This document shows positions 1 to 64,000 of a stretch of 64,000 nt of DNA, in pieces. Below the pieces are notes generated by a model. The model was given only the letters and a program-made list of their open reading frames with translations. It did not search any database and was not told the DNA's origin. Within the stretch, counting starts at the first letter, position 1. Each line of letters begins with the position of its first letter. The position numbers and the translations under genes were made by a program. The DNA lies in the NCBI RefSeq assembly GCF_000026945.1, contig NC_012864.1, forward strand, positions 496,001 through 560,000. The letters run 5' to 3'. This stretch comes from Candida dubliniensis CD36 (Eukaryota; Ascomycota; Pichiomycetes; Serinales; Debaryomycetaceae).

Positions 1-1813
1 CCTGAAGTCCTCCTCAAGCTGACTCAACTCTGTTTAGGTACTTCGAACCTATACAATATGTAAATAACAGTACAGAGAAACGTGTCTATCTAAAAGTTCT
101 TGCGTAAATTAAAACAAATTCATTTTGACTATTGTCAGTGCCAGCAACAACATATTGTAAAAATCATAAGTTAATCACGAGTTACCATACTATTTAGTTG
201 ACAAGTTCCTTTATTCCGAGAACATTGCTGACATAAAGAAATGCCTATAGCATCCGTTTTCATACCGCAACGACACCTCGAATTTTACTCATTTGTTATA
301 GCATATTCTCTTTTGCACTATCAATCAATTTTCAACCGATACCTCAAAATACTGCTAATAACAGATTGAAGACAATTTGATCACACCATCATTTTGTCCC
401 GAGAATTTGAAAAAGAATATAATTATCAACTTACCAATTCTAGTCCTGTCATTTCAAAGTACCAAACAAAGAATAGCAGCACAAAGAATAAGCATAAATT
501 TGACATTGTCTCACAAGGCAATTGCACCAAAAATCAAATAACGAACTGCAAGAGTACTCCCATATCAAATCTGTAACCGAATCATCAGGATTTATTAGAA
601 CTACCCGATGCAATTACACTAACAAATAGAATTCTTTCCTGACTCAAAACTTATACACTACGAAGCTGTGAGACTTCTCACAGAATCTCAAATTTTAGTA
701 CTTTTCTCCAAAAGTTTTTACACAATAGAAACAAAATATACTCAATTTATCAAAAAATAGCTTATATAAACTTTTTTCTAATTCAATTTTTTCCATTTAC
801 CATGACACAATCTATATTGTCTCTATTCAAGAAACCACACTTAAATACAAACATCATCATGTATCTTCTGCGTAGAATAGACGCATTCATGTTGAACATA
901 ACATGAGCTCCAGTACCAACGAAAACGACTTCCTCATTATCTTAACAACATTTTACCTTAACAGTTAAAAACTTAAACAAAATAAATATCAAACTAATGC
1001 ATGGTACAAACTCCTGTATTAAACATGGTTTCTCGACTACATTGGCAGTTTTCAAATGCAGAAGTGTAAAGGGAGTCGTAAGCTTCTTGAGTAATCATTT
1101 GGACAAACAAAGCCACCGCTAATATCACGTCTACACATATGACAGGGAGCTTCTAACAAGCACACTCTCCCGAGCCATACTAGGGGCCATTAGATAAACG
1201 TATACACACAGTGCATTTACTTAAGCAACGGTTAAATCTCATTTCAAGAAGATATGCTTGGGTAGGTCAGATACATTTTCTGACAGAGTAGATTTCAATT
1301 CTTCCCAGGATCCGATCGACATAAATTCGATTTCTCAGTGTTTGATTGCAATCCATTATCCAAGAACTTATTTTATTGACTAACCCTTTTCTCTCAGGAA
1401 TATGTGCGTTAACATATATAGATTGCCCTGATTATTGACTTTAATAACTTGAACAAGAATGCCTTACTTATCATTTGATGATATTATACTGCAATCATTA
1501 GTCCTAAACCCATGAAAGTTTTATTGAAAATAGAGCTTGTCCCTGCAATCTGGTTAAGTCTTCTATTTATAGAGTCGTGATAACTCTGAGGCTATTATAA
1601 TGTGTTACATAATTTTGATCCAATTTAATGATTCTACTTGGGACTAATTGGAATAAAGATTGTTTGGTGAATCTGGAATAGCATTTCACTTCAAGTAAAT
1701 TAGAGAATATTTGGAATAGTTCTCTGGTAGTCTTAATAATTGTAGACAAGCAATCTGAGAACATTAAATGGTAGTAGCAGAACTAACTAACTTTTGAAGA
1801 AAATCACGTTCCC

Positions 1814-1830
1814 GAGCTGCTCTTTGGATG
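1814..1830 (+). repeat. Imperfect 17-nt direct repeat, copy 1 (copy 2 at 2805-2821)
   Basis: GAGCTGCTCTTTGGATG here recurs as GAGCTGCTCTATGGATG at 2805-2821, 16 of 17 bases identical. Both copies lie in the G/T-rich half of the putative centromere core. One such pair may be chance; no function is claimed. Confidence 0.5.
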
Positions 1831-2804
1831 TAAGGCGAAAGCCAGGTTACGTACATGGTATCCACATTCTAAATGGAAAATGAGTGACTACAAGGAAATT
1901 CAATTCATAAGATCATTCGCAGATACTATTACGATATTGGTTTCTGTATTGACGAGCTGACAACGCGTGGAAAGTTTTTCATCATGCTGGCTTGTAGGTG
2001 TCGTTGAATCTGCAAATCTAAACGTGTGGAACAGCAGGAAATACAAAATTGGTTTTAGTTGCATTGTATATTTTAATATGAATTGTATGGTGATCCCGTT
2101 TAGAGTAGTACGAAAGTTTTTGAAGACCTGTTATGTGTTCATCCAGTTGTCTATAGGCTCACTTTTGTTCTCATGTTGGATGGTGGTCTCTCAAGTCGCT
2201 CATTAAAGGCATATATGTATGATAATTGGTTCCACAAGGCAGCTGAAACACTTAACAAAACACCTTCTTTACACAAGTGAGTTACTTACGTAAGGTAGGA
2301 GTTTGTAGTAATCTAGTTTGTATAGCTTTTGGTGTATTTGCATAGATCTCGAGGAGAGGCTTCTCACTAGAACATGTTGTCAGTGGAGCAATCTGTTAGG
2401 TGTTTAAATTTTTTGCAGTGGAGTAAGTTCTTATTACTATCTTTACGGTGAGGTTGTATAAATCACCTTTCGGCTTAGCAGAACCTAATCGCCATGCTTG
2501 TCCTTAATATATGTGTTGATGTGGTATTACGTGTGCATATCAGTGTAAGGATAGATATTTGCGTGTAGTTTAGAAGGTGTAAGAGGTCACATTTTGCATA
2601 ATATCAAGTTGTGTTTAGTGTTTGGGATGATTTTGTTGGAGGTAGAAGCATATTTGAAGAGTGCAGTATTAAGCTTAGATTTAAAATTTGTGTTTATGAG
2701 GCGGATTTGAGTTTCATAGATTCCAAGGGCCCGTTGGATTGTTGTAATAATTGGTTGTGGGTTTTATTTGTATCTCGTTAATTGGGCGTGAAGAATATGG
2801 TTTT

Positions 2805-2821
2805 GAGCTGCTCTATGGATG
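2805..2821 (+). repeat. Imperfect 17-nt direct repeat, copy 2 (copy 1 at 1814-1830)
   Basis: Second copy of the GAGCTGCTCT-W-TGGATG element, 991 bases downstream of the first and in the same orientation. Confidence 0.5.
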
Positions 2822-4482
2822 AATCAGTAGGAGGTGTTTGGGCGATAACTGATTTATTTGGTTGTAGATGGAAAAGGCAATTATAATTATCGGTATGTCG
2901 TTTTCTTTGGAGCAATTGTTGATGGTAAGATGTTGTTGTCATCGCTGGGATAGTTTAGAGGCATGACTGTGGAAGACATGAAGATTGTGGTGTGAGGTGT
3001 GGCAGAGGAATGTTTAGCATATTGATGTAAACTCGTTTGTCAGCGAGTAGTTAAAATAGGGTGCAAGAAATACTATGGTATTGCTGGGATAGAGAGGTAA
3101 TAAAACAGATATTATGCAAATAAAAAGAGGTAGGGAGATGAGGGGTGATTGAGGTAATAGCTGAAGCTTCGGGAGTGTTTCAAAGGTGTATCTTTTTTGA
3201 GACGAAGTGAAAAGAAGCGAAGATATGTTTGATGAATACTTGTACACGAGAAGCTAGGATTCAAATGGTCTGTTTAGCAAATGAGTGTGATGCGTGACTC
3301 AATAGTATCAGCTGGGGCAAATTTTGTAAGGGAGAGGCCATTGACAAGAGTAATGCTTGTTTATTACTCAATGTGGTGAATCACACAGTCTGGTGTAGCT
3401 CATTTAACTGAACGAAAGCATGAGCAGACTCAACATGCAGAGAATTTGCACACGAGGAACATCGCTGGGCTTGTCGGATTTGATTTAGGTGTGATGAGTC
3501 AACCTTTAATTGAGAGAATACAGTTAATTCAGTTAGTTTTGATGGTTGAGTTGTTGCAGCTATCTCAAAATTCATCCAAATACCAGCCAAAGAGAGAATG
3601 AGATGGAATTAGCAGCCTAGCTTTAAGACAGACCTGTAGTGATCTACGATCTCGTTTTGTCTGAAATACACATTTTTTGCTTCTCAGCTGTGTAAGCGAC
3701 GTATTTTAGAAGGTTCTGTTAAGTCACTGTTTGCATTGACAGATTGGTTGTTAATCTGGTCAGAGACTTTTACTTACTATTGTGTGTTTTGGATAAGACT
3801 ACGAAATTGGTTTGTTCCGCTATTGCGGTGTCTTCTTCTCAGCATAAGTGGCATAGTAGTGATAGGAGCGAAGAACAATATTTCAAGCTTAATTGTGAGA
3901 TGGTATCAAAGTTGTATAGTATTTTCGTAATAATTTTGTAAATTTTTTATGGGTAAAAAATTCCTCAGCCACCTCTACTTTTCTGGAGAAATTAACTTAC
4001 TATATGATCTTAATATTAAGTCTAAGACATTCTATCCAGTCTTTAGTGTTACTCTAAGGGAAACCTTCGTTGTGACAAACTCTTCAAACGTGAAAAACCT
4101 CGAGACGTAACGTTTCGCAATAAATTGAGCCAGACTACACTTTTGTGCTACAGAAGACGCAAAAGCACCAGCTGGTGCATGTTGCCCTAAATGATTGTAG
4201 CATCCGCCCACATTGGGACCCTCAATTGTTGCCAAAAAAATTGGTCTCTGGTGTTATTGCGGATAACGAAGGTGGGGATACTTGATCTGAAGATGTTTAG
4301 AGAGTACAGTAATTCACAATTTAATCATATTTCATCCTCACTTCATCGAGAAATTCCCGATTTGCCGTGCAGCGCTTAAATTAATTGCTACTTCTATCCG
4401 ATACCACAAGCAAAATAGCAACCATAAATAAATTGCCCCGCGGTTGACAGTACACATCTTCGAGGAATGGCAACCTTGGCCA

Positions 4483-4505
4483 CCCCTCCCAAAAAACACT
4501 ATAAA
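4483..4505 (+). promoter_or_regulatory. Stress element (CCCCT) and TATA box of the HSP12-like gene
   Basis: CCCCT, the reverse complement of the AGGGG stress response element core bound by Msn2/4-type factors, lies at 4483-4487. TATAAA follows at 4500-4505, 87 bases before the ATG. This is a typical layout for a stress-induced HSP12 promoter. A single CCCCT is short and could be chance. Confidence 0.5.
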
Positions 4506-4591
4506 TTGAGTCAATTCCCCTGGTGAAGGGAGATTCTTTGACTACTGTTTCTTTTCAACAAATACCATAACTCCCATAGAAAACTGGAAAA

Positions 4592-4975
4592 ATGTCTGAC
4601 GCTGGAAGAAAAAACATTTCTACTAAAATCAATGAAGCTATAACCCCTGACTCTAACAAGTCTACTTTGGAAAAGGGCAAGGAACAAGTCACAAGTACCA
4701 TTGACAAAGCTGTCGGCTCAAACGTGCCAGATAACCAAAAGTCTTTTACTCAAACAGTTGCAGACAATGTGCAAAAAGGTGCCGATAATGCCAAAGCTGA
4801 TTTGAAAAAGCAATCGGAACAGGCAGAAGGGGAAACCAAAACCCTTGCTGAGACAGCTCAAGAATATGTTGAAGTTGCCAAAACTGAAATTGGAAAAGCT
4901 GCTGAATACGTGAGTGGAGTTGTCACCGGTGCTACAGAAGGTGCTAAAACCGGCGCTGATAGTACAAAAAAATAA
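4592..4975 (+). CDS. HSP12: Hsp12-family small heat shock / membrane-stabilising protein
   Basis: This 127-residue, highly charged, lysine- and glutamate-rich protein starts MSDAGRKNISTKINEAITPD, the hallmark of the Hsp12/Wh11-like family. Members are intrinsically disordered in solution and fold into amphipathic helices on membranes during stress. Alternating charged and alanine-rich stretches (AKADLKKQSEQAEGE; YVEVAKTEIGKAAEYV) fit such helices. It is somewhat longer than the roughly 109-residue S. cerevisiae protein. The ATG is preceded by a TATA box and a CCCCT stress element. It is the first gene beside the gene-free region 1-3955 and converges on RIX7. C. albicans has two HSP12-like copies that I recall lying in inverted orientation around CEN5; this would be one arm. 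Confidence 0.9.
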   Translation: MSDAGRKNISTKINEAITPDSNKSTLEKGKEQVTSTIDKAVGSNVPDNQKSFTQTVADNVQKGADNAKADLKKQSEQAEGETKTLAETAQEYVEVAKTEIGKAAEYVSGVVTGATEGAKTGADSTKK

Positions 4976-5426
4976 AACTACATAGTGTCGTACACTCAGC
5001 TATCCAGTGAGTTAATATAATATCTAATAAGTAGATAAAGAGAATATAAAACTTAACGTAATTACAAATTTTCAGAACTGCTTGACATATGGTATCCGGA
5101 CGTTGTATATGTTTTTCAAAACAGAGGACTTATCTATCTTGTTGGTATAGAAACCAGGTCCTGAAAGCTGAGGTGTTCAGATTGGTTGAACACGCATTCA
5201 TTCCGTGCTTTATTTTGGTAGATATAATGAGAAATATCCAGCAAAAGTCCATGCAGAAACTTCTGCCCAGTTTAGCATCTAGATTAAGATTTGTAATGGA
5301 AGGTAAATTTGATACAAATATCAGGTATGTCAACAAGTCTATTATTTTAGTTAAACAGGTAACACTAATTACAGCAAATACTATTAATATATAATACACA
5401 AGAATATGAACAGTTGAATGTAAGAC
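4976..5426. other. Convergent intergenic region, HSP12-like to RIX7
   Basis: The 3' flanks of two converging genes. Overlapping frames of 101 codons (plus) and 89 codons (minus) occur, but neither resembles a protein family and they overlap antiparallel. It could belong to a pericentric inverted repeat arm if one exists outside the window. Confidence 0.4.
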
Positions 5427-7919
5427 TTAATCCTTTTTTTCAGCTGTACTACCAACATCATCTGGCTCCTTGTCAGCGATTATGTTCCAGCCCAACTTTT
5501 TGTTTAGCTTTTCATAGCGCAATCTATCTCTGTCACTGACACTAGGCCTGATGGAAGAAAGAGCATGGTCAAAATCTTCAGCAGTAATAGAAATGTCGTC
5601 TCCACCTATCGAGTCTTCATAAAATCCAGAACTATCCAATTCCTGTATTTTTTGGTTTTGGAAAAACCTCTTTTTCAAAGCCCATACCCCTGCTTCTTTC
5701 ACCAATGAAAACAAGTCTGCACCAGAGAAGTTACCACACCTGGGGTCTCTTGCAATTGCGTTCAAATCGACATTTTCGTTCAATGGACTATTGTTGGTGC
5801 GCACCAAAGTTTTCAAAATTTCCAATCTCTCTTCAGGAGTGGGTAATTCAATGTATAGAGTCTTATCAAGTCTACCCGGTCTTAGCATTGCGGGATCAAT
5901 CATATCTGGTCTGTTGGTGGCCCCTATGACAAATACACCTTTTCTATCATTCAACCCATCCAATTCTGTTAATAAAGTATTAACAACTCTAGAGCTTGAC
6001 TCTGACATCGACGTATCTCTGCGAGGAACCAACGCATCCAACTCATCAAAGAAAATAATACACGGTGTAGAGGCTCGAGCTCTTTGAAAAACCTGTCTTA
6101 CTGCTTTTTCAGACTCCCCAACATATTTGTTCAATAATTCCGGTCCTTTTATCGAAATAAAGTTTGCACGGGATTCGTTAGCAACAGCTTTAGCCAACAA
6201 TGTTTTCCCACAACCTGGAGGTCCCCACATCAAAACACCAGCTGGAGCAGCAATACCAACCTTCAAATACAACTCAGGCTTTTTGATTGGCTGTACTATA
6301 CACATATGCAATTCCATTCTGATCTTGAAAAGCGCACCCACGTTTTGCCATGTGACATCTGGAATTGTTGCAAACCCTTCTCTTTTGGCACTGGGTTGGA
6401 CGCTAGGAAGGGCATTCACAAAATCTTGATATTTGATAGCCAAAGGTGTCAACTGTTCTTGATTTAATGGGTCTGGGTGCATGTTTAAAAACTTTTTAAT
6501 GGTTGACAACTTCTCAGCTTCCGATTTTTTCTCGAATTTTTTTATCATGTCTTCTTTACTTGCATCTAAATTTACTGGATCAACATCCATGGAATCATCC
6601 TTGGCCAGATGTGTTTCTTCTTGCAATTCGCTCATTGTTTCAAAAATTCGTTTAATTGCAGTTATACCTGCTGCAGTGACTAGGCTCTTGAGATCTGCAC
6701 CAACATAACCCGGAGTCAATTTGGAGAGTTCTCTATAGTTGAAATACTCGCCATTTTCGAGTTTGATATTTTTCGTCATCGCTTTGAGAATAGAGATTCT
6801 CTGTTCTTCATTCGGCACATTCAAGCAAATTTCTCTGTCAAACCTGCCTGCTCGTCGAAGCGCTGAATCCAAGGAATCAGGCCTATTTGTTGCACCAATA
6901 ACAACAACAGGTTTACCACCGGTTTTTTCTAAAGTTAGCTCATCCATTAGGGTTAACAATTGTGCCACTATTCTCTTTTCCATTTCCCTCTGGGCGCCTC
7001 CATCTCGTTTCGGTGTAATGGCATCAATTTCGTCCATAAATATTAGACAAGGAGCAATCTGTTTGGCTTCTTCAAATATCTCTCTTAGCTTTTTCTCTGA
7101 TTCACCCGACATTCCTGAGACAACAGAGGGCGCAGAAATATTAATGAATGGTACTTTCAACTCACCAGCCAAAGCATTGGCAATGGTTGTCTTACCGCAT
7201 CCCGGAGGACCGTACAAAAGTACACCTCTTGGGGGTTCTACTCCTGTAGAAGAGTATATCTCTGGATGCAAAATTGGGAGTCCAATGATTTCTAGCAACT
7301 GTGTTGTGACACTCTCCACCCCTCCTAAAGACGATAAATCTATATTAGGTGTCGAGTAGTCAATCTTTCTCTTTTGCTTTTTCAATTGGGTCCTTGCCAG
7401 ATCTTTGGCCTTTCTTTTGCTTCCCTTAAGTAGGTCTGCACTATCTGTTTGCTGACTCTCTTCATTGTTTGCGCCATCAGATTCACCCTCAGTCTTCTCC
7501 TGGTTCCATAAAGAAACGACAGACTTGTTTATAGCATTCAGGTCTTTGACCTCCATCAATTCATTCTCATTCTCTTTGTCATAGTCAACTTCCGATTCCT
7601 CGCCATTGCCATTCTCACGATTTCCAAACTCTTCGGCCTCATCCTGACGAATGACTTTTAGACTGGCTGCGATGGACTTTTCAAGGTAATTCTTTTTCAT
7701 TCTTTTCAACTGAAAATCTTTCATCTGTACGTAAGTCAACACCTGAGAAACAGTGAGATTGTGAGATGATGCCATGCAAGAAAATGGATCATGCTCTTCG
7801 TCTGTGGTAACTGTTCTCTTGTTTTCTTCTGTCTGTTCCTGGAGTAAATCATGGATCAAGTTGTAAATTTTTTGATCCAAAGATCCTGTAATAGATTTAC
7901 TCTTTGACATAGCCTTCAT
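5427..7919 (-). CDS. RIX7: Rix7, tandem AAA ATPase of 60S ribosome biogenesis
   Basis: About 830 residues with two AAA modules. The first has Walker A GPPGCGKTT and Walker B LIFMDEID; the second has GPPGCGKTL and IIFFDELD. Each has a downstream GATNRPD sensor and arginine-finger region (GRFD, GRLD). The second Walker A lies near base 6220. Rix7 (NVL2 in animals) is a nucleolar Cdc48-like hexamer that extracts Nsa1 from pre-60S particles. The N-terminal region has the family-type start SITGSLDQKIYNLI, an acidic linker and a basic nuclear-localisation-like stretch (KRKAKDLARTQLKKQKRK). The frame is open back to 8063, but that codon is GTG. The first ATG is at 7919 (a second at 7910), and the stretch upstream contains a 14-T run, so I start at 7919. 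Confidence 0.93.
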   Translation of the reverse strand: MKAMSKSKSITGSLDQKIYNLIHDLLQEQTEENKRTVTTDEEHDPFSCMASSHNLTVSQVLTYVQMKDFQLKRMKKNYLEKSIAASLKVIRQDEAEEFGNRENGNGEESEVDYDKENENELMEVKDLNAINKSVVSLWNQEKTEGESDGANNEESQQTDSADLLKGSKRKAKDLARTQLKKQKRKIDYSTPNIDLSSLGGVESVTTQLLEIIGLPILHPEIYSSTGVEPPRGVLLYGPPGCGKTTIANALAGELKVPFINISAPSVVSGMSGESEKKLREIFEEAKQIAPCLIFMDEIDAITPKRDGGAQREMEKRIVAQLLTLMDELTLEKTGGKPVVVIGATNRPDSLDSALRRAGRFDREICLNVPNEEQRISILKAMTKNIKLENGEYFNYRELSKLTPGYVGADLKSLVTAAGITAIKRIFETMSELQEETHLAKDDSMDVDPVNLDASKEDMIKKFEKKSEAEKLSTIKKFLNMHPDPLNQEQLTPLAIKYQDFVNALPSVQPSAKREGFATIPDVTWQNVGALFKIRMELHMCIVQPIKKPELYLKVGIAAPAGVLMWGPPGCGKTLLAKAVANESRANFISIKGPELLNKYVGESEKAVRQVFQRARASTPCIIFFDELDALVPRRDTSMSESSSRVVNTLLTELDGLNDRKGVFVIGATNRPDMIDPAMLRPGRLDKTLYIELPTPEERLEILKTLVRTNNSPLNENVDLNAIARDPRCGNFSGADLFSLVKEAGVWALKKRFFQNQKIQELDSSGFYEDSIGGDDISITAEDFDHALSSIRPSVSDRDRLRYEKLNKKLGWNIIADKEPDDVGSTAEKKD

Positions 7920-8331
7920 ATATGTAAGCCTTTGAACGCTGTCTGGGTCACTGGTTCTTAAATCCTTCACTTCGTGGTTTTTCCTTTTGTCACTGGTATT
8001 TTTTTTTTTTTTCAAATTTGTCTCTTCTCTCTTCGCAGGTTCCCGATCCTCGCAGATTTTCACGATTTAGATATGAACACAAAAGCAAAGTTGAACTGCA
8101 ATCTTAGGAGAACAACACTAGACAACGATAGGCACAGGACTATTAAAGGTACAAATGACCATCTTTTCTGAAGTAATTTCTATGTGTATACTCATATCAG
8201 TACGACTGATTTGATTAAGAGAGCAACAAAGAAGACATACTATACTTAAAGCACAACATACTTATGAGACATCGTAATCTTGCTTTCGTTATCTTGGCTA
8301 TATAACTAGGTACATAATAAAGTCTGCCAGC
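7920..8331. other. RIX7 5' region and 3' flank of the split-barrel gene
   Basis: About 410 bases between two minus-strand genes. It holds a 14-T run at 7999-8012 (A14 in the RIX7 sense direction, probably leader) and otherwise nothing recognisable. Confidence 0.4.
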
Positions 8332-8883
8332 TTAGTACAGCTCCACATTATTATCGGTATCTGTGACCTTACAATTAGTGATGCGTATAATAATCAATGC
8401 GTTATCATCGTTCTCAATGTAATTTTTGACTTGAGTGTGATCAATCTTTGAATTATTCAAATGCAAAGACTTGTAGAAATCAAAATCCTTTCCATCTACA
8501 GTCTTGTCAAGAATTTTGGCCTCACCATCTAACATGACAGATACTCTGCTGAGCTCATTCCTATTGAAATTCGCAAGCAATTCATAAAGCGAGTTGCGTT
8601 TTGGTGAAGCCGATGATTCTTCCACGGACTGACCAGCTGTATTCTTCACAGAAATCCAATCGTGTATTAACAAGGAAACATTGGGATTCGACAACATATT
8701 TTCAAACTTTGTTGTTTTTCTTGGTGTAGAAACAATCACGAGGTTATCATCCCCCTGGCGGACAAACGTGTAATTCATCAAAGAAACATGGGGCTTGTTG
8801 TCTAAACACGTTGCCAAGTGTATAAATCTGCTAGAATTGAGCAAATTGAGAACCGATTCAGGTAAACTTTCCTTCTGAGACAT
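8332..8883 (-). CDS. Pyridoxamine-phosphate-oxidase-like FMN split-barrel protein (YLR456W/YPR172W type)
   Basis: A 183-residue protein whose N-terminal half (SSRFIHLATCLDNKPHVSLM ... VSTPRKTTKFENMLSNPNVS) has the strand pattern and TRK-like loop of the flavin-binding split barrel. It resembles the small fungal YLR456W/YPR172W family, which is related to pyridoxamine 5'-phosphate oxidase but has no established substrate. The PNPO-specific C-terminal region is not evident, so I do not call it a vitamin B6 enzyme. The frame extends to 9012, but that codon is GTG. The ATG at 8883 begins MSQKESLPESVLNLL and is preferred. Confidence 0.75.
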   Translation of the reverse strand: MSQKESLPESVLNLLNSSRFIHLATCLDNKPHVSLMNYTFVRQGDDNLVIVSTPRKTTKFENMLSNPNVSLLIHDWISVKNTAGQSVEESSASPKRNSLYELLANFNRNELSRVSVMLDGEAKILDKTVDGKDFDFYKSLHLNNSKIDHTQVKNYIENDDNALIIIRITNCKVTDTDNNVELY

Positions 8884-9091
8884 GGAGTTTTGTATAATGT
8901 TGTAGAAGCAACAAGTTCTAAAAGTCGCAAGACGTCCTTTGGCTTTAAAGAAGAATGAACCCACAAAACTATTTACCGCCTCACACGACCACACCTTCTG
9001 ATTATTGTGCACAAATTATTGGTTGATAATGATGTTACCATTGGGATAACGTGTATTTACAATCTCAAATACACCAAGAGCCAGCTATAAC

Positions 9092-10774
9092 CTACAACCT
9101 AACAAATCTTTTGAACGCATGCTTGTCTTCTATGAAGTTGTTCAACTCATCGAGCGTGATATCTACCAACACCATTTGGTTTTCCTCTATAATCAAGTTT
9201 TTGTTGATATGGTAGCTGTAGGTGTTAGATTGAGCTTCAACAGTATCACCTTTAGGGTCCAATAATATCCCTAATTTGTACAACGTGCCCCAACTATTTA
9301 GCGACACCTTTCGGGATAAAACTCTTCTATCCACTTTGATGCTTGCCGCAATTCTGTTGTCTAAAGAGGCCGAACTGACAATTGCGTTACCAGTATTGAA
9401 GTCTTTGACCATCTCCTGATATTCTGTGTAGGCCAAGTTAAAATTTATAGTTTGAATTTCAAATTTCTCTATCCATCTTACACCAGCAATGACCAAAAGC
9501 AATTCTAAATCTGATAATGAAGTCACCAAATCCTGCACCCCGTTGCTACCGGCGCTGCGTAATTTGAAGTAGTCCTCCTCAATGTATGCATGATGTGCAG
9601 ATAGCTTTGAAACTGGAACTCTACAAGCATTGTTGAACTTTCGATAATCTTTTACGGAGTGATAATTCCGAACAACCATGTTTCTAAGAAGGCTGTTCTT
9701 TTTACAGTACAATTGCTCAATATGCTCATTCCACAGAAGCCCATATTCTGGATTTTTCAATGTATTAATAGTGGAATCTTGCAACAAAAGTGATGCCTTG
9801 CAGTTATCCCAGAAGTTGTCTAATGAAGTTTCATGAACCAAAGAAATCACCCTTTGAGAAAATCTGCTACTAACTCTCTTCTCCAACGTTTCCTTCGTGG
9901 TAATTTTTGTCGTTAGACCCACAACACATATTGGAGTGGCGCTACTCTGCGAGATATCTAGCAAATTGTACAACAAGGTCTGTCTGTTGTCAACCGTGAA
10001 CTTTTCAAATTCATCAATTACAAAAACCAACGGCATCCTTTCATCCCGCTCCCCTTTATGGCTAGTCAATACACTTAATATATTGGAAAAAGTGTCATTT
10101 ATTGACTTTTTTTCAAAACTTGCATACCCGATCTTCTCATTTGTTAATCCCATCGGTTCAGAACCATCGTCACCAACGTCTTTCTTCACGTTGATATCCA
10201 ACTGTCTTGCTATTTCTCGAAGAGCGGAACTATCATCTGTTTGAACTGAGGAATTCAAATATATAGAAATAAACTCACCGTTGTAATTGCGGTCTAACTC
10301 TTTCAAGGCACTCTTGACAATCGTTGTTTTTCCACTAGATCTAGGCCCCACCATTAAAACCGAATGGCTTTCCTTGTCTCTGATAGTTCGTTCAAATATT
10401 GAATAAATCTCAGTATATTTTTCAGATACAGATGGAGTTGATGAAAATATTTCAAAATTTCCATTTAGTTGATCAAGCAATTGGGTTTTCACAATTTCAA
10501 TATCATCTTCTGAGGTTTCTGGTAGGGGTTTGGCAAGATCAGTGGCAATTTTGGAATATCCAGTTTTATTTAAGGGGTCGTCTGGACTTGTATCCACACC
10601 ACTACTACCAGCCACCACCGATACTTTTTTGCTTCTTTTATTAGTAACATACAGATTCAGAGAATTTGTTGCTAACTCCCCCAGCTCTTCATTATCTATT
10701 TTCCGTTTAGGCAAATATCTAATCGATCGAAATTCGCCTTCAAAATCATCCTCCAAATGGTCTTGTGAACTCAT
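9092..10774 (-). CDS. ORC4: Origin recognition complex subunit 4
   Basis: A 560-residue AAA+ protein. Walker A GPRSSGKTT is at about residues 143-151 and Walker B LVFVIDEFEKF at about 249-259. An Orc4-like sensor region follows (PICVVGLTTKITTKETLEKR ... SRFSQRVISLVH), then a C-terminal winged-helix-like part. Orc4 sits in the ORC hexamer that marks replication origins and loads MCM. The basic N terminus (YLPKRKIDNEELG) is variable in the family. The frame continues to 10849, but that codon is TTG, so the ATG at 10774 is used. It is divergent from SST2 across about 600 bases. Confidence 0.93.
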   Translation of the reverse strand: MSSQDHLEDDFEGEFRSIRYLPKRKIDNEELGELATNSLNLYVTNKRSKKVSVVAGSSGVDTSPDDPLNKTGYSKIATDLAKPLPETSEDDIEIVKTQLLDQLNGNFEIFSSTPSVSEKYTEIYSIFERTIRDKESHSVLMVGPRSSGKTTIVKSALKELDRNYNGEFISIYLNSSVQTDDSSALREIARQLDINVKKDVGDDGSEPMGLTNEKIGYASFEKKSINDTFSNILSVLTSHKGERDERMPLVFVIDEFEKFTVDNRQTLLYNLLDISQSSATPICVVGLTTKITTKETLEKRVSSRFSQRVISLVHETSLDNFWDNCKASLLLQDSTINTLKNPEYGLLWNEHIEQLYCKKNSLLRNMVVRNYHSVKDYRKFNNACRVPVSKLSAHHAYIEEDYFKLRSAGSNGVQDLVTSLSDLELLLVIAGVRWIEKFEIQTINFNLAYTEYQEMVKDFNTGNAIVSSASLDNRIAASIKVDRRVLSRKVSLNSWGTLYKLGILLDPKGDTVEAQSNTYSYHINKNLIIEENQMVLVDITLDELNNFIEDKHAFKRFVRL

Positions 10775-11376
10775 CAAAATCTGAATCAGCGATAGTCTGA
10801 TTTTCGAGCCAGTTTTTTCAGAAAATTCTTTTTTTTTACCTTCTACCAAGTTGCGATATTTGCCAAAAACCTTAATTTGAAAGTGATTTATGACTTCCTC
10901 AAAAAGATGTTAAACTTGTTATATTTTGGTAAAACAAAAAGATCTGGTTAAGTAAACTGAGTGTTTCATAATTTAAAACTCAAACATGACGGGAAAGAAA
11001 CAAAAAAAAAAAAATAATGTTAAAAACAATCTAAGCCAGAGATGACCAAATTACACGTCCGCGATTCTCACACTCACAACCCGCATAATAGAAGTGACAT
11101 GGATCTGATGAGGTTTCCTAGTTTGAAATTCTGAAACACTTCACTAGATGCAAAAAAAAAAAAAAAAAAAAGAAAAACACCAGAGACTTGTAATATCTTC
11201 AATTATCATTTCAATACTAACACCATGATGAAACAATATCTTTACAAACCGAAACATAAAATATTACCTTAAGTACTTTTGAATTTCTCCTTTGAAGTTG
11301 GTTTTCGCTATGGGAAATACTTTTATATGTTTTTTTTTACAATTGGTTAGTTACGGATTCAATTATCACGATAAAT
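10775..11376. promoter_or_regulatory. ORC4-SST2 divergent promoter with three TGAAACA elements
   Basis: TGAAACA occurs at 11132-11138 and 11229-11235, and its reverse complement TGTTTCA at 10962-10968. TGAAACA is the S. cerevisiae Ste12 pheromone response element. SST2 is a pheromone-induced feedback gene, so three copies in about 600 bases make sense. Long A tracts (for example an 18-A run near 11153) probably exclude nucleosomes. Binding by the Candida Ste12 homologue Cph1 is inferred. Confidence 0.55.
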
Positions 11377-13389
11377 ATGTCCCAGAGTAATATGGAGTTA
11401 AACGATGAGTCACAAAAACGTACGAAAAAACTGATCTTGTCTGCCTCGTTATCCTCAAGGAGGGAAAAGTCCCAAGGGTTGATTACGGAGTTGGGATGTT
11501 CCCCATCAAAGATTTCTGTTTTACATGAAGCAACCCATCATAAGTTTAGTCGAACTAGCAGTGGTAGGATTTTTGAAAAAGATATAAAAGATATATTCTC
11601 ATTGTTGGTTATATCACTCAGGTTGGAAAGAGATGGTTCAACCAATTACTTGTTCAATTCTCCGCCTATAATCAAGTTTCACAAACCGCTAAGGAAAAAC
11701 TACCCATATTCTTTTAGTTTAGAATCAGCTATTGAGAAAATGAAAGATTTACAACTAGACATTGAACTGGTTAATACAGTTACCTGTATTTCATACAGCT
11801 TTAATTCAGAAGTAAGCTTAGCGTTGATTGAGCTGTTTTACAAAGGTAGATTGTTGCATTCTCCTGCTGATAGAACAAGAGGAAAACCTAAGTCCAATGT
11901 AGCTTTACAACCAACCCCCAAAGGAATAGCTATTGTCCAAGAATTTTGTGAAAGAATTGGTATGGAGAGGGAAGCATTTCCTGAAGTTCTATTGTCGCAT
12001 GATTTCAATACTATGGAATTGTTCAACTTTGATAGAGATTCTAGAAGCGACAGTATTCTCTATTCAGAATATTTACTTTATCTATTGTTTAATATAATGA
12101 TGGGGCCGGAACCAAATGTATGGACCCCTTCAAACACACAGGACGCATTGCCAAGTTGGAATTTTTCAGACACTGAAAGCTTTGATAAACTATACGAGGT
12201 ATTTAGCAATTCTAAAGACACCAAGAATGTGAAGGGAAACAACAAAAACGCTTCGGAATTTGAGGGATTCAACTTTGGAGACTATCAGTATATCTCGAAA
12301 GCACGTCAAAGCTCAGAAATACATTCGTTTACTGATCACAGAGAAATAGCAAGCAGCCCATTTCACCACAGATATTTTACTAATCCAGAATCAGATGCTC
12401 ATTCGCAATATTACGTGTCTTCTGTTGGTGTTCGGTTATTGAAAGACAAAATCGTTTTGGCTGCGCTGAATAAAAGCGTTACCGTTGACTATTGCATCAG
12501 TGGTAAGGCAGTATGTCAATGGATTCTAGATTGCACGGATATCATAAACCCCAACCATGCCATCGAACTAGCCCGATTACTTGTCAAACACAACTTAATC
12601 AAGCCAATTTCGTTGTCTGGCAATCACAGTTTCTCCAGAGATGCCTATTATCAATTGTCAACCTTGGGTCTAGCACTATCTCTGTGGGACTTTCTGGAAA
12701 GGAATTTACAGGACAGCTCTTGTTTTCAAACTGGAACCAAAATATTACGACTAACTAACAATGCTACATTGGAGAATATTTTGAATGATCCGGGAATGCG
12801 CCTACAGTTTCGGAAACATTTGATTAAAGATCATTGTGCTGAAAATTTAGAAGCATATATTCAACTAACACAATTTGAAGAAAAGTACAAAGCTTGGGAG
12901 AATTTGAGTGATATCATCGACAACCAAAATCACAGCTGTAAGCCAGTAAGTTGCTCGGATGTAAACAGACGATTAAAGAATTTACAAACTACCTGTATGT
13001 CTTTTGCCTTTCAAATTTTCCACACTTATTTGAGTATCGATTCTCCCAAGATTGTGAATATTGATTTCAGACTAAGATCGAAGATTACAACATTAATGAT
13101 CGGGGATTCAGGAGCAAAAGTCAATGGTGATAACGAGTCGATAATTTTTTTAAAAACTCCTACTGAAGATTTTGCTTTGGGGTCGTCAGTGTTGGAAGAA
13201 ACAGCAGATTCTGCTTCGAGATCTCATGTCGATGGAAAACTTTTGGCACCAGATAACAGTTTTAGAAAGATTGCAAATCTGTTGCTACAAATCAAGTTTC
13301 AAATTTACCACCTTATGAAAGTCGATTCTATCCCAAAGTTTTTGGAAACATTAGGTATAACAAGCAACAAGAGAATCACTACCTTTTAG
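11377..13389 (+). CDS. SST2: Sst2, DEP/RGS regulator of G-protein signalling
   Basis: A 670-residue protein. The N-terminal part contains a DEP-type fold. A clear second DEP domain lies near residues 350-430 (VRLLKDKIVLAALNKSVTVD ... AVCQWILDCTDIINPNHAIE). The C-terminal RGS domain starts at about residue 465 (LENILNDPGMRLQFRKHLIK, then CAENLEAYIQLTQFEEKY) and is interrupted by family-typical inserts. Sst2 binds the pheromone receptor tail through DEP and speeds GTP hydrolysis by the Galpha subunit, desensitising cells to mating pheromone. Three TGAAACA elements upstream fit pheromone induction. The ATG is the first in frame and is followed by a lysine-rich start. Confidence 0.92.
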   Translation: MSQSNMELNDESQKRTKKLILSASLSSRREKSQGLITELGCSPSKISVLHEATHHKFSRTSSGRIFEKDIKDIFSLLVISLRLERDGSTNYLFNSPPIIKFHKPLRKNYPYSFSLESAIEKMKDLQLDIELVNTVTCISYSFNSEVSLALIELFYKGRLLHSPADRTRGKPKSNVALQPTPKGIAIVQEFCERIGMEREAFPEVLLSHDFNTMELFNFDRDSRSDSILYSEYLLYLLFNIMMGPEPNVWTPSNTQDALPSWNFSDTESFDKLYEVFSNSKDTKNVKGNNKNASEFEGFNFGDYQYISKARQSSEIHSFTDHREIASSPFHHRYFTNPESDAHSQYYVSSVGVRLLKDKIVLAALNKSVTVDYCISGKAVCQWILDCTDIINPNHAIELARLLVKHNLIKPISLSGNHSFSRDAYYQLSTLGLALSLWDFLERNLQDSSCFQTGTKILRLTNNATLENILNDPGMRLQFRKHLIKDHCAENLEAYIQLTQFEEKYKAWENLSDIIDNQNHSCKPVSCSDVNRRLKNLQTTCMSFAFQIFHTYLSIDSPKIVNIDFRLRSKITTLMIGDSGAKVNGDNESIIFLKTPTEDFALGSSVLEETADSASRSHVDGKLLAPDNSFRKIANLLLQIKFQIYHLMKVDSIPKFLETLGITSNKRITTF

Positions 13390-13469
13390 CATTGTATTTA
13401 TTTTACTTATATATTCGAATATATAAATGCAATAACTAATCTACAAATGTATGCTTGGTTTTCCCTGTT

Positions 13470-15074
13470 TTAAGAAATTGGTTCTAATGCGGTACCTTTC
13501 TTGATAGTGGCCCAACCAATCAAACGCCAATGTTTTTCAATACGTCTAGACAAGGCAATTTTTTCATTGATTTCTGTACAAGCTGGTGTAGTCAATTGTA
13601 AACGAGCCATATCTGCTTTAACGGCAACCACTCTAGCACCAGTTGCAGTAGAACCAATATTCACCATCAACACTTCTGATTGTTCCAACTTACGAACTTT
13701 AGCACCTTGCTTTTGACCTTCAGTTTTGACACCCAACAATCTTCTTAATAGGAAATAGTTTATTTCAATATCAGTGTAAATAGAAGGCAAATTTCCTTTC
13801 GCACCAACAACTTGACCAACTAATCTATCGGCCCTACACAATGTAGGATCAACTTTAGTACCAACACCAATCAAACCACCAGGAACAGCAAATTTCAAAT
13901 CGTTATGCTCGGCAAACAAGGAAACCACATTTGAAAATATAGGCTTACATTGAATCTTTCCTTGATCATCTTTAGTGACAATACCAGGTCTAATCTCGAT
14001 TTCATCACCAATCTTAAAAACACCAGTCAAAATAGAACCACCTGCGACACCCCCTTTCAATTCGTCAACATCCGCACCAGGCTTGTTCACATCAAAAGAT
14101 CTAATAACGATCAATCTTGGTGAAGCAGTAAAGTCTCTCATTGGCACAGGTATGTAGTTCACAATAAATTGATTTACAGCATCAATGTTGTATTTCAATT
14201 GCGCAGAAATAGGCACAATTGGGGCGTTATCAGCAATTGTGCCTCTGATGAACTGAATAATGGATTTTTCATGTTCCAAAGCTGATTCTTCTCTCATCAA
14301 ATCAACTTTATTCTGCAAAATAATGACATGTTTCAATTTCATAATTTCAATGGCAGCCAAATGCTCAGAAGTTTGAGGTTGTGGACAGCTTTCATTACCA
14401 GCAATCAACAACAAGGCGGCATCCATCACAGCCGCACCTGACAACATAGTACTCATCAAAATATCATGTCCTGGACAATCAACAAAAGAAACGTGTCTTA
14501 ACAATTTGTAACGGCCATCGCATCCAGCTCTTTGACATTTTGGTCTTATTTCCTTATCTGATTTGAATGATCTGTAACAGTCTGGTTCTGGACACTCTGG
14601 GTTGTCACATTTGTAAATCTTGGCATTTGCATAACCTAACTTGATGGTAATGTTTCTTTCCAATTCATCCTTGAAACGAACGGTCTGAACACCGGAAATA
14701 GCTCTGACAACAGTAGACTTCCCATGGGCGACATGACCAATGGTACCAATATTAATGGTGGCTTGTCTATTGATAATTTCGGGAGATAAAGGTGTCAACT
14801 CACTGAAATCTGGGTTTTCTGGTTGTTCGGGTAATCCACCACCTTCCTCAAACTCCTTTCTGGCTATTTCCTCTGCATTTTCTTCGTCTTCATCCAATCC
14901 AGTAAATGCAACTGATTTTTTGCCTTTGGCTGAGTCTTCATTTATTTGCGATGACTCATGGTCTGCGGCTTGTAACTCGTTATCACTTTCTATTTGGTAG
15001 TCTTCTTCGGGTTCCTCTATAGTACTCCCAATAACAATATCAGGAGTAGCGTTTTCTATATCGTCGTATGACAT
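13470..15074 (-). CDS. GCD11: eIF2 gamma subunit, translation initiation GTPase
   Basis: A 534-residue GTPase. G1 is GHVAHGKST (residues 113-121), G3 DCPGH (199-203) and G4 NKVD (255-258). Between G1 and G3 lies the four-cysteine knuckle typical of eIF2gamma (C156, C161, then CYRSF and CQRAGC). Domains II and III follow, including [19 protein letters not shown]. It binds Met-tRNAi and GTP, nucleates the eIF2 heterotrimer and delivers initiator tRNA to the 40S subunit. An acidic, fungus-type N-terminal extension of about 100 residues precedes the core. Length is close to the 527 residues of S. cerevisiae Gcd11. The promoter contains a long T run (15125-15142). Confidence 0.96.
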
Positions 15075-15258
15075 GCCTAAGTGTTGTATTACTCAGAATT
15101 TGATGAAATGAAAAATTTTCACCTTTTTTTTTTTTTTTTTTTCTACTTTACCAATGTTTGATTTCGCATACAAAAAAATATCTACATAGTACAATACTTT
15201 GGAAAAAAGTTTTCCTGATCTTTTTTTCTTTGGCCATTTTGTGCCGATTAACACGACA

Positions 15259-18144
15259 TCAACTTGCATGAAAACCAAAGTCGTTCATAACACTATCAAC
15301 ATCTTTCCAAAGCATATCGTGATCAAAATTATCGATATCTAGGTTCTCCAAGCCAAGCTGTATAGGTGATTCATTGAATGCAAAGGCAGAGAACTGCAGC
15401 AAAGGTACTTCGCTAGCATTTTGTGCTGACTGATAACTGCGGTTATCCAGTTGTTGTGGTTGCTGTTGAAATTGCAAAAATTGAGGCGTTTGCTTAGACG
15501 AAGGATACGGCAGCTGTTGCTTTTCAACATGAGTTGGGTTGTATGTTTGAGTCTTTATCTGATGATTGTTAATTCTGTTGGAATTTGGAGTGCTAACATC
15601 TGATTTCATAAGCGGTGAAGAATCCGTGGACGAGTTCACAACTTTAAATATCGAACTCCTCTTGGATGCACCAATAGATATTGGCTCTGGGTCCAAAGGA
15701 ATTGTTCTAATAATTTTTCTAGTTTTCGATTCAGCGTCCATATTGTTGGATAATGTTCTTGCTTTGCGAACTCTACTTGAGGTAGTACTGTTAGGTGTGG
15801 ATTTTTGACTACCATTATGCAATGAACCATTTTTGTCATCTTCAGAATGTACAGTCTTCTCATTATCCATATCTGTGGGCTCCTCATCTTCTTCTAGTGA
15901 CTCTTCGATTGCTTCTTCATCGTCAGCCGGGTGGTTCTCATCGGTTTTCGTAGTTAATTTTGTGATTCCAACCTGGGCTCTCAATAATTTCAAACAATCA
16001 AAAAAAACTGAAGCAGACATTCTATTTCTGATATCAATACTCAATGAATTTGTTTTGTTGGCATCCAACGTTCTGAAAAGTTGCCACATGTTTCGTGTAA
16101 TTCCACTGGATCTATACGCCATATCGTGCTTCAAAATTGATGCACTTGCAGTGAAAGCTATTACCGACTCATAGCTTTGTTTTCCTGTTCCCACATCAAT
16201 AAACTTTTTCAAGCTAGAGTGTATTAGTTTGCCTATTATACATCCAGCCTGCCAAAGGTTTAATAAATACACTCCTGGTAAATACTTTACAAACTTTTTG
16301 TCATTAGCTTGGCACTCTGACGTATGGTTGATGAATGATATGGCTGCATTGTATAACCTGATTAAGCCCTTTTGTAACTCAAATTGAGCTATTCTCACCG
16401 TATCCATGAAATAGTAGCTGAGCAAATGTACCCTCGTTGACAAAATTTCAAATACACGGAATCTTCTATCACTGGGTTGCAACATTTCATTCTTCAAAGT
16501 TATTTCTATGTTGTCTAATCTTTTCAGTAGCAACTTTAAAAGAGGTAGTCTTTCGCTAGCATCTATTAGCCCACAAGGATCCATGGGGTTTGAATTTAAT
16601 GCCTTTGCCATTTGGTCTTCAAACTGAGCGATCTCCATCATTAATTGCAAATTTCGGGGTATTCTTATGGTGCTACCAGGCTGATTGTAAAACCACATTG
16701 AAGAATCGAATTGAGTACAGGCTGGGAACCCAAATGCTGTAGCTATAGTTTGAGATGCAATGTTGCAAAATATCCAAGTTTTGAGTTGTTCATGAGTCAT
16801 TGCCAATTGTTGTTGCGTTCTCTCGTCTTTGTTCATCTCACTAGTATTGACTAATGTCGGCGTATGAAGGCCAATCCTGATGGCCTGTAGGAAAGCTGTT
16901 CCAACTGTGTTATAGGAAGAATCAGCGCTCAAGGACGAAGTGATTGGTGGCCAGTATGAATATAATAAAAATGCCTGCACTGAGTAAACTGAACTCACAT
17001 TGTAAATTGGCTCATCTTCTTCTATAGGGTTATATCTTGTAATCGGAGATATCATAATCTCTGCTAGTATTCCTTTCACAACTGGCGATAGACGTACCAA
17101 CAAAGACTTTGACGAATTATCTGGGAACCTTCTTAAGGAAACAAACATGATTACCCAAAATAATGCTGGACATAATCTGTAAATCCTCTCAGGACCTAGT
17201 GACACATCGACTACCGGTAATATCGGATGATATCTCTCAAAATACTCTAAGTAAAGCTTCTTTATCGTCTCTGGCATGAGTGAAATGTCATCAACAGATT
17301 TCTCCTCACAGATAAGTGAGCTTTCCGGCAATTGCACTTGGTTTTCATGCAGTGCTGCCGGTATTTGATGAAGAATGTTTGATTCCACTTGTCTTGTGAT
17401 TGACGGCGTGTTAGGAAGAGACTGACTAGTTTCCGAAGAGTTGAGCGATTGAAACTGATAAGGTGGAATTTGTGTACTTTTGGCAAGGCTTTGTTGTGGG
17501 TATGCAGTTTCTGCTACTATTGTTGAATGACGTGGTAAATCGATATTACTAATACTTTTAGTTACCCCCGCATCTGCTGCAATACCACGAGATGAATCAC
17601 ACAGGGTGCCGGGTTCAATTTTGACTTTGATCTGCAGAGTTTCTTCTTGAGGATTTGTATCAGGTGAGGCGGAAGACAAAGAAGGAAATTTGGACAACAA
17701 TTCGGCTGCCTGTGTATTAGTCAAAGTCTTTTTCAACTCCTCAAATTCTTTTTCAATTTGTGCTATACGTGCCCTTTTGTAAGTTCTTTTGTAATCGGAT
17801 TTCACATCACATTGTAGTCCTTTTTTTGCACATCTGGTGCAGGGATCAGGCTGTTTTTCAAACGCATCGCAGCGGGATTTCTGTTGTCGGCATTCAACGC
17901 ATGCCATTTTCTTAGACCTGGAAGATTTTCGACCAGTTGTTGTCGAGGGTGACGGGGTGCTTGTTGCACTATTATAATCGGATGCTGGTTGGTGATTCAA
18001 AGGTGTTTGAGACAAAGACTGGTTGGCCGGAATGCTGGTTCGGTTGGGGAGACGAAATTCTTGTGACATATTGCTCGCAATATGAACAAGGTTATCCAAT
18101 GAGCTTTTCCCGCTATTCTGACTACTCGTAACGTTATTGTTCAT
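15259..18144 (-). CDS. LEU3: Leu3-type Zn2Cys6 transcription factor
   Basis: A 961-residue zinc-cluster regulator. The binuclear motif is C-x2-C-x6-C-x9-C-x2-C-x6-C with cysteines at 82, 85, 92, 102, 105 and 112. It is followed by a basic linker (KSDYKRTYKRARIAQIEKEF) and a short coiled coil. The middle fungal regulatory domain spans roughly residues 300-750. An acidic stretch (EEAIEESLEEDEEPTDMDNE) and a C-terminal acidic/hydrophobic tail (LENLDIDNFDHDMLWKDVD) resemble the Leu3 activation domain. In yeast, Leu3 controls branched-chain amino-acid genes and is switched to an activator by alpha-isopropylmalate. The frame opens at 18156 with GTG; the first ATG is 18144. Confidence 0.9.
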   Translation of the reverse strand: MNNNVTSSQNSGKSSLDNLVHIASNMSQEFRLPNRTSIPANQSLSQTPLNHQPASDYNSATSTPSPSTTTGRKSSRSKKMACVECRQQKSRCDAFEKQPDPCTRCAKKGLQCDVKSDYKRTYKRARIAQIEKEFEELKKTLTNTQAAELLSKFPSLSSASPDTNPQEETLQIKVKIEPGTLCDSSRGIAADAGVTKSISNIDLPRHSTIVAETAYPQQSLAKSTQIPPYQFQSLNSSETSQSLPNTPSITRQVESNILHQIPAALHENQVQLPESSLICEEKSVDDISLMPETIKKLYLEYFERYHPILPVVDVSLGPERIYRLCPALFWVIMFVSLRRFPDNSSKSLLVRLSPVVKGILAEIMISPITRYNPIEEDEPIYNVSSVYSVQAFLLYSYWPPITSSLSADSSYNTVGTAFLQAIRIGLHTPTLVNTSEMNKDERTQQQLAMTHEQLKTWIFCNIASQTIATAFGFPACTQFDSSMWFYNQPGSTIRIPRNLQLMMEIAQFEDQMAKALNSNPMDPCGLIDASERLPLLKLLLKRLDNIEITLKNEMLQPSDRRFRVFEILSTRVHLLSYYFMDTVRIAQFELQKGLIRLYNAAISFINHTSECQANDKKFVKYLPGVYLLNLWQAGCIIGKLIHSSLKKFIDVGTGKQSYESVIAFTASASILKHDMAYRSSGITRNMWQLFRTLDANKTNSLSIDIRNRMSASVFFDCLKLLRAQVGITKLTTKTDENHPADDEEAIEESLEEDEEPTDMDNEKTVHSEDDKNGSLHNGSQKSTPNSTTSSRVRKARTLSNNMDAESKTRKIIRTIPLDPEPISIGASKRSSIFKVVNSSTDSSPLMKSDVSTPNSNRINNHQIKTQTYNPTHVEKQQLPYPSSKQTPQFLQFQQQPQQLDNRSYQSAQNASEVPLLQFSAFAFNESPIQLGLENLDIDNFDHDMLWKDVDSVMNDFGFHAS

Positions 18145-18767
18145 GTAAGATTGCACTGGTTGCTGTTGTTTTGGAAAGTCCTTTCTTTTTTGGTGGTCTG
18201 TTATTGTTTTTAATAATCAGAGCTGAGATGTTTAAATTTTTTTTTTTTTTTTTTTTTTTTTCAGTTTAATTGTCTGTTTTAGTTTAATCTGCATGGTGCA
18301 TGTTTTTTCTGAGACGTAGATATTCTCCCCAAAAGATGAGATGATGATCGCTCGATCCCATTTTCAATTTGTAAAGTGCCATTGTATATGGTTTTCTACT
18401 TTGTGGGTTCGTATCAGCTCAGAGGACAGCTATATTGGCTGCATAGTAGACTAGAGAGACATCAGAAAAGATCACCTTTAATAAACACTTACACCTCTAC
18501 TGGTTGTGAGCGATTCTCAAGACTTTGTAAATATTATTCGAATAGATATTCTTTTATACTGATAGAGTTTTTATAAATAAGAAAGTAATGGATAACAATA
18601 ACAATCGTGAGCGATGGACGTCCTTGATATGGTCATAAAGCCTTGCCGAATTCCTGGTGAGCAAATATATGAACAAGCACCAACAGAATTCTCCATGAGC
18701 AAGAACAAAATCACCTGGCAACTCTTACCCCTAACGAAACATATCCTTTATATAGATTTTGGAAGAA
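18145..18767. other. LEU3 upstream region with a 25-T tract
   Basis: About 620 bases between the LEU3 start and the KGD4 end. An unbroken run of 25 T occupies 18237-18261. No tRNA, conserved small protein or canonical Leu3 or Gcn4 site was seen. Confidence 0.5.
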
Positions 18768-19137
18768 TTAGAAAACAAACTCAGCTCCTCCACTTTCAAC
18801 TTGTTCGATCTCCTCTGCCTTTATAGGTCTATATCTAAATCTAGCGGATAATTCACTTCTTGCAAAAAATTCGCCATTTTGAGGTTCAACTGGATTGCTA
18901 TTGTGATATGTACTTGATTTAGCTGAGTTTAAACCGCTTGGTACTAATCCTTCTGGAGCCAATGGATGAGGTCCTGCAGCATGTGGTTCTTTTAAAATGA
19001 GAAAGGAAAAAACCATAATGTTAGTATTGAACAAGTATTGGGAGAAAATGTTTGGGTTACATACTTGGTGCTGGATGTGGTCCACCCACAAATTTTATTG
19101 ATTGAACGTATTTTAATAGTCTAATGGCAGTTTTCAT
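18768..19137 (-). CDS. KGD4: Kgd4/Ymr31 (MRPS36), 2-oxoglutarate dehydrogenase subunit; spliced
   Basis: Two exons, complement(18768..18988, 19065..19137), encode 97 residues. Exon 1 starts at the ATG at 19137 (MKTAIRLLKYVQSIKFVGG, a mitochondrial presequence) and ends at a GTATGT donor (19064-19059). The intron has a perfect TACTAAC branch site at 19026-19020 and an AAAG acceptor ending at 18989. The splice leaves the frame intact and joins HPAP to KPHAAGPHPLAPEGLVPSG. The C terminus (LSARFRYRPIKAEEIEQVESGGAE) matches the conserved Kgd4/MRPS36 tail. Kgd4 recruits the E3 subunit to the 2-oxoglutarate dehydrogenase complex; it was once called a mitoribosomal protein. A single-exon reading of this locus would miss the true N terminus. 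Confidence 0.9.
18989..19064 (-). other. KGD4 spliceosomal intron (76 nt)
   Basis: Donor GTATGT at 19064-19059, branch TACTAAC at 19026-19020 and acceptor AAAG ending at 18989, all on the minus strand. Phase 1, and splicing restores a continuous Kgd4-like protein. Confidence 0.9.
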
Positions 19138-19680
19138 TGTAACTGTTTAAATTCAATTTTAAATGTTGTTTCTTCTTTGATGGGGGGTGATATGATTGGA
19201 CCTGGATTTTTTTCTTTCTCTCTTTTGGACCTTTGTTTTTTGTTTTTTTCCTCGCCCTCTAACTTGGAGAAGTCTCGGTGTAACTTGACTTTTTTTTTAA
19301 TTCCGATTCATGCCGAAGGACCCGTCAGATATATGAATCAGTTTTGGATTCAAGATTGCAGGTGGCAATGAAATTTTGCAACCTTGTTAAACTCATAATT
19401 ATACAATCACAACAGTTTATTTTTTTTTTGTTCCAATACTCAGAAAGTGAACAAAAAGAAAGGTTTTAATCCCAAATCCACAATAATAAACATAAACTTC
19501 TCTGGTTGAAGAACGACATAACAATTTGTAAAACAAATACTATCTGGAAACATTGGCATACTAAAAATCTAAAAAGATAGACTTGTGTTATTCTTAATAA
19601 CTACAATTTTTTATTTATCATTTTGCGACAACTTTAGTATTTTCGAAATTAGTATCAATAGTGATTTCCGAAAACCCGAT
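19138..19680. other. Divergent promoter region, KGD4 and leucine-rich protein gene
   Basis: About 540 bases of AT-rich sequence with T-rich tracts. The frame at 19585 opens with GTG and is not taken as coding before 19681. Nothing else was recognised. Confidence 0.4.
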
Positions 19681-20724
19681 ATGAAATCCATGGAAGAAGA
19701 ATCCCCAATCAGTATTTTGGCACTTCCATATCCCATTATAGCCAGAATTTTATACGAATGTTGGAAAGAAACGTACAAGGTTTGTCTGATTCTACCCATG
19801 TTGTGTACCTGTAAACAGTTATACTATGGGTACAAGTATATGTTATATACATTGAGACCGTTGGTGATAATCAACAAAAGTACTAAAAACACAGGGAAAG
19901 ACTGTATTCTGTGCTCTGGTTTCCTCAAGTTGCTACAGGACACCAGAATACGTCAAAAATTAGACACACTATGTTTGCATCTTTTTCCTGCAATGTTCAA
20001 TAATAAACTGGTACTGTCAATAGTGACCAATTTAAATCAGTTTAGCAATTTGACACACCTTATAATTCATGTCAAATCGATGGAGTGGCTAGTTCAATGG
20101 ATTAAGCATTTTCCCACAACAATAACCATTTTAAAAATCACATTGGTAAAACATGTTATGTCATCGTCATCCTCACTTAACACTGAGACCTTTAGCATTC
20201 CCGAATTTCAACTAAAACAGTTGAAGTTCCAATCCTTGGTTCCTTTGCAGAAAAAAAAATTGTGCTATGGCTTGAGTATTATCTCCACAGCAGCATCCAC
20301 TTATACGCCACAAACTATAGAAGAAAGATATAAATCCAACTTGCCACTATTTCAAACAGGGCAAGTATTGGCTAATTTGATTCATGCGAATCGTGAATCA
20401 TTGCAATTTATGGAATTGGAGATGATCAATTTAAATGAGATATATCTAATTTTACAACAACAGTATGGGTTTAACAACCAATGCAGCAAATACTTTACTA
20501 CATTAAACCTTCTCAAAGTGGACCAGTGCACAAACTATCCAATTTTGCAATTGTCCCATTGGTTGAGGAATTGCAAACAAATCATCTATCTCAATCATTT
20601 CTTATCAACGTTTATTGTCCTCCAGCAAAATTCGTCAAGTAATGTAATAAAAGAGTTCAAATACCATATGTCTTTATTCGAGTATAAAATGCAGAAATAC
20701 AAATATGAGATAAAGTTCAACTGA
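19681..20724 (+). CDS. Hypothetical leucine-rich protein, weakly F-box-like
   Basis: A 347-residue protein I do not recognise. The N terminus (ISILALPYPIIARILYECWK ... LPMLCTCKQLYYGYKYMLY) has the shape of an F-box: a leucine-proline start, helices, then a cysteine/lysine-rich end. It is followed by regularly spaced leucine- and asparagine-rich segments (LVLSIVTNLNQFSNLTHLII; LQFMELEMINLNEIYLIL) suggestive of irregular leucine-rich repeats. If so, it could be a substrate adaptor of an SCF ubiquitin ligase, but this rests on pattern only. The ATG at 19681 is used because the upstream open frame begins at GTG. GET4 follows about 250 bases downstream on the same strand. Confidence 0.7.
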   Translation: MKSMEEESPISILALPYPIIARILYECWKETYKVCLILPMLCTCKQLYYGYKYMLYTLRPLVIINKSTKNTGKDCILCSGFLKLLQDTRIRQKLDTLCLHLFPAMFNNKLVLSIVTNLNQFSNLTHLIIHVKSMEWLVQWIKHFPTTITILKITLVKHVMSSSSSLNTETFSIPEFQLKQLKFQSLVPLQKKKLCYGLSIISTAASTYTPQTIEERYKSNLPLFQTGQVLANLIHANRESLQFMELEMINLNEIYLILQQQYGFNNQCSKYFTTLNLLKVDQCTNYPILQLSHWLRNCKQIIYLNHFLSTFIVLQQNSSSNVIKEFKYHMSLFEYKMQKYKYEIKFN

Positions 20725-20974
20725 GGTGGTTTTGAGAATTAAGAACAACTTTATTACTGTTACTGCTACCACTTCACCCACAACAAGTACACGCACAAGG
20801 TACCGAAAAAAAAAAAAAACTACCACCACCAACAGAAGACAAGCAGTAAACTCAAGTTTCGCCTCTCTTAAATCGCTACTTCTTTTTTTTTTTTTTTTTT
20901 GGAAGGAAACACAAACCACAAGCTTAATCCCAATTGTGCCAAAAGCAGTAAATCAATTACTCCATCAACTTACC

Positions 20975-21958
20975 ATGAGTGACAAACTTGCAAGAACAAT
21001 TCAAAGATTTCAAGCCAAGATCGATAGTGGTTCGTTCTATGAGGCCCATCAAACATTAAGAACAATCACCAACAGATATGTTAAAGCAAAACAATATAAA
21101 GAAGCTCGGGATCTATTATACCAGGGGTCGACTATTTTATTGAATAATAAAGAATATGCATCTGCATCTGACTTGATAAATTATTTAATTCAGATTTATG
21201 ATGAGGAAGGAATTTTGGTAAGCGATAAGGATGCCAAGTTGAAATTGATTGATTTGATTTCGAACTTACCCAACAATGATCCTAGTTTGAATGATTTGGC
21301 CAAATCAAGTCTCAACTGGTCGAAGAAATCTTCTGGGTGCGAGAAATTTGGTGACTGTGAGTTGCATCATTTATTTGGTTCCAAGTTTTTGAAATTTGTC
21401 GAATATGGCACCTTTCAAGACAATGCCGAGCTGGAAAATGGAAAAACAGTTTTGGATCCTGAAGAAAGGGCAAAAGTTTTTGCGATTGCTGAGTTGCACT
21501 TGGTTTTAGGTACTTTTGAAAGTGTTCCATTGTATATCAACTATTTGGTACAATACGCAAAGGCTAATCCTGATGTTGATCCTGGGGTATTTTTAGGTCG
21601 GGCCATCATAAATTATTCTTACTTGAAAAATATCAAATTTGTCAAAGAAGCACAAGATCTTTTTTTGAAGGAGATAAAAGTGAGTAATAAGGAGACACTA
21701 AAAACTGACTTTCAATTTTATCAAGACTACCCCGTATTAAACTTTTTGCAATTATTGGTTATCACTTTACAAAAGGAACACACATCAAACAGCCAAAAGT
21801 TTATCAAGTTATACGAACAATACAAGAGTACCTTGCAACAATACGAGTTTCTTGCTCCTATAGAGTATTTGGGGAAAATATACTTTAATGTCAATATTGG
21901 TAATTCTAATCAACAAGGGAACATGTTGGCTAATATTATGAGTGGTTTGTTTAAATAG
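20975..21958 (+). CDS. GET4: Get4, tail-anchored protein insertion factor
   Basis: A 327-residue all-helical protein starting MSDKLARTIQRFQAKIDSGS. The tetratricopeptide-like repeat pattern (YEAHQTLRTITNRYVKAKQY, then EARDLLYQGSTILL) matches the Get4/TRC35 family. Get4 bridges Get5/Sgt2 to the Get3 ATPase and hands newly made tail-anchored proteins to Get3 for insertion into the ER. Length is close to the S. cerevisiae protein (312). The open frame extends upstream through an A/T-rich leader to 20726, but that leader is low-complexity and the ATG at 20975 matches the family start. Confidence 0.9.
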   Translation: MSDKLARTIQRFQAKIDSGSFYEAHQTLRTITNRYVKAKQYKEARDLLYQGSTILLNNKEYASASDLINYLIQIYDEEGILVSDKDAKLKLIDLISNLPNNDPSLNDLAKSSLNWSKKSSGCEKFGDCELHHLFGSKFLKFVEYGTFQDNAELENGKTVLDPEERAKVFAIAELHLVLGTFESVPLYINYLVQYAKANPDVDPGVFLGRAIINYSYLKNIKFVKEAQDLFLKEIKVSNKETLKTDFQFYQDYPVLNFLQLLVITLQKEHTSNSQKFIKLYEQYKSTLQQYEFLAPIEYLGKIYFNVNIGNSNQQGNMLANIMSGLFK

Positions 21959-22099
21959 GGGAAGTTGAGATGCGCTACAATAAAATTGTCTGACTGTACA
22001 AGGGGGGGCAGATGTAGTATCTAATAATTGTGATAACATAAAATAAATATATATGATATATATATGTATATTTCTGTGTTAAGCTTTGTATCATGAATC

Positions 22100-22684
22100 T
22101 TAATACTTGTCTTCTTTAGGATTCTTGTTGTCGATCGTGTCCTTTATAATAGATGACATGTTCAATGCATCAACTAGTTCTGGTCTTTTCAGTTTTAACA
22201 ACTCATGTTTTGCCTCGGAATAAGTACACCATCTTCTTTGTCTTTTCTTCATCTCAGGCCAAGTAGTACTCAATTGATCAACTTGCAATTCAAAAAAATG
22301 AAATTCAGACTTAGGAGTAGCAATATCAGGATCAAATTCACCTTTAATAACTGGGGCTTGATTACCTCGAGAGTCTAAAACAACTGGCAATTTCTTTATG
22401 ATTATCCCTTCTACTCCAGCTTCTTCCCAGGTTTCTCTAACTGCGGTTTCCAATTCAGACTCGTCCAATTCGTTACCACCTTTAGGGACTATCCAACGGT
22501 TCTTATGTTTCGACGATGATATCATGATAATTTTGTCCTTGGTTTCATTGAGACATATACACCCAGAAACTATCCTTGCTCCTGTTTCTGGGTTATAACG
22601 TTGGTTTTCGCGTCCTTCTCTGGCTTTTTGTGACTTTGCTGGTAAGTTCGGGTTGTTGTAGCTCTGCTGCTGCTGCTGTTCCAT
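22100..22684 (-). CDS. DDP1: Nudix diphosphoinositol / diadenosine polyphosphate hydrolase
   Basis: A 194-residue Nudix enzyme. The box G-x5-E-x7-REUxEExGU reads GGNELDESELETAVRETWEE followed by AGV. The preceding IVPKGG and the upstream SGCICL strand are typical of the DIPP subfamily. Ddp1 removes the beta-phosphate of diphosphoinositol polyphosphates and cleaves diadenosine polyphosphates and polyphosphate. A poly-glutamine N terminus (QQQQQ), encoded by a CAG/CTG-type run, precedes the domain. Length fits the family (188 in S. cerevisiae). It converges on GET4. Confidence 0.9.
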   Translation of the reverse strand: MEQQQQQSYNNPNLPAKSQKAREGRENQRYNPETGARIVSGCICLNETKDKIIMISSSKHKNRWIVPKGGNELDESELETAVRETWEEAGVEGIIIKKLPVVLDSRGNQAPVIKGEFDPDIATPKSEFHFFELQVDQLSTTWPEMKKRQRRWCTYSEAKHELLKLKRPELVDALNMSSIIKDTIDNKNPKEDKY

Positions 22685-23377
22685 ATTCTCTACGGATGAT
22701 TGGAATCAGATGTAAATGTTGAAGAACAGGTTGAAGTTAAAAAGATAAAGTGAAATAACAAATGAAGGATAAGCAACTTGTGCAATTTTTCCAACTTTGA
22801 AAATGTATTTGCAGATATTCAATAAATATGTATCTTTGAACACGAATATACAAGAACTCTATGGTCTTACAATCATAGCAACACATGGTCTATTTTACAT
22901 TTCTGGGGTTAGTATTGTCATTACTTGCACTACCTCAACAAATTGAAAAAAAAAAAAAAGAAAGAGAATTTCAAAAGGCAATGTTTTTCGATGTTCTTAT
23001 CTTTTCCATTTGATTGTCTCACCAAAGTTGATTTCTTGAAAGGAATACTAGTAGCATATAGTCAATATCTTTTTGACTTTTTATGTCTTTGTTTAAAATA
23101 TAATAGTGGATATATAAGCTTTTGTAGTGGTTTTCATAGTTGTTTAGGTTTATGACATATTTACACTACCTTGAGAGTTAAGTGTGAGAGATTTGCCAAA
23201 AAAAAAAAAAAGAAGCTCCAATTTGCGAAAAGCTAGTCAGACGGAAAAAAAAAAAGCTGAAGGCAATTGCCACTGTAACTGAATATCAACATACCTATAT
23301 TGATCGATTGAATCGTTAATTAATCCACTCAATTGTATTTAGGTTTTTTTATATTTTGAATTACTTTACTAAGAAAA
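22685..23377. promoter_or_regulatory. DDP1-PRE4 divergent promoter with Rpn4-like element
   Basis: GAAGGCAATT at 23259-23268, about 110 bases before the PRE4 ATG, resembles the proteasome-gene element reported for Candida Rpn4 (GAAGGCAAAA, recalled); eight leading bases match. A and T tracts occur at about 22946, 23200 and 23245. No gene was seen between DDP1 and PRE4. Confidence 0.4.
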
Positions 23378-24214
23378 ATGAATCACGATCCATACTCTTG
23401 GGGTAGACCATCCAATGACACCTATGGTCCATACAATTACAAAATTGCTCATGCCAATAACAATCAAGTCGAACAGACTACCCATAACTTCCCTAAAATG
23501 AATACTCAACAACCAATAATTACTGGTACTTCAGTGATTGCTTCTAAGTTCAAGAACGGGGTGATAATGGCTGCAGACCATGTTGGATCGTACGGTTCAT
23601 TATTGCGATTCAATAACATTGAACGATTGATAAAAGTAGGCAAGGAAACTGTTGTTGGTATTTCTGGAGACATTTCTGATTTGCAGTATATTGTCAGATT
23701 GTTGGATGAATTGGAAATTGAGGAAGAGGTTTATGATAATGATGGGGGCGATTATTTAAGAGCGCCCAATGTGCATGAATATTTATCAAGAGTTTTATAT
23801 AATCGAAGATCCAAGATGAATCCGTTATGGAATGCCGTCATTGTTGGTGGGTTTAATAAGGATCGTACTCCATTTTTGAAATACGTTGATTTATTGGGGG
23901 TTACTTACCATGCCAGTACCATAGCCACAGGGTTTGGATCACATTTGGCTATCCCATTGTTGAGAAATTTGATCCCTGAAGATAAGGATTATGTTAAAGT
24001 TGATGAACAACAAGTTAGTAAAGCCGTAGAAGATTCTATGAAAGTTTTGTTTTATCGTGATGCTAGATCTGGTGAGAATTATTCGGTGGTGATAATTAAG
24101 ATTGATGAAAATACAGGTGAATTAAACTTTCAATTTATTAAGGATGCCCAAGTTCAAAATCAAAGTTGGAAATTTGCTGGGGATATTAGAGGATATGGTA
24201 GTGCACAACAATAG
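23378..24214 (+). CDS. PRE4: 20S proteasome beta-7 subunit (Pre4)
   Basis: A 278-residue proteasome beta-type subunit. A propeptide of about 42 residues precedes TQQPIITGTSVIASKFKNGV (mature start near T43), the family signature of beta-7. The fold continues through MAADHVGSYGSLLRFNNIER and NPLWNAVIVGGFNKDRTPFL. Beta-7 is a non-catalytic subunit whose C-terminal tail clasps the other beta ring. Length is near the 266 residues of S. cerevisiae Pre4. A possible Rpn4-type element lies about 110 bases upstream. Confidence 0.94.
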   Translation: MNHDPYSWGRPSNDTYGPYNYKIAHANNNQVEQTTHNFPKMNTQQPIITGTSVIASKFKNGVIMAADHVGSYGSLLRFNNIERLIKVGKETVVGISGDISDLQYIVRLLDELEIEEEVYDNDGGDYLRAPNVHEYLSRVLYNRRSKMNPLWNAVIVGGFNKDRTPFLKYVDLLGVTYHASTIATGFGSHLAIPLLRNLIPEDKDYVKVDEQQVSKAVEDSMKVLFYRDARSGENYSVVIIKIDENTGELNFQFIKDAQVQNQSWKFAGDIRGYGSAQQ

Positions 24215-27200
24215 AGTTAGCAGTATACGAAACTTGAATTTTGTTATTTCAAACAAATCGTAAATATTTCTCTCTGAAAATTGACATTAATATACTTGAG
24301 GACTGGCCTGACCATTGAGTTCTTCCGTTTTTGAGGAAAGATATAAGTCTGTCAATGAATGATTTTCTTTTTTGGTGTAACTGATTCAATTTTTAGCAAT
24401 TCTTTTTTTTTGGTTTTTGAACTATTTTTGTAACAAATTCAGGTGAAAAAAATTGTTATTATTAAAACATTACCAACAAGTACCACTATGACAAAAGCAA
24501 AACAAGTATTACAGATTCCAATACCATAAAAAATCTCAACTGCAACTGTTTGAATCAATTGAATAAGGAAACAAATAGTTTTTTTTATATTGATGTATAA
24601 AAAGGTTTATATACGAATAGCAGAGTTTTATTACAGGACCACAATTTGAGTATTTATGGAATAGAACGTTCGAATACTCACAATTAAAAGAGAATCTTTA
24701 TAGTGTATGCAAGACACGGTTTATGATATGAGTATTTGAATCTGATAGACTTAAATATTCTTTGACTTATAAGATTTGAGAAATTGACCATTGAAACAAT
24801 AAAGGGATATACTATCCTGTTTCGTTGAAATATTGATATCTCATAAATCGATCCTACTCATATCAAATAGTTAATACTCTTGAATGACAATATCTAATGA
24901 AGACAGTATTATAAAAGTTTGAAGAATGATGAAAAAGAAAAAGTTACAATATATGAAGGGATGATAGCAAAAGCTAAACGAGAAATAAAAGTAACACAAT
25001 TTACTGTAATGACCTTATGGAAAATAGCCTTCAGAAAATGAAAGAGAAAATAGTCGATATTATCGATATAGCTATCAATAATAATACACCAATGGGGTTT
25101 TCTAAGAAACTAGGAAAACCACAACAACAAGAAATAAAAGAGTATCTAATCTACCTCGGTTGTTGTTGTTTGAATGTCATTAAAAGGAAGGTGGGAGAAG
25201 GTTCTTGTGATTATGTGCCCCCCCAATACACAAGGGATACCCAAATGAAACGTTTATCAACTTTGCAATACCTCAACCAACAAGACCAATAATTGCGTTT
25301 TCCTTTAACCGGTAACGTATTTATTATTTTTTTTGTGTTTCATTTTATGAACTCCAGCTACAATGTGTGGATGAATTCATTTCTTTATTTACATTTCTTT
25401 CAAAAATTATAGTGGCTGGAATGCGATTATATAATGGATTATAAATAAGCATGCATATCAACAATCATTTCAGTAGTTTACCAAATTTCATTAGAGGTGA
25501 AACTAGTTTAGTAAACCAAATCTAACCTCGCATCGTAACACAATGTTCGCCTTTCTGTTGAACTTCGTGTATTGTCATTTCATATCATATAGTTAGATTA
25601 CTAAATTTCAAATAAACTAAAAACGGAAATGTAAAGGTCTCCGATGAACATTTTTAATAAAATGTGTAAGAGTGCCTTTATTAATGAGAATTGCAGTGAG
25701 TGTAAAGTTCAATCCGTCATTCATGCATTCATGATGTAGAAGTTGTAATTACGTCATCGGACATAATAAGAAGCACACACAAGAAAGGAGTTAAAATGCA
25801 GAATTAATCCGTGGAAGAAATATAATATTATAATACTGAATCAGTGTTCGCTGTTTTGTACTACTAATATTATTATAAGTTCAAAAAGATAATAATCACT
25901 CATAACCGTTTAGTTTACTTCACTTTAGTTCAACTGATGAAACGACTAAATCAATAAAACAGAAGGAGGAGCTTTACAATTATATCGATATCAATATCTA
26001 GATTTACTGTTATACACAACATAAATGTATTAACCTCAAAAGTCAGAATTATACTCCCTTATATTTTTATGTGTGTTAGATTCTTAGCTGACTTACCGTT
26101 TTATTGTTCAGGGATGGATTACTTTTCAAAATAAAAAACTACGAATTTAGTACAGCAATTTGGAGTTTAGATCTTATTTATTTTGTTTTATTGTCCACCA
26201 CCACAACTAACACACAAGTAAATCTTTGAAACTTAATATTCATATGCAGTTTTGAGTCTTGCTTTGTTTTAATTTCATATTTTAGTTTTATTGTTACTGT
26301 GTAATTACGTACAAAATATTATTAGACAAGGACCCAAAGTTCTACGACTTCCGAGACCAAAGAACAAACCAGATAAAATTTTAAATCGGTTCCATACCAA
26401 ATCTATCTCGACCATTATTCTTGTTAAACCGAAAAAGAATCTCTTTGTTTTTAAGTATGCCTCAAACAACAAAAGATGAAAACAACAACAATCACTACAA
26501 CAAAGAATGAAAAATCATTGTAACTAAAGTCGTCACCTTTAATCTATTGAATGGTGTTTAAGTTTAGAAACACGAGAAAGGAAACGCCTGAGTTACCATT
26601 GCCACCACCACCACCACTATCACTAACTAACGATTGGAAATAGAGAGGGGACAGATTCAATGTCAGTCAGCATCAGTGTCAGTAGTTAGTTAGTAACTGC
26701 ATCGTTTCTTAATTTCGGAACAAAGGGAAACAGAAAACTTTTTTTTCTTTCCGGAATGAAAACCTAAACAACAAGATTTTACTAGTTCAATCAAGTCACA
26801 ATGAATTTTATGTGACGTCTGATTGGTTGAAGATACTTTAGTCTTCTACATATATAATAATGCCACTACTGTTTATTGAAGTAGCCTGTAGTAGTCATGC
26901 AGCAGAGATTCTACTCAAAAAACAAGGGTTGACATAAAGTAATTACAATTTTCTAATTAAAATGCAAACATACAATACGAACACACCAACAACAGCTACT
27001 ATGTATATTGATACCCATCTACATATTAAGTTCTGTTCTGTCTTGTTTGACTCTTCGGAAGTTAGGATGCTACAGCACTTTTTAAACAAGGAGTATCGAC
27101 CAACTGAAGGTCATTCCGAAATGTATATAGTATTAAAAAAAAGGTTTTAGCAGATTTTAGTTTCAGTTCCAGTTTCAGTTTTGATTTTAGATATAGTTTT

Positions 27201-29644
27201 AGTCGCCCTCTTATCATAGAAATAGCTGTAAAATAATTACCAAAAAGGAGTTTTATTTCTTTATGTGTTGTTGGATATTTACGCTTTTGATTCTCGTCTC
27301 ATAACACCAATGATCTAAAAATGTGTTTTTTTTTGAAGTATTATTTAGGAGAAATTCCTTCCTTTTCATCATCAGCTTCCCCTCTCCCGATTTTTAACGC
27401 AGCCCTCCATTCGTTTACCTCTCTAAGATCGTTGTCCTCTTGGATATATATTTTTTTATCATATTGTTTCACCATTGAAAGCCCGCTCACACAAATCCGG
27501 TTTCTAGGGTCTTTATTCACGACCTTTGAGGAAAATATAAAATGAATTTAACAACTACAAACAATTTCTTATAATCTTAATAGTGTGCCCCCAATCTAGC
27601 GGTTTTTATGGGCTTTTTCTTTCTTTTTTGTTTGTTTTTGTTTATCCTGTTTTGTAACGTATGTTAGTATTTTTTAGGAACGGAATTCAAGATTGTTGAA
27701 TATGTTCTAATTTTTTTTCCGTTAGATTTAACAACACACCTACGCGCATAATTAAGTTATATGCATAAAGAAATAATATTTATAAACTACAGAGAATAAG
27801 AAAAAACAGCCACAATAACTAATTACATCTTCTAGAATGAGTTAGGCAAAGAATATCAACAATTTTGTGTATCCACCTGAATTGGTCTGTGTGAACATGC
27901 TCCTGCCACACCAACATGACTGACAATTCAACTCTAAATAAAACAGGAAAAATTAAAATATTTTTGACCTTGGTTTTATTTTGACTGTTGACCTTACAGA
28001 ACTTTTATCACTCTTATCTGGTGTACCTTGGTTTGAATTTCCTTATTTTCGGTAACACTTTTGATTAAGAACTTGACATTTTCAAAGTTTATGCGCGTGT
28101 TAAGATGAGGTACAGAGGGAGGAAACGAGGGGAACGTAGCAATTCTGGTTTGATAACAAAACTCTTTCCAGTACTGGAAATTAATCCTGAGTAAGAAAAA
28201 GAAACCAAGTTTATAAAATCAGTAACATTGTTTAAAGTTACTAGTCATTGCAATACGTTTGATTGTTTGATAATCTAGTTATGTTCATAGAAGTTTCCAT
28301 GAATAAAACAGTTACGGAATTACCAATTCAAGAATCAAGGCAACGGAAAAATTGTGCTTGTGTCTTTATTATCCGAATTCTAAAAACAGAATTAAGTTCC
28401 CAAAAAAAAAAAAAAAAAAAGTTTAAATTTGGCTTGTGTATGAAATGAAGGAAATATTGTAGTGTTGTTTATTCATGTAAGATTTATAAAGACGAGTATT
28501 TTATGGTTAGGAACCCACAACAACACCAACACCACCATCACCGCCACTCCATATAACTCAAACAAATAATAGATAATAGTTGTCTTTAATGCAAGTCAGC
28601 TAAACTCAAAACACAAAACCCTTTCTTCACCCTCAACGACAGCAGCAACGACAACAACAACAGCAACAATAATAACAGCAAAGTTAAAGTATTTGCTATC
28701 AATGACTTTAAAATCTCTTTGCTTTACTTTACTTTTAAGTAGCTCTTTCACCTAGCAATTGTCCTTTACAAAAAAAAAAAAAAGAGAAGAGATTGAAATT
28801 TGATCATATTTTTTTGGATAATGATCTTATATATTAATAATATTACTACTTTATCAATTTAAAAGAAAAAGAAAAAAATAAAGCCGACTGGGAGAGAGAT
28901 ACACAAAACTTTTAGTTGATCAATTTCATTACACAAAAATGTTTCAAAGTGGAAATGCAAGAAATCAATTAGAAAAGAGCACAGAGAAAAAAAAACATAA
29001 AGAAAATAGTGAACAAGATGATGGTGGTGGTGGTGGAGGAGGAGGAGGAGGATGATCGAAATGAGGTTAAATTTGAAATTAGTTATTAAAGTTTTCTCTT
29101 ATTATGTTGTTATTGTTACCTTTTCTTTTTCATATCAAGGAGATTCATAAAAATAACCGTCATTGATAAATCACCTTGAAACTTTGACTCTTAATTTCAA
29201 CCATATCAGTACGTTCAAAAAATTTTCTATTTTTTATTTTTTTTCGTTTTCCCTTTTTTTTTTTTTTTTTTTAAATCACTAAAAGATTCATATAAATATC
29301 AAAGCAAAGAACCTTTATTCACAATTCTACTTTCACCAAACTTTTCCCTTTTTAATTTTATAAAATCATTATTAGGATTTTCCATATTTTCATTTTTTAT
29401 TTATTTTTCATTTCATTTTTAACGATTTCCCTCTTCTTTGTTTTTGTCAATTATTTATTTATTTTTAACTATTCAACAACAACAACGAAAACAACAATAA
29501 AAAACTCTTGATTGGGATTAACACATTACATTTAAACGCAGTTTTATTATTTATCTACTGTTACTTGCTATTACGTTATTTACACCTTATTTTATTTATT
29601 TATTTGCTATTATCTACTACCAAAGAAAAAAAAAAAAAAGAAAA
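24215..29644. other. 5.4 kb gene-poor region upstream of the WOPR regulator gene
   Basis: No convincing protein, tRNA or mobile element was seen. The longest frame (25017-25292, 91 codons) matches nothing I know. The sequence is AT-rich with A/T tracts, CAA/CAG-type runs (28630-28680) and GGT/GGA runs (29020-29053). TTAAAGTTT, the published Wor1 core motif, occurs once at 29086-29094. A very long regulatory 5' region, perhaps with a long untranslated leader, is plausible because WOR1 itself is so arranged; this is inferred. Confidence 0.5.
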
Positions 29645-30346
29645 ATGTTAATCATCTCGGAATTCAATCCTCAATTAATGCATTCGGACGATTCCGAAGA
29701 TGATTATGATCATCAATCCAACCACAGAAACTCTTCTAATGGAGCCACCACCATAAATCAAATAATCACCTACAAAGGACAGATTTCTTCTCTTAATGAT
29801 GCTTTGTTAATTATTGAGGCATGTCGATTGCAGAAATTACCCATGGTGACACGAAGATTGACTGGCATTGAACGAAATAAATTTATTAAGCCCAACACCG
29901 TATTTGTGTGGAACGAAACTCAATGTGGTATGAAACGATGGACCGATGGCAGGTTATGGTCGGCATCGAAAGTTTACAATGGGAATTTTTTGGTCTATAA
30001 ACAATTGAATAAAAAGACTAAACGTGAACAAGAAGAAGAGGAATCAGGTGGGCAAGGATTAGTTAAACAATCGTTTTCAGTGGTGACCAAAGATCATCAG
30101 CGATACCATTTAATTAGTTATTATGAAAACATTCCTGGGACTTTTAGACCAAGACTGGCCTCCAAACAAGCAACTACAATCAATATACCAAGTCAGGATT
30201 CGAAAGTTTGCCATTTAGACCTTTCAAATACCGTATATCCTGATAGTTTATTGAATAGTGTTTATAAAAGAAAACACCAACAACAACAGTATGAACAGAA
30301 ATTAGAACAACTCCGTCAACAGAGTCATTCACCAGCAATACTATCC

Positions 30347-30385
<39 letters not shown>

Positions 30386-30838
30386 AACCCAGTACATCAA
30401 GAGTCTTACCCTAGTCCCGGTATCAACTCCAACTTGTATTCACCCATGCATCAAACTGCAACTTATTGCAAATCGTCATCCAGCTTGTCCAGCTCTTCCA
30501 GATCTTCTAGTTCTTCACGTTCCTCCAATTCTTCATCTAGCAACATAACTTCACAACGGACGACTCAATCTTCATCACCATTACCAATGTCATCACTAAA
30601 TACTAAATCTGCAGCTTATTTTACCTCGTCTGGCCATAACCATGCTGCTTTTGCATTACAGAGAGCTAGCCCTCAGAATCATCTACAACGCCCTCATAAT
30701 ACATTGACTTTACAGCCATTGTCTAAAATCTCCCAACTCTCACAAACACCGACATTAGGAAACAACAATAATACTGGTATTATCAATGATTATGATAGTC
30801 GCACCGTTAGTGTATTGAACAAGACCTGGTTAAAATAG
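29645..30838 (+). CDS. PTH2: WOPR-domain transcriptional regulator (Gti1/Pac2 family)
   Basis: A 397-residue protein. WOPRa spans about residues 38-115 (YKGQISSLNDALLIIEACRL ... CGMKRWTDGRLWSASKVYNG, then NFLVYKQL). WOPRb is near residues 135-180 (VKQSFSVVTKDHQRYHLISY ... GTFRPRLAS). An acidic, lysine-rich linker separates the halves, as in Wor1, Ryp1 and Mit1. The C terminus is low-complexity: 14 consecutive asparagines encoded by AAC repeats (near 30345-30387) and a long serine run. Family members bind DNA with WOPR and control morphology and cell fate. PTH2 is the C. albicans paralogue of WOR1 that I place here by gene order; family assignment is stronger than the name. Confidence 0.85.
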
Positions 30839-31827
30839 TGATTACCTGTATGGTATTCACGACAAAGACTAAATAGAAGAGTATACTGAATTAGTTCACC
30901 AACCCAAGTATAAATATTCACATACATCTAGAGAACGAAGAATGTAGACACAAATGTAAACAATATCATTACTTCTACAGCAAAGAAGAAAACTGCCTTG
31001 ATAGTAAACATTAATGCCACTGGTAGCAAAAAATAATAAAAAAAAAAAAAAAAAAAAAAAAAAAACTAGAAAAGAGTGATAAACAAAAAAAGGGGGTTGT
31101 TGTTGTTGTGTGGGTTTGTTGGTCCTGTGGCAAAGTAAAATCGATCAACAAAGTTTAATTTAAAAATCTTGAAATCGAAGAAAATTACACAAAAATATAA
31201 CCCACAAACAATAACAATAGTAAGCAGGAGGAGGCTTGAATAACTGGAGTAGAAGGGGGTGGTGATTCTGGTGGCTTAATTTTATCTGGTAGCACATACA
31301 GTATGGATCTAAAGTAATAATAGTTTTTCTTACAAAAGGCTTGCTCTCAACACTAATCAAATTCAATCTACAGAATTGACATCTAAAAATCTTTCTAATT
31401 TAGCCAAAGCAGTGCTTATGTCCGAGAAGTATCATAATTATTATCATCTCTATTGTTTTTCTCCTCCTTGTTTAGCAAAATATTTGAATACACGTGGATG
31501 TTTTAGTTTCAGTTTTAGTTTTAGTTTGAGTTGAGTTTCAGTTTTAGCTTACTAGGATTGCACGCCTTGTCACTTGAACAAATTCGCCAACCAAAAACAC
31601 CTGTTGGTCTCCCAGGTTATCAGATTAAACAAAATAAACACCCTTTGACCAACAATTCATTTTCAATTAAATATACAAACCTTTGCTATTTATTACGTTC
31701 AAGCATTGCCCAACCCCAACCACAAAACAATCATTGAAAGAATATATATATGTATATACAAGTATGTAACTGAGAATTATCACCACTTCCAATTTTTTTT
31801 AGTCCTTCTATCTAAATTCCCTAAACA
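30839..31827. other. Convergent intergenic region with 28-A tract
   Basis: About 990 bases between converging genes. An unbroken run of 28 A occupies 31038-31065. A TTTAG/TTTCAG-rich stretch (31500-31550) resembles one at 27147-27205. No gene was seen. Confidence 0.5.
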
Positions 31828-33237
31828 TTATTTATTAGACGTCCAAAATTTGATTTGTTTGGCAATGGCATATTTGATGGAATTAAATAATCCGGCCGAT
31901 AACAATCCTCTAATTGCCTGTTTTATTGAACTAATAATTATTGTACGACTAATTATTTTGGTTAAATTCTGCAGCAACTGATCATCAATAACAATTTCCT
32001 TGATTGATTTTTCATAATATCTTCCATACAATTGTTGACGGAATTTCAAAGGCAACCCTGTGATCAACTTGATTCTATTATTAACATTCAAATTTGGTTT
32101 AAAGGTTCGATTGATTGGATCATTATCGACAATGATCAAAAAGTTCTTATGAATAAAATACTGCAATATTGGTTCATACAATTTTTTAAAATGATGGAAT
32201 TGTTTAGCAACAATATTTTTCAGCTTATTCGGATTTTCTCCTCCAATATACATTCTGAAATCTCCTAAATACGACAATTTAGTGATTTCTTCATACAATT
32301 GTCGTTCATCAAAAGTTGCTTGTCGAGAATTCCCTTCACCATCAATCAAAAATATCGCTATGGTCATGGCATTTTTCAAATTATATTGATTCAAAAACTT
32401 GACTCGAGGATCATTGGCAGTAATAAAATTAACTGGTTTTTGTAATCGGCCAGCAAAATATAACGAATGCCATTCGCTAAGATCCATTAATGCTGATTTA
32501 CTAGAAATAACTCCGTATTTGACCAATTTTTCATTGATCTTGATAAATGGATTGAAATACATCCCATTAACTCCTTGAATTTTATTGATTAATCGTAACG
32601 ATTTAACCGAATAATGATCCCGGTTTTGTTTTAAATTTTCTTCATGGAATTTCCGACAATCTTTAACTAAAAACATAAAATCTAATTGTTTTGAATTTTT
32701 GTTGGTATTATTTGTAGTTGATTTATCTGTGTCATATCCATCTTGAGGTAGAATCCCTGACCCGTATCCAATAGACACATCAATAGGCGCATCAAAAGAA
32801 TTGACAATCTCCTGTAATTGATCTTGTTGTATCGGTGCTTCTTTATCCTCCTCTAATAACACTGTTTGATTATCAGCACGGAAGCCAACAGGAATAATCA
32901 ACTTATCAAACCCCTTGGCCCCTTGACTGATGATCGGTTGATAGTATTTATCGGAATAAGGTGTGGCCAGATGAATAATTGGTTTAGTTGTACTGGTCGT
33001 CGTCGTTGCAGATACATTAAAATTATCATCTGATCCGTTGTATCGATGTGGATCTTCATAGTAGAGAAAACCCGATGACCTTAATGATGACAGTGATGCT
33101 TTTGATGGATTTGCTTGAGATAAAGATGAACCAGCTGAGTGTAGCCATTTGACCAGCACCACTGAATTGAATGAATATTTGGTATTATGACAGACTCTTC
33201 TATATCGAAACACTTGGACATAACATTTTGTAATCAT
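31828..33237 (-). CDS. TAM41: Tam41, mitochondrial CDP-diacylglycerol synthase
   Basis: A 469-residue protein with a basic, hydroxylated N terminus (MITKCYVQVFRYRRVCHNTK) typical of mitochondrial import. The core has the nucleotidyltransferase motif GYGSGILPQDGYD (near residue 155) and family blocks NGMYFNPFIKINEKLVKYGV, LYFAGRLQKPVNF and LGDFRMYIGGENPNKLKNIV. It ends in the Tam41-type SIKQAIRGLLSAGLFNSIKY tail. Tam41 makes CDP-diacylglycerol at the matrix face of the inner membrane, the first step toward cardiolipin. The frame opens at 33267 with TTG; the ATG at 33237 is used. A serine/threonine-rich insert makes it longer than the S. cerevisiae protein (385). Confidence 0.9.
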   Translation of the reverse strand: MITKCYVQVFRYRRVCHNTKYSFNSVVLVKWLHSAGSSLSQANPSKASLSSLRSSGFLYYEDPHRYNGSDDNFNVSATTTTSTTKPIIHLATPYSDKYYQPIISQGAKGFDKLIIPVGFRADNQTVLLEEDKEAPIQQDQLQEIVNSFDAPIDVSIGYGSGILPQDGYDTDKSTTNNTNKNSKQLDFMFLVKDCRKFHEENLKQNRDHYSVKSLRLINKIQGVNGMYFNPFIKINEKLVKYGVISSKSALMDLSEWHSLYFAGRLQKPVNFITANDPRVKFLNQYNLKNAMTIAIFLIDGEGNSRQATFDERQLYEEITKLSYLGDFRMYIGGENPNKLKNIVAKQFHHFKKLYEPILQYFIHKNFLIIVDNDPINRTFKPNLNVNNRIKLITGLPLKFRQQLYGRYYEKSIKEIVIDDQLLQNLTKIISRTIIISSIKQAIRGLLSAGLFNSIKYAIAKQIKFWTSNK

Positions 33238-33477
33238 GGTTTGAAACAAGGAAAAACTAAAACTCAACTGGTGTGAAGATTTTTTGTCTATATTTGTTTA
33301 TAACTTTTCTTTTTGTCTCGTAATTGGAGAATACTATGATTGTACGTGTATAAAGTCTTTTTTCTGTCTCGTTTCAAATTATTGGGTGGTACAAATTTTC
33401 TTGTTACTGCATATAAAAGACACGAACTTATGTTAAGACATTACTGTACACATATCCTAATTAGGATGTCTAGGTTC

Positions 33478-33525
33478 TGACTCACCCAACGTTCCCACAA
33501 GGTTGTCCTATTCAGGCCTTATAAA
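33478..33525 (+). promoter_or_regulatory. Gcn4 site and TATA box of THR4
   Basis: TGACTCA, the perfect Gcn4 consensus, lies at 33478-33484, and TATAAA at 33520-33525, about 95 bases before the THR4 ATG. This fits general amino-acid control of threonine synthesis. The site lies in the region shared with divergently transcribed TAM41. Confidence 0.7.
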
Positions 33526-33613
33526 TTTTTTTTTTTTTTTCAACATCCCTATCCTACTCTTTCTTGTTTTTTCTGAACAACTAAACGTGAAGCTCATTAT
33601 TACATAATTAGAG

Positions 33614-35146
33614 ATGCCTTCTTCATCACAAGTTTATAGATCTACTAGATCTAACCAACCAGAAGAGTTATCATTTGAAGATGTTGTTATGACGGGGTTA
33701 GCCCCCGATGGTGGATTGTATTTACCATCCTCTATCCCTCAATTACCTAATGACTTTTTAACTAAATGGTCAGACTTGTCATTTAATGAATTAGCTTTTG
33801 AAATATTAAGATTATATATCAATGAGAATGAAATCCCTAATGCAGATTTAAAAGATTTGATTGCTAGATCATATTCAACATTCAGATCATCAGAAGTGAC
33901 TCCTTTGAAAAAACTCAATGACAATTTATACATTTTAGAATTATTTCATGGTCCTACCTATGCATTCAAAGATGTTGCTTTACAATTTGTTGGTAACCTT
34001 TTCGAATATTTCTTAACCAGAAGAAATGCGCAAAAAGATTTGACTAAACAACCAAAAGATATCATCACCGTTGTTGGTGCCACTTCTGGTGACACAGGAT
34101 CAGCTGCCATTTATGGATTACGTGGTAAGAAAGATGTCTCTGTATTTATATTGTATCCTACTGGAAGAATTAGCCCTATACAAGAAGAGCAAATGACAAC
34201 TGTTGAAGATGGTAATGTCCATACCTTATCAGTCAATGGTACATTTGATGATTGTCAAGATATTGTCAAACAAATATTTGGTGATAAAGAATTTAATGAT
34301 AAGTATCATGTTGGGGCCGTCAACTCTATCAATTGGGCAAGAATCTTAGCGCAACAAACATACTATTTCTATTCTTATTTCCAATTACAAAAACAAGCTA
34401 AAACCACTAATAAGGTTAGATTTGTTGTTCCTTCAGGTAATTTTGGAGACATTTTGGCTGGTTATTATGCTTACAGAATGGGATTACCAGTTGACAAATT
34501 GATTATTGCCACTAACGAAAATGACATCTTGGACAGATTTATAAAATCAGGAGAATATGCCAAAGAGCAAGAAGTTGGTGTTAAGGCAACTTATTCCCCA
34601 GCAATGGATATTTTGATCTCATCGAATTTTGAAAGATTGTTATGGTACTTGATCAGAGACAATGTTCCTGAAGTCAACAAGAGTGATGAAAAAGCAGGTC
34701 AATTGTTGAACGATTGGATGAAACAATTGAAAGAACAAGGCAAATTTAAAGTCCCAGCTGAGGTCATTGATGCTGCAAGACAAGTTTTCGATTCACAAAG
34801 AGTTGATAATGATACCACGGTGCAAACCATCAAACAGGTATATGACCAATCTGGTGATAAATATGTCATTGATCCTCATACTTCTGTTGGAGTCACTACT
34901 TCTTATTCATTTATTGCTAAAGATACAGAGCCAACCCAATACATTTCTCTTTCCACGGCTCATCCAGCAAAATTCTCCGAAGTTGTCAATAAAGCCCTTG
35001 ATTCCTTTGATGGTTATTCGTTTGACAAAGATGTTTTGCCAGCAGAATTGAAAGCCTTGAGCAGTAAAGAGAAGAGAATTAAATTGATTGACGAAGCTAG
35101 TGTTGAAAAAGTCAAACAAGCTATTAAAGACGAATTGAAGTTTTAG
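33614..35146 (+). CDS. THR4: Threonine synthase
   Basis: A 510-residue fungal-type threonine synthase. The PLP lysine is K119 in GPTYAFKDVALQF. Other family blocks are TVVGATSGDTGSAAIYGLRG, the glycine/serine loop RFVVPSGNFGDILAGYYAYR and the C-terminal STAHPAKFSEVV. It converts O-phosphohomoserine to threonine in the cytosol. Length matches S. cerevisiae Thr4 (514). A perfect Gcn4 site lies 130 bases upstream. Its convergent neighbour CTR86 also neighbours THR4 on S. cerevisiae chromosome III, an old linkage. Confidence 0.96.
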   Translation: MPSSSQVYRSTRSNQPEELSFEDVVMTGLAPDGGLYLPSSIPQLPNDFLTKWSDLSFNELAFEILRLYINENEIPNADLKDLIARSYSTFRSSEVTPLKKLNDNLYILELFHGPTYAFKDVALQFVGNLFEYFLTRRNAQKDLTKQPKDIITVVGATSGDTGSAAIYGLRGKKDVSVFILYPTGRISPIQEEQMTTVEDGNVHTLSVNGTFDDCQDIVKQIFGDKEFNDKYHVGAVNSINWARILAQQTYYFYSYFQLQKQAKTTNKVRFVVPSGNFGDILAGYYAYRMGLPVDKLIIATNENDILDRFIKSGEYAKEQEVGVKATYSPAMDILISSNFERLLWYLIRDNVPEVNKSDEKAGQLLNDWMKQLKEQGKFKVPAEVIDAARQVFDSQRVDNDTTVQTIKQVYDQSGDKYVIDPHTSVGVTTSYSFIAKDTEPTQYISLSTAHPAKFSEVVNKALDSFDGYSFDKDVLPAELKALSSKEKRIKLIDEASVEKVKQAIKDELKF

Positions 35147-35197
35147 AGTTGTTTCCATACCTATAGTGTAAATAAACGTTTTTCCCTTTTTTTTTTT

Positions 35198-36592
35198 TTA
35201 TTGTTTTCTTTTCACTTCTACTTTACCATCTATAACTTCAACTTGGTAACCTACTTCCAGTAACACTTGATCATCAACAACTTTTTTGGCTTCCAAGTCA
35301 GCGACAAATTGTTGGTTTTTGGGGTTTTTCTGTAATAAGTATTTTAAACATACAATTGCTTGTTCTTTTATAAAGGGATTATTATTATCTATGATACAGT
35401 TAGATAACACTAACAGTAGACCACCCAATTCTCGTATTTTCTCTTGAAATTGAAACGAATCATAACTAAGGTACGATAATATGGTGATTATATTGGTTTT
35501 CACAGAGGAATATCTCCCCAATTCTTCAATTTGCTTATTCTTTATTGTTATCGGTTCAATATTTTCGTGAATCCACTTAAAAACAAATATCAATTGCGGT
35601 AATAAATCCTGATAATGCTCAAAGTATTGTTTAGTAGCATTAAATTGACTCAATTCAGCAAGAATAGAAATAATGGTCAGGAGATCATCCTCGACATAAT
35701 TAAGATTATCCTCTCCATTGGTAGTAGTGTTGCCCTTGTTGCTGTTGAGTAATGGAGCATATTTCATGAATAATGAACCATTCCAAGATAATAATGCTAT
35801 CAATTCATAATTATTCCAATCAGTTTTAGTTTGCACAACTATAGAGGTCAAAGAAAGCCACTTCGTAATAGTTTCTTCTTCATCTTGTTGTTCAATCCAT
35901 TTTTGAAAACTCTCATGGGTGATAATATCATAAAGAAGGTGAACAAACATTTTATAATCATGACCGATATTATTAGTATCAGTAAAATCAATCATTTTAA
36001 ATATTTCATAAACGGCATTCATAACATGATTTGTTTCAAAAATTTTCAATAAATGGAGTAAATTTTCATTAGTTATATGTGGATCTTGGGTATTGAATTG
36101 ACGGAATAAGAAATGAATAACTGGCAGCATCACCGCCATCAACGAATTGCTCCATTTATATTTACATTCCCATTGACCAAACAATTCATTTACTATTGCT
36201 ATAAATTCGTTTCTCTGGAAATTGGTTAGTATTTGCCAATAAGCTTCAAGTATTTTGTCTGTCCATTCATTCGTCTGATGTAACTTTAAGAACTTCTCAA
36301 AACTGACAACCACTTTGGGAAATAAATCAATATCCAAGGCTGGCGCAAAATTTCTAACTAAAATAAGTAGTCCACGATATAGCCTCAAGGTCTTAATCTG
36401 GTTGAAATCGTTAGGAGTATAATCCAAAATCTGGGTGATCCGTTCTTCTGGAGCAGGCTTGTTATTGTTGTTAGCAGACTGTTTAATTAAAAAAGACAAT
36501 TGATTTAACAACAAATCAAATTCAGAATAATCAGAATTCTCAAGTGCATGCAAGGTTCTGTTGATTATTGTGTCGATAGCTATATCTGTCAT
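35198..36592 (-). CDS. CTR86: Ctr86/Ataxin-10 domain armadillo-like protein
   Basis: A 464-residue helical-repeat protein. Its C-terminal part (SSVKTNIITILSYLSYDSFQ ... ELGGLLLVLSNCIIDNNNPF, then IKEQAIVCLKYLL) is the Ataxin-10 domain. The N-terminal half carries degenerate armadillo-type helices. S. cerevisiae Ctr86 (563) is essential and of unclear function; the name comes from a screen and does not prove copper transport. The gene lies tail-to-tail with THR4 about 50 bases away, the same neighbour as in S. cerevisiae, which supports the call. Confidence 0.85.
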   Translation of the reverse strand: MTDIAIDTIINRTLHALENSDYSEFDLLLNQLSFLIKQSANNNNKPAPEERITQILDYTPNDFNQIKTLRLYRGLLILVRNFAPALDIDLFPKVVVSFEKFLKLHQTNEWTDKILEAYWQILTNFQRNEFIAIVNELFGQWECKYKWSNSLMAVMLPVIHFLFRQFNTQDPHITNENLLHLLKIFETNHVMNAVYEIFKMIDFTDTNNIGHDYKMFVHLLYDIITHESFQKWIEQQDEEETITKWLSLTSIVVQTKTDWNNYELIALLSWNGSLFMKYAPLLNSNKGNTTTNGEDNLNYVEDDLLTIISILAELSQFNATKQYFEHYQDLLPQLIFVFKWIHENIEPITIKNKQIEELGRYSSVKTNIITILSYLSYDSFQFQEKIRELGGLLLVLSNCIIDNNNPFIKEQAIVCLKYLLQKNPKNQQFVADLEAKKVVDDQVLLEVGYQVEVIDGKVEVKRKQ

Positions 36593-38403
36593 TAGTTAGT
36601 TCTTGATTGAGGTGAATTCAGTGTAAGTGACTTTAATTTTAGGTTTTTTTTTTTTGTCTTGCGATGCGGTCTCAGAAACGAGTTTCATTGTGTTGCGTAG
36701 CACAATTTTGGCCACCAGAAATATCACCAAATATCAATGAGTTGGAGCCAGAGAATGCTCTCAATTGATAGGTATACCAAAATAAGGTTCACCAGCTACC
36801 AATTTTATATACTAGTGATATGCAAGCTGATATGCCATGCTATTTTAAAGCAAATGTATCAAATTCTCAATTGATTTTTTGTCAAATCTCAATGTCTGAG
36901 CCAACTGGAATATCAATTGGATGTCACGTTCATGGACCGAGGTGTACGCTAAGAGATGCTACCACACCTTAGCCCCTAATTAAAACTCAAAATTCGTGTA
37001 AGAAAACAAAGTGTTCATTGTTTTATGGTTTTTTCTAGACAAATTAATTTGAAATACCCACTTCTTACATTTGATAATTCACAAAACTTAAATAAAACAG
37101 TAGCCACAGGTGCACCGTATCTGCAATGTACAAAGCATATCAATACACAAGATTTACATGATTTAACTTGAAAATTGAAAGAACTATAATGTAAGAAATG
37201 AGAGTTATCCAACCCAATCTCTCTACTGCTACCACCAACAACAACAACAACAACTAAAACAAACATTCCATGCATCCATTCGAGGCGGGTATCCAGGCGG
37301 CTATATAAGTAGGGCGTGTACGTTATTATTTCAACTTTTGGTTTCTGTGAAATTCTCCATTTTCTGTTCTGTTACAATTCGTTCTGTTGCATGCTTCTAG
37401 AAACAATTATATACAGGAAGAAAATTAATATTGCATTATTATTCCAACTTTTCCTTCCAACAATCAATCCACTTTTTCTAAATTTCCCTTCCCCCTTTCT
37501 TTCTTTCTTCTTTATTATTTTCTTTGTTTTTCATTTGAAACTGGCTATTTAATTTCTTGTTCTTAATTACTTTATCATTGTTTTTTTTTCAAGACATCCT
37601 ATTTAATCAATACTAAGCATACCCCTACCATTGGAATATATTTTCACACTACCCCCTCCATTTTTTTTTATATTCCTCCTTATCCTCAAATTATATACAT
37701 TTGAATCATCGCTATTGTTTATCCAACAATAATCAGAAGAGAAATTTCAGTATTGATTTAAGGTATTCTATTTGATTGAATTAATACCAAACATCCAATC
37801 TCTCTCTTTTTCAAGTGAAGGGTTATTGCAAAAGTCTGGTTAACTTAGATTAGCACTATTTTTAAAATTCAAAGTTCATCCATCAGATCAAATCTACTGT
37901 TTAAGGTTAAAGTTTGTCGTTGAATTGAGTACTCCCATTAGCACAGCCGGTTTAACTTTTCCAGGTCCCTTAATTATTTTATTGGTACAAAGAACTGATT
38001 ACTTAACAACAATTGAATTTGACTAATACAAATTTTACAAAAGATTAACAGTTCAGTTTCAATCATCTTTGTTCTTGTTCTTTGTTGAGAGTGGACAGAT
38101 AGTCTAGCAGGTCAAGTAGAAATAATTGTACAGTCAAGTTCTATTTCCGAGGGATCATTGTGACACGACACACGACGCACCCGCACCCGACACCCCTAAC
38201 AAAAAAAAAAAACGAAAACGGTCACAATCTAGAATTGCTTCCATTTCTTTTTCTTTTGGTTCCAACTAAAGAAAAAAGAAACACAAGCGAAATAACAAAT
38301 CAAATAATAAAATAAACTCACTCCGGAAAAAAGAAAAACGAGTAATTATTTTAAGAATTTTATATCCCCCCCTCCACACAAACACCACAATTACAATAGT
38401 AAA
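36593..38403. other. 1.8 kb divergent intergenic region, CTR86 and PDE1
   Basis: AT-rich with pyrimidine-rich stretches near 37480-37700. A TTAAAGTTT (Wor1-type core) occurs at 37917-37925, one copy only. The 5' end of PDE1 has purine-rich tracts. No tRNA or small conserved protein was seen. Confidence 0.4.
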
Positions 38404-39681
38404 ATGTCATTTGAAATCACAATTCTTGGGTCATCAGGGGGTCCATTAGAAGGAAGCACTTGTTCAATACTATTAAAGCCGGCAAACATCTCTTATCATG
38501 ACATCATCAATGATAATCTACCTGATCAATTATTATGCATCGATGCTGGATCAGGTATGGGTAAACTAACCGAGATTATTCATCAAGAAACTACAACTAA
38601 AACTTCATATTGCAATTTTCTTCAATATTATCCCGATTGTGAGACAGTATCCTACTATTATCATCCTGATATAGCCATAACCACCCCATTTTCCAATTTT
38701 CAACCAGGTAGACCGATTCTACATACCCAAAAGGTTTTCAATAATTTACAAAACTACCTTATTTCCCATTCCCATCTAGATCATGTTTGTTCAGTAGTGA
38801 TAAATTCTGCGGGATTTAATAAAAATGTACTGAATAAAACTTTATATGGATCTCATTACACGATCAACTCGATGCAGAAGCATTTGTTCAATGGGAAAAT
38901 TTGGCCCAATATGCCTAGTTTCAAAATAGTCAACTTGAACTATTTGGAAAGCAACAGAAGTGAAAGAATAGGGATATATACAGTAAGAATGTTTGATTTG
39001 AGTCATGGCGAGTTCAACAAATTGACTGAAGAAAAAGAAGAAGCACAACATCATATTAATAGCAACAGTAATAACATCTGGAAGAAGCGTTATGACCGCA
39101 GGCGATCTTCTATTACCACCATCCCTGAAAACACCAGTGGTTTGATTATAAAGAATTCCGAGGCCTTGAACCATCATTATTTATCATCAGCATTTTTGAT
39201 TACACTAGACGTGCCAGAACTGACCATCACAAAAGAAAACCCGCCCAGTATATTAATATTTGGAGATTTTGAAAGTGATTTAACCAGTAAATTGTCCCGT
39301 AACTTATTTATTTGGAAAAACATAGCACCACTAATATTGAGAAACCAGATGAAAGCAATCGTACTAGAGTGTTCGAATTGTATAGAGATTGACGCCAATG
39401 AACTTTATGGCCATTTAACACCAAAATTATTGATTTATGAATTGAAGCAATTGGCTCATGAATGTAAACAATTAGACACCACCACCAATATTGAACAACC
39501 ATTATTAGGGTTAAATATAATTGTCAACCACGTCAAAGAACCCATTACCGATCCAAATGAAGAAAGCCAATTGCACGATCCAAGAAAAAGGATTTTAACT
39601 GAGTTGAATAAATTAAATGCAGTAGAAAAATTGGGGTGTAATATCTCAATTGCTCTTAGTGGCACCTCAATTATGGTATAA
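38404..39681 (+). CDS. PDE1: Low-affinity cAMP phosphodiesterase (class II)
   Basis: A 425-residue class II phosphodiesterase of the metallo-beta-lactamase fold. The metal motif HSHLDH is at residues 122-127 (LISHSHLDHVCSVVINSAGF). Supporting blocks are MSFEITILGSSGGPLEGSTC, LLCIDAGSGMG, ILIFGDFESDLTSKLSRNLF, VLECSN and LYGHLTPKLL. It hydrolyses cAMP and so damps Ras/PKA signalling, which controls filamentation and metabolism in Candida. Length is close to S. cerevisiae Pde1 (369) plus inserts. It converges on RET2. Confidence 0.93.
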   Translation: MSFEITILGSSGGPLEGSTCSILLKPANISYHDIINDNLPDQLLCIDAGSGMGKLTEIIHQETTTKTSYCNFLQYYPDCETVSYYYHPDIAITTPFSNFQPGRPILHTQKVFNNLQNYLISHSHLDHVCSVVINSAGFNKNVLNKTLYGSHYTINSMQKHLFNGKIWPNMPSFKIVNLNYLESNRSERIGIYTVRMFDLSHGEFNKLTEEKEEAQHHINSNSNNIWKKRYDRRRSSITTIPENTSGLIIKNSEALNHHYLSSAFLITLDVPELTITKENPPSILIFGDFESDLTSKLSRNLFIWKNIAPLILRNQMKAIVLECSNCIEIDANELYGHLTPKLLIYELKQLAHECKQLDTTTNIEQPLLGLNIIVNHVKEPITDPNEESQLHDPRKRILTELNKLNAVEKLGCNISIALSGTSIMV

Positions 39682-39893
39682 CTTATTAAAAGAAACGACA
39701 ATCGAAATACTCAAAGAAGCAATAATATTTATTAAATATTTCTTCTTTATTTTTTTTTTTTTTTTTTCAATTCTTGCAGATTTATATTTAAATATACAAT
39801 TTTATACAAACACCTGGTTAATTCTGTTTGTTTTTATTCAGCCCCCCCTCCCCTGCTCGATATTGTTTCTCATCTGCTCTTCCTCCTATTCAT

Positions 39894-41606
39894 CTATTGG
39901 ATAACATAGTTTTCAAAAGATATATTAGAATGCAAATCAAAGGGCAATGATTCTTCATCTTCATTATTTGAAACAACATCAGTTATAGATACACCACCCA
40001 ATGAAATATCACTCTCAACCACTTCTTGGTTAAGAATATCAACTTGCACTTGCATTGGAAATAAGGAATCCTCATCAACAACGGGAACAGTAAATTCAAA
40101 TGATCCTTGTGGATCGTCAATGGCAATTGTTCCTATATTGAATACAACACCTTGACCATCGTACAATTCATATGAAACAGTATCATTACCACCATCTTGT
40201 AATTGAACATTATCAGTCAACACTGGAACCAAAATCTTCAAATTCTCCACGTTTGGATGGTTTGGATGGTTTTCCACAAACTCATTAGTCAATTCATACT
40301 CCACTGTGACCTGTGCTTGTCCCTCTTCATTAACGCTCACCCAAATGGTAAAGACAATAGGAACCAACAGAGTATCATCTTGTTTACCAACACTTCTCCA
40401 TCTCAACACCCCTAATGGTTGATCGTTAGAGGGGAATGTTTTTGATTTATCTTTGACACTAATATGACTATCCAGTTGAAATAAGTTACGATCGACATTA
40501 GGGTGGGTTTTAAATTGTTTTTTATCACCAGCGATCTTTAACAATATTTTAGCATTAGCTAATTCAGTTTGGTTTATTCTTAATTGCAAATCGCCTTTGA
40601 CCTCAGATGATGAAATTGACCCATCTCGAGAAAGCTGAGCACTAACTTTTTCATTGACTGTGATCAAGATACCATTGTTTGGAACACGTGTAGCAGCATT
40701 GGATGGTGCAGGTGATCCAGTTCTAGACACAGACCCAGACTTTACTCCACTACCAGCACCAGCAGAAGTTTGAGGTGATTCTACGGCTGTCCTGTGAGCA
40801 AACACTGGTTGACTAGTGGCAAGTAATGGTTCATGGGCACCGTTCCCTGATGGCAAGGTTCTACCAGCAGTCTTTTTACCTCCCAATTGTAATCCACCGC
40901 CTCTTGGTTTGGATAACAAAGAGTGACTAGACGAGTTGGTGGTATTGGATCCGGCACTATGAGTGGTCTCAACAACTGGGGTAGGTTGATAAGTTGGCTG
41001 ATGATTGTTTTGATAACTATCATAACCGAATGACGAGGCCCCAACTCCGGCACTGGCACCCAGGTGTAATTGATCCATGGTCTTTCGAGCCATTTCTTTT
41101 CTTTGTATTTCCTTGGCTCTTCTCTTTCTTTCTTCTGTGGCTTCCAATTCTTTGTTACGTTCGATGATTTCTTGAATCTTTTCTTCATGAGAATCCATTT
41201 CCAAAAATGTTTGAACTTGAGTCAATGTCAAGTTTTCTTTGTATCCCAAACTAAGAACTTCATCAAATGCATCAATGATTTCAAACGATGACTCGAAAAT
41301 TTCTCTTTCATCAATGTTTCTCAACAAATTGCTCACCGTGGACGCAAAAAGATGCAATGTATCAATGTCTTGTAAAATATTTGATGTTTTATTGGTAATC
41401 AACACAATATAGAATTCCTCCAAAGGTTGATACACATATCTGACATTCTCGTCTTCAACACTAGTATGTTGTCCCGACGAATTTGAAATTAAACTTGGGA
41501 AATTGGCCAACAACGCAGTGATTCTGTCTCTTGAAATATCTCTAAATTGTCTAGATAAAAGAGCTTTACCACCACGAGTACATATAGACGCAGATAAAAC
41601 AACCAT
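39894..41606 (-). CDS. RET2: Coatomer delta subunit (delta-COP)
   Basis: A 570-residue protein with an N-terminal longin/adaptin-small-chain domain (MVVLSASICTRGGKALLSRQ ... YVYQPLEEFYIVLITNKTSN) and a lysine/arginine-rich helix (ERKRRAKEIQRKEMARKTM). A flexible linker carries serine/glycine runs. The C-terminal mu-homology domain runs from about residue 310 (ILITVNEKVSAQLSRDG). Delta-COP is part of the COPI coat that retrieves proteins from Golgi to ER. The frame opens at 41657 with TTG; the ATG at 41606 matches the family start. Length is near S. cerevisiae Ret2 (546). Confidence 0.95.
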   Translation of the reverse strand: MVVLSASICTRGGKALLSRQFRDISRDRITALLANFPSLISNSSGQHTSVEDENVRYVYQPLEEFYIVLITNKTSNILQDIDTLHLFASTVSNLLRNIDEREIFESSFEIIDAFDEVLSLGYKENLTLTQVQTFLEMDSHEEKIQEIIERNKELEATEERKRRAKEIQRKEMARKTMDQLHLGASAGVGASSFGYDSYQNNHQPTYQPTPVVETTHSAGSNTTNSSSHSLLSKPRGGGLQLGGKKTAGRTLPSGNGAHEPLLATSQPVFAHRTAVESPQTSAGAGSGVKSGSVSRTGSPAPSNAATRVPNNGILITVNEKVSAQLSRDGSISSSEVKGDLQLRINQTELANAKILLKIAGDKKQFKTHPNVDRNLFQLDSHISVKDKSKTFPSNDQPLGVLRWRSVGKQDDTLLVPIVFTIWVSVNEEGQAQVTVEYELTNEFVENHPNHPNVENLKILVPVLTDNVQLQDGGNDTVSYELYDGQGVVFNIGTIAIDDPQGSFEFTVPVVDEDSLFPMQVQVDILNQEVVESDISLGGVSITDVVSNNEDEESLPFDLHSNISFENYVIQ

Positions 41607-41962
41607 AGTAGATATCAAAAAATAACAACAATAATAAAAACTAACAGCACCAATCAATTGCTTAAGCCTTTGGATATGCTTACTATGATTTTACTTGGGA
41701 GTTGTGTTGTGTTGATCTAAATGGAAAAAAAAAAAAAAAAAAAAAAATAAAATCCAAGTCCAACAACAACGCTTGACAAAAGAGAGAGAGAGAGAAGAAA
41801 AAAAATACTTCGTGTCAACAATTAACTGCTATACAAAAAGTCGTGTTGCAACCAAATACAGTATATATTAGTAAAGTTGCTGGGAGAGAATACTTTCTAG
41901 TTGGTACTACACAGTTTGTTAAGTTAGTATGCAAATGACATGAAGTATTCCGATATGAGTCC
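41607..41962. other. RET2 5' region with an A tract
   Basis: About 350 bases with an unbroken A tract of about 22 near 41726-41748 and a GA-dinucleotide run near 41781-41796. No gene was seen. Confidence 0.4.
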
Positions 41963-43987
41963 CTAATTATTGTTTGCAGTTATACATACAATTAGTTCAG
42001 ATGTAATTATTTCCCCAAATTGATTTATTTTTTCCTTAGTATCCATAATGAGAAACTCGTCAAAAGAACACCTTTGTAAGACTTGATTCACTTGAAAATA
42101 TGATAAGCCACATTCAGCTAGAAGGTTACCTTCTTGATCATCAGTATCAACAGAAAGGGTAGAATTTTCCGGACCCTCGACATTAAGTACTTGCAAGATC
42201 CAAACAACCAAATCTTGTGGTGGAATTAGGAATAATTTGATATTAAGGGACATACACAATACTTGAAGCTTTTGTAATTTTTTGCTGTTATATTTTAAGA
42301 ATATTGGTGTAGACACCGTAGAGAATAAAAGCAATGAACGGAAATGCTTTTTGAGGTGAAGGAGGGTTTTTAGAATTAAAAATTCGCCATGACCATCACT
42401 TTGGAAAAGGTAATCCGACAGTGTACAGTATATTCCAGTAGTGGCATTAACAATAATATCAATAGGAAGTTTGATTTTCATTTCCAACGCATGAACAACG
42501 TCAGACAACGATTTTGCTAACTGGTAATTGGTATCCCATAATGTTTCATTAATTATAATGTGTTGTGTTTTGGCAAAGACAGATTTGTCAATGGTGGTAA
42601 TCGACAATACAGAGCTGTTTATTTCTTCAATGGTCTCTTTATTTTGAGGAATTTTAGGTTCCACAAACAGTAACATAGATATCTCAGGTGGCAAAACTGC
42701 ATTTGAGACTGTGTCTAACTTTTTCCTTTTTCTTTTTCTTGAAGAAATTAGTTCATTCATAATATCTGTGTCATTATGATAGGTGGCAACATTAGTTTCG
42801 ATTTGGGTGTTGATTAGGCCATCAGACTTTGTTGGGGTATTATTTCTTTGTGGGTATTTAATGTTTACTGGTTTCAATTCCTGGGCACTTTCAGTTTTTG
42901 ATAGTTTAGGAAATGCATGTGTGGTTGTGGGTGGTATTGCCATTTGTACACTTGATATGATTGTTTTATCTGTGGTAGCCATAAAGTTTCTGTCTTGAGC
43001 AATGGTTTCTATAAGATATTTGTTAACAAAATTGGCAGTATCTACATTAAATGGATTCCATGTCATATTTTCAATCAATACACGCATTGGCAATTTCCAA
43101 TTATGTTTTTCGGGTTTGAGATGGCTGAAAATGAACTTTGAGATGATTACGACTGGACTATCTTTCATTTTGGTGTTGGGACATGCGACTGGTACTACTA
43201 AGTATTTCCCACTCTTGGTAACTCTATTTTGGTCGAGCAAATATTGGGTAATATCTTCCACACAAGGGTTTGGAAGCGAGCTATCATTGTATAACCACGG
43301 ATCATACCTCATCGTGTTAATGCAAGGTTCGAGTGGGGTAAAAATTAACTGACTTTCACAAAAGTACTTGCAACTTGGAGTTTTATCTTTAATTAGCAAA
43401 ACTTCTCGTTCAGGAATAGAGTGTTTTGGAATATGCGAGTTTAAATTATCCTGAGAAATACTGAACAAGTCAATAGAATCAGGCAAAACCCATTTTGGCA
43501 GTGGGTGTATTGATATACTCTTGTGTGAAGTATTGAAATTTATTGGAGAGTCTACTTTGAAACCCAGGTTTCTCCACTTTTTCATTTCACTATGCAAAGT
43601 TTGGAAGGGTGGTGGTGAATAAGGTTCAATAGACTCTAATTGAAGGACCTCGTTATTGTATGTGGGATTGATGTTAACATTGGGGTACCAATGGTGACGT
43701 TTAATTGTATTCTTGAAACCGGTATTACTTTCGGATATTGGGTTTTCACATTTCACAATGTACTTAGCAGCATTTAATTCATAAGGGAAAGGCCCCTTGA
43801 GGGTGACTTGAACAGGCGTAATCCGGATCAAGTCATGTAACTTAATCGATGTGCTTCTGTTTAGCTTTAGAGTTTCTGAAGTGAATTCGCGAGGGAGAAC
43901 AGTTTGCAAGTCACAACTTGGCATCAACTGCTTTGAGTGATGATTGAAGTACTCGAGAATTACTTTATTCAGTAGACAATCAGACAT
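41963..43987 (-). CDS. Probable Zip2/SHOC1-like XPF-family meiotic protein
   Basis: A 674-residue protein. The C-terminal third looks like an XPF-type nuclease fold without the catalytic GDxnERKxxxD motif: hydrophobic strands LLFVEPKI, HIIINETLW and IDIIVNATTGIYC, and LKKHFRSLLLFSTVSTPIFL. A degenerate helix-hairpin-helix follows (LLAECGLSYFQVNQVLQRCS, then FDEFLIM and INQFGEIIT). This arrangement is that of Zip2/SHOC1, the ZMM protein that binds branched recombination intermediates with Spo16. The N-terminal two thirds are fungus-variable. I infer the family from architecture; a different XPF-like pseudonuclease is possible. It shares its upstream region with no other gene; PER1 lies behind it on the same strand. 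Confidence 0.6.
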   Translation of the reverse strand: MSDCLLNKVILEYFNHHSKQLMPSCDLQTVLPREFTSETLKLNRSTSIKLHDLIRITPVQVTLKGPFPYELNAAKYIVKCENPISESNTGFKNTIKRHHWYPNVNINPTYNNEVLQLESIEPYSPPPFQTLHSEMKKWRNLGFKVDSPINFNTSHKSISIHPLPKWVLPDSIDLFSISQDNLNSHIPKHSIPEREVLLIKDKTPSCKYFCESQLIFTPLEPCINTMRYDPWLYNDSSLPNPCVEDITQYLLDQNRVTKSGKYLVVPVACPNTKMKDSPVVIISKFIFSHLKPEKHNWKLPMRVLIENMTWNPFNVDTANFVNKYLIETIAQDRNFMATTDKTIISSVQMAIPPTTTHAFPKLSKTESAQELKPVNIKYPQRNNTPTKSDGLINTQIETNVATYHNDTDIMNELISSRKRKRKKLDTVSNAVLPPEISMLLFVEPKIPQNKETIEEINSSVLSITTIDKSVFAKTQHIIINETLWDTNYQLAKSLSDVVHALEMKIKLPIDIIVNATTGIYCTLSDYLFQSDGHGEFLILKTLLHLKKHFRSLLLFSTVSTPIFLKYNSKKLQKLQVLCMSLNIKLFLIPPQDLVVWILQVLNVEGPENSTLSVDTDDQEGNLLAECGLSYFQVNQVLQRCSFDEFLIMDTKEKINQFGEIITSELIVCITANNN

Positions 43988-44216
43988 TATTTCTTGATAC
44001 TTGGTAATTAATACTCATTTTAACGTTTGTCTATTTTGGTTTTATTTTTTTGCAACCAAGTATTCGTTCCATCCTTATGGGGGGGGAAACTATACATAGG
44101 ACCGTTCAATTTCTACACTCCATAAAATCTTGCTACAGCTCACAAATAAAGTTATTACTCTATTATAAGTATTCGCATCTGAATACGTTACTAATAAATT
44201 GTATATTAAAATCACT

Positions 44217-45401
44217 CTACTCCTTCTTTTTCTTTTCTTCCTCTTGTATGTTTGACCATACATTCTCGTTTACATCCCATACTAGCCAATCGTACCAACC
44301 CATATATACTGGGAGGATTGTCACCAAATGCCATAAACTATGAGCATCGACTAAATCAAAAAACACTGGTGGAAAATCAAATACCTCCAACGCCATACCA
44401 CAGACAACAATAAAGCACAAAAGTAATGGATACAATGAGAACAATTTAGAGCTTCTTGTGAAAAATGAAGACAATATGATCCGTGAACTTTCGATGTAAT
44501 TCAAATGATTCAAGATCACTTTATTTTCAGTCTGTTCCAAATTATAATACTTGACATATAATCCAAAACACACCAAACAATAAAACACATTTTGGAAAAG
44601 CCCAACACAAATATTAGCTTGCATGTTATATGTGTACGACCAATCTGTGTATAATCGGTAGACATGATATGCATAGGCCAAAGCACAGGACAAGGAAAAC
44701 AACCATCGGTATACGACTCGGCTATGTTTATACAAGTTGAAATAACGAGCACCCAAGGCATGGAACTGGGTTAGCACTGTTAGTCCAGCAAAATAATAGT
44801 CCAACCTTTCAGTTAAAATATAGTCTCGGACATGGAAGATTGTTGAAAATAGCCAAGCACACATAGTCACTATCTGTACCACACAGATATTTGTGAATTG
44901 ATATTTTAAATTTGATGGCACCGAGTCATTGTTTATTACAGACCTCCATATTTTTTTGAAACTCTGATAATTCACATATAGATTCCCCAATGACATGATA
45001 ACACTAGTAAGCTCCTGAATGCCCAAGATTCTTAGAAATGGCCACTTACCATGGAATTGATAAATCTCTTCATGGTTTTTAATTCTCTCGCTGGTAATAA
45101 TTCTCTGGCATTGATAATCACAGTTCAGTTCGCAATTCCACCCAAGCAATCTAAGGTATAGCGGCAACGGCATCGAATCAAATTCCCAATATGGATTATA
45201 ATATTTGAATTCATAATCGGGGTTACTGCTCAATTCAGTATAAAATTCCTGTTGAATAATATGGTAAGGGTTATTGTGACAGGTTATTTGTTCACATTGA
45301 TATAGACAATCTTGGAAAGCATACAAGTCATCCCCAGGAGAAGCTAAAATAGTATATGCCAATAACGCAATTGTAAAGGTAAAATGTAGAAAGTGATTCA
45401 T
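44217..45401 (-). CDS. PER1: Per1/PGAP3, GPI-anchor lipid remodelling protein of the ER
   Basis: A 394-residue membrane protein. An N-terminal signal peptide (MNHFLHFTFTIALLAYTILA) is followed by a lumenal cysteine-rich segment (FQDCLYQCEQITC; NCELNCDYQCQRI). About seven hydrophobic segments follow, with the family blocks FHGKWPFLRILGIQELTSVI and DAHSLWHLVTILPVYMGW. The conserved histidines in the last segments fit the CREST superfamily of membrane hydrolases. Per1 removes the sn-2 acyl chain from GPI anchors, a step that affects cell-wall and surface proteins. Length compares with 357 residues in S. cerevisiae. Confidence 0.93.
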   Translation of the reverse strand: MNHFLHFTFTIALLAYTILASPGDDLYAFQDCLYQCEQITCHNNPYHIIQQEFYTELSSNPDYEFKYYNPYWEFDSMPLPLYLRLLGWNCELNCDYQCQRIITSERIKNHEEIYQFHGKWPFLRILGIQELTSVIMSLGNLYVNYQSFKKIWRSVINNDSVPSNLKYQFTNICVVQIVTMCAWLFSTIFHVRDYILTERLDYYFAGLTVLTQFHALGARYFNLYKHSRVVYRWLFSLSCALAYAYHVYRLYTDWSYTYNMQANICVGLFQNVFYCLVCFGLYVKYYNLEQTENKVILNHLNYIESSRIILSSFFTRSSKLFSLYPLLLCFIVVCGMALEVFDFPPVFFDLVDAHSLWHLVTILPVYMGWYDWLVWDVNENVWSNIQEEEKKKKE

Positions 45402-46149
45402 GATTGAAAAGTTAGGTGGTTGTGGCTACCCTTCTAAACAAAACCCTCTGGGATTGATATTTTTTAACAAACACACAAAGAAAAGTTTTTTTTTTTTTTT
45501 CTTGTCCCCTGATCCTGTTTCTATTCCTTGTTGGGTGACATTCTAGATTTATTTTCACGCGAAAGTAATCAGCTGGGAGAATAAGTAGTCGAATTGCAAC
45601 CAGACATTGTGTGTATTGTTGTAAATTAATTAAGCTTTACAGTAATACCAAGTTGTAAGAAAATTGGCCCATGGATGTATTTCAAGGGATTTGAAAATTT
45701 CATGATTCACGACAAATAATCACCATTTAAGGACATTTCCAATTCAAACGGAGTCCAAGAAACCCGTGGTCAATGGCTTTAAATTAACTTGGTAATACAA
45801 TCAGTTTATTACACGAGTCAACTAATTGTGCATGGTCAATAACATTACGCGGAGAGATATATGGTAAATAATTCTGGTCAAATTGTGTTGAAGTGTTGTT
45901 CGTTGATTCTTACTCAACTGAATTATTCTTTGCAACAAAAATTCCGCATTTATCCTAAGTTGTTAATTGCAAGTGAACACGTAACTACGATACCCACCGT
46001 ATGAACAAATTAGGGATTCCCTAGTAAATTTTTCACTATAAATACGGCCCAAAAAACCCATTAAATCAATAATTTTCTTTTTGGGGGTTTCGACTCCTAA
46101 CCACTAATTCCTGGATTGGCCAGCATTCTCGGCTAGGTTGCAATCAATC

Positions 46150-46318
46150 ATGGCTGGTTTTGAGAGGAACATTACAGGTATGTGAGTTATCATTCTAAGT
46201 TATATATTGAACTACATACCAATCAAAAAAAATAGAAAAGGACAAGGACAGCCCATGGGTACTTGCTGGTAAATGGGGATTGACTTTTAAAAATTCAATT
46301 TATAGGAGATACAAATAA
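46150..46318 (+). CDS. Candidate tiny spliced ORF (36 aa), unverified
   Basis: A TATAAATA at about 46038 precedes an ATG at 46150. The frame MAGFERNIT runs into a GTATGT donor at 46178. Splicing to the AATAG acceptor ending at 46235 (58-nt intron) keeps the frame, adds EKDKDSPWVLAGKWG and LTFKNSIYRRYK, and stops at 46316-46318. Only a weak branch-like TTCTAAG is present, and the donor lies in a GGTATGT/ACATACC inverted repeat. No homologue is known to me. It is a pattern, not an established gene; chance is quite possible. Confidence 0.2.
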
Positions 46319-47365
46319 TCAATAAATAGAAGATATTCTTTGCGCTTCAGGGTTGGATAGAAATATAGAATACAGTGAGGACAGTACATGCAATCCAACA
46401 CGAAAAATAGGAGGTAATTGGTAACTATCTATCCACCACCATAGTACACTCTATTATGCTAGTTTACCAATACTTGAAAACCATAAGAACTCTCTCTGTT
46501 GTCAGGTCACTATACGTTGTTGATTTAAACGATGAAATAACTACACCTGATGTTTTTTGCTGGTTCTGCTTTGATTTGTTTTTGAGACGTGCTACTTCCA
46601 GGGAATATTCATTCCTGTTCTTGTCAAAGAATGATTGGTTGGGTGCAACTCTATCGACTGGCAAGCATTGGCTGAAAAAATTTAATGTCGCATAAAGTCT
46701 CCTAGCGACACACAAAAGTCCTTTTTTGCAGACTTTTTCTACTTGCACGCGTCTATATACAACGACATAAAGATTACGCCTCCACCCAACACAAACTTAC
46801 TGACCATAGTTATTTACTTCTAAATTAAACCTCAACATTATGGCAGTTTGATCTTAACTGAGCTTAGAACGAACCGATCATAATTGTAATATCTTAAATA
46901 AGAATCTAAAAATTTCACTTAAGGATATTTAATATGGGAAAGCACCTTAGTTGTTGTATTCACTGAGTTACACTCCACATCAGATCATAAATAGTTTTAT
47001 TTCAATTAAATCACTTCTCTAACATTTGTGAAAGTGTGTATTGCAATTCTCTAGTTTCTCATACGGTTCAATCAAAGCATATTTTTTTTTTTTTCACTGT
47101 TGTGTATAAGCTAACCACATTTGGCGATTAACTTACTACCTTCTATATAAAGAAGAGAAGCACTACATTCTAGCTACCAACTAAATAATACTAAATGAAA
47201 ATATAAATATAAATACAAATATAAAAATGAAAAAAAATACTAACTACCAAAATCTCTACTACCAACAATAATAATTCAAAAAAAAAAAAAAAAAACGAAA
47301 TGGAGATTAAATAATATATTGACACAGTAGGATTTGTTCTTTTTCTTTGAAAAATTTTCTATTCT

Positions 47366-47400
47366 ATTTTATTTTATTTTATTTTATTTTATTTTATTTT
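47366..47400 (+). repeat. (ATTTT)7 pentanucleotide microsatellite
   Basis: Seven tandem ATTTT units just beyond the CST20 stop codon, probably in its 3' untranslated region on the opposite strand. Confidence 0.9.
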
Positions 47401-47433
47401 TTTCAATGTTTGATTTTCTGGATGATTTTAATT

Positions 47434-50400
47434 TCATTGTTCTGATTCACTCATCTTCTTCAATCGGGCAATTTTCACTAATGGACTTAACGAAGATACA
47501 TCATCACATCCTGTAATAAATGCATCATGCAATAATTCGTCGGCATCAGCTCTCTTATTGAAATCAACTTGTAAACACCATGCCAAAAACTTTCTGATAT
47601 CATAACTCAAAGATTCTGGATCCTTCAATTTAGGAGTACCATTAGTAGCAATAAGATATAATGCTCTCAATGGAGTTTCATTCAAGTATGGTGGCTCACC
47701 TTCCAACATCTCTATGATCATAATTCCTAATGACCAAACATCAACTTTTGGACCATATTCTTTACGAGAAACAATTTCTGGAGCCATCCAATATGGAGTA
47801 CCAACCATAGTGATACGTTTCAGATTAATTTCATTGATTTGAGCACAGAATCCAAAATCAGTAATCTTAATGTTTCCATCCATGTTTAACAAAATGTTGT
47901 CAGATTTAATATCACGATGGATCACCCCTTTGGAATGCAAAAACTTCAATCCCTTTAAAGTTTCACGACATACAACTCCAATTTGGCCTTCTGTCATAAC
48001 ACTATGAGTAACTATATCTGTAAGTGAACCCCCTTCCATATATTCCATAATCACCCATAAATCGCCTTTCAAAAGATACGAATCAATAAAATTGACAATG
48101 TTGGGATGCAGACTACCTTTCATCACTAAGATTTCATTGATAATTAACTCCTTCTTTGGCTGTTGTTCTAAATTCATTTGCTTGATGGCAACGATATTTG
48201 ACCTGTCACGAATATCATGAGCAAGGAAAACTCCACCAGATGCACCTTGTCCAATCTTTACCAAATCAATATACAATTCATTTGGATCACCAGGATTACA
48301 AATTGTCTTCAATTTGGCAATAATCTGTAAGTTTTTCCGTTTCTTCTCTTCTCGTTTCTTTTGCGCAATCAATGCCGCTTGTTTGGCATCACGTCCACCA
48401 CCAGAACCAGTAGGTTGTTTCTTGTTTGGTATAGGTACTGGCGGGGCATTATTACTAGCACCAGCAGTACCTGTAGTAGCAGCATTGGTTCTCAACTCAG
48501 AAATATTTTGTTCAGCATTGTGCTGTTTATTCTTTTCTCGTAGTTTTTGTATTTCTTCAATTTCTCTAGCCTTCTTCTCACGTAGTTTCTGTTGGGCTTC
48601 TTGATACTTAGTTTGTTGAATTTCATAGATGTTAGTCGGTGCAGTCGCATCAGCTAATGCTTGCAGAGGAGCAGTACGTTGTTGAGGTATCTCAACATTT
48701 TGATCAGATAATATATTGGCCGGTGGAGGTGGTGGAGGAGGTGGTGGTGGTGGCGCTCTATGAGCTTTAAACTCATTTACTCTTTGCTTAGGTAAAGCGT
48801 TGTTCTCACCAAAAGCAGCACTTGATGGAATAGGGGCAGTCGTCGATCCATTTGTTGCTGGTCTCAATTGACTAGACAAAGACGCTGAATGGGACTTTGA
48901 TTTAGGAATTACTGGCAATGACGGTGGAGGAGGAGCAGGAGCGATATGGGTAAATTTATCCCCACTTTTTCTAGACCGCATTGATTTTAATGATTTCGAC
49001 GAGAGTGAACGAATCTTTATCTTATTTGGAGAAACTTCTTGATGTGATTTAGGGGTTGATGAACGAAGATCCGATTGTGAATCATTCCTTGGCAATGGTT
49101 GTGAAGAAGGTGTTCTGTGTGACCCACTCATAGCAGAAAGCGGTGTTGATGGTGGTTTAGGAGCTGGCCTGCTTGGAATAAATTGATTCTCTTGAATATG
49201 AGATGTTGGCGTCTTTGGTGTATATTGAACATTATCGTCATGTTGCAGCTGTTTACTATCCGTCTTTGGTACTGATTGAGATGGGGTACTTGTTTTCTGT
49301 TCAATGCTGCTTCTTTCAACGACCGATGAAGGTGGTGTACGATGTGGACTTGAAGGAGCACCACCGCCACTACTACTGCCACCTGGTGTTGCTGGTGGAG
49401 TATTTTCATTAGACCAACCACTTGAACTACTTTTATTATTGTCAAACTGAAACTTCTTAAATGCAGCGTCATCCGGATTCTCGCTTGTATCTTGATAAAA
49501 GGCCACTATATCCATCACTGCTTGTGGATGCTGTTGTTGTTCCTTCTTTGTAATACCACTGGCAGATAATAACCTTTCCCACTCTATTGGCAAACCCGTG
49601 TATGAACCATTATCATCAATGCCTACATGGGCAAGATGTTTGGCATTGAATGGGGTACTGATCTTGATATTGACTTCCTGAGAATGGCTATTCAGAGCTG
49701 AATTTGAAGAAGACGATGATGACGATGACTTGCTTTTCCCAAACATCGAGGAAAACACGCCTCGGACCTTACCTCCGCTTTTTCGTTTCTTGCCATTCTT
49801 GGGTGACAGGTTTGAATTTATGCCGACCCCCAAAGGCTCTAGCGATGATGAGCTAGTATTTGTCGCTTGTTGGTGAAACTTGTTGTGGTTAGGGATGACG
49901 GGAGTTATTGCTGCTGTTTGGTTATGCGCCGTTGATTTTGCTGTACCAGATCTCGAGTTTTTCACCACTGTCGAAGTTGATGTTCCCGAAGTATTTCTTG
50001 AAGTTCCACTAGTATTTTGTGATAATTGACGGGGCAGATCGTCAATATTTTCGTCATCTCGTGTTGGTATTCCTTGCAAGGTATCGTTTCTTAAAAGGTT
50101 TGGGGAATCTGTAGCACTACTTGAAGTGTCCGGTTCCAGATCCAATTCACTTTTAGTTAACAAATTATCTATATCAACTGGTGGTGCTGCTTGTGAAGGT
50201 TTCCCAGGGTCCAAAGTAGACTTGTAACTTGATAAATGAGAACCTCGAGTAGAAGTTGGATTTGACGGGATCTTATGCACAGAAGCCGATGAAGATATAT
50301 CCAGACTCATATCATGATATGACGATGTCTTTGAATTTGGAATCGGTGGCGGTCCACTGCGGGGTGCAGACAAGCTTGCATTTTCATTTTGGTGTTGTAA

Positions 50401-51012
50401 GGTCGATGGCACATCTTGAAAAGATTGTGTTTGTTCTTCCTCTATAACAGCTGGTGAAACGTTATTTGCATCCATTGCATTTATAGTACCAGGACTTTCA
50501 AGAGTACCAGGAGAATACGAATCTTTGCTGGTACGCTTATTTATTGATTTAGTTAGCTCAGTGTACTGTTTTTCATTGTCACTATCATCATTTTGGTGCA
50601 AACCTTTCACATTGAATGTACCTGGCATTCTAGGAGGCATTCCTTGTGTTTTTTCATCATCATCTTCATTTTGTTCCTTATCACTCTCGATGTGGTTGTT
50701 GCGTGATTGTTGTAAATCATCAACATCGCCAGATACAGATTTTGTAAACGCGTCATTAATTTCCCCTGTATCGACCCGATCTTGATCAAATTGTTTTATT
50801 TTCTCGTGCATTGGAGACCCTAAACTTAAAGAAGAAGTGTTGGCTGATGTAGTATTCATGACCTGAGTTGGGGGTGCTAGTGGTGTCGATCCAACTTCAG
50901 GTGCAGAAGATACCCTAGAACGAGGGTTTGATTCTGTATTGTGTGAATGGGAAGTCTTCCTTGGATCTGTTATAGACGTGGGTGTGGAATTATTCTCTGA
51001 AAGTATACTCAT
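47434..51012 (-). CDS. CST20: Cst20, PAK/Ste20-family protein kinase
   Basis: A 1192-residue PAK kinase. A CRIB/p21-binding domain is at about residues 451-478 ([20 protein letters not shown]). A proline-rich stretch ([12 protein letters not shown]) and a coiled coil ([20 protein letters not shown]) precede the kinase domain, which has a glycine loop at about 921 (GQGASGG), lysine 944, HRD aspartate 1034 and DFG at 1052. Cst20 is activated by Cdc42 and feeds the Cek1 MAPK cascade for mating and filamentation. CTG at 47821-47823 (residue 1064) sits at the invariant PAK serine of the activation loop, so CTG reads serine here. CTG at 48109-48111 (residue 968) and 49807-49809 (402) also fall where serine is expected. 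The long disordered N terminus is repeat-rich and differs from the C. albicans protein as I recall it. Confidence 0.96.
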
Positions 51013-51369
51013 GGTGGCTTTATTCAGTTCTGATTAACGTAACGGGATGAAGAATCAGCAAAAAGTGCAATTATTATTTTAAGACTGGTCTTGCAAACTT
51101 ATTTCTATCCCTTGTGACTTGTACACTTGATTCTTTTTTCTCCAACTGGAACACAAATATGCGATAAATCTTGAATGTTAATTGGAAACTATTAGGATTT
51201 TGTCGATGGTTGGTGTAATAAACTAAATCGAGACAAGACAAAACAAAATAAAATAGAATCCAATACGTTGTGGAGTGTAAGAAGGTGTACGGGTGTATAT
51301 ACGTCAGTTTTATAATGTGATTCGGTTAAATTGTATTATGTAACCTGTAAATGATTGTAAGGAGGATAC

Positions 51370-51370
<1 letters not shown>

Positions 51371-51405
<35 letters not shown>
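51371..51405 (+). repeat. (GTT)n microsatellite, about 11-12 units
   Basis: Uninterrupted GTT units in the CST20 upstream region. Confidence 0.9.
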
Positions 51406-52703
51406 CTAAATGAAAATGAATGTATGAGAGTGTGTATGTTCAACAGAGAGAATATATTGATAATATTTTTTTTTCCTTTCAGGTTTTTTTTTTTTCTTTC
51501 TTTTCGTTTTGAGGATTTTTTTTTTGATTTTTTGATTATTGGGAATTAAAATTCTTGAAGAATTAGAGAAATTATTAAACTACCTACTCAACTATCAATT
51601 ACTTTTAATACTAATAGAATGATAATAATTAATAATAGTAAAATTTTTTTTTTGAAATAACAAAGGCAATTAAAAAAAAAAAAAGACACATAGAAAGATT
51701 GTTAAAGATTAAGACACAGAAGAAAACAAAAGACATTATTGGAAAAAAGTATTAGTACAAGAAACAATAGGATTACTCATACTAATTGCAACAAATACTT
51801 TTGTCTCTTTGTTCATCATAGTCAACCAAAAATTTATTAGGGTAGTGTCCAAATGTCTCTTTAATCAATCTAAATACTTTTGTCCTACTTTTACTCTACT
51901 TTGTTCATAATAGGATTTGTTTCTTTTTTTTTAGATTAGCTCAAGGTTAAAAAATATCATAAAGTTTTATCAATTTAAAAGTGTTGGTGGTGGTGCTGCA
52001 GGCTGCCAACTATTAGAGTATATAACTACTAAGCTAATTTGTTTAATTATGTGAGTATATGTTCAAGAGTTAAGCATTGAAGAAGAGGAGTCAAAAAAAA
52101 AAAAAATAATAGACAACACAAAATTATACATAGTCGAACAGAATAAAATACCGGAAGGGGAATCTCATTACAACCAATCTACAACAAAAGAAAGTAAAGC
52201 TCTGTTGGTATTGCAATAAATTACATTCCTGATTGTTTATCTAAATTTTGTTTTGACATAATTTATCTATGTACCCCCCCCCCATTCGTGTATGGTTTAC
52301 TAGCGGAAGAAGAAGAGGAATTGATTGATCAGAAGTTTTTGTTGAGCTCCACACGCACATGAACACGCGTACACGCACACGCACGAGACACACACCCTTC
52401 AATTCAATTCTTCCCTTACTTTTCTCCAAATGGAAAAAAAGGAGAAGAACCAAATTCTCGACTTTTTTTGATAGACCAACTTAATCTAAAATAACTAAAA
52501 CACAAGTAACAAAAAAACAGTAGTAGTAGTTTATTTAGATATACTCAATTGCTCATATCACAAAATCACCCCCTAGTAAAAAAGATTGGTTTGTGTTATT
52601 TTGTAAAAAATGTAACATAATACAAACCCTATAACAATTACAACCAATACTCAGCACAAACTGACAAAGTTTATCAATTAGTTTACTTGACTACTATTTC
52701 CAG

Positions 52704-52716
52704 CCCCCCCCCCCCC
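52704..52716 (+). repeat. C13 homopolymer
   Basis: Thirteen consecutive C in AT-rich DNA; a second run, C10, is at 52274-52283. Such runs are rare in this AT-rich genome and prone to sequencing error. Confidence 0.9.
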
Positions 52717-52965
52717 AATGACATGTAAGAGGCGGATTATAGACCCCCTTAGTAACCACCTGTTATTGATAATAGTTGTAAAAGTTAGAGTGGAAGTACA
52801 GAAACCAAGTATAATTGAAAATCCATCTATTAATACTAGATTGTAAACCCAAATTCACCAATGGTGAGTCTATATTTCTGTTGTCTATTAACGTGTTTTT
52901 AAAAAGTATCTATTATAAATTGGATCTCTCCTCCCACCCGCAAGTGTTATTCAACTAACCCTAAT

Positions 52966-54663
52966 TCACTTCTTATTGATTCTTTTGCCAGTGACTTCAA
53001 AACTACCACTAGTTGGTTGCTCAAATATATAATTATTATTCGTTAAATAACGATTCACTGATACTTTGACTGTTGAAACTCCGCCAGTAGAATGGACCCC
53101 TCTACCAGTTATTATCAATACTGATCCCAATGAAGCCAGGTTCCCAAATTTCTCTAATTGACCAATTGACTGACGATGGGTCAATTCTTGATTCCACCAA
53201 TGATGAAGAATTAACGGTACCAACTCCATTGCTTCTACTACTGTAAACCCATGTAGGTCAACTGTTCCTGTTTTAAGATATCTGTCAAATAGATATTGCT
53301 CGTCATGTGAATCAAGAATAATTCTATCCGTTTGATACTCTCGTGTTGATGATGGAATAAAAGTATTATTAGAAGAATCTTTTGGCATGCCAAATTTGGA
53401 GTTTTCAATTTTGATATCAACTGGTTGTTTCTCGTTAAGGTGTCTTGATTGCTTGCTTGAAGATATTTGTGAAGACGATAGTTCTGAAATCAATTCAATT
53501 ACTTTATACACATTGCCTTGGAAAAACTCCAAAGCTTTTATTGCAAATTTTTTATTTATTGGGAGTTTTTGGCTTGATATCAGTTCAACACTATTCTTGC
53601 CGTCTTTATTTAGCGGTATTAAGCTCCATAATTCTTTTGCCTCCATTGAATTCTCATCATAACGATAGTTACTTGGTGTTGGTGTAGTTGTTGAAATTTC
53701 ATTTTGAGGTTCTTGGCCATGCAGTATTCTATTTCTAGTACTACTAGCCAAACCCATAGCTCCTCCTCGTTGTACCCTTCGATTATTCCTCGACTTGTCG
53801 TGGGTTTTAGTGGCACCACCAGAAGTGGATTCTTGTTGTTTTGTAAGCACCATAGATTTGCAATTCATAACCACGTCATACAATGTTTTATAATAATCAC
53901 CTCCATTTTTTCGTGTGTAATGCAAAACATCACTCTTATCAAGAAAAATATCATTAGAATTTGTTTGAAGAAACCGACAAACTTTGATCACTATAGAAGA
54001 TTCTTCTACCCATTCATTGTCATTCTCCCTCTGTTTCTGTGAGGCTGCAGTGGTTGTTCCTGATGATAACTCTAGCAAAGCAATTGCTGCATCTTCGATA
54101 TTACCATTATTCTCTTGTAAGATTTTTTCCACAGATTTGATTGCAATAGAGGGGAACATTACCTGCAATTCATAAACTGCATCCAGGTATAAAGACGTTC
54201 CAACTTTCATATATTTCTGGTTGTATCGTTTTGATTGTTGCAGAAGTGGTTCTTTCTGGTTATTTTTCTTTTCCTTTTCCTTTTCCTTTTCCCTGTCCTT
54301 TTCAGACTGTATTAATGCTGTGGCTTTGTCAAACAATTCTGTTACTAAATCTTCTGAATGATCAACATTCGTCGGATGATCTCGTAATTCATCAATAGTA
54401 GACATCGGAAACAACTCACATAAATTTTCAATCATTTTAATTGTTTCACTATTTATATCAGGATCATTACTACCAAGGGTATATTTCCCACCAGTTCTAT
54501 TTCTTTCATTGTCATTTTTAGTTTTCAATTCACCGTAGATTAGTTGATATATGGTTTTTCTACTTTTATCATTATTATTATTATTGGAAAAATCAAAAGT
54601 ATTAGTTACATTGGTTGTAGGATAGGATAGACCATTATTATTATAGGTTTTGTTCAATGTCAT
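52966..54663 (-). CDS. CUE2: Cue2-like CUE and SMR endonuclease of mRNA surveillance
   Basis: A 565-residue protein with two CUE-type ubiquitin-binding segments: about residues 75-118 (IKMIENLCELFPMSTIDEL) and 160-200 (DAVYELQVMFPSIAIKSVEK). A lysine/glutamate repeat lies between them (EKEKEKEKK). The C terminus is an SMR domain (TVDLHGFTVVEAMELVPLIL ... LIITGRGVHSTGGVSTVKVS). S. cerevisiae Cue2 cuts mRNA at collided ribosomes in no-go decay. The order CUE-CUE-SMR supports this call over plain SMR proteins. Confidence 0.85.
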   Translation of the reverse strand: MTLNKTYNNNGLSYPTTNVTNTFDFSNNNNNDKSRKTIYQLIYGELKTKNDNERNRTGGKYTLGSNDPDINSETIKMIENLCELFPMSTIDELRDHPTNVDHSEDLVTELFDKATALIQSEKDREKEKEKEKKNNQKEPLLQQSKRYNQKYMKVGTSLYLDAVYELQVMFPSIAIKSVEKILQENNGNIEDAAIALLELSSGTTTAASQKQRENDNEWVEESSIVIKVCRFLQTNSNDIFLDKSDVLHYTRKNGGDYYKTLYDVVMNCKSMVLTKQQESTSGGATKTHDKSRNNRRVQRGGAMGLASSTRNRILHGQEPQNEISTTTPTPSNYRYDENSMEAKELWSLIPLNKDGKNSVELISSQKLPINKKFAIKALEFFQGNVYKVIELISELSSSQISSSKQSRHLNEKQPVDIKIENSKFGMPKDSSNNTFIPSSTREYQTDRIILDSHDEQYLFDRYLKTGTVDLHGFTVVEAMELVPLILHHWWNQELTHRQSIGQLEKFGNLASLGSVLIITGRGVHSTGGVSTVKVSVNRYLTNNNYIFEQPTSGSFEVTGKRINKK

Positions 54664-54971
54664 AGTGATTTGTCATATCTTGAATAGTATTTGGAAGGGT
54701 TTAAAATATCAACAAAACATCAATAACCAAGAAAGAAAAAAAATTATTAGCTTCTCCAGATCTGAGATTTTGTCACTCAGCCACTTCATCCTTCAAAAAG
54801 ATGCACACACATCATTAGCAAACACATACAATTGCATTGTATTGCATATTTTCCATTTGTCAATGCAAAAGTTTGACATGTGATAACTTTGTTTAGCTTG
54901 TGTCTTTTTCTTACTACATTGATATGCATTAATCACATACACACAACTCTACTAATACTACTAACCAAACA

Positions 54972-56285
54972 TCAACTCATTTCTTTTTGTTTCTTCTTTT
55001 GAGTAACCACCACCGCTTTGAGTGCTGAAAACCATTTCACCATATCTTCTTCATCACGACAACAGAATCGTATTCTTTTTAGTGGAGTGATAATTAACAA
55101 ACACCATTGGTACTTTGAATTCATCGGGTCTAATTCTATAATATCTAAAATATCATTGACTGGGAAATTCTTGTAAATCAACTCCAGTAATGGCTTCGGT
55201 TGTTGAAAATCAGCATGATAATCTTCTCGTGTCTTGTAAACTGTCAAATTCATATTAGTTAAAACTAAGTAAACTCGTTTAGTATGGTTGCGATTATATT
55301 TTTTCTTTAGCACAGTCATATATCCTTGTTCTATAACTGATTCAGTTAAATCAGTGACTGGTGTTGACAGTTTGGATTTGTCTTTAGTTAGTTTAGTTTG
55401 TGGTTCGTCGCAAGACAAAGAAGGTTCAGCTTTTCTCCTTTCATCTTCTTCGTTGGGGGCATCTAATGCGTTGAACAAAGAAGATCCACGGTTCATATTA
55501 ACAGCATTACTTGGGGTAATTGGCGAATCTATGGTAGACCATACTTCGGAGCTGCAATCAGAAAACTCAGTAGAAGTATTAATTGAATCGGTTAAAGAAA
55601 TTGATCGCCTTACTTGGGCCTGTTGCTTATTTTGTATTGAATGGATTGGCAAAGTTTGTTGACTGTTTAACGGAGGCGATACTGGTGATGAAATTTGAGA
55701 GTCACGATCCTCTTCCGGATTTCGATCTGCTTCAGAACCTCTTGGCTCCCCATTTTCTTCCTTATTCTCACAATCCAAACTATCTTCTTCCTGCTGATCT
55801 AGTAGCTGTGTATCGTCTTCATTATCTTGACTATTGAAATACCCATTTAATGTATCAACCCACAGACGGAAAATGGTTTCATCGGGTGCCTTAAAATGTA
55901 ATACTTTGTTACTAGTATATAATGCAAAGTGGTTCTTGGTGTGATCAGGAATAATACTAAACGATAATAAATCCTCACCATGATAAACTTTCAATGGCTT
56001 GTGCTCTTTGGAATCTTTATAGTAGCTCAATTGACATTTTCTTAACACCACCCACTTCTTCTTCCATTGACGAGTATGGCGTGATCGTTTATACAATACG
56101 GTTGATATTAGTAACTTGTTATTGTCAAAGGTGCTAGTGGCCGAGGTGTCTATTGTGCTTGTTCGACTATAAATTTTGTTTACATCTGATTTGGGTGAAA
56201 CATTGGTAATGGTCGAGTTTTGTAGTGGTTGTGGTTGAGGTGGAATGATTGTTATGGTCCCTGTTGTTTCCAGTCTATCAACCAT
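54972..56285 (-). CDS. OPY1: Double PH-domain protein, Opy1-like
   Basis: A 437-residue protein with two pleckstrin-homology domains. The first is at about residues 60-152 (VLYKRSRHTRQWKKKWVVLR ... KAPDETIFRLWVDTLNGYF). The second is at about 318-430 (VIEQGYMTVLKKKYNRNHTK ... RDEEDMVKWFSALKAVV). The linker is acidic and serine-rich. S. cerevisiae Opy1 (328) has two PH domains, binds PI(4,5)P2 and the kinase Mss4, and confers alpha-factor resistance when overproduced. The name follows from the domain pair and is less certain than the domains. Confidence 0.75.
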   Translation of the reverse strand: MVDRLETTGTITIIPPQPQPLQNSTITNVSPKSDVNKIYSRTSTIDTSATSTFDNNKLLISTVLYKRSRHTRQWKKKWVVLRKCQLSYYKDSKEHKPLKVYHGEDLLSFSIIPDHTKNHFALYTSNKVLHFKAPDETIFRLWVDTLNGYFNSQDNEDDTQLLDQQEEDSLDCENKEENGEPRGSEADRNPEEDRDSQISSPVSPPLNSQQTLPIHSIQNKQQAQVRRSISLTDSINTSTEFSDCSSEVWSTIDSPITPSNAVNMNRGSSLFNALDAPNEEDERRKAEPSLSCDEPQTKLTKDKSKLSTPVTDLTESVIEQGYMTVLKKKYNRNHTKRVYLVLTNMNLTVYKTREDYHADFQQPKPLLELIYKNFPVNDILDIIELDPMNSKYQWCLLIITPLKRIRFCCRDEEDMVKWFSALKAVVVTQKKKQKEMS

Positions 56286-58836
56286 CTTGATTCAAAGATT
56301 GTAAATCTCAAACTGAAAAACTAAATTCAAAGATAAAACTTATTTTTCAATAATAATTGGTCTTAAAAGAAGGATATGTCAAAGTATGTTGTGTTTGTCT
56401 TATTAAAAAAAACAGAAAGAAGGTAATAAGATATGGTAATATTTAAGAGGAGGGGGGGTGAAAAGGGACTAAAAAGAAGAAAAAAAAAATTTTCTTTTCT
56501 TTTTCACTTTTTAATCTTTGGTTCCTAACTTTTGGTGTGATTTCTACACTGTATTTATTTTTTTGGTCCTCCCCCCAAAAGGAGAATTAAACAATTTGAT
56601 TTACTTTATTACTAGGATTTGTGGTTAGGAGTAAGATTATGCACGGTAGGCGAATTGCACTAGTTTAAAAAGAAAGCTGGCTAAATAGAACGCTCTACAA
56701 CGATATGGAACTTTACTAGGTGACAACGATCATCAAATGTTAAAATACATCAAAGAGTGGGAAAGGAGTGAGAAGGAAACCGTACAGTTTATACATTGAA
56801 TTGAGAAATCCATGAAGAGTAATATCAAAATAGGGGTAACAACAATATAATACTGCTGTTGGTAGTGAAGTCAACGAGTAAAACAAAACAAAAAAAATAA
56901 ATCGTCTTGTCAAGTTGGCCTAGTTCAAACATCAATTATTCAATCCTCTTTGATAAATATCTACCATCATTGCAAAAATGATGTAATTCAGCAATCACTA
57001 GGCGATTAAACTAATCCTTGTGGCTAATTCAGAAACAGAAGCAACACCACAAACCATAGAGACGTGGCTGAGAAACATGACGACTAAATTTGTGGAATTC
57101 CTCTTTCCTATTTAGGTAAAGCTAAGTGGGTGTTTATAAACACAATAAAAGAACATGGCCGCGAACGGTGGCGGATGGAGGAAAGAATGGCTGACGCAAA
57201 CTGAACAAAACAGGGCTTCATTTATTCAGTTTAGTTAGTTGAGTGTAAGGACAGATAACTAATACTGCAACCAAGGAGTAACACCCTCATCAATTGTCAT
57301 ATGCAAAGTCTCTAGACAGACTCTCCCCTGGGAGACAACGCCTAGTTGAATTGGCATGACGATGATTTATCCAGATGCATAGAAATTAAAGTTTCATTTT
57401 CTAGACTAATTTGATAAGAAATCTGAATGCGAGTGTATTCCTCTGTAGAGAATTATCCTGACATTATCTTAATTCAAGATTATGTGTCGCAACGTGCTTT
57501 TCTATACTTGAAACTATCAAAGTCCCAAAAATGCAAATGTTGGTTTTCAAATCAGGAAGAACATGTTTGTAATAACAGATAACAGCAATTATATGTTATC
57601 GGATTATTTTGGCATTGCTTTCGGATTTATTTTACGGCCAGGAAGCCACAGATATAGGTACACAAAGCAAGACACTATTAGAAGATCCATAAGTAGGTTG
57701 GCTCGAGGATTATACACAATAGCAATTGTTCTTTCAATGGATTGCTGAATAGTACGTGAAATTTATTCTTAGAATCGTCACATTTAGACTACTCTAGTTG
57801 CTACTGCATCATTTACATTATTGTTTAAACAAGTCGAAACAAAAAAAAAAAAAAAAGACTAAATTGATACTTTTAAATGTCATACGTTTTTATGTCGGGT
57901 TTCACCCATTAATGGAGGTGTACCTACATTTTCTCCATTCTCTTTATTCCGGTGGCGTAATTTGGTACTGGATGACACTATCTTCATAAGTGGTACTAAC
58001 AACCAATCATGTAATGTCTAATTGCAATGTGAGCCCATGGGCATGTCCATAGATGATCAGTGAAGACAAACTCCGGTGGGGAAGAAAAGAATAAATTATC
58101 CATAGCAACTATATCGTAAACAAGGTACTAAAGTTTGTATTACTTGGCAAGGTAATTCTCGTCACAATTAGTTACTTTTTCGCTGTGTCTCTCTCGGGTC
58201 GACTGAACTTTGAAATTACCAAATTGAGTAGTTAGTATTAGATCGACCTATCTTTTGTTTAAAAGTTAGCTCTATACAATTTACAAGTTGGCTCGGTGCA
58301 TTATTATCATATACAAAATGAGATCGACTTCTCTGACAATAACGACAAAGAATAACATAGCCAATGGCACGATATTCCTTTTACAAGTTATAAACCGAGA
58401 TTATTTATTTGACTTGTATTTATCGAAGAATATGATTTATGACGTCAAACAAAGGGTAGAATTTTCTTTTGTAGTTTCTTATTATTATTACTTGGACACG
58501 AATACACGCAACATACATACAACGCAGACACGCACACACACCGACCGACACTCATATATACACACACATACCAAATATTACACAAAAGCAACAATTAAGA
58601 CAATTTCCTGAATCAAAAATCAAATTCATCATACGTAATTGATTTCTCATTTGTTTCAATCTATTCTCTTATTGTTCTCCGTCCCCCTCCACTTCCTCCA
58701 CCTCTTCCACAAATATAAATATAAGTTAAGTTGCCCTTTTCTCTTGGTTTCTTTTTTCTTTTTTTTTACCTTATTAATTTCCTAGTTTATACATAAATTT
58801 TCAATACTCAGAATAACTTTACATAAACGCGCAATC
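56286..58836. other. 2.55 kb divergent intergenic region, OPY1-like and HAD hydrolase genes
   Basis: AT-rich. Holds an A run at about 57840-57856, a G-rich run (56451-56458) and a CA/TA-rich stretch (58500-58580). A C/D-snoRNA-like pattern at about 57351-57430 was judged too weak. No tRNA was seen. Confidence 0.4.
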
Positions 58837-60630
58837 ATGACTAAAGAACAATCAAATAATGATTCAAAGAACTCCGTTATCGTTGAAGAAGACGGTGGTG
58901 CTCAATTTCAATCGTATTTGAACAACGATGGTATTGATGAATTGACTCCGCTGGTTAGAAAACACAGAGTTTCATCCTTATCATTGTCTGATTTAAACCA
59001 ATGGCAAACTGGGTTAACTAAATTGTCTTCCTCAACTTCACTTTCCAAGAAAAACTCATCATCAGCAAACTTGAAAAAAGTGGATTCATTGGCTAAATTA
59101 TCAAGAAACGCATCAATAATCAAACGTAAGAAGAAGGAAATCATTGACCATGAGCGTGTTGCTTCATATGCCTTTTGTTTTGATATTGATGGGGTCATAT
59201 TGAGAGGTCCAGATACCATTCCTCAAGCAGTGGAAGCAATGAAACTTTTAAATGGTGAAAACAAGTATCATATTAAGGTGCCTTCGATATTTGTCACTAA
59301 TGGTGGAGGAAAACCAGAACAACAGCGTGCTGATGATTTATCCAAGAGGTTAAACTGCACAATTACCAAAGAACAAATCATTCAAGGGCATACACCAATG
59401 AAGGATTTAGTTGATGTCTATAAAAATGTGTTGGTTGTTGGTGGTGTTGGTAATGTGTGTCGTAACGTTGCTGAATCTTATGGGTTCAAAAATGTTTTCA
59501 CACCATTAGATATTATGAAATGGAACCCTGCAGTCTCTCCTTATCATGATTTAACTGAAGAAGAGAGAGTGTGTACCAGAGATGTTGATTTCAGCAAGAT
59601 TCCAATTGATGCAATTATGGTGTTTGCTGATTCAAGAAATTGGGCTGCTGATCAACAAATTATTTTGGAATTGTTATTATCAGTGAATGGGGTGATGGGT
59701 ACTCAATCAAAGACTTTTGATGAAGGTCCACAAATTTATTTTGCCCATTCCGATTTCATTTGGGCTACCAATTATAATTTGTCAAGATATGGTATGGGTG
59801 CATTGCAAGTTTCAATTGCTGCATTATACCGCGAACACACTGGTAAAGAATTGAAAGTGAACCGTTTCGGGAAACCACAAAAGGGTACATTTAAGTTTGC
59901 TAATAAAGTGTTGAGTCATTGGAGAAAAGGGGTTTTGGATGAACATTTGAAGAAATTATCCGTCAACGATCCAAATGCCAATGACGCCGATATTTTGATC
60001 AATGAAGATGGAGAAGAAATTATTAATCAATCTAAATTGGAAAATTACAATTGGTCAGACAGTGAGGATGAAGAAGACCAAGAAGATGAAGAAGGTAATG
60101 GATGTTCTACCACAAATACGGCTCTAAAAAATGTCAGTAAAATCGCTGACGTTGGGAAGCCAGATAAGATTACTTTGGAATTACCACCAGCTTCCACAGT
60201 TTATTTTGTTGGTGATACCCCAGAATCCGATATCAGATTTGCTAATTCCCATGATGCATCTTGGCATTCAATTTTAGTTAAAACTGGTGTTTATCAAGAG
60301 GGAACTGAACCAAAATATAAACCTAAACATTTGTGTAATGACGTTTTGGAAGCAGTCAAATATGCCATTGAAAGAGAGCATGCGAAAGAATTGGCCGAAT
60401 GGAATGAAACTGCACAAGATGCTAATGACGACGATAAAGGTTCGAGATTAAACTTTGCTGATTTGGTTATGACACCAAGCGAAAAGAAGGAAAGTGATAA
60501 AAACGGAAAGAAACCTGCATCTGCTGTCTCTACTTCTAAATCAAGTATAGCAGAAGCAGAAGAAGTCGAAGTGCCTGATATTTTAGCTGCTCAAATAGAA
60601 AAACTTAAAGATGTTAGTGTTTCCAAATAA
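58837..60630 (+). CDS. HAD-superfamily class IIA hydrolase, YKR070W/CECR5 type
   Basis: A 597-residue protein. HAD motif I is FDIDGVILRG with D116 and D118. Motif II is in PSIFVTNGGGK. Motif IV is VGDTPESDIRFANSHDASWH near D460. The class IIA cap lies between. The family (S. cerevisiae YKR070W, human CECR5/HDHD5) is mitochondrial with no settled substrate. This copy is much longer than YKR070W (352). It has a serine-rich, basic N-terminal extension of about 105 residues, an acidic insert (SDSEDEEDQEDEEGNG) and an extra charged C-terminal tail. No obvious mitochondrial presequence is seen, so location is open. Confidence 0.88.
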   Translation: MTKEQSNNDSKNSVIVEEDGGAQFQSYLNNDGIDELTPLVRKHRVSSLSLSDLNQWQTGLTKLSSSTSLSKKNSSSANLKKVDSLAKLSRNASIIKRKKKEIIDHERVASYAFCFDIDGVILRGPDTIPQAVEAMKLLNGENKYHIKVPSIFVTNGGGKPEQQRADDLSKRLNCTITKEQIIQGHTPMKDLVDVYKNVLVVGGVGNVCRNVAESYGFKNVFTPLDIMKWNPAVSPYHDLTEEERVCTRDVDFSKIPIDAIMVFADSRNWAADQQIILELLLSVNGVMGTQSKTFDEGPQIYFAHSDFIWATNYNLSRYGMGALQVSIAALYREHTGKELKVNRFGKPQKGTFKFANKVLSHWRKGVLDEHLKKLSVNDPNANDADILINEDGEEIINQSKLENYNWSDSEDEEDQEDEEGNGCSTTNTALKNVSKIADVGKPDKITLELPPASTVYFVGDTPESDIRFANSHDASWHSILVKTGVYQEGTEPKYKPKHLCNDVLEAVKYAIEREHAKELAEWNETAQDANDDDKGSRLNFADLVMTPSEKKESDKNGKKPASAVSTSKSSIAEAEEVEVPDILAAQIEKLKDVSVSK

Positions 60631-60900
60631 GAGTGTATATAATAAGTACAGATAGATTTGTTTAAATAGGTTGTTATTGTATTCATGTTATGTATATGTT
60701 TATTTTGGTTGAGCCTCTTACCTGAAGAAATTCTCTTATTAATTAGATTGGTCGATTAGTCTTTTATTGATTAAGCAACTACAAGTATTTCACAACAATC
60801 CATTAGGAGAGCAGTTTATTATATTAGACTGGTACTGCAACCAACAAGCATAGCACCAGTAAATAGTATACACTTATATTTCCAATTTCAACTAGCACAT

Positions 60901-61800
60901 TTATGCCCTTCTTTGTTTTATCTTAGTGAGGATTACCCAATACCAAGGTGGCAATAATAACCAAATTAATCCTTCTCTGATAATATCGAATTTCATAATT
61001 CCGTGTCGACTTAACAATTTTTGTTTCAATAATCTTCTTCTATCATTGGAGTCATAATGAATTGACGATACAAAGACATCTCTTAGCATCCACCAAAAAT
61101 GTCCCAACCCGGTAGCCACAATATAAGTCCATACTAATGGTGAATTGAAAATATTATTAATATCTAAAAGACCACCACTAGTGTTTAATATGATAGTGAC
61201 TATTGCCACTAACCACGGATAGTAGGATTTCTTTATACTGAATAACCCCACAACATTGATTTGTTCATTAGGAGTCTTTTGTGAGTCAACATAAATAAGC
61301 AAATGGGATAATATTTGTCCTAAATTAAGTATAGTAAATTGCAATCTATAATGAATTAAACAAGCAACAACTATTATGGATAAACAAATTTGACCCACAT
61401 AATATAAAAAATCAATCGACTTATTACGATCAATGAAGCTCCTCAATAATTCCAATTGCAGGATTTGACCTTGTCCTTGGTCTCGGGCATTTCTGTGATT
61501 TTGGTTGAATTGATCAATTATACGAGTTGGGAAAAGGGATAATTCTGTTGTGAATCTCGATTCTAATTGTCCACAAGAACTGGCAGCATAAAACACTTCT
61601 AGAAATAGTTCAATTGATAAAGGTCTAAATGTACAAAATGATGTTAACAATCGCCATGGTTCTGTAGTCAATGCTTTGTCGGGAAAGAATAACAAATTAA
61701 CCAACTTAAGTCGGTTGGCTGAAATCAAAGTTGCCGTTGACAATATTGCTATACACCAACCTTTGGTTATAGGTGGTAAATTGGGTAAAATGACATCCAT
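60901..61800 (-). CDS. DER1: Derlin-family ER membrane protein
   Basis: A 299-residue polytopic membrane protein of the rhomboid-pseudoprotease Derlin family. Typical blocks are the N-terminal PPITKGWCIAIL, the WR motif TTEPWRLLTSFCTFRPLSIE and the C-terminal GLGHFWWMLRDVF. About six hydrophobic segments are present and no catalytic serine is evident. Derlins form the retrotranslocation route in ER-associated degradation with Hrd1 or Dfm1/Cdc48. The protein lacks an obvious C-terminal SHP (Cdc48-binding) box, so I favour a Der1-like over Dfm1-like role. Length is intermediate between yeast Der1 (211) and Dfm1 (341). Confidence 0.8.
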   Translation of the reverse strand: MDVILPNLPPITKGWCIAILSTATLISANRLKLVNLLFFPDKALTTEPWRLLTSFCTFRPLSIELFLEVFYAASSCGQLESRFTTELSLFPTRIIDQFNQNHRNARDQGQGQILQLELLRSFIDRNKSIDFLYYVGQICLSIIVVACLIHYRLQFTILNLGQILSHLLIYVDSQKTPNEQINVVGLFSIKKSYYPWLVAIVTIILNTSGGLLDINNIFNSPLVWTYIVATGLGHFWWMLRDVFVSSIHYDSNDRRRLLKQKLLSRHGIMKFDIIREGLIWLLLPPWYWVILTKIKQRRA

Positions 61801-62346
61801 GAAGAATTAAGTGGTAAATGCGATTATTATTAAATGGTAGATAAACAAGTATGTGTGGTTTACTTCAATCACTTTGTTCAAACCACGTATTCAAGAGAAC
61901 TTTCAGGTATAAAAAAGTAAAAACAATTGACGTGTGAGTTTAATCAAGTGACACTTTGAAAAAATCTTGGACGCAATGAAACGAGCAAAATGGGACGAGT
62001 TTCGTGGTAGCTCTAATTGTATGGAATGGACAGAACAAAGTCTGTTGTAATCAACCTTTTAGAAAGTAAAAGGGGTAGTACAAGTTCTGCATAAAGACTT
62101 CTCAGAATATTCAGCTTATCCCAAGTTGTAACTTGATTCCAATACATGAATTTTACAAGGATTTTTTGTATTCTATTCACCACTCTCAGGTTTAGTCAGG
62201 TTCAAGTTTTGCGAATAACTTGCGAAAAGTCCAACCTAGCTTGAACTTATGGGATTGTCAAACTAATTAACAGCACAATTTAGGGATACCCTCTAGCACC
62301 AATTAGCCAGTGATATATATAAATACATACGCCTATTAGAAGGAGA
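61801..62346. other. Divergent promoter region, Derlin and thioesterase genes
   Basis: About 545 bases with no gene, tract or recognised element. Confidence 0.35.
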
Positions 62347-63249
62347 ATGGCCCTTGACATTGGTACCAATAGAACAAGCACACCGAGGGGTCGTGTAATA
62401 ATTATAATTCTGGCAGCGATATTTCTCATCGTTGGTATTGTCTTCCAGCAACATTCATTTAATAACTCCACAATAGTACCTCCAATTCAAAGCAAACACC
62501 AAAGTGCTGCAAACAATCCACTTTCAACAGAGTTTACAGAAATACCAGAAGCAATGAGTGTATCAGCTATTAGAATTCCTGCCAACGGATCCCTGGCCAA
62601 AGCAGCAGTGATTTTTCTCCACGGATTAGGTGATAGTGGAGATGGATGGTCTTGGTTACCTCAATTGGTTGGCCAATCTAAATTAATCCACGAACCAATC
62701 AATTATGTATTTCCAAACGCACCAAAAATCCCTGTTACAATAAATAATGGGTTTGCCATGCCAGCGTGGTTTGATATTTATGAGCTTGGTAACCCTCATG
62801 CCAGACAAGATGTCGCGGGGTTTTTTAAATCATGTGAAGTCTTGAAAGAGTTTATACTTGAACAACATAACCAATTCAACATCCCATTAGAAAAAATAGT
62901 TATTGGTGGGTTTTCTCAAGGTGCAGCTATTTCATTGGCAACATTAGCTCTTTTGGATATCAAAATTGGTGGTTGTGTTGCTTTATCGGGATTTTGTCCC
63001 GTTAAAAATGAAATCACCGATCGTTACAATAAAAACCCAGGAGTCAATTTTGATACCCCAATTTTCCAAGGACATGGTACGGTTGATCCTGTGATTAATT
63101 ACGATTATGGTAAGCAAACCAGTGAATTGTACAAGCAATTGGGATTCAAGAATTTGAAATTCAATACTTATACAGGGGTGGCCCATAGTGCCAGTGAAGA
63201 AGAATTGGCCGATGTTATTAAGTTTATTAAAAATGTTGTAGAGAAATAG
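62347..63249 (+). CDS. Acyl-protein thioesterase 1-like, with N-terminal membrane anchor
   Basis: A 300-residue serine hydrolase. The catalytic core starts near residue 72 (SAIRIPANGSLAKAAVIFLH, then GLGDSGDGWSWLPQL). The nucleophile is S190 in GGFSQGAA. The acid lies in HGTVDPV and the histidine in GVAHSASEE. It belongs to the APT1/lysophospholipase family that removes palmitate from proteins. Unlike most APT1 proteins (about 227 residues, soluble), the first 70 residues contain a hydrophobic segment at about 17-34 (VIIIILAAIFLIVGIVF), suggesting a type II membrane anchor. A second in-frame ATG at 62554 would give a normal-length 231-residue soluble form. Confidence 0.9.
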   Translation: MALDIGTNRTSTPRGRVIIIILAAIFLIVGIVFQQHSFNNSTIVPPIQSKHQSAANNPLSTEFTEIPEAMSVSAIRIPANGSLAKAAVIFLHGLGDSGDGWSWLPQLVGQSKLIHEPINYVFPNAPKIPVTINNGFAMPAWFDIYELGNPHARQDVAGFFKSCEVLKEFILEQHNQFNIPLEKIVIGGFSQGAAISLATLALLDIKIGGCVALSGFCPVKNEITDRYNKNPGVNFDTPIFQGHGTVDPVINYDYGKQTSELYKQLGFKNLKFNTYTGVAHSASEEELADVIKFIKNVVEK

Positions 63250-63270
63250 AGGAGAATTGAGATTTTTTCA

Positions 63271-63294
63271 ATATATATATATATATATATATAT
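63271..63294 (+). repeat. (AT)12 dinucleotide repeat
   Basis: Twelve AT units just 3' of the thioesterase gene, between converging genes. Confidence 0.9.
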
Positions 63295-63356
63295 AGTCAT
63301 TGTTTGTGTTAAATAAACCTTTCCAAATATGCCTATACGTAAACTGTTTCGCATTC

Positions 63357-63881
63357 TTAAGAAGATGACGACTGTTCACACTTTTCCTGTAAAGTTTCAA
63401 ACAAAAACTCGCTGAATACTGGTAATCCAGTCTTCCCACTACATATTTGATACATTTCATTTTTTTGATAACTATTTGGAATCATGCTACCCTTATCATC
63501 AACTTGCACATAACCAAAGACATCTTCGATATAGGGTGTCCTAGCATAGCGTGGGATTTCTCTCATATCATATATAGGCATAAACGAACTAGCATTAGTA
63601 CTAGCTTCCATTATATATGTGAAATCATCATGAATATTATCTTGTAATGTGAAGTCCAATAATTTGATAAATTCATTATTAGCTTTAAAGTCTGCCGCTG
63701 TAGGGTTTAATGACAAAGAAGTTCCCATATGCAACGCCAGTGGTGATTTCGATAGAGAAAACTTGTACAATTGTGGAACTAGCGTGTCTTCATGAATATA
63801 TATCTGTGGATTGCGAGCATATTTCGATAAGTTACGAAATTGAACTAATTGACGTCTTGACTGGATGATCGATCTGAACAT
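63357..63881 (-). CDS. Conserved-looking hypothetical, probably mitochondrial
   Basis: A 174-residue protein I do not recognise. The N terminus (MFRSIIQSRRQLVQFRNLSK) is basic, amphipathic and free of acidic residues, as in mitochondrial presequences. The rest is mixed alpha/beta with tyrosine-rich, structured segments (YIHEDTLVPQLYKFSLSKSP; MPIYDMREIPRYARTPYIED), so a folded domain is likely. The tail ends in serines. The frame is open to 63980, but that part encodes T-rich and hydrophobic spacer without ATG; the ATG at 63881 is used. It converges on the thioesterase gene. Confidence 0.7.
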   Translation of the reverse strand: MFRSIIQSRRQLVQFRNLSKYARNPQIYIHEDTLVPQLYKFSLSKSPLALHMGTSLSLNPTAADFKANNEFIKLLDFTLQDNIHDDFTYIMEASTNASSFMPIYDMREIPRYARTPYIEDVFGYVQVDDKGSMIPNSYQKNEMYQICSGKTGLPVFSEFLFETLQEKCEQSSSS

Positions 63882-64000
63882 TGGTCTGGCTATAAAGTAG
63901 TTGATTATTAAGAATGAAAAACCAATTGAAGTGGAAAAAAAAAAAAAAAAATTTATCGCAGACCCTAACAAGATTATCAAGTTCTTACAGTAATTGTGCT

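Follow-up and report, generated by a model that had tools for sequence, protein, structure and literature searches.

The first part of the window, by which we mean the whole 64,000-nucleotide stretch under analysis (C6:496001-560000, so that window position 1 is C6:496001), holds most of CEN5, a short regional centromere of Candida dubliniensis; we put the probability of this reading at roughly 0.95. The locus is laid out as a short gene-free core flanked by two mirror-image repeats, and the core, its arms, the pair of HSP12 genes that they carry, the strand skew, the single-copy status and the gene order can all be observed directly in the DNA (Table 1). The original prediction of a CEN5-like centromere is thereby supported on four counts, namely a single-copy gene-free core, inverted repeats bearing HSP12, a skew inversion, and CEN5 neighbours at their published spacing. 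Its expectation that the window contains most of the core also held, with 2,897 of 3,132 bp lying inside. Centromeres of this kind are already known and published, those of C. dubliniensis having been in print since 2008; what an analysis of sequence alone adds to the confirmation are the exact edges of the core, the arms and the skewed block.

Table 1. Features of the CEN5 locus, its right-hand neighbours and two control loci
Feature	Coordinates	Strand	Remarks
Centromere central core, 3,132 bp	C6:495766-498897	none	bounded by inverted-repeat arms
Right 2,897 bp of core	window 1..2897	none	remaining 235 bp precede window position 1
Left repeat arm	C6:493636-495765	-	mirror copy of window 2898-5028
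Right repeat arm	window 2898..5028	+	self-BLASTN of C6:486001-512000; own-genome search
HSP12 gene, left copy	C6:493692-494072	-	PF04119; faces away from core
HSP12 gene, right copy	window 4592..4975	+	PF04119, E 1.8e-25; faces away from core
Skew inversion zone	window 1252..1511	none	cumulative AT skew highest within the core at 1252 and cumulative GC skew lowest at 1511
Right end of G-rich skewed block	window 3953..3953	none	cumulative GC skew maximum
ATPase with two AAA modules	window 5427..7919	-	first gene beyond the repeat
ORC4, origin recognition complex subunit 4	window 9092..10774	-	PF14629, E 1.9e-49
SST2, RGS protein	window 11377..13389	+	DEP + RGS; several relatives named SST2
CEN2 candidate gap, gene-free, 4.1 kb	G000:C3:1942441-1946588		~3 kb from RPL3; skew switch ~1,944,709
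CEN7 candidate gap	G000:C8:425994-430156		beside TOM40-like gene

Core, repeat arms and neighbouring genes

The core between the arms is about 3.1 kb long and gene-free, as expected of a short regional centromere of C. albicans or C. dubliniensis. The prediction that this region has no plausible gene was borne out: the window's ORF list holds no ATG-initiated ORF of at least 100 aa (translation table 12) upstream of the HSP12 gene at 4592, and the longest ORF in the interval between the two HSP12 genes (C6:494073-500591, 6,519 bp) runs to 76 aa. Since dinucleotide shuffles of this interval had longest ORFs averaging 88 aa (5-95% range 63-119, n=200), its coding content is at the level of random DNA. 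Scans of the window against Rfam and for tRNAs (ARAGORN, bacterial code) returned no matches. Our gap and skew scans of this chromosome covered C6:296001-560000, that is, 264 of 1,246 kb, and among the ORF-free gaps there the HSP12-to-HSP12 interval ranked first of 117 by length at a cut-off of 80 aa, third of 103 at 100 aa and fourth of 96 at 120 aa; at 60 aa it fell outside the longest six of 151. Gene-free length was rejected as a test for a centromere, as gaps of similar length are present on the same chromosome.

The genome that we searched comprises 14,618,422 bases in 8 contigs, with C6 accounting for 1,245,899. A DNA search with window positions 1-4500 as query, which passes over very common words, matched only the query itself and the left arm; at this sensitivity the core is found nowhere else in the genome, and the repeat arm is found at the CEN5 locus only. 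Neither core nor arms matched the CEN2 and CEN7 loci, to which individual comparison was confined. The sole matches to these two loci were short and fell around window 7996-8026, outside both core and arms.

The two arms are 98.7% identical (2106/2133 alignment columns). The trait specific to CEN5, inverted repeats of about 2.2 kb unique to that centromere, is seen here in a right arm of 2,131 bp for which no further copy was found. An HSP12-like gene had been predicted beside the gene-free stretch and is confirmed by its Pfam match (Table 1), while three features were missed or lay outside what that reading could see: an inverted repeat of 2.13 kb that begins at 2898 and has its partner beyond the window, the second HSP12 gene, and the inversion of skew near 1250-1510. 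The proteins encoded by the two HSP12 genes are 100% identical over 127 aa, and their ORFs show no nucleotide difference. Elsewhere the arms differ unevenly: of the 28 differing columns, 18 fall in 2898-3700, 7 in 4241-4591 and 3 at the outer end, leaving 3701-4240 and the HSP12 ORF free of differences. The longest identical run spans 569 bases, for which a permutation test on 25 sites (adjacent sites merged) gives p 0.011. This pattern fits, and modestly suggests, patchy gene-conversion tracts, and perhaps change nearer the core is faster, alongside gene conversion in the arms. An identical pair of HSP12 genes at a centromere is in any case a handy marker of gene conversion there. A third HSP12-like ORF lies at G000:C3:1070945-1071124 (48% identity over residues 1-60), and a search of a phage collection with HSP12 gave no match, as expected.

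Beyond the right arm, the first gene encodes an ATPase with two AAA modules, which we take to be RIX7/NVL-like, followed by ORC4 and SST2. The relatives of this SST2 belong to the CUG clade and stood at 81% (a 408-member cluster), 54% (C. viswanathii) and 51% (C. maltosa) among 7,999 candidates scored; together with the CEN5 synteny they point to C. dubliniensis. In C. albicans, we assume orf19.4219 to be the AAA ATPase and orf19.4221 to be ORC4. The coding edge of the ATPase gene lies 399 bp from the repeat end at our locus, against the 397 bp (360 + 37) given for orf19.4219 to the right of the C. albicans CEN5 repeat (PMC2642679). In the same species, orf19.4221 is placed in a Chr5 neocentromere region (PMC5035033), SST2 is given as orf19.4222 (PMC2745568), and Chr5:466,581 is given as the position of a variant in HSP12 (orf19.3160; PMC9887641). 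The CEN5-like gene order named in the original prediction stands, with HSP12, the AAA ATPase at 399 bp, ORC4 and SST2 fitting the neighbours of C. albicans CEN5. The centromeres of C. albicans and C. dubliniensis are described as completely conserved in synteny (PMC2924309).

One coordinate needs revision. The right boundary of the core had been set at 3955, whereas the core ends at 2897 and positions 2898-5028 are repeat arm. Cumulative GC skew peaks at 3953, and the proposed edge is therefore the end of the skewed block, which lies 1.06 kb inside the right arm and is mirrored at C6:494701 because the arms mirror each other. The sharp change of base composition claimed for this edge is real as regards strand asymmetry, but G+C content itself shifts modestly, from 0.34 in 3801-4000 to 0.39-0.41 over the next three 200-base steps. 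At C. albicans CEN5, Cse4 is reported on the core and as absent from the repeats (PMC2642679, Ketel et al. 2009); if Cse4 behaves likewise here, window positions 2898-3955 would be pericentromere.

Strand asymmetry at CEN5 and two control loci

Within the core, GC skew flips from C-rich to G-rich from left to right, and AT skew flips the opposite way. The left half has G199/C339 and A566/T462, the right half G344/C213 and A447/T562 (Fisher p 2.4e-16 for G/C and 1.3e-6 for A/T), and the geometric centre of the core falls at about window position 1331. A switch from negative to positive GC skew inside the core, with the reverse in AT, is what characterises centromeres of this kind. It is described for all centromeres of C. 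albicans and C. dubliniensis (PMC2924309, Koren et al. 2010).

The strength of the switch can be gauged in several ways. Scored on the core only, as the weaker of the two sides, it reached 144, with 73 as the highest of 5,000 shuffles. Among 2,609 segments of 3,132 bp, coding DNA included, the core locus was the best at 151, followed by 116 for the next non-overlapping one (264 kb of 1,246 kb). The whole CEN5 gap scored 287 and ranked first of 56 gaps, a value raised by the mirror-image arms, whose antisymmetry is built in, so that the core-only 144 is the fair score. Over the same 264 kb, the locus was the top GC skew switch with 2-kb half-windows (0.651, SD 0.144; next 0.469) and again with 1.5-kb half-windows (0.573; next 0.494); with 1-kb half-windows it lay outside the eight strongest, and came fourth when AT skew was added.

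Two further centromeres served as controls. In C. albicans, CEN2 presumably adjoins RPL3 and CEN7 adjoins TOM40, and we located candidates for both genes by family search to predict CEN2 and CEN7 here. The CEN2 gap has the same skew switch as CEN5, scoring 177 (second of the 56 gaps, with the next at 77), and in its self-BLASTN no match exceeded 34 bases. The CEN7 gap, left out of the 56 ranked gaps because the ORF on its right extends past the end of the stretch, scored 80, above all 2,000 shuffles (maximum 69) and barely above the 77 of the best ordinary gap. As controls, CEN2 is thus strong and CEN7 weak. The CEN7 gap also contains a tandem array of ~69-bp units at L030:7379-7672 and a direct repeat whose diverged copies lie at L030:5062-5199 and 6453-6595, although obvious repeats are said to be lacking near C. 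albicans CEN7 (PMC4871872).

The polarity at CEN2 bears most directly on the alternative that survives best, in which the locus is the same and its skew stems from divergent transcription toward the HSP12 genes instead of from outward forks. We rate this as unlikely because the ORFs flanking CEN2 point inward (left plus, right minus), opposite to the HSP12 genes, and yet the polarity is unchanged. Moreover, GC skew at CEN5 stops at 3953, ahead of the HSP12 gene at 4592, and ORC is reported to bind CEN5 in C. albicans (PMC2924309). What lends the transcriptional account some weight is that switches of similar size are seen at ordinary loci on a scale of 1 kb, as at C6:544,408 in a kinase gene (window 47434-51012), and replication origins are therefore not the only source of skew. 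Divergent gene pairs were rejected as the source of other strong switches, as C6:544,408 lies within a gene.

Much less credible is an ordinary palindromic duplication of HSP12, with long shared upstream DNA and without centromere function. Gene-free gaps of 5-7 kb do occur elsewhere on the chromosome, and the skewed block does extend into the arms, toward the HSP12 genes. Against this, the unique core carries the skew switch by itself, the CEN2 gap has the same skew despite its lack of longer self-matches, and repeat length, spacing and neighbours all fit C. albicans CEN5. Just as improbable is a former centromere whose skew and repeats persist as a record after Cse4 has moved: sequence does record history and not present occupancy, and C. 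parapsilosis isolates are reported to differ in centromere position on 2/8 chromosomes (PMC7263194), but what speaks against it is that C. albicans and C. dubliniensis are described as sharing complete centromere synteny and showing the skew at every one of their centromeres (PMC2924309).

Fork direction and a possible working of the locus

With CEN5 as the preferred reading, work on C. albicans leads us to expect Cse4 binding, origin activity and early replication at this locus. Cse4 (CENP-A) nucleosomes would cover the unique 3.1-kb core and assemble a single kinetochore, at a site maintained epigenetically and specified by no sequence motif. An early-firing origin in the core, held in place by the kinetochore and ORC, could renew Cse4 in each S phase in a replication-coupled manner, and the constancy of this origin over evolutionary time may have left the strand asymmetry. 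The HSP12-bearing arms would be pericentromeric and kept alike by gene conversion. From the position of the skew inversion zone, we infer that window positions 1252..1511 mark a long-term replication origin. ORC4 happens to be encoded 6-8 kb from the edge of a core thought to be an early origin, and this closeness is probably a coincidence.

The direction of the skew bears on a disagreement between two C. albicans papers, one with forks starting in the core and the other with forks converging there. A replication bubble and ORC have been observed at C. albicans CEN5 (PMC2924309), whereas 2D gels of its core are reported to indicate fork termination and stalling, with origins on both sides (PMC3998917). 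The polarity at our locus, C-rich on the left and G-rich on the right, is what forks moving out of the core would leave. Converging forks alone predict the opposite polarity; averaged over the long term, the sequence favours an origin at the centre. A more specific proposal is that the skew records two-way forks from the core centre that reach ~1.06 kb into each arm and come to a sharp stop at 3953; we advance it tentatively, at somewhat less than even odds. If true, this stop would mark the end of an origin-linked mutational regime, outside the expected Cse4 domain.

Comparison with known centromeres

C. tropicalis centromeres offer a partial parallel, with a ~3-kb core between inverted repeats as at our locus. 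Their repeats are given as 3-4 kb and their sequences as highly alike (PMC7292649), whereas the arm of this locus is found nowhere else in the genome. We accordingly rejected a homogenised inverted-repeat centromere of the C. tropicalis type.

The closest counterpart is CEN5 of C. albicans, which likewise has inverted repeats (~2.2 kb) round a core, an HSP12 gene in this part of Chr5, the neighbouring genes and the skew inversion. In that species inverted repeats are listed at CEN1, 4, 5, 6 and R (PMC4871872), and the pericentric repeats of CEN5, at ~2.2 kb, are reported as the longest (PMC3998917, 2014), compared with 2.13 kb at our locus. Similarly, arms and core together measure 7.39 kb here, against a 7.6-kb C. 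albicans CEN5 deletion that spans the core and both repeats (PMC5035033, 2016). Core sequence is described as not conserved between the two species (PMC2924309), and one C. albicans homologue is reported to carry an LTR inside its CEN5 core (PMC2642679).

Within C. dubliniensis, a literature search by the name 'CdCEN5' found nothing, and the discovery of unique centromeres in this species is credited to Padmanabhan et al. 2008 (PMC7292649, Guin et al. 2020). The centromeres described there very probably include this very locus, with no known difference between the two.
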